The position numbers were made by a program, and so were the translations under genes. Below are positions 1-21,119 of a stretch of DNA of 21,119 nucleotides, in pieces. How positions within the stretch are numbered: the stretch's first letter is position 1; each line of letters starts with the position of its first letter. The notes beneath the pieces were generated by a model. It worked only from the letters and a program-made list of their open reading frames with translations, had not been told where the DNA came from and ran no database searches. This stretch comes from a virus, in the IMG/VR virus record IMGVR_UViG_3300032287_002173, positions 1 through 21,119 of that record; one strand, 5' to 3'.

Positions 1-2
1 AA

Positions 3-266
3 TCATTTGCTGGCCTCGTGCTGGGCGTGCCACATACGGCACACGGCGGGGTTAGGGTGATAAACAAACGCTTCGGGGGTTAAATCGTATCCACCCCGCG
101 AATTTAAATTTAGTTGTTGGTAGTGAGCCTTTTTAGGCTCAGTTATTACTGCCGTGTTACCGTTTCGGCGTAAGTCGTTATAGTGATAAGCATCGGACGG
201 GGTGGGATTTGAACCCACGGTACAATTACCTGATTCGATTTGTTTGATTATGATTGGGAGCTTCAT
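3..266 (-). CDS. doubtful ORF running through the att site
   Basis: An 87-codon open frame begins at an ATG at 266, crosses the tRNA 3' fragment (194-230) and ends with TGA at 3-5. I do not recognise the product. The first third translates tRNA sequence, giving the telltale GSNPTPSD string, so the upper part is not ordinary coding sequence. The lower part, about 60 residues, has a plausible protein-like composition (for example PEAFVYHPNPAVCRMWHAQHE), but no good start codon lies in frame below the tRNA. It could be a gene cut and re-joined by integration, or chance. Low confidence that it is expressed as written. Confidence 0.2.
   Translation of the reverse strand: MKLPIIIKQIESGNCTVGSNPTPSDAYHYNDLRRNGNTAVITEPKKAHYQQLNLNSRGGYDLTPEAFVYHPNPAVCRMWHAQHEASK
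124..141. repeat. perfect 7-bp inverted repeat
   Basis: TGAGCCT, a TTTT loop and AGGCTCA form a perfect hairpin between the att site and the window edge. No T-tract follows on either strand, so it is a poor intrinsic terminator. It may be a weak terminator, a recombinase arm element or chance. Confidence 0.4.
194..240 (-). other. att: attachment site: 3' fragment of a class II tRNA gene
   Basis: Read on the minus strand this is the 3' part of a tRNA. It has a 4-bp variable-arm hairpin GGTA-ATTG-TACC (230-219), T-stem GTGGG (218-214), T-loop TTCAAAT (213-207), T-stem CCCAC (206-202), acceptor strand CCCGTCC (201-195) and discriminator G (194); no CCA is encoded. A long variable arm plus G73 fits tRNA-Ser best. 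No 5' half (acceptor, D-arm) lies upstream; instead the integrase gene starts 70 bases away. Many tyrosine integrases use tRNA 3' ends, so this is most simply the att core. The left-hand limit of the core at about 240 is a guess. Confidence 0.8.
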
Positions 267-310
267 GGTAATTTATTGCGTCAAACTGAGTAAATGTTAC
301 CGTTATCACC

Positions 311-1411
311 ATGGCGTATTCTTACCAGAAACGCGGCAGCCCTTGGTTCTTTATTCGTTTTAAAGACCCGACTGGAAAATGGCGTAGTAAAAGCACCCGC
401 TACCGAATCGACAATACGCTGCATCGCGCAAAGGCAACGGCCGAGGCCGCTCGAATTGGAGTCAACGAAAAGCGAAAAGATTGTGGCCACGAATGGGTTG
501 ATGATTTGATCGAAAATCATCCCGTTTCCCCTCTGACAAAAGTTTATTACAGAAACTGCTGGCGTCATCTTGCGAGGTTTATTAATGAAAAAAGCATAAG
601 TCTGCAAGCGTTTTCTGCAAATGATTGTGAAATTTATTTGCGATGGCGCCAAAGCCTGCCCCGCACCTCTGGCGGTAAGGCTGGACGGAACCAAGCGTGC
701 CAAGATTTGAAGATTATCAAATGGATTCACAGGCAAGGTAGATTGCTTGGAAAAATGGATTCTGTCGCCCTTCTGGATTATCGAATTAAAAGGGGCCCGA
801 TTAGCCGAGTTAAACCCGTCTTTTCGGACAATGAAATTAAAATCACCCGGAAGGCTCTTGCCGTGGAGGGCGTGCCCGAATGGATGCGAATCAGCTTTGA
901 GATCGCCTTGGCTACGGGGTGCAGATTGCGTGAGACGCAGATTCCTTTGGATTGCGTGGACTTGAAGAACCGTGTGCTTACCTTCCCCTGCCCCAAAGGT
1001 GGAATCGGCAAATCCTTTAGTATCCCCATCCCAGCCGCTATCGAACCCATGCTCGCCAAGATGCAGGCCGAGGGACGCGAGATGACCTGCGAAGTCCCCC
1101 GCACGCGAGCCTCGCTTTGCTGGCGTCGCCTGCTCGATATATGCGGGCTTAAACGCCACTGTTTTCACTCCCTGCGTGTAACTCGTGTAACCAGGCTTCG
1201 GCTTTCAGGCTGTTCTCAATCTGTCGCCATGAGACTCGTGAATCACTCTTCGACGTTAGTGCACGAGCTTTACCAACGGCACTGCGTGGACGATCTCCGC
1301 GATGCAGTGAACTTAGGCCAGTCGTCCGTATCAGCCGCCATTGATCAAAGTCAGACGGAATTACCTTACCCGCGATCAGTGGGAATCCAGGCATCGCCTG
1401 CATTTGCTTAA
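311..1411 (+). CDS. int: tyrosine recombinase, phage integrase
   Basis: This 366-residue protein should catalyse site-specific integration and excision at the adjacent tRNA. The N-terminus (about 1-35, with PWFFIRFKDPTGKW) resembles an arm-type DNA-binding domain, followed by a SAM-like core-binding region (about 60-150). The catalytic domain shows the expected set: R205 in ATGCRLRE, K229 in the beta-hairpin, H286-S-L-R289, H312 and the nucleophile Y321 in ELYQRH. Length is usual for phage integrases. It is the only large plus-strand gene here and lies 70 bases from the tRNA fragment, the classic int-att arrangement. No strong Shine-Dalgarno precedes the ATG. The last ~85 codons overlap, antiparallel, the excisionase-like gene 1149-1517; the residues after Y321 (about 45) are a tail without known motifs. 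Confidence 0.93.
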   Translation: MAYSYQKRGSPWFFIRFKDPTGKWRSKSTRYRIDNTLHRAKATAEAARIGVNEKRKDCGHEWVDDLIENHPVSPLTKVYYRNCWRHLARFINEKSISLQAFSANDCEIYLRWRQSLPRTSGGKAGRNQACQDLKIIKWIHRQGRLLGKMDSVALLDYRIKRGPISRVKPVFSDNEIKITRKALAVEGVPEWMRISFEIALATGCRLRETQIPLDCVDLKNRVLTFPCPKGGIGKSFSIPIPAAIEPMLAKMQAEGREMTCEVPRTRASLCWRRLLDICGLKRHCFHSLRVTRVTRLRLSGCSQSVAMRLVNHSSTLVHELYQRHCVDDLRDAVNLGQSSVSAAIDQSQTELPYPRSVGIQASPAFA

Positions 1412-1517
1412 TTCTGACGTAACCTAACCCGTAAGCGGCGCCTAGTTGGCGAAGGGAAAGAGCTTGGTTCTGCTGGCGCAGTTTCATGGCAATATCGTTG
1501 AGGCGCCCCAAGCTCAT
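1149..1517 (-). CDS. excisionase-like winged-helix DNA-binding protein
   Basis: A 122-residue frame. Residues about 21-62 look like the small MerR/AlpA-type fold seen in excisionases: SLRQLGAAYGLGYVRIKQMQ forms a helix-turn-helix and GFPLIAGKVIPSDFDQW resembles the wing followed by a final helix. It starts 6 bases after the stop of the minus-strand RHH gene, so the two are probably co-transcribed. Its 3' part runs antiparallel through the last 263 bases of int; residues after about 66 may be a tail shaped by that overlap. A role in excision, that is recombination directionality, is inferred from fold and place. It could instead be a repressor or antirepressor. Confidence 0.6.
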   Translation of the reverse strand: MSLGRLNDIAMKLRQQNQALSLRQLGAAYGLGYVRIKQMQAMPGFPLIAGKVIPSDFDQWRLIRTTGLSSLHRGDRPRSAVGKARALTSKSDSRVSWRQIENSLKAEAWLHELHAGSENSGV

Positions 1518-1523
1518 AAGTAT

Positions 1524-1685
1524 CTAGCTTTGTTCTCCCGATGCCCTCGCGAGCAGTTGCGTAATGAGTTGAGAAAGTGAAATGCGACGGGCAGCGGCCA
1601 GTTTTTGTGATGCTTTTTTCAACGCAACGGGCAAAACGATGTTCGTCTTTTCCGCTTTTAAACCGTTGAGTGGACGACGAGCCAT
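1524..1685 (-). CDS. small ribbon-helix-helix (Arc/CopG-type) repressor, minus strand
   Basis: A 53-residue protein starting MARRPLNGLKAEK and ending ASGEQS. The middle fits the RHH fold: a beta strand KTNIVLPVALKKA, helix A KASQKLAAARR and helix B SLSQLITQLLARA. Such proteins are obligate dimers that insert a beta ribbon in the DNA major groove. The start is the ATG at 1685 with AAGG five bases upstream. An alternative longer frame here (1408-1722) lacks any such pattern. It is divergent from the RHH gene at 1790 and followed at once by the excisionase-like gene. The repeated ATACGC half-sites around its start codon suggest autoregulation. It is likely half of a lysogeny switch. Confidence 0.78.
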   Translation of the reverse strand: MARRPLNGLKAEKTNIVLPVALKKASQKLAAARRISLSQLITQLLARASGEQS

Positions 1686-1713
1686 ACGCCTTGCATACGC
1701 ACAGACGGCGTAT
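1683..1713. promoter_or_regulatory. putative RHH operator next to the minus-strand RHH gene
   Basis: ATACGC occurs at 1684-1689 and again at 1695-1700, and the latter pairs with GCGTAT at 1708-1713 across a 7-base spacer. The same half-site reappears at 1759-1777. Repeated half-sites between divergent small RHH genes are the normal form of an RHH operator; which protein binds is not shown by the sequence. Confidence 0.55.
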
Positions 1714-1758
1714 TAGCAACACATTTTTTTGGGCATTAGCTTTTTAACTTATATTTGA

Positions 1759-1777
1759 ATGCGTATTTATTACGCAT
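1759..1777. promoter_or_regulatory. palindromic operator next to the plus-strand RHH gene
   Basis: ATGCGTA-TTTAT-TACGCAT is a perfect 7-bp inverted repeat ending 13 bases before the ATG at 1790. It contains the GCGTA/TACGC half-site also found at 1683-1713. A protein bound here would block ribosome access or the promoter of the plus-strand RHH gene. No convincing -35/-10 pair could be fixed in the AT-rich stretch 1721-1758. Confidence 0.6.
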
Positions 1778-1789
1778 ACAATCCTCCCT

Positions 1790-1933
1790 ATGAAGAAGGC
1801 TAAAACGAACCTTACCATCGACCCAAAAGTTAAGCGGAACGGTGAGCGTCTTGCCAAAAAAAGTGGATTATCCCTTTCGGCATATATCACCACGTTGCTG
1901 GTTAAAGAGCTAGCTAAAGAAAATAAACGCTAA
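1790..1933 (+). CDS. small ribbon-helix-helix repressor, plus strand
   Basis: A 47-residue protein starting MKKAKTNLTIDPKVKR. The RHH pattern is clear: strand TNLTIDPKV, helix A KRNGERLAKKSG, then LSLSAYITTLLVKEL, a typical CopG/Arc-like second helix beginning with Ser. It is divergent from the 53-residue RHH gene. Only about 100 bases separate the start codons, with two inverted-repeat operators. The bases before the ATG read CCTCCCT and give no Shine-Dalgarno, so translation may be weak or leaderless. Its stop overlaps by three bases the stop of the convergent gene 1930-2229. Likely a repressor or antirepressor in the lysogeny decision; RHH antitoxin is an alternative, but no toxin gene is adjacent. 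Confidence 0.8.
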   Translation: MKKAKTNLTIDPKVKRNGERLAKKSGLSLSAYITTLLVKELAKENKR

Positions 1934-2229
1934 GATTTAGGCGATTTGCCTGTGGTTAGCCTGTAGTGCGGTACCTTGCGGCAGTGGCCTAGAAACTTCT
2001 TTCCCTTTGCATCAACGTGAGGCAATCGGATCACATAACTTTTTCTTTCGGCTCTGCCGTCTTTAACCAAGTGCGCTAAAAGTTTATTGGCATAATTTGC
2101 CGACTTACCCCACAGCTTAGCGATCTGGTTTTTAGTTAGCCAGCCGTCTGGCACTACCTCCTGCCGATGCCCGGCGACATACTCCGTCAGAACGGTCGCC
2201 CAATCTGACTTTATACTGGATACCGCCAT
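1930..2229 (-). CDS. winged helix-turn-helix protein
   Basis: A 99-residue protein starting MAVSSIKSDW. Residues about 31-62 (LTKNQIAKLWGKSANYANKLLAHL) read as a helix-turn-helix with a recognition helix, followed by KDGRAERKSYVIRL as a possible wing. The start at 2229 is favoured over the open frame reaching 2370 because GGGAGGAG lies immediately upstream and the upstream residues are Arg-rich read-through of the neighbouring gene. It overlaps the end of the metallophosphoesterase gene by 19 bases and is the last gene of the minus-strand run. A transcription regulator is likely; target unknown. Confidence 0.7.
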   Translation of the reverse strand: MAVSSIKSDWATVLTEYVAGHRQEVVPDGWLTKNQIAKLWGKSANYANKLLAHLVKDGRAERKSYVIRLPHVDAKGKKFLGHCRKVPHYRLTTGKSPKS

Positions 2230-2954
2230 ACTCCTCCCACGGGCGATAGAACGTTCACCGTGCATCCTTGCCCGCCTTCTACGTACTCGCCCCAGGCTAC
2301 TCCGTGCTGCCACCTGGTAACGGATCGCTGGCGCCGGGCGTAGTGCATGCTGGGAATATCGGCTAGGCAACCAATCGACCAGCCCACGGGTGCGCCAATG
2401 CTACGGCCTGCGATCCTATCCACCCGGTGCAAGTGGCCCATGACGACAGGCTTTCTAACCATCTCTACGTGGTCGCGCACGGCTGATTCTGAAAACATAA
2501 ACCCGTGGCCGAATGCTGTTCCGCCAAGATCGCGCCAGCCTTTCTCTATGTCGTAAGGGATGTACTGCGCCTTTAGATCCTTGCACATGTTATATATCTC
2601 GGACTTTGCAGACGTACAGCAATGGGCCACAATCGCGCTAGGCGAGTATTGTAGAGCTGTTAGGCGGTGCTCATGGTTTCCCTCAAATATGTAGCGTGGC
2701 GCAAGTTCTCGAACGAAATTAAGGCCAGCATCAAAGTCCTCGCGGATGGATGCAGTGCGTTCGGGAGAATCTGGATCTTTCCTTGCGCTGCCCATCAGCC
2801 CGGACAGATCGACAAAATCGCCTAGGTGGAGAGTCATGTCTGGATTCCAACGGCGTTTCATTTCCAGCGCAGCCTTACACGCGGCTGCGTTCGCTAGGTG
2901 TCCGTGGCTGCAGCTAACGGCTAGCCAACGCTTCCACTTGCGAATGACTTTCAT
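2211..2954 (-). CDS. calcineurin-like metallophosphoesterase with altered first metal ligand
   Basis: A 247-residue protein with the metallophosphoesterase motif series: SCSHGH (14-19) in place of the usual DxH, GDFVD (45-49), GNHEHR (92-97), H150 in GHGF, and GHLH (173-176). The family uses two metal ions to cleave phosphomonoesters or phosphodiesters, often nucleic acids or nucleotides. The codon at residue 15 is TGC, so the first Asp is Cys; the other ligands are kept. Its ATG overlaps the stop of the MazG-like gene (ATGA). Phages often carry such enzymes downstream of lysis or replication genes; the substrate is not predictable. Confidence 0.82.
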   Translation of the reverse strand: MKVIRKWKRWLAVSCSHGHLANAAACKAALEMKRRWNPDMTLHLGDFVDLSGLMGSARKDPDSPERTASIREDFDAGLNFVRELAPRYIFEGNHEHRLTALQYSPSAIVAHCCTSAKSEIYNMCKDLKAQYIPYDIEKGWRDLGGTAFGHGFMFSESAVRDHVEMVRKPVVMGHLHRVDRIAGRSIGAPVGWSIGCLADIPSMHYARRQRSVTRWQHGVAWGEYVEGGQGCTVNVLSPVGGVWRYPV

Positions 2955-3277
2955 TTCTTATCAGCGGCTGACGGGAAGCCTTCCAGCACGGCGAGAATCT
3001 GACGGCAACTTTCCCGCGATTGCGCTGCGACTACGCTCTCGTCGCTTGCTCCAATCAACGCAATCTCCGCTATGACTGAAAGCTGCATCTTTAGGGTGTG
3101 AACGTAGGTGCATAGATCCAGTATTTCCTCCCACGCATCTTTCCACACGGGCCTGCGCCACAACGCCCCGCCGTGCTCCTCTTGGCCTTTGCGGTACTTG
3201 GCCTCTAAATCCCTGCTTAGATCGCGGATGATGCCCGCAAGGTGCTTCTCGTGTTCGGGCGTCACCGTGAAATCCAC
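2951..3277 (-). CDS. MazG-like all-alpha NTP pyrophosphohydrolase candidate
   Basis: A 108-residue, mostly helical protein. The segment KYRKGQEEHGGALW (27-40) followed by WKDAWEEILDLCTYVHTL (45-62) matches the look of phage MazG-related proteins, where an EExxD signature with a preceding Glu-rich helix binds Mg and hydrolyses NTPs or dNTPs to monophosphates. Here E50, E51 and D54 would be the metal ligands. The N-terminus overlaps the end of the endolysin gene by 16 bases and its stop overlaps the phosphoesterase start, so the three are translationally linked. Assignment rests on the motif by eye; a plain structural protein is possible. Confidence 0.55.
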   Translation of the reverse strand: MDFTVTPEHEKHLAGIIRDLSRDLEAKYRKGQEEHGGALWRRPVWKDAWEEILDLCTYVHTLKMQLSVIAEIALIGASDESVVAAQSRESCRQILAVLEGFPSAADKK

Positions 3278-3780
3278 GGCTTGCTATTAACTAGGCTGGT
3301 CGCCTTGCTCTTTTTGCGGATGTCCTTGGCCTGTACTTGTTCCACAGGGTTGCGTGAGATGTCACGCCAGCTTTTGTATTTAGCCGACTGTAGGTGACCA
3401 GTTTCCCACGATATTGCGGCCAGCTCAAAGGTTACACCAACGTGCTCGCCTAGGCGGAAGGCTGTCTCGTTGTCCCAATCTGCGATCCATAGATCCGCGT
3501 TTTTGCCTGACTGTTTTAAGGGTACCCAGTCAAACGCGAGACCGTAGTTGTGATAGCTTTCCCCTGGCTTGGCCTTGGTCACGATCTTGCCGCTAGTCGT
3601 CCTCCCTTTTGCATAAAGGGCGGCCTGCTCTTCCATCGTGCGACGGCCGCAGTAGATGAGCGGCTCGATCCGGCTGGTCACCATCTCATTTACCCATCCC
3701 CTCACCTGCTTTTGGAAGCTGGCGTCTAGGGAATCAATCGCCCGCAAGGTACGGGAACTAGCTTCCGCGAGGCTGGTCAC
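3262..3780 (-). CDS. endolysin, M15 peptidase (L-alanyl-D-glutamate / VanY-like)
   Basis: A 172-residue zinc peptidase that should cut cross-linking peptides of peptidoglycan at lysis. Motifs: SYHNYGLAFD with zinc ligands H77 and D84, and WETGH with catalytic E126 and ligand H129, as in the T5-type endopeptidase. RTMEEQAALYAKGRT before it is also typical. The start is GTG at 3780, overlapping the stop of the lipoprotein gene (GTGA). There is no signal peptide, so export must depend on a holin. About 40 residues follow the last zinc ligand, a basic tail (KDIRKKSKA) that may bind the cell wall. Confidence 0.9.
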   Translation of the reverse strand: MTSLAEASSRTLRAIDSLDASFQKQVRGWVNEMVTSRIEPLIYCGRRTMEEQAALYAKGRTTSGKIVTKAKPGESYHNYGLAFDWVPLKQSGKNADLWIADWDNETAFRLGEHVGVTFELAAISWETGHLQSAKYKSWRDISRNPVEQVQAKDIRKKSKATSLVNSKPWISR

Positions 3781-4025
3781 TGCCTCGCTCGCTCTCTTTC
3801 AGTTTCTGCCAGGCTATCAGATAACGCTTTGAGCGATTTCGCAAAGAGGTCACGATAAGCCTGTGGGCAGGGCTTGTTTGTTCGCTCGGCCTTGTCCCAT
3901 TCGTAGATAAAGTAGCTGATCGTGTCTGGGCTTGGCGGCGGGCCGTCTTGCGTTTGCGAGGTTGTCGCACAGGAGCACAGCGCAAGGCTAAGAATCAGTA
4001 GGAGGGCGTTTCGTCCACCAGTCAT
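3777..4025 (-). CDS. small lipoprotein, outer-membrane spanin (Rz1-like) candidate
   Basis: An 82-residue protein starting MTGGRNALLLILSLALCSC: a short signal peptide followed by a lipobox, with C19 (LCSC) the best lipidation site and C17 an alternative. The mature part carries a proline run (GPPPSPD) and a helix KSLKALSDSLAETERERA. The ATG at 4025 is preferred over an upstream TTG at 4070 because it puts the signal peptide at the N-terminus and has AAAGGGA upstream. It overlaps the 56-residue membrane protein by 38 bases in another frame, the arrangement of Rz/Rz1 spanin pairs that fuse inner and outer membranes at lysis. It sits directly before the endolysin. Confidence 0.7.
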   Translation of the reverse strand: MTGGRNALLLILSLALCSCATTSQTQDGPPPSPDTISYFIYEWDKAERTNKPCPQAYRDLFAKSLKALSDSLAETERERARQ

Positions 4026-4158
4026 TGATGTCCCTTTGCCTGTTGCGGCGCTCTTTTTCGATCGCTTCAAAGTTGCGCTGAAGCGGCGATTTGCGTTTTA
4101 AAAACCAGAGCACGATCCCGATTATCCCGCCCAACGCCGTTAGTATTCCGGCGATCAT
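3988..4158 (-). CDS. small inner-membrane protein, Rz-like spanin candidate
   Basis: A 56-residue protein: one N-terminal membrane segment (IAGILTALGGIIGIVLWFL, 2-20), then a highly charged helix (KRKSPLQRNFEAIEKERRNRQRDIN) and WW near the end. It overlaps the Rz1-like lipoprotein gene in another frame, which suggests an i-spanin. It is much shorter than typical Rz proteins (about 100-150 residues), and positive charges directly after the membrane segment would argue for a cytoplasmic C-terminus, so a holin-like role is possible. It starts 6 bases after the stop of the preceding small membrane gene. Confidence 0.6.
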   Translation of the reverse strand: MIAGILTALGGIIGIVLWFLKRKSPLQRNFEAIEKERRNRQRDINDWWTKRPPTDS

Positions 4159-4164
4159 GGGTGG

Positions 4165-4335
4165 TTATTTGCGACTAAACTTGGACAGAAAATCCACTAT
4201 GCGACCGAGCGTCCGCTCAGGTTCTTCACCTGGGATAAAGGCGGCCACGGCTGCAACGGCTGCCAGTAAGGCGGTAACTGCGCCAAGGGCGCCAAGCCAA
4301 TCGATTTTAAGTAGTTGGGGGATGAGTTGTTCCAT
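4165..4335 (-). CDS. small single-span membrane protein, holin candidate
   Basis: A 56-residue protein: MEQLIPQLLKIDW, one Ala/Val/Leu-rich membrane segment (about 14-33, GALGAVTALLAAVAAVAAF), then a charged tail GEEPERTLGRIVDFLSKFSRK. Alanine-rich single-span proteins of this size in lysis modules are often holins or pinholins. It lies between the coiled-coil membrane protein and the spanin-like pair with only a few bases between genes. Function is inferred from place and topology only. Confidence 0.6.
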   Translation of the reverse strand: MEQLIPQLLKIDWLGALGAVTALLAAVAAVAAFIPGEEPERTLGRIVDFLSKFSRK

Positions 4336-4350
4336 GCCCCTCGCGGGGTG

Positions 4351-4611
4351 TCAAAGGCTGAACCGACGCTTTATCAACTCCCAGGCTGTGCTTACCACTG
4401 CCCCAGAGACGAGCGCCAGCAGCCACAGTTTCGTTTTTATGGTGTGGGCGTCGCGCTCCATGTTAGTTAGCCGGCCGTGGTACTCGCCTAAGCTGGCTTG
4501 AGAGCGTTCTAATAAATCCAGAATTACCGACTGGCGGGTCTCTATTCTTGCGATGCTTTCTCTGACTAGGCTTAACCGCTCGCTAAGTTCAGCGACTTGG
4601 TCGGTGCTCAT
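4351..4611 (-). CDS. coiled-coil protein with C-terminal membrane segment (XhlA-like holin accessory candidate)
   Basis: An 86-residue protein starting MSTDQVAELSERLSLVRE. Residues about 4-58 form a heptad-rich helix and a membrane segment follows near the C-terminus (KLWLLALVSGAVVSTAWELI). This layout, a coiled coil then one terminal membrane helix, is that of XhlA-type proteins, which work with holins and endolysins. The ATG at 4611 overlaps the stop of the 51-residue gene (ATGA), which decides the start against the longer open frame reaching 4650. Confidence 0.65.
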   Translation of the reverse strand: MSTDQVAELSERLSLVRESIARIETRQSVILDLLERSQASLGEYHGRLTNMERDAHTIKTKLWLLALVSGAVVSTAWELIKRRFSL

Positions 4612-4763
4612 AGGGTGGCGTTCTCGGCTCCATCCGCAATCCGCACCCACTCGTTACCCTGGGCATCAGTCCAGCGAATAATAAATCCCTCCGCCTCAAG
4701 CCAGCGAAGGCTGGCAGTAAAATCCCGCCAGCTTGGGGTGTTGGTATCTTCCGTTGCACTCAT
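4608..4763 (-). CDS. small soluble protein of unknown function in the lysis cassette
   Basis: A 51-residue protein, MSATEDTNTPSWRDF to ENATL. It reads as a small alpha/beta domain (LRWLEAEGFIIRWTDAQGN, EWVRIADG) with no membrane segment. Both ends are coupled to neighbours by ATGA overlaps, which strongly supports it being real although no family is recognised. Confidence 0.65.
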   Translation of the reverse strand: MSATEDTNTPSWRDFTASLRWLEAEGFIIRWTDAQGNEWVRIADGAENATL

Positions 4764-4885
4764 TCACTTTTTACTCTCCCGGCTTCAGAGGCCGCCCCCA
4801 TCTCCCCGTAATCTGGCAGGGCGTTGTTCTCCGTGTGCTTAGGCGAGCAGGAGCAGAGCAAGAGGGCGAGGAGGAGGAGGGGCAT
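4760..4885 (-). CDS. 41-residue lipoprotein
   Basis: MPLLLLALLLCSCS then about 28 polar residues. The first 13 residues are a minimal signal peptide and C11 or C13 could be lipidated (LCSC, the same lipobox string as the Rz1-like protein at 3777-4025). It starts within the stop codon of the receptor-binding-like gene (TAATG) and ends in an ATGA overlap with the next gene. Possible o-spanin, or a superinfection-blocking or cor-like lipoprotein; the sequence cannot decide. Confidence 0.6.
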   Translation of the reverse strand: MPLLLLALLLCSCSPKHTENNALPDYGEMGAASEAGRVKSE

Positions 4886-5622
4886 TACGGCAATCCTAGC
4901 CCTTGGCAAAGCGTGGTTTTTAATAGGTTATGCAAAGCCAGTATTTGTGCCGTTGTTAACGTTACATTAAAAACTGCGGCAAAAGAACCAACGCTCCCCC
5001 ATTGTGCGCTATTGGCAAGATCGCCAAAGAATGCAGGGCCGCCGTGAGCCGTATCGCTTGTAAAAGTCCTAGAGGTAGTTGCCGCAAATGAATTATAAAC
5101 ATTAGCGGTTGCCGTATTTGTAATTGCTCCGTTAATAAAGCCACTTAAATCTGTATTGGGGGAAAAGGTAGTAGAAGAATTTGAGCTTCTTCTTTGCCAG
5201 AAATGGAAAGTATTTGCACCATTGGAAATTCTAAAGACTATAGAGCTTGTAATTGTTGTGTTATTCAAGCCGACTGCAAAAATTGTGTGAGTGCCAGTTG
5301 GTAAGAAGTATGAAAATCGCAAACAAGAATTTGTTGGGGAAAATGTAAGACCATCTACACCCCAAGCTGGGCTGTTGGCTATCGTTCCATCATATGTCCC
5401 TAACCCGCCCAAGCTATAAGCAATACTCCCGCTACCTTTACTATGAGTAGAACGAAGGGGATAGCAGAACATATTATTGTAAAGGCCGACATTCTTCATT
5501 TCTAAAACAAATTGATTTATGTCGTTTTGTGCCGACACATCTGTAATCCCTGACCTTCCAATGTAGGCAACGGCATCTAGGTCTGCCGTTGGCTTAATTA
5601 CTTGCCTACGATAAAGAGGCAT
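4885..5622 (-). CDS. tail tip / receptor-binding-like protein with a lectin-like domain
   Basis: A 245-residue protein. The opening (AVAYIGRSGITDVSAQNDINQFVLEMKNVGLYNNM) is a segment I associate with the N-terminus of phage tail fibre or adhesin proteins. The rest (about 70-235) is beta-rich with alternating hydrophobic/polar strands and reads like a concanavalin A/LamG fold (SLGGLGTYDGTIANSPAWGVDGLTFSP ... FAAVFNVTLTTAQILALHNLLK). The gene is visibly more AT-rich than the capsid and tail genes, as often seen in exchanged host-range genes. It is the last structural gene before lysis. Host-surface binding is inferred. Confidence 0.6.
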   Translation of the reverse strand: MPLYRRQVIKPTADLDAVAYIGRSGITDVSAQNDINQFVLEMKNVGLYNNMFCYPLRSTHSKGSGSIAYSLGGLGTYDGTIANSPAWGVDGLTFSPTNSCLRFSYFLPTGTHTIFAVGLNNTTITSSIVFRISNGANTFHFWQRRSSNSSTTFSPNTDLSGFINGAITNTATANVYNSFAATTSRTFTSDTAHGGPAFFGDLANSAQWGSVGSFAAVFNVTLTTAQILALHNLLKTTLCQGLGLP

Positions 5623-5631
5623 CGCCTACTC

Positions 5632-6762
5632 CTAACTAACTTGGCAAACTCTAGCCGTGCTACTGGAAGCAGAAAACACGGCGGTATGTAGAAGCGATAA
5701 CTGCCCCTGCGGACACTCCCAATAATCTCCACTAGATAAGCGAACTTGATATGAAATAGTGGTGCACGTTGCACCGCTGGAAATGAAAAGATTGCCCGGC
5801 CCTTCCGAAAATACCGTCAGCACTTCCCTGCCCGCTACTGCCGAGGCGAGGGTGGTGGACGCCGTGGTGCTGGTAAAGTTGGTATTAGATACTGCCGTGC
5901 CTTGGAGCGGGTAGAATGTGACTACGCTGTTAGAGATCGAGGCGGTGACCGATCCAATCTGTGCCGTGCCTGCGACTAAAGCAGGTAGAGATCCGATGGT
6001 GATAGAGTTGCCGATAGTAACTGACGCAATGCTAATCGCCTGCGTGGCGGGGAAATTAGAAATGGATGCCGTGACGCTTCCGATCTGTGCTGTGCCAGCG
6101 GTGAGAGCGTTCAAAAGGAAAACAGGAACACTTCCCCAGTTGGTAAATCCTGCGGCTATTTGTGTTCCAGCTTGTTCAAAATCTGTACTAGTTGTTAGGT
6201 CTGGCAGTACACCAACCGTCACCGTGCCAGAGATGGGAACCGTTCCGCTAATTGATGCGGTTACAGAGCCGATCTGTGCCGTCCCTGCTCCGATTGTGAC
6301 TGTCCCCGCTCCAATCGTCACCACCCCAATGCGGTTTGTGCCAGCGGGCAAGGAAGGGATAGAGCCAACTGTAACTCCATTTACTCCAAAAGCGTTTGCA
6401 CCATTTGCATTGAAAACTACCGCTCCAACTAGATTTTCATCGGCTAAAAAATCGTCTTTTAAATATATAGGAAGATTGCTCGCCGTAACCGAGCCAGAGA
6501 TTCCGCTTACCTGATCGTCGTAGTAGATGACGAGGGCGGCCGTAGTAGTCAAGCCGGCGGTAGTCGCCACCAGAGTAAGGGCGGTATTTGCACCCGACGT
6601 AAAGGCGGAAGCTGTAACTGAGCTATCCGCAAAGTTATACATGATCCGCCCGCGATCCGCCGCCGTCACAAGCAAAAGCTGGTCGCGATCAATGTTTAGC
6701 CCAGTGAGCGTAAGGACGTTAGTGGCGGGCGAGTAAGAATAATTAGGCCAGATCTGTTTCAT
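5632..6762 (-). CDS. repetitive tail fibre protein
   Basis: A 376-residue protein starting MKQIWPNYSYSPATNVLTLTG. The ATG at 6762 is preferred to one at 6792 because AAGGAG lies 9 bases before it. The N-terminal domain (to about 100) is beta-rich. Residues about 115-285 are low-complexity beta repeats rich in G, T, V, I and S, including three copies of GTAQIGSVTASIS and several GTVTIG units, as in trimeric fibre shafts. A C-terminal domain of about 100 residues follows. Likely a fibre or baseplate-attached spike. Confidence 0.7.
   Translation of the reverse strand: MKQIWPNYSYSPATNVLTLTGLNIDRDQLLLVTAADRGRIMYNFADSSVTASAFTSGANTALTLVATTAGLTTTAALVIYYDDQVSGISGSVTASNLPIYLKDDFLADENLVGAVVFNANGANAFGVNGVTVGSIPSLPAGTNRIGVVTIGAGTVTIGAGTAQIGSVTASISGTVPISGTVTVGVLPDLTTSTDFEQAGTQIAAGFTNWGSVPVFLLNALTAGTAQIGSVTASISNFPATQAISIASVTIGNSITIGSLPALVAGTAQIGSVTASISNSVVTFYPLQGTAVSNTNFTSTTASTTLASAVAGREVLTVFSEGPGNLFISSGATCTTISYQVRLSSGDYWECPQGQLSLLHTAVFSASSSTARVCQVS
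5936..6291 (-). repeat. intragenic repeat units encoding GTAQIGSVTASIS
   Basis: Three imperfect DNA copies around 5936-5973, 6064-6102 and 6253-6291 encode the same 13 residues with silent differences. This indicates old duplication kept by selection at the protein level rather than recent slippage. Confidence 0.7.
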
Positions 6763-6778
6763 TTTCTTGTGCTCCTTG

Positions 6779-6913
6779 TCATCCCAAGGCAATCGCTAGG
6801 GCAACTGCCGTGCCAGTGGTTACGCCTGCAGCCCCAGGCGTGCCTGCCACAATCGGCGTCCCTACGGCAACCGTAATGCTAGCAGGCCCGCAGACTGTGG
6901 CGGTGATAGGCAT
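6779..6913 (-). CDS. 44-residue Gly/Ala/Val/Thr-rich small protein
   Basis: MPITATVCGPASITVAVGTP to ALAIALG. Its ATG sits in the stop codon of the upstream gene (TAATG). The content resembles a fragment of a beta-repeat fibre or a very small structural protein. No family recognised. Confidence 0.5.
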   Translation of the reverse strand: MPITATVCGPASITVAVGTPIVAGTPGAAGVTTGTAVALAIALG

Positions 6914-7248
6914 TATTCAGTCACCTCGCCTGCAATGGATACCGATCCTTGCAGTAGGCGGATTTTAGTGGCGGCTGATGTAGTAAGAAGCAGATCCCAC
7001 TTTCCGCCGCTGATAGGTAGGGCGGAGGCCGTAGCTGCGTTCAACGCCAGGGTAAGGCTGCCCGTAGTGCCAGTAGCTGTGACAGCGGCAAATGAAGCCA
7101 GCAAATTGCCGTTGTAGGTATCACGGATCTGAGCGGCTGCGGTTGCGCCAGCCAGCGAATAAGTCGCACCCGTGCCGTCTTTAACTGCTACTTCCAAGGC
7201 AAGATCGACGCCTTGTTCTATAGTTAAATTATATACGCCAGCGGCCAT
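6913..7248 (-). CDS. small beta-sandwich tail/baseplate protein
   Basis: A 111-residue protein beginning MAAGVYNLTIEQGVDLALEV. The pattern 'IEQG....L...VKDGTGATYSLAGATAAAQIRD' is the common phage motif of a small beta-sandwich (as in BppU-like N-domains: IEQGATF ... dLtGyta.mqIR). Such proteins lie near fibre genes and probably form part of the distal tail. Exact role unknown. The stop overlaps the 44-residue gene. Confidence 0.6.
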   Translation of the reverse strand: MAAGVYNLTIEQGVDLALEVAVKDGTGATYSLAGATAAAQIRDTYNGNLLASFAAVTATGTTGSLTLALNAATASALPISGGKWDLLLTTSAATKIRLLQGSVSIAGEVTE

Positions 7249-7273
7249 ACTTCTGGATGGCGTGTGTCAAAGG

Positions 7274-8734
7274 CTAGTAACCGATGACAGTAATGCGGAA
7301 TGTGGCTGCGTTCTGCGTTTTGCTTGAGTTGGTTGCGTTAATTGCATCCACATGAACTTGATCTGTTGCAACTACATGCCCCAAAAATGAAAGACCTTCA
7401 GTAAGTCCGGCAGGAAGGCCAAGCAATACTATGTCGTTAACCAAAGCCCCGGTAACCGATACCGTAATGGAAGATGATGCATTATTTGGAACACTTCCAA
7501 AGTTTAATGATGTTGTTACGTTAATAGTTTCTGTGGATTGCGGCAGTACGCCGTAAGTCGCAGACGAAGCAAACAAGCCAACATTTATTAAACCAGATAC
7601 GACATTGATATCAGATTGCGGGCTGGATTTAGAGACGAAATTGGAGTTAGTTTCCGTTTTTGTGTAGTACGAATCTCGCGCACCTGGGACACTGCTTCCG
7701 GCCGTGATTAAGTCTTTACGTATGGTGACGCCTCCTTGGTAGATAGTCTTAGGCGTACCGCCTTGAGTAAGCTCAATTTCTAAGGTTGGCGTAATGGTGG
7801 TTTCACCTGAATCAGCAAAGGCGTCCTCAACCTCTGCCGTGTTAATGGTGAGAGTGGTTTGTCGCATTGGAATGAACTGAATCCCGCTTGCGTCCAAAGC
7901 CAAAGAGGTCGTGATATTTGTAAGGCCGAGGCGACCCGTAAATCCAATAATATACCCGCCCTTTCCATTCTCTTGCACACTGATATTTGAAGTAATCGCA
8001 CTAATGCCAGCAGAGATCGCCGCTTGAACGGATACGGCCGACTGAAAAAGTGGAATTGCCGTGGTGGCATTAGACCCGAAAACTAATGCAAACGATCCCC
8101 CGCGAGCCAGCGGCCCGACTGTCAGCTCATAAGTTTCGTTTAAGGCCGACGTTCCATTTTGCAACAAGGTTAGCGCAAGCTCACCAGCCGTAGGTGTGGC
8201 AGTAAATGTATCCGCGTATACAATCGGATTGCGTACTAATTTGACTACTTGCTGTGCCTCTATGCTGGTAGCTGGATTACGACGAGTGCTAATAAGCACT
8301 GAGCTGCTAGGGAAAAGCGTAAATGTATCCGGGCCAAAGGACATAGCTGTGTTTGGCTGGGTGGCTGTAAGCAAATAAGAACCGTAGGAATCAGTGCCAT
8401 ACAAAGCCACCGTAGAAACATTGTTTGAGATGGCGTTATAAACCGAGATAGCGGTGGCGTTATATGCGATTGCGGAGGAAGTAATGCCGTTAATCGCGAG
8501 CTTGAACGAACCGCCAGACGGTACTTCCTCGATATTCCCAATGCCAGCCTTTAAACTTGAGCTTCCAAAATCAATATCATCCAGCGAACCATTTGCCTTT
8601 TTCTCAAGCAACCGCAAGCGGAGCGTGTAGGCATCGTTTCTGGTAAATGTAGGCAACGCCCCGCCAATAACGCTCCCGCCGTCGATAAGCTGGCCGGAAG
8701 ATGTGTCGATGTATAGGTCTAGTGTAGAGGCCAT
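7274..8734 (-). CDS. large distal tail / fibre protein
   Basis: A 486-residue beta-rich protein starting MASTLDLYIDTSSGQLIDGG. Residues 1-45 look like an attachment domain; the central part (about 60-330) has internal similarity, with segments such as GGSFKLAINGITSSAIAYNATAI and GGSFALVFGSNATTAIPLFQ that read as repeated modules. The stretch YYTKTETNSNFVSK (about 360) is a short YTK.ET.......K segment like those before fibre C-termini. A C-terminal beta domain with GLPAGLTEGLSFLGHVVATDQVHVDAIN follows, similar in style to the small protein that often caps such fibres. Enzymatic motifs are not seen. Confidence 0.6.
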   Translation of the reverse strand: MASTLDLYIDTSSGQLIDGGSVIGGALPTFTRNDAYTLRLRLLEKKANGSLDDIDFGSSSLKAGIGNIEEVPSGGSFKLAINGITSSAIAYNATAISVYNAISNNVSTVALYGTDSYGSYLLTATQPNTAMSFGPDTFTLFPSSSVLISTRRNPATSIEAQQVVKLVRNPIVYADTFTATPTAGELALTLLQNGTSALNETYELTVGPLARGGSFALVFGSNATTAIPLFQSAVSVQAAISAGISAITSNISVQENGKGGYIIGFTGRLGLTNITTSLALDASGIQFIPMRQTTLTINTAEVEDAFADSGETTITPTLEIELTQGGTPKTIYQGGVTIRKDLITAGSSVPGARDSYYTKTETNSNFVSKSSPQSDINVVSGLINVGLFASSATYGVLPQSTETINVTTSLNFGSVPNNASSSITVSVTGALVNDIVLLGLPAGLTEGLSFLGHVVATDQVHVDAINATNSSKTQNAATFRITVIGY

Positions 8735-8750
8735 TTAGGCAGCGGAAGTG

Positions 8751-9290
8751 TCAATCTGTTTCCCATCGAATTGTTCCACCGGTAAATGGAAAAGTTGGGC
8801 CGTACCCGCAAGAAATCCAACCCACAAAAAATGCTCCGAATGGAATTGGTAGTGTAAGGGTTGTCCCACCACTCGCATAACTTCTAACAAAGCCATTATC
8901 AGGAGCAAATACTCCGTGCTCCCAAGCTCCACCAGATATAACTAGCCTTCCAGAAGTTGCCTTTGTTATGTTTAGACCTGGCCCTAGCAATTCTCCCGGG
9001 CCGGCTGTAAATGGCTGGAATGTATTTAAAATATTTGGTTTAATAAATTCAAATCCATAATCATCTGTTACTATTATTGGAGCAGGCGGCGTAGCCCCGC
9101 CTGCAACTGACTGTAAATAGCTAACCCGCGTCCCGTCATAATGCGGCTCGACATACATTCCATTCCCAGCCGTGAGCTTATATTGCCGTAAAAGATCAGC
9201 GGCGTATTCCGTGCGATTGATAATGTCATTAACCAGATCGGTGGTCAGCGTTGTCCCACTAGCCACCTTCGACAGCCGTGGCCGAATCAT
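8751..9290 (-). CDS. tail protein with helical N-terminal module
   Basis: A 179-residue protein. Residues 12-50 (TTLTTDLVNDIINRTEYAADLLRQYKLTAGNGMYVEP) form a helix followed by a short beta unit and resemble the next gene upstream (9287-9514). Residues 60-179 are Gly-, Thr- and aromatic-rich beta sequence and become AT-rich in base composition. Starts by ATGA overlap with the upstream gene. Probably a distal tail component; no family recognised. Confidence 0.5.
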   Translation of the reverse strand: MIRPRLSKVASGTTLTTDLVNDIINRTEYAADLLRQYKLTAGNGMYVEPHYDGTRVSYLQSVAGGATPPAPIIVTDDYGFEFIKPNILNTFQPFTAGPGELLGPGLNITKATSGRLVISGGAWEHGVFAPDNGFVRSYASGGTTLTLPIPFGAFFVGWISCGYGPTFPFTGGTIRWETD

Positions 9291-9514
9291 TGTGTAACTG
9301 CGTTAATGACCGCACCTTGAGCCGTGAAGTTTATCTGAATGTTGTTCCCTGCGATTGGTTTCTGGGATTGAGCCACCAGAACCAAGTCCTCAATTCTATC
9401 AATGATGCTATTTATATAATCTGCGGAGATACCGACGCCGTCTGGTGTTGGGCGAATGGTGCGGAGCGGCTGACTTTTACCCGGTAGCTTTGACGGTGAA
9501 GGATTTTCGGCCAT
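9287..9514 (-). CDS. small tail protein, paralogue of the adjacent N-terminal module
   Basis: A 75-residue protein starting MAENPSPSKLPGKS. Residues about 31-70 (DYINSIIDRIEDLVLVAQSQKPIAGNNIQINF) align by eye with LVNDIINRTEYAADLLRQYKLTAGNGMYVEP of the next gene. AAGG stands just before the ATG. It reads as an adaptor made of a helix plus a short strand unit; function unknown. Confidence 0.5.
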   Translation of the reverse strand: MAENPSPSKLPGKSQPLRTIRPTPDGVGISADYINSIIDRIEDLVLVAQSQKPIAGNNIQINFTAQGAVINAVTQ

Positions 9515-9518
9515 AACC

Positions 9519-10346
9519 TTAGAACGAGTAATTTACATCAGAGAAGGAATTGACCTTTGCGAAGTTGATCGTGCCGTCGGTCTGATAAAATATGTCTGTG
9601 CCACGGAAGTATTCGGTAAACTGTTCCTCAATCTGGTTGAATAATCCTCTGCGTTGAAAGCTGATCCCGCTCTGAACATATCCAGCATAGATCCATTCGT
9701 GCAAAGGAGCGTAACTAACAATCGGCGGCAGCGCTATGCCACCGATGCCTACTGGATTTGCTTTTATGTATGATTCAAAAGCAACATTAGCGGCGGCTTG
9801 AGCCTCAGCAGTATTTTTGCTGCGTCGATATTCCCTAGCTCTTGGATTGGGCGGTAAAGTTATTCCGTTAATGCTTGTTGGCATTAACCGTTTTGTGGGA
9901 AGCGTGAGGCTTGTCCCGCCAAGGTTAAGCGAAATATTGCCGCCTTTAAGCGTATCAAATAAGGAATCTTGCGTGATGTATTTAACAACGATGGCCGCAT
10001 CTGCCCCAAACACGCCCACGCCTGGCTGGCCCACTGCGGTAATGTAGGCGGAAGGCAAGCCAGATGCGTAATCTAGCCCGACGTAGGTAACGATTAGATC
10101 GGCAAGATCGCCATCTAGGGGATTCACGGCCGTGGTTTCGACAAGCATCCTCGTGTATTTTGTCGATGCTGTAGAGAAAGCGCTGTGCGTAACGCCTGTA
10201 TCCGGCTCAAGTGATCCAATATCCGCAAGGCGAATCGTATAGTTTTCGACGAGCGTTACTAATCCGTCTACTGACGTTGACCGGCTGGCCTTGCGGAGAA
10301 CCTTACCGCCAGCGTTCAGCACCGTATTGACTATGCTAACAGCCAT
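9519..10346 (-). CDS. distal tail / baseplate protein
   Basis: A 275-residue protein directly after the tape measure gene (one base between them), the usual place of the distal tail protein. The sequence is mixed alpha/beta: VENYTIRLADIGSLEPDTGVTHSAF in the first 60 residues, RKAS/RRSKNTAEAQAAANVAFESY as a helix near 180-205, and an aromatic-rich C-terminus (GTDIFYQTDGTINFAKVNSFSDVNYSF). No enzymatic motif. The role is inferred from gene order. Confidence 0.5.
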   Translation of the reverse strand: MAVSIVNTVLNAGGKVLRKASRSTSVDGLVTLVENYTIRLADIGSLEPDTGVTHSAFSTASTKYTRMLVETTAVNPLDGDLADLIVTYVGLDYASGLPSAYITAVGQPGVGVFGADAAIVVKYITQDSLFDTLKGGNISLNLGGTSLTLPTKRLMPTSINGITLPPNPRAREYRRSKNTAEAQAAANVAFESYIKANPVGIGGIALPPIVSYAPLHEWIYAGYVQSGISFQRRGLFNQIEEQFTEYFRGTDIFYQTDGTINFAKVNSFSDVNYSF

Positions 10347-10347
10347 A

Positions 10348-11694
10348 TCAATAAGCCGATTTCAAGATCGGTACTCCTAGCTTGTCATCGATTTTCGTTA
10401 AGATATTTGAAACGATTTTCTGCATGGTATTAAAGCTGTTGAGCAGATCGGTATTTTGTTGCCTCTGCAAATCGCCCTCGGTTTGCGTAAGTGCATTTAT
10501 TTGCTCATTATCTCTGAAGCTGCGACGTTCCCCTGGGGTTGCGCCAATGCCGGAAATTAGGGATATATCGGTCTGCCTTTGTTGCTGTTGCCTTTGAATA
10601 TCAATCTGCCGAATCAGCCCACCCATGCCCATGCGTTCAGCGGCGGCCCTCACGCGATCTAGGATAGTTCCAGACGCCTCCATCCCGCGCATTACCAGCT
10701 CCCTGTTTTTGATGGCAGTTTCTTTTTCAAGCTGAAGGATTCTGCTTTTCTCGTCTCTTGCGAACTCCGCATCGCGCATCATGCGATCAAAGATTGTCTT
10801 ATCGCGATTGGCTTCAAGTCTTGCGGCCTCTTGAATGTCGTAAATTTCCTCATCGTACAGTTTTTTGTCTAACTTTTTCTTTTCCTCAACTACGGCCGCC
10901 ATGGCGTCTGCGCTTTCTGTAACGTCCATCGCGCCCTTGCCGGACTTTCCCGATCCTGGCTTAGTTTGATCGAAGAATTTGATCAGAGGTCTTATCGCGG
11001 CAAACCTGGCATAAGCCTCTACTGCGTCCATGATGGCTGTGGCAGTAACTCCGAAAACGATAGTTACTAAGTTTTGAAAGCCTTTCAAGGAATCAGACAG
11101 TGCAGAAAGGCTGGCGATTTGCTGATCTGTATATACGCCAATCGCTTCACCTTGCTCAATAATCGTGGCAGATCCTTGGTTAAGAACTTTGATAAGATCG
11201 GTTTGGGCCTTTCCAAGCAGTTCATTTACGATAATGAATTGACGTCCCTCATTCGCCCCGCTGGCAAAGCTATCGGATATTTTAAGCAATATATCCTCAG
11301 GCTGCATTGATCGCAGTTCATCTAAACTAATTTTTACCTCGGCAAATGTGTTGGCCAGCCCAGTGTCGCCAGCTAATGCTTTTTGCTGGGCTAGTGAGAG
11401 CTTGTTTAAGCCTGCTGATACCTGGTCAATTCCGCTGCCAAAGACCGAGGCGGCGTTGCCAAGTAGTTGTAGCTTGCTTGCAGATATGCCGAATTTTTCC
11501 GCAATATCCTGCAGCTGATCGCCCTTCTCAATCGCGCTAGAAAAGCCTGCGATGATTTTGTCGAATGCAAAAGCGCCAGCTATTAATGTGCCGGTCGTCT
11601 TAGCAAAACGCGTCACAGAGCTTTGAGCCGTAGCCAAGCCACGATCAAAGCCGGATGCGTCAAGTGCGAGCTTGGCTGTTGCTGTTGCGTCCAT
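10348..11694 (-). CDS. tape measure protein
   Basis: A 448-residue protein that should set tail length and be ejected with the DNA. The N-terminus (LALDASGFDRGLATAQSSVTRFAKTTGTLIAGAFAFDKI) is the classic tape-measure opening, with one hydrophobic segment. Residues about 50-200 are helical with EKFGISASKLQLLGNAASVFG; there is a second hydrophobic segment near 205-225 (FQNLVTIVFGVTATAIMDAV), then a long charged coiled coil (about 260-430, KKKLDKKLYDEEIYDIQEAARLE). At roughly 1.5 angstrom per residue the tail would be near 65-70 nm, short for a siphovirus. The ATG overlaps the upstream stop (TAATG). Confidence 0.82.
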   Translation of the reverse strand: MDATATAKLALDASGFDRGLATAQSSVTRFAKTTGTLIAGAFAFDKIIAGFSSAIEKGDQLQDIAEKFGISASKLQLLGNAASVFGSGIDQVSAGLNKLSLAQQKALAGDTGLANTFAEVKISLDELRSMQPEDILLKISDSFASGANEGRQFIIVNELLGKAQTDLIKVLNQGSATIIEQGEAIGVYTDQQIASLSALSDSLKGFQNLVTIVFGVTATAIMDAVEAYARFAAIRPLIKFFDQTKPGSGKSGKGAMDVTESADAMAAVVEEKKKLDKKLYDEEIYDIQEAARLEANRDKTIFDRMMRDAEFARDEKSRILQLEKETAIKNRELVMRGMEASGTILDRVRAAAERMGMGGLIRQIDIQRQQQQRQTDISLISGIGATPGERRSFRDNEQINALTQTEGDLQRQQNTDLLNSFNTMQKIVSNILTKIDDKLGVPILKSAY

Positions 11695-12548
11695 TATAGG
11701 CCCGCCTTTTTGCGCTCATAATTAGCTATGATAGACAGCCGCTTGATCATTTTTATCACCTGTATGTCAATGGACTTCTGGACTGTGGATTTGCTGATTA
11801 CGTTAGCTATCCATGGGATTGTATTTGTCATTGAAATATAGGGCTTTGAGAAAGCGGCTATCTTTACTTGCGACCTATCCACCACGCGACCGCCGCCGGT
11901 GTGTCTATATACCCATTTTGGGATACCCCTGAATCCTCCCAGAATGCCAGCACAGACGGCCCAGCCTGACTTTGCGATACCTACGTTTCCACGCTTTTGC
12001 TTAAAGTATCTAGCCAGCTCGGTTTCCTTTGTGACGACCTGACGTACAAACTGATTTTTAGGCACTCGCCTATTCTTCCCAAACCTTGCGTTTTCATGGG
12101 CACTACCGCGATCAAACTCTCCAATCCTTGTATATACGTAAGGTTTATAATTCAGCCTATCGATTAAAGCCTGTGCCGCAGTCTGCGCACCGACTCCCTT
12201 TTTGCCCTTACCAAATGATTTGCCCAGGACAAGGGCGGCCAAAGCTGCGGCCGCTTGTTTTGCGTTTTGCGTTTTTGTTTTACCGGTGGGAATAGGAAGC
12301 GATCCAATTTCACGCACGGCCGTCGAGCCAGTTTTGTAAACGCGATCAATATCCCTAGTCACGGCCTTCTCGCCTATTGTCTTTGCCTTTGCATTTAATC
12401 CAAAAGGCTGGGTGGAATTAGCCAGGCTGACGCAAAGGGATCGAGCCTGTATTCGCATTTCCTTGGCGGCCTCAAGTTTTGTATTCCCCACAAAAGCCTT
12501 TAGAGCTTGTTGCAGTCTGATCGGATTGATCGTAAGGCTAGCGCTCAT
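11694..12548 (-). CDS. minor tail protein, unknown family
   Basis: A 284-residue, very basic protein between GT and the tape measure. It has Lys/Arg-rich stretches (GKSFGKGKKGVGAQTAA, FGKNRRVPKNQFVRQ) and a C-terminal basic helix (KMIKRLSIIANYERKK). I do not recognise the family. The position suggests a minor tail or tail-tip protein; overlaps on both sides (ATGA, TAATG) make it part of the same translational chain. Confidence 0.6.
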   Translation of the reverse strand: MSASLTINPIRLQQALKAFVGNTKLEAAKEMRIQARSLCVSLANSTQPFGLNAKAKTIGEKAVTRDIDRVYKTGSTAVREIGSLPIPTGKTKTQNAKQAAAALAALVLGKSFGKGKKGVGAQTAAQALIDRLNYKPYVYTRIGEFDRGSAHENARFGKNRRVPKNQFVRQVVTKETELARYFKQKRGNVGIAKSGWAVCAGILGGFRGIPKWVYRHTGGGRVVDRSQVKIAAFSKPYISMTNTIPWIANVISKSTVQKSIDIQVIKMIKRLSIIANYERKKAGL

Positions 12549-12760
12549 AGTCCTAACGCTTTCTCCATGTCACGGAGATCCGAGCCAACTACTGCGTAAG
12601 GCCGGCGCAACTTGGCCCCGTTCATGTACATAAAAACGTGTTCTGCCTGATGGACTAAATGCAGGGGTATGTCCCATAAGATTGTTTCCATTGACCAGCC
12701 CGTCTCTTTTGCCAGGACGAACACGCACGAGGCGGTTCCGCCTGGCGTTACTCGTTTCCC
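12545..12760 (-). CDS. T extension of tail assembly chaperone, made by -1 frameshift
   Basis: After slipping at GGGAAAC (12760-12754) the ribosome would read 69 more residues (RVTPGGTASCVFVLAKETGWSM ... DLRDMEKALGL) and stop with TGA at 12547-12545, overlapping the next ATG. The fused G-T product would be about 195 residues. AKETGWSMETILWDIPLHLV has the look of lambda gpT-like and other tail chaperone C-domains. There is no good separate start near the 5' end; an internal ATG at SME is the only alternative. In lambda-like siphophages the G:GT ratio controls tape measure-tail tube assembly; neighbours here (tail tube, tape measure) agree. Confidence 0.8.
   Translation of the reverse strand, partial: GKRVTPGGTASCVFVLAKETGWSMETILWDIPLHLVHQAEHVFMYMNGAKLRRPYAVVGSDLRDMEKALGL
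12736..12760 (-). promoter_or_regulatory. programmed -1 frameshift site
   Basis: The slippery heptamer G-GGA-AAC lies in the zero frame of the G gene two codons before its TAA stop (12750-12748). Ten bases downstream begins AGGCG-GAAC-CGCCT, a 5-bp hairpin that could stimulate slipping. Lambda uses GGGAAAG at the same place in G-GT. The -1 frame then stays open for 69 codons. Confidence 0.82.
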
Positions 12761-13131
12761 GGCGGCTGCGGTACGCCGGACGGAATCACATTAACCTTTG
12801 GCTTGTTGGATTCGTTTAGAATGCTTGCGACTAGAAGGCTGGCCGTATCCCGATCCTGTTCAGTCATCGTCTCAGACCATTCCATCACCTTATCTCGGAA
12901 TGCCTCCTTATCCCACGCCAGCTTTAGGGCGGACTTACGATTTTTGGCCAGCAGGATGTGGATATAAACAAACGCATATACAAAGAAAATCGGGCTATCG
13001 GCCTCGTCACGAACTTGAATCATCAGCAGGCGGCTGCCCTCTGTGTATGCTGCGAGTTTTTGATCCTTGAAATATCGATCTGGCGATATGAACGCCTGAT
13101 CTAATTCTTGTTGTAGGTTTTCTTCGCTCAT
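12748..13131 (-). CDS. tail assembly chaperone, G-like
   Basis: A 127-residue, acidic helical protein (MSEENLQQELDQAFISPDRYF) ending in PSGVPQPPGNE. Size, place between tail tube and tape measure, and the slippery sequence before the stop identify it as the short product of a G/GT pair. It is cytoplasmic and not part of the virion in known systems. ATG overlaps the stop of the upstream gene (ATGA). Confidence 0.78.
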   Translation of the reverse strand: MSEENLQQELDQAFISPDRYFKDQKLAAYTEGSRLLMIQVRDEADSPIFFVYAFVYIHILLAKNRKSALKLAWDKEAFRDKVMEWSETMTEQDRDTASLLVASILNESNKPKVNVIPSGVPQPPGNE

Positions 13132-13505
13132 AGTTTTTTCAGCATCGCCCGCTTCAGTTCTGGGCTGGCCCGCTGACTGACGAGCAGGGTTTGCCCACCA
13201 CGTTGAATAGAGATAATTGGCTCTGCGGATCGCATCAAGCCCATCAGCGTTTCCCTATTTTCCAGCGCTGCCCTCACGTATCGAATCGGAGCCTCCTCAT
13301 CTGACTTCATGTTTGACCAGGTGCGTTCCATTTCAGCCTTTGCCTCTTCCCCGCCAGATATTGTGAACCAAAACGTGAACTGCTTTTGGCCTGTATCTTC
13401 TTTAATAATGCAAGTTACAGGATCCATCGGGCGCAACTTTGCGCCAAAGGCCGAGGCGGCGGCCGCTACCTTTATATTTGTCGTTCCCCAGAAGCTATCA
13501 ACCAT
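13128..13505 (-). CDS. small tail-region protein of unknown function
   Basis: A 125-residue protein between the tail tube and the G-like chaperone. The middle (KEDTGQKQFTFWFTISGGEEAKAEMERTWSN) is strand then helix; the end is basic (SPELKRAMLKKL). It may be a chaperone partner or tail accessory protein. Its start lies 15 bases after the hairpin terminator of the tail tube gene and has no clear Shine-Dalgarno (ATCCTAAAATG). Confidence 0.55.
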   Translation of the reverse strand: MVDSFWGTTNIKVAAAASAFGAKLRPMDPVTCIIKEDTGQKQFTFWFTISGGEEAKAEMERTWSNMKSDEEAPIRYVRAALENRETLMGLMRSAEPIISIQRGGQTLLVSQRASPELKRAMLKKL

Positions 13506-13516
13506 TTTAGGATCTC

Positions 13517-13538
13517 ATAAAACCCGCCGAGGCGGGTT
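13517..13538 (-). terminator. hairpin terminator after the tail tube gene
   Basis: On the minus strand AACCCGC-CTCG-GCGGGTT is followed by TTTTATGAG. The stop codon TAA of the tail tube gene is the start of the stem. A GC-rich stem with only four Ts would give partial termination, lowering expression of the chaperones relative to the tube protein. Confidence 0.7.
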
Positions 13539-13884
13539 AGCTCATATTAGGGAATCGAGTCGCAGATACGTCCACTGTTACAAACCCATCCGATGCCTTA
13601 TTTACTGTGACGCTGTCCACGATGATCTTACCGCCAGTGCTGGCCGCGTTGGCCAAGGTTGTTAGGACTGCTCCGGCCGTGGTGGCATAAGAACCTGTGA
13701 TCGTGGTGGAAAAGGCGAATGTATCAGTAGCGTTATAGACAGAAACTCCGACTACTTCCCCGCTGGAATTGCGAACTTCTGCACGTTCGGCGTTGCGAGT
13801 TTCAGTGAAAGATTGCACAAGCCCGCCAGCTTCAGCAGTGATACCGAAAAGAAGGCCAGATGTTCCGATTGTTGTGGCTGCCAT
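13537..13884 (-). CDS. major tail tube protein candidate
   Basis: A 115-residue, beta-rich protein, MAATTIGTSGLLFGITAEAG to RFPNMS. Strands such as ETRNAERAEVRNSSGEVVGVSVYN and KIIVDSVTVNKASDGFVTVDVSATRF fit a small tail tube fold. Position between a tail terminator-like gene and the G/GT chaperones is the conserved place of the tube protein. AAGG stands before the ATG and a terminator follows, both suiting a highly made protein. It is shorter than most tube proteins (about 150-250 residues). Confidence 0.65.
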   Translation of the reverse strand: MAATTIGTSGLLFGITAEAGGLVQSFTETRNAERAEVRNSSGEVVGVSVYNATDTFAFSTTITGSYATTAGAVLTTLANAASTGGKIIVDSVTVNKASDGFVTVDVSATRFPNMS

Positions 13885-13902
13885 ATTGCCTTAAATTTTG
13901 TG

Positions 13903-14349
13903 TCAACTTGCGATGGAATTAGGCATGGCAATCACTGCCAGCCGGTAGGTGCGACGCATGGTGCGCTCCTCATCGTCGGCTTCAGGCTCTACTGATTCCA
14001 GTTTCGCATTAAAACAGCGGGCAGATCCGATGGCGGTGGTGGCGTTCAATCGCGTTGCGAGCGGGCTGGAATCATAAAAAGACTGTAGCACTTTGGAGCA
14101 TTTTTGAGCATGGGCGTCTACGGTTGTATCGTCATAAGAATCATCCACCATAATTTCAACTGGCACGCTAAACACGCCAGATCCTTGCACTGGCTCTTCC
14201 GTTCCTAGCGTGGCTTTAATTACGATCGAGGGCGGCATGTTCTCCGTCTTGTCGTGCGACAAGTGATAGGTGACCCCGGTAACGGTTGTAGTTAGAATCT
14301 CTTGAAAGGCAGCTTCAATTAGACGATCGAGCATGGTGACGGCGGGCAT
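13903..14349 (-). CDS. tail terminator / tail completion protein candidate
   Basis: A 148-residue protein. The opening MLDRLIEAAFQEILTTTVTGVTYHLSHDKTENMPPSIVIKA and the later VPVEIMVDDSYDDTTVDAHAQKCSKVLQ match the general pattern of DUF3168/gpU-like tail completion proteins: helix, strands, then a helix of about 20 residues after an Asp-rich loop. It is placed right before the tail tube and after the inserted enzyme cassette. Confidence is moderate because the match is by eye. Confidence 0.6.
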   Translation of the reverse strand: MPAVTMLDRLIEAAFQEILTTTVTGVTYHLSHDKTENMPPSIVIKATLGTEEPVQGSGVFSVPVEIMVDDSYDDTTVDAHAQKCSKVLQSFYDSSPLATRLNATTAIGSARCFNAKLESVEPEADDEERTMRRTYRLAVIAMPNSIAS

Positions 14350-14379
14350 ATAACTAGATTCTTGTCACCAGAGCAGATG

Positions 14380-15471
14380 TTACACAAAGGCGTCGTGACT
14401 ATCGGTGGCCAGCTTTTCATACAGTGCGACCTTGGCGTGATTGGCGCATTCGTGCAGGCAACTGACGCCAGGGTTAAATGTTTTATGCCATTTACGCACT
14501 TCGTCACTAAACCAAGCCTGCTTAAACGATTGCTCTTTAATCGACCCAATTCGGCCGTGATCGCTGTACGCAGTGTTGTGGCACGCGTAGATATTGAGAT
14601 CCGCACCTACCACGCAAACGGCCTGAGCGTAAAGACAGCGATGGAATGGCCTAACGGGCGACTTGCTTGGACTATCCAGATCGTAGGTCGTGTTAATGGT
14701 GAAATCTGAATCGCAAAAAGATTGGCATTCGGCCAGTTGCTCCCGCACCCTGGTCGCAATCGTGTTGTGATATTCTTTAAAGTTCTGCACGTACACGGGA
14801 GAGAAGCGGACATTACTTACGCCTGAATCCTTGAGCTGTTTAGCGAACGGAACTAGCCCCTCGTAATTGTAACGGGTAATAATAAAGTTAATCCCAAGAT
14901 CGCAGCTCTCTGTTTTCGTGTTGGAAAAGTTTTTAATATTCTGCATCACGGAATCAAACGATCTATCAGGCACGTTACGGCTCGACGCCATCTGCTCCGC
15001 GCTTGTGTAGTCCATCGAAATCCTAACCCACTTTGCCTTGCCCAATACTTCAGCCCTTTCTCCCGCAAGCAGTTGGCCGTTGGTAATAATGGATAGATCC
15101 AGCCCAGACGAAACTGTTTTAGTCATAATCTCGACAATGTCTTTATGCAGCAAAGGCTCTCCGCCACCGCTGAAGGTGACGGCTTTTGTTCCCATGTTTG
15201 AAAGATCCTCTATTAGTTCTAGTGCCTTATCTCGTGGCATCACGTCCCGCTCGTTCATGCTGGTGTGCATGCCAGCCTGTAGGTGCAAATCAGGCCGATC
15301 CTTGGGCCGAGTTGTGCCATCTGAATAAACGCAAAAACGGCAGGCGTGATTGCAGATATTTGTCGGCTTGATCCGCACGTAGATGGGAGCGGTAATAATA
15401 TCGTCGCGAAAGCTGGCAATCTTTTCTGGAAATGAAAAGATTTTGTAATCGCTGTATTTATTTTGTTTCAT
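14380..15471 (-). CDS. radical SAM enzyme with SPASM-like C-terminal domain
   Basis: A 363-residue protein starting MKQNKYSDYKIFSF at 15471, chosen because this ATG follows the upstream TAA by two bases; the longer open frame to 15564 runs inside the methyltransferase gene. The radical SAM iron-sulfur motif CNHACRFC (C40, C44, C47) is intact, followed by GGGEP (102-106) and a TIM-barrel pattern. C279, C286, C297, C338 and C342 suggest an extra iron-sulfur cluster in a SPASM/twitch domain, used by enzymes acting on peptides, proteins or sugars. In this cassette a glycan- or sugar-modifying step is the best guess; peptide modification is possible. Confidence 0.85.
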   Translation of the reverse strand: MKQNKYSDYKIFSFPEKIASFRDDIITAPIYVRIKPTNICNHACRFCVYSDGTTRPKDRPDLHLQAGMHTSMNERDVMPRDKALELIEDLSNMGTKAVTFSGGGEPLLHKDIVEIMTKTVSSGLDLSIITNGQLLAGERAEVLGKAKWVRISMDYTSAEQMASSRNVPDRSFDSVMQNIKNFSNTKTESCDLGINFIITRYNYEGLVPFAKQLKDSGVSNVRFSPVYVQNFKEYHNTIATRVREQLAECQSFCDSDFTINTTYDLDSPSKSPVRPFHRCLYAQAVCVVGADLNIYACHNTAYSDHGRIGSIKEQSFKQAWFSDEVRKWHKTFNPGVSCLHECANHAKVALYEKLATDSHDAFV

Positions 15472-15473
15472 TA

Positions 15474-16166
15474 TTATGCGCTGATAAGCCCTGGCAGATT
15501 TAACGGATGTTTTGATCCAACTGCTATTTTTCTTGGCGTTTGTGGGGCGCAGAAATCGAACCAATCAAATTGCTTTACCGGCACGTATGCGTTTCCAAAT
15601 GTTTTTCTAATTCCCGACATCATCGTGTCATAAGTAGGTCGGGGTGATTTTCTTGAAATAGAAGTGGTTGGGTGATCGTAATCGTATGATTCGATCCAGT
15701 CCTGACCAGTTGCGCTTTCCAAGTAATCAAATACAACTATCGGAGCGATGCGTGCTAGGCCATTAAGAATTCCAAACTCGTTTAAAGAATCGTTGGCATG
15801 ATAATATACGCCCCATAAAAAAACCATATCGGCTTTAATATTTAGGAATTCTTGTAATCCTAAGCAGTTTTCGATGTTCCCAAGAATTGTACTTACCCGA
15901 TTATCTGAGATAAAACGCTTTCTAATAACACTTAGATTAGCTTCTCGGCCATCGTTCACTATTACGCGGCTAGCGCCTTGAGCTAACAACCATTCCGTCT
16001 GATCTCCTATCCCGGCCCCTGGTTCAAAGATTGTTTTGCCAGCTATTTGTAAACCCGTATTTTGCATAACTTCCCATCGCAATCGATTCAGTGTTTGTTG
16101 CCGTCCGTCATGCATATTGGTTAAACCAAAGACTACGTTTTGTTCATCTGGTGTTAGATTATTCAT
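15474..16166 (-). CDS. class I SAM-dependent methyltransferase
   Basis: A 230-residue protein. Motif I is FEPGAGIGDQTEWLL (47-61), and D72 in VNDGREANL is the acidic residue that would bind the ribose of SAM. LWGVYYHANDSLNEFGIL (about 112-130) is the motif IV/V area. No DNA-methylase catalytic motif (NPPY, PC) is seen, so a small molecule, sugar or lipid acceptor is more likely than DNA. Expressed between the transketolase pair and the radical SAM gene; the leader is A-rich. Confidence 0.78.
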   Translation of the reverse strand: MNNLTPDEQNVVFGLTNMHDGRQQTLNRLRWEVMQNTGLQIAGKTIFEPGAGIGDQTEWLLAQGASRVIVNDGREANLSVIRKRFISDNRVSTILGNIENCLGLQEFLNIKADMVFLWGVYYHANDSLNEFGILNGLARIAPIVVFDYLESATGQDWIESYDYDHPTTSISRKSPRPTYDTMMSGIRKTFGNAYVPVKQFDWFDFCAPQTPRKIAVGSKHPLNLPGLISA

Positions 16167-16178
16167 TTTTTTTCTTTC

Positions 16179-16634
16179 TTATTTTAGCAGAATAAATGCA
16201 GGCCATTCATCGGGTTTGGCAATCGCCAATGGGATTTCCTCGGCGTTTTGAGGATAAATGCCTCTTAACCCATCAATAGTTGCGACAATACGTTGTGCAT
16301 TGTGCGACTGATGCGTAAGACCGTGGACTTCGTCCTGCCAGCCTGCAAGCAGGACAGGAGCACGCTGCAACGAGACATCTAGTTTAATTTGCTCGTATGC
16401 TCGTTCTAAAATAAATGGCGTAAATGAATAAACAATCGGTCTTAGACCTGCCAGCGCCATGCCTGATGCAATTCCGACTAATGATTGTTCTGCAGTACCA
16501 AGATTAAAATATCGTTTTGGAAACTTGTTGGCAAAGGTTGAAAACAATCCTCCTCCAACATCGCCTATCAGCAATACTATGCGCTCATCGCTTTCGGCCA
16601 GAGCAGTCACCGCCTGGGCAAAAGGCCACCTCAT
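16179..16634 (-). CDS. transketolase-like subunit, pyrimidine-binding domain only
   Basis: A 151-residue protein matching the second ThDP-binding (Pyr) domain of transketolase: YFNLGTAEQSLVGIASGMALAG with the catalytic Glu E49 in the GTAEQ motif, then IVYSFTPFILERAYEQIKLDV and DEVHGLTHQSHNAQ. It ends at AFILLK, where the Pyr domain normally ends. The usual transketolase C-terminal domain (a further ~130 residues) is absent and nothing downstream encodes it. It overlaps the N-subunit by four bases (ATGA), so the two chains are probably made together and form the active site at their interface. Confidence 0.85.
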   Translation of the reverse strand: MRWPFAQAVTALAESDERIVLLIGDVGGGLFSTFANKFPKRYFNLGTAEQSLVGIASGMALAGLRPIVYSFTPFILERAYEQIKLDVSLQRAPVLLAGWQDEVHGLTHQSHNAQRIVATIDGLRGIYPQNAEEIPLAIAKPDEWPAFILLK

Positions 16635-17272
16635 TTTAGATCCTCAATCATGGTCTGAAATTCATCGTCGGTAATTGTGTGAGTGTGCCAACTTTCATTT
16701 TCCTCGAGCATCCGTACCCCTGCGCCTCGTTTTGTCTTATGTATTTTAACTGGATAGATATGAGGGATAATGTCGTCTGTATTGCATATTGTGCGGCAAG
16801 ATCCTTGCCAGCCGTTAGAATCAATGTGAACAAATAGATGCTCTTCAAGTTGAAGTGATTTTGCGAGATTTAGTGATTCCCAAGTTGTTCCTTCCAGAGT
16901 TTCGCCATCACCCAGCAAAACAAAGACGCGATCATTTTTCCCAGAGATTTTGTTTGCAAGCGCCCACCCAACCGCAATAGGAAGTCCGTGACCGAGTGAC
17001 CCTGTTGTCGCTGGTATTCCTTCTTTTAGGTTTCTATATGGATGCGGATGCGATATATCTGGCTTGTATCCCAGTTCTTCTAAGATTGCGTAATAAGATG
17101 GAGCGGCATGACCCTTTGACAAAATAAAAATATCCGAGCCATGCCTCATTTGCTCAAATATTTCCAGCATAATTGGAAGTGCTGAAAGGGATCCAGAGGC
17201 GTGGCGATGCTGCTGCTTGTAATCGATTTCTATTGTTCGATAAATTAGTTTTTTGCGATTTGTAAGGTTCAC
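16631..17272 (-). CDS. transketolase-like subunit, ThDP diphosphate-binding domain
   Basis: A 213-residue protein corresponding to the N-terminal half of transketolase. LSKGHA (51-56), GSLGHGLPIAVG (91-102) and the ThDP motif GDGETLEGTTWE (121-132) followed by DSNGWQG (151-157) are present, so Mg-ThDP binding looks intact. Together with the 151-residue partner it would transfer a two-carbon unit, or act on a related keto compound. The usual helical insert is short and the end lies near residue 213 against about 270-280 in split transketolases. Its start overlaps the stop of the GT9-like gene. Confidence 0.87.
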   Translation of the reverse strand: MNLTNRKKLIYRTIEIDYKQQHRHASGSLSALPIMLEIFEQMRHGSDIFILSKGHAAPSYYAILEELGYKPDISHPHPYRNLKEGIPATTGSLGHGLPIAVGWALANKISGKNDRVFVLLGDGETLEGTTWESLNLAKSLQLEEHLFVHIDSNGWQGSCRTICNTDDIIPHIYPVKIHKTKRGAGVRMLEENESWHTHTITDDEFQTMIEDLK

Positions 17273-18033
17273 AATATTCCCTCATTTTCTAGTATATGAA
17301 TTGCATGATATGCGCTTCTCGCCATCTGCCCGCGTTTAGTAAGAATCACGTTCTCGGTATCTCCACAAAGCAGGTGAAAGGCATTTTTGTTGTGAACGTT
17401 AAGGCACGGCCAGCTCGGACCGGTGGATGTTCCGATAACAGCTTTTGCCTTGGCAGCCGTTGCCCCTATCCAGGTCACATTCTTGCCATCAAATGCCTGG
17501 CATAATCCAGTAGCGACTGTGCTAATTACGCGATGACCCTTGCTAACTAGCTTAGATATTAAGTTGCGAAAATCATCCGGGTTAAAGTTTGTAAATTGAC
17601 CAGACAGCCCTGGCGAATTTATCACGACAATGTCGCAATCTGGCGCCATCGGAATGAAAGAATCTAAGGCCGGATAGTCAAACAGGAGGTCATCGACTTT
17701 GCCGATCGGATTCTTTACGCACATCCTGCTGGCCAGTTCCTCAAACCAACATAGATGAAATTCGGCAAAGTTTAATTTATCTGGGTGACTCTCCCAATAT
17801 CCGCCTGCATTACGCCAAGAATCAATGCTATTAGCCGGCGCTTGATCGATAGGCCTAATGTGTAGGCGTAAAGACATGTCGCTTCGCAACGCATCAATTT
17901 CTTCAAACCTACACAGCTCAGGGTTATAATAGTGCGTGATCTCAAGATCTGGATTTTGCAGGCATAGCCGACGTAGAAAGTTTAACTGCACTAGGTTGTC
18001 GCCCAAACGCAGTGCGTTGTGCGTGTGAATCAC
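17269..18033 (-). CDS. GT-B (GT9/heptosyltransferase-like) glycosyltransferase
   Basis: A 254-residue protein. The opening IHTHNALRLGDNLVQLNFLRRLCLQNP resembles the GDxL loop and first helix of GT9 transferases. CDIVVINSPGLSGQFTNFNPDDFRNLISKLVSKGHRVI (about 133-170) looks like the start of a nucleotide-binding Rossmann half and AKAVIGTSTGPSWPCLNV like the conserved G-S/T-G-P-S site for the sugar nucleotide. It is shorter than usual GT9 enzymes (about 330-350 residues). It overlaps the GT2 fusion and the transketolase gene by four bases each. Donor and acceptor unknown. Confidence 0.65.
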   Translation of the reverse strand: MIHTHNALRLGDNLVQLNFLRRLCLQNPDLEITHYYNPELCRFEEIDALRSDMSLRLHIRPIDQAPANSIDSWRNAGGYWESHPDKLNFAEFHLCWFEELASRMCVKNPIGKVDDLLFDYPALDSFIPMAPDCDIVVINSPGLSGQFTNFNPDDFRNLISKLVSKGHRVISTVATGLCQAFDGKNVTWIGATAAKAKAVIGTSTGPSWPCLNVHNKNAFHLLCGDTENVILTKRGQMARSAYHAIHILENEGIL

Positions 18034-19715
18034 GGGTTCCTCTCCTTAAATATCTTTTCGCCCAGCTCGTAGTTTTCCTTGGCATTGTGGCGTTTAAATT
18101 CCGCATCCTGCGCTGCGCCCGTGAATAGCGGATTATTGTGAGTGAATACGATGTCCTTGGCAGGAATGATCACGCCGTCGTATGCAGCCCTCTTGGAAAA
18201 TTCGTTATCTGAGAAAATGCCAGAGCATGCGTCATATTCAGCGGCAAACATGGCGCCCTGGTCTTGCAGTCGTGCTTTAGTCAGGATTGCCATGCACAGC
18301 AGATCGTCTTTGCGGTGGCCATCGGAAATCGCCAGTACCTTCGGCTTGCTGGTATCGCCAATCTTATCGCTGATTATCTTGTCCCAATGCAGCGGAGGAT
18401 CCCAATCGTCAGAGCCTTGAATGATAATCTCCCCACGGGCTACTTCGGCCGCCCTGTTCCAAGCGGCAATACATCCACCTTTACCTTTAACGATTCCCCA
18501 ATTTTTAAGCATATCGGCTTTAGGATCGTCATCGTCGACTGAGTAGATCCACTCAACTGACGCTGGATCTGCCGCCTTTTTCATCCACAAGATGCGGGCG
18601 TTAATCGCTTCCTGTGGGCGGCCTCGCGTGGCGTGGCAGACCGTAATCTTAACTGGCTTCTGCGCCCGCCACATGTTCTCAATCTTTTCTGCCTCGGCCG
18701 TATCGCCCACGGCTTTACAGGCCGCAAGGTATAGATCGATGCACTCGAAGTCGTACACGGTGCGCTGGGCGTTCCAGATCTTTACGCCCGGATCGGGCTG
18801 TACCATGGCCGATTTCAGCAAGTGATAAGCCTGTAACCACGCACCCACGCTGGCCTCTTCCCTGGCTAGAAAGTAAATCGCTTCCCTGCGCCCAGGGTTC
18901 ATTTGATGGGCCTTTTGGTACAGGCCGATCCTGACGGTGCGATCCTGCGTAGCTGTGGCCTGATTGCAGGCGGCCTCGTAAGCCAGCGTTGCTTCTTGCC
19001 CCGGCCAGACGGCCGCAACGTGCGACCACGGTTCCGATTCAACCCTCCTATTTCCTAAGAAAAGTTCCTGCTGGTAGTAGTACGCATACTTGCCTGCTTC
19101 GCTTAACTGGCCTTGCAAGATGCGGAGATTCCGATCGGCGCTGTTTGGCTTATATCCGCCAGGGTGATGCTCTACCCATACGGCCTGCTCGCCCACAGAT
19201 TCTAGCCCGGCATTAGGCAACAGCGCCTCATGCACGGCATAGTGCCACTTTCCAGACCATACGCCGTCTATACGCCTTACCATCCGTTCCCTTACAGGGG
19301 CGAGTTTGGCGTTTAAAACCGCATATACGCCCGCGTAGATGCCGAGCTTGGGATTCTGCTCAAACGCTTCTACGCCCCTTTTAAATGCGTTTTTGAGGTC
19401 TTTATGGGGCAAGTCATCGCAATCCACCCATACCGCATAGTCTCCAGTGCAGGCATCCAGTGCGGTGTTGCGGGCAGCGGCAAAGTTATCAACATGGGGC
19501 CAGCTCGCCCCTGCCGGTGCATTTTTATATTCGACTATCTTGGCGCCTGACTTCTCCGCTATCGCCCGCGTGCCGTCGTCAGGCCGAGCGCCCTGCGCCA
19601 TGCAAACCACTAGCTCATCGCAGTATGGTAAAAATGCAGTTACAAAACGCTGTATAAATTGCGCTTCATGCCCGGCGATTGCGTAGATGGAGATTTTAGG
19701 ATTTCGAGTGGCCAC
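18030..19715 (-). CDS. bifunctional GT-A glycosyltransferase: two GT2-like domains joined by a helical repeat region
   Basis: A 561-residue protein. Domain 1 (1-~190) is GT2-like: ISIYAIAGHEAQFIQRF, then WPHVDNFAAARNTAL and the metal/nucleotide motif WVDCDDLP (96-103). The middle (~240-350) is helical with TPR-like spacing (ATLAYEAACNQATATQDRTV, YQKAHQMNPGRREAIYFLAR). Domain 2 (~355-561) begins KITVCHATRGRPQEAINAR, with SVDDDDPK (392-399) and GSDDWDPPLHWD (434-445). Each half could transfer a sugar. It begins two bases from the head-completion gene stop, so expression is tied to the head genes. Likely target: host or virion surface glycan. Confidence 0.85.
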   Translation of the reverse strand: MATRNPKISIYAIAGHEAQFIQRFVTAFLPYCDELVVCMAQGARPDDGTRAIAEKSGAKIVEYKNAPAGASWPHVDNFAAARNTALDACTGDYAVWVDCDDLPHKDLKNAFKRGVEAFEQNPKLGIYAGVYAVLNAKLAPVRERMVRRIDGVWSGKWHYAVHEALLPNAGLESVGEQAVWVEHHPGGYKPNSADRNLRILQGQLSEAGKYAYYYQQELFLGNRRVESEPWSHVAAVWPGQEATLAYEAACNQATATQDRTVRIGLYQKAHQMNPGRREAIYFLAREEASVGAWLQAYHLLKSAMVQPDPGVKIWNAQRTVYDFECIDLYLAACKAVGDTAEAEKIENMWRAQKPVKITVCHATRGRPQEAINARILWMKKAADPASVEWIYSVDDDDPKADMLKNWGIVKGKGGCIAAWNRAAEVARGEIIIQGSDDWDPPLHWDKIISDKIGDTSKPKVLAISDGHRKDDLLCMAILTKARLQDQGAMFAAEYDACSGIFSDNEFSKRAAYDGVIIPAKDIVFTHNNPLFTGAAQDAEFKRHNAKENYELGEKIFKERNP

Positions 19716-19717
19716 GA

Positions 19718-20017
19718 TTAAATCTCTCGCAATCCGAGCACGTAACTACCGATAGAAGTATCAATCGACGCCACCCGATAGCTGACCGAGTTGGCCAGCA
19801 AGATAGATCCAATGGTAGGCGCCGTGGCCATGTTCGCCACGTCGATGGTAAAGGTGGAGTTTAGATCCAGATCAAAGCCGCCCAGCTCCACGCTTTCTTT
19901 GCGGGTGATCGTCGAGAGGATGCCAGTGACTGAAGTGGAACCGATAGTGGCGGCCGTGCCGGTTTGATCGTATAGAGCGGCCAGACTTTCCTTTAGGCAC
20001 TCTGTAAATTCAGACAT
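19718..20017 (-). CDS. head completion / head-tail joining protein candidate
   Basis: A 99-residue protein directly after the major capsid gene. It has a helix (TECLKESLAALYDQTG) followed by a beta barrel-like part (TFTIDVANMATAPTIGSILLANSVSYRVASIDTS), similar in size and layout to lambda gpFII-type joining proteins, which bind at the portal after packaging. It lies just beyond the capsid gene terminator. Leader ATCCTAAAATG. Confidence 0.6.
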   Translation of the reverse strand: MSEFTECLKESLAALYDQTGTAATIGSTSVTGILSTITRKESVELGGFDLDLNSTFTIDVANMATAPTIGSILLANSVSYRVASIDTSIGSYVLGLREI

Positions 20018-20037
20018 TTTAGGATTTCTTAAAGTGG

Positions 20038-20068
20038 AAAGGGCGGTGAGCCTTTCAGCCCACCGCCC
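20038..20068 (-). terminator. hairpin terminator after the major capsid gene
   Basis: On the minus strand GGGCGGTG (20068-20061), a 12-base loop and CACCGCCC (20048-20041) form an 8-bp GC stem followed by TTTCC. The weak T-tract suggests partial termination, giving more capsid than downstream proteins. Confidence 0.7.
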
Positions 20069-20080
20069 TCCCCGAGTGAA

Positions 20081-20971
20081 TTAGCTACCGTTGATACGAA
20101 CCAAGCTCGCGGGCTCTCCGGCTTTCACGCCGTAGATCAGGGCGTAGGTGCGTTGAAGCATGCCCTTGACCACGTCGTAGTTCTCACGAACTTGGACGGA
20201 CAGGCCAGTGCGGGGTTCAGTTACCGTGTCGATCGTCCCAGGGATGGGAACGCCGGTCGGAACTTCAGGAACGCGGGCCGCGATCAACAGGGCTTCCTGC
20301 TGGGCGAAGAATCCGCCGAGCGTGATGCTGTTTCCGGGGACTGCGCTGTACTGGTTGATGTTGAATCCAGCCACGTTGCCGATCCCAGCCGTGCGAACGA
20401 GGTCGCCGGTGATCTGAGGATTGGCTACCACGGTGCTGTCGTTCAGCAATGCGCCGTAGAAGCTCGGGTTAAGAACAGCGTACCGGCCGTTGACCGGGGC
20501 GTTGTTGCTGTTGAGGGTGATTCCGGCCGACACTACCGAGCGGTAGGAGAAGGCGCTGGAAGCAACCGTCAACGCACTGGTGAAGGTGGAGGAAGTCACG
20601 AGGGCCAACAGATCCCCAACCATTTGCAACCCGAGGGCGTGCGCGGCTGCGCCGGCGAAACGCTCGATGAGGTTGATGTTGGAGCTGGTGCGCTCTTGAT
20701 CGTCCACAGAGTACGAAACGTGCTTGAACTTATTGAGAGTGATCTGCACGTCTGTCTGGGTTGTCGCAGTCGCTACGTAGCCGTTTGCCTGCGAGTAGTC
20801 CTGGGCGGTCGTCGCAGAGATACGGTGGGTAAAGACTGACGCGTTGTATTTAGCTGCTTCGCTGCTGAAATCCGTTACAGAGTTTCTCAGGAAGCTGTAA
20901 TCTGCCACGAGGATCTCGAGAGCCCTCTGAGCGATTACATTGGCATTCGTTGTTCCGATTGTGTTGGCCAT
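20081..20971 (-). CDS. major capsid protein
   Basis: A 296-residue protein, MANTIGTTNANVIAQRALEILV to KAGEPASLVRINGS. The pattern is that of HK97/P22-fold coat proteins: N-terminal helix, then KYNASVFTHRISATTAQDYSQANGYVATATTQTDVQITLNKF with a strand-loop, KHVSYSVDDQER (a common coat-protein segment), LIERFAGAAAHALGLQMVGDLLALV, and RYAVLNPSFYGALLND followed by a C-terminal beta part. AGGAG lies 10 bases before the ATG, the best ribosome site in the window, and a terminator follows. The gene is the most GC-rich here. Shell protein of the virion. Confidence 0.85.
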   Translation of the reverse strand: MANTIGTTNANVIAQRALEILVADYSFLRNSVTDFSSEAAKYNASVFTHRISATTAQDYSQANGYVATATTQTDVQITLNKFKHVSYSVDDQERTSSNINLIERFAGAAAHALGLQMVGDLLALVTSSTFTSALTVASSAFSYRSVVSAGITLNSNNAPVNGRYAVLNPSFYGALLNDSTVVANPQITGDLVRTAGIGNVAGFNINQYSAVPGNSITLGGFFAQQEALLIAARVPEVPTGVPIPGTIDTVTEPRTGLSVQVRENYDVVKGMLQRTYALIYGVKAGEPASLVRINGS

Positions 20972-20996
20972 TGTAGTGTTCTCCTAGTGGACTGGG

Positions 20997-21119
20997 TTAC
21001 AGTCCGAGTTTGCGGAGCAGTTCCGACCGACGGGCCGGATTCTTTTCCGCGTTGAATTGATTGAGGATTTCTGCCCGGCCGAGCGGTTGGCTCGATTCAG
21101 CGGGAACCGCCACTGCGCC
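20997..21119 (-). CDS. C-terminal end of a head-region protein (partial)
   Basis: The last 40 residues of a gene running off the window, with RAEILNQFNAEKNPARRSELLRKLGL at the end and TAA at 20999-20997. It lies 25 bases before the capsid ATG, the usual place of a scaffold, decoration or head-maturation protein. Nothing more can be said from this piece. Confidence 0.65.
   Translation of the reverse strand, partial: GAVAVPAESSQPLGRAEILNQFNAEKNPARRSELLRKLGL

Follow-up and report, generated by a model that had tools for sequence, protein, structure and literature searches.

Two tiny divergent genes, RHH1 and RHH2, whose products are predicted to adopt the ribbon-helix-helix (RHH) fold, form together with the operator boxes between them what is likely to be the primary lysogeny/immunity switch of the family of uncultured phages described here, in a place where one would expect a CI/Cro pair of the lambda type. 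This function is inferred, and there are no binding, expression or immunity data. Directly registered were the genes, the prediction of their fold, the arrays of boxes and their overlap with promoters, exchange of the cassette between relatives, its loss jointly with the integrase gene and the lack of an HTH_3 or S24 repressor. The window, i.e. the whole stretch of DNA analysed, is an entire IMG/VR record of 21,119 bases and covers only part of a phage whose length is about 34 kb. From left to right it contains the attP core, int on the plus strand, an xis-like ORF and RHH1 on the minus strand, a 104-bp gap and RHH2 on the plus strand, beyond which ORF146, a metallophosphoesterase gene, lysis and structural genes follow, nearly all of them on the minus strand. 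The main features are:

3..266, minus strand: first ORF of the minus-strand lytic operon, with the attP core at its start
194..220, minus strand: probable attP core, corresponding to the 3' end of a gene for tRNA, probably tRNA-Ser
311..1411, plus strand: tyrosine integrase (int), PHROG integrase match with E 1.7e-27
1149..1517, minus strand: xis-like helix-turn-helix ORF of 122 aa, downstream of RHH1, overlapping the int 3' end on the opposite strand
1524..1685, minus strand: RHH1, 53-aa ribbon-helix-helix protein, first gene of the RHH1-xis transcript, proposed lytic-side (Cro-like) regulator
1685..1712: left operator array with 11-bp pitch (TACGCC 1685-1690, TACGCA 1696-1701, GGCGTA 1707-1712), overlapping the RHH1 start codon and the -10-like element
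1686-1789: intergenic gap RHH1/RHH2, 104 bp
1710..1718, minus strand: TGCTAATAC, extended -10-like element of the RHH1-xis promoter with a weak -35, based on sequence and alignment
1755..1782, plus strand: RHH2 promoter TTGAAT-16-TACAAT, consensus match, position conserved in the alignment
1760..1776: right operator array with 11-bp pitch (TGCGTA 1760-1765, TACGCA 1771-1776), inside the RHH2 promoter spacer
1790..1933, plus strand: RHH2, 47-aa ribbon-helix-helix protein, proposed lysogeny repressor
1930..2370, minus strand: ORF146, which possibly encodes a winged-helix protein, bounds the exchanged cassette on the right and is not specific to lysogeny

The initial annotation, made from the sequence alone, had claimed two divergent tiny RHH ORFs of 53 and 47 residues separated by about 100 bases, one of them followed by an excisionase-like gene and then by int on the opposite strand. 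Both claims held, the former with exact coordinates and a gap of 104 bp. The stop codon of RHH1 (1524) lies 6 bases ahead of the ATG of the xis-like ORF, in which an invariant AY..Y, FP, G.V.P..F..W pattern is retained at 31% identity. Profile searches gave no family match for this ORF, and its naming as a helix-turn-helix protein or excisionase rests on the pattern and position. It overlaps int tail to tail on the opposite strand by about 260 bases (1149-1411), and its C-terminal half might be non-functional. A PDB match suggesting a leucine-rich protein was discarded, since it rests on the stretch antisense to int. In complete relatives replication genes are located on the late-gene strand and start just across attP from int. 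ORF146 overlaps the end of the phosphoesterase gene and is very variable (about 30–90% identity), yet it is present in nearly all relatives, including those without int.

Both RHH genes are conserved in about 60 loci and have pN/pS ratios (0.21 for RHH1 and 0.13 for RHH2) that indicate purifying selection. The RHH fold, supposed earlier, is now predicted by structure modelling. Among profile matches, RHH2 corresponds to the Arc-like repressor family of PHROG (E 4.9e-5) and weakly to CopG, and RHH1 gave weak matches to VapB26 and a CopG-family protein. AlphaFold2 models show an extended N-terminus followed by two helices (pLDDT 87 for RHH2 and 72 for RHH1), and Foldseek lists obtained for both proteins consist mostly of Arc, CopG, PutA, AmrZ and other RHH chains. 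The Foldseek E-values were above 0.05, but poor values are expected at such short length; besides, the RHH beta strand forms only in the dimer, and the models contain none. The trait of the superfamily, a strand and two helices within about 45–55 residues with a conserved small or polar turn before helix 2, is met. Curated Pfam cut-offs for RHH families were not reached (RHH_5 17.2 bits versus 26; DUF6364 17.7 versus 27.3), which weakens only a claim to a named Pfam family, as short divergent members often miss the cut-off. Both genes can be regarded as selected ones, with an RHH fold that remains a prediction of the model.

For the gap between them five GCGTAT/ATACGC half-sites forming two inverted pairs had been proposed. 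This was confirmed only in part: four of the five are exact (1684, 1695, 1708 and 1761), the one at 1770-1775 reads TTACGC with one mismatch, and inverted pairs are not the best description. Alignment of 49 distinct intergenic regions revealed as the conserved unit a 6-bp pseudo-palindromic NRCGYN box repeated with 11-bp pitch, beginning at 1685, 1696 and 1707 on the left and at 1760 and 1771 on the right. Nine homologous intergenic regions contain 23 pairs of boxes at this distance versus 1.7 expected, with a maximum of 8 in 20,000 random placements; these regions represent different sublineages but are related, and hence not fully independent. Over the whole window GCGTAT is not enriched (15 found versus 10.5 expected) and single 11-bp pairs stay at the chance level (9 versus 7.2). 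What exceeds chance is the clustering of boxes and conservation of this clustering, not the whole-window counts. The 11-bp boxes are consistent with sequence-specific binding of dimers to adjacent sites, which is inferred in the absence of binding data.

The consensus promoter scan did not report the element assigned to RHH1-xis. For RHH2 the start of transcription is expected at about the ATG codon, from which one may infer, as a possibility, that its mRNA is leaderless. In the distant locus L310 the RHH2 promoter reads TTGACA-17-TAAAAT and its spacer is again filled by boxes. A box search in the window and its relatives detected no further operator at the early lytic operon, the arrays being found only between RHH1 and RHH2. 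Pairs of boxes 11 bp apart in about ten relatives were considered as a second operator and rejected, as they sit in a homologous glycosyltransferase coding region, where protein conservation explains them. In the window itself two ATACGC sites 11 bp apart (19259/19270, within 19259-19275) occur inside a glycosyltransferase-like gene and are probably a coding coincidence.

An indication of function comes from comparison of relatives. In six of them (L015, L021, L023, L024, L041 and L053), designated type B, int is about 89–93% identical to that of the window, RHH1 about 51–59% and RHH2 about 43–48% over matched parts, and the boxes have GCGC cores and no GCGTA. Types of RHH1, RHH2 and operator agree in 57 of 60 loci; the remaining three are two loci with ambiguous operators and one locus of type C (L050), where a different RHH1 and left boxes are combined with an A-like RHH2. 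In all six B-versus-A comparisons flanking homology of about 84–92% ends at the xis start and returns at ORF146. On the int tree type B is scattered, with six changes, of which strong branch support makes at least four unavoidable; the phosphoesterase tree has five changes, every one of them forced. The hallmark of immunity cassettes, joint exchange of regulators with their operators among phages that are alike in other respects, is present, and there is little doubt that RHH1-operator-RHH2, with its cargo, moves as a block in the way such cassettes do, which is a signature of heteroimmune exchange. This exchange, as well as the joint loss with int described below, goes beyond what the initial annotation could see. 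Beta-strand residues K-N-V and K-N-T of type A go with TAC half-boxes, and Q-N-Y and R-N-Y of type B with TGC half-boxes. A simple code relating the strand to the box was not accepted, as a by-eye count over other lineages gave only a weak trend, consistent with such a code but not showing it. Directly after RHH2 a 160-aa signal-peptide-like gene of unknown function is found in type B (L021:7658-8140) and in L310 (4207-4692); it has no family, defence or toxin match.

As anticipated, the same arrangement, int-xis-RHH1-RHH2, recurs in related phages (about 60 loci), also beside integrases of only 52–54% identity. Integrases of L310, L323 and L214 are only 51–54% identical to that of the window; the first two keep int-xis-RHH1-boxes-RHH2, and L214 lacks RHH1 but has int, xis and RHH2, with boxes located where xis starts. 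Two terminally redundant, complete genomes (L065 and L067) lost by deletion the int 3' end or most of int together with xis, RHH1 and RHH2; natural deletions in L066 and L239 likewise removed part of int with the same three genes, and in L238 another gene stands in place of the int-xis-RHH region. The exception is L056, where int is kept and xis and the RHH genes are absent. As a separate observation, a 168-aa gene of unknown function occupies the place of attP-int-xis-RHH1-RHH2 in L186 (7079-7585), L188, L207 and L238. The reported absence of a CI/Cro-like HTH pair held and was extended to relatives: no HTH_3 match over the cut-off was found in 24 records, several of which are complete terminally redundant relatives, and no Peptidase_S24 in 17 records. 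An HTH_11-like protein and ORF146, which might also bind DNA, were rejected as lysogeny regulators, since their genes persist in genomes where int and the RHH genes are gone. Searches of isolated phages with int, the phosphoesterase, RHH2 and type-B RHH1 returned no relatives.

Taken together, these data support a two-RHH lysogeny switch, in which DNA binding and repression are inferred. Dimers of RHH2 would bind the 11-bp-spaced boxes cooperatively and shut the leftward RHH1-xis promoter, so that excision and minus-strand lytic transcription would be blocked; at higher concentration RHH2 would shut its own promoter as well, occupying its -35/-10 spacer. RHH1, produced together with xis, would bind boxes of the same region and turn RHH2 off, leading to lytic commitment, and mutual repression via neighbouring boxes would make the switch bistable. 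Inheritance and exchange of the cassette as a unit are ascribed to the requirement that proteins and boxes match, and such exchange would create separate immunity groups. The roles of both proteins, the promoter shut by each of them and immunity itself are equally inferred. RHH2 is probably the repressor: it is alone on its transcript or has cargo after it, is more conserved and persists without RHH1 in L214. Genes of lysogenic conversion are known to follow a repressor often. RHH1, read with xis in the lytic direction, probably acts on the lytic side. Against a primary switch one may put the sub-cut-off Pfam scores, the Foldseek E-values above 0.05, int without RHH genes in L056 and the failure to find an integrated copy. 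Moreover, without an operator at the early lytic operon the route by which RHH2 would silence it remains unexplained.

Some of this may be related to the location of attP. The core differs at a single position from tRNA-Ser(CGA) in a genome of Spartobacteria, and the temperate-phage trait of integrase plus attP is met. The core coincides with the start of the first gene in the lytic operon; an SD-like sequence (50 of 53) and CATAAT (49 of 53) are located on its int side, and the core itself carries GTG (48 of 53). Integration, as can be inferred, would remove the leader of this gene and cut any RHH1-xis read-through; disconnection of the lytic operon by integration would explain why no operator is seen there. 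A bolder reading, which is no more than possible, is a two-layer switch without a classical repressor, where integration physically disconnects the lytic operon from its promoters. The RHH1-xis transcript points through attP into the lytic operon, and in this reading the RHH pair would decide only on xis production, i.e. re-connection, and on immunity against incoming circles. Caution is needed, as CATAAT might rather be part of the region bound by the integrase, L310 and L323 do not retain the SD-like sequence, and attP is missing from the deletion derivatives L065-L067, which nevertheless persist.

Among rival explanations the one that survives best, and cannot be discounted, is that the pair controls only xis and its own level, lysogeny being kept by integration itself or by an unrecognised regulator elsewhere. 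It is favoured by attP at the first lytic gene start with the SD-like sequence and CATAAT on the int side, by the early operon devoid of operators and by the presence of other possible DNA-binding genes (the HTH_11 protein and ORF146). However, the latter are retained even where int and the RHH genes have been lost, and exchange of specificity cassettes suggests selection for immunity differences, not just xis control. It is unlikely that the switch is the same but the roles are reversed, with RHH1 as the lysogeny repressor and RHH2 on the lytic side: orientation alone cannot assign roles and each gene has boxes at its own promoter, but RHH1 is read with xis in the direction of lytic genes, and RHH2 precedes the cargo gene, is under stronger selection and persists where RHH1 is lost (L214). 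Least credible is that one of the proteins is a type II antitoxin or plasmid-type copy regulator without a role in lysogeny, as suggested by weak similarity to CcdA, RHH_5 and VapB26 and by the fact that RHH antitoxins are common, since there is no adjacent toxin-like partner (an xis-like gene follows RHH1, and nothing or the signal-peptide-like gene follows RHH2), and gain or loss goes with int, xis and the other RHH gene.

A primary switch built of two RHH proteins thus remains the preferred reading, and no description of such a switch was found in the open-access literature searched. Its precedents are P22 immI and SSV1 F55; without a counterpart in this literature are the divergent double-RHH cassette, allelic specificities and its apparent position as the primary switch of tailed phages. 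The initial annotation compared the pair with immI of P22, which comprises Arc (53 aa), Mnt (82 aa) and Ant (PMC7549136). Two small RHH repressors in the lytic/lysogenic balance, one of 53 residues like Arc, are indeed common to both, but close likeness in role is not supported: in P22 Arc and Mnt control Ant, an antirepressor, alongside c2, the repressor of immC (PMC7549136), whereas here neither Ant nor a CI-type repressor was found, RHH1 is followed by xis, and int is the neighbour of the cassette. F55 of SSV1, a 55-aa RHH lysogeny repressor of an archaeal virus, has repeated 11-nt sites in the promoters it represses, its own included (PMC9608457), and a single tiny RHH protein is reported to maintain lysogeny with sites of this kind; SSV1, however, is an archaeal fusellovirus with one RHH protein, no divergent partner and sites in several promoters. 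RHH dimers of RelB bind repeated hexads with an essential spacing between adjacent dimers (PMC2812701), but RelB is an antitoxin, and sequence and spacing of its hexads differ. Switches of the lambda CI/Cro type have divergent regulators, a shared operator region, exchangeable immunity cassettes and cargo after the repressor. All this is paralleled here, with RHH in place of HTH, without HTH_3 or S24, and with xis rather than replication genes following the gene on the Cro side. Mycobacteriophages such as BPs, with their integration-dependent immunity (PMC4557955), are similar in that a control-region gene contains attP and integration changes expression, but there attP is in the repressor gene, while in the window it is located where the first gene of the lytic operon starts.

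Calls of lysogeny in metagenomes lean on CI-like HTH repressors. If the proposed switch is real, temperate phages controlled by only two genes, each about 50 codons long and hence shorter than common cut-offs, would be missed or called virulent, and RHH proteins may serve as primary lysogeny regulators of tailed phages rather than as accessories as in P22. Natural A, B and C specificity alleles with matched operators make specificity and heteroimmunity directly testable with very small parts. A regulatory model would also be obtained for phages with likely Verrucomicrobia hosts.

Assignment of this phage family to Verrucomicrobia is itself only probable. The first genome scan with the int alignment gave no match; a second scan registered, on a free-form contig of a Verrucomicrobia MAG, an integrase of 55% identity together with the same attP core. 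Besides this contig, 289 sampled Verrucomicrobia genomes yielded no copy of this phage family, and none was seen integrated. One chromosome of these 289 (G118) carries an integrated element (L448:9105-12361) whose integrase is located beside tRNA-Ala; it also contains a RecT operon, two divergent RHH-like genes of 52 and 95 aa, a third RHH-like gene and an M78 (ImmA/IrrE-like) peptidase just under the cut-off. Its layout is similar, but the element is a different one, and divergent RHH pairs could possibly be used more widely in Verrucomicrobia. Within the structural region of the window there is also a cargo-like block (14380-19715), where, by sequence impression, radical SAM-like, methyltransferase-like and glycosyltransferase-like ORFs occur together with two transketolase-like halves.
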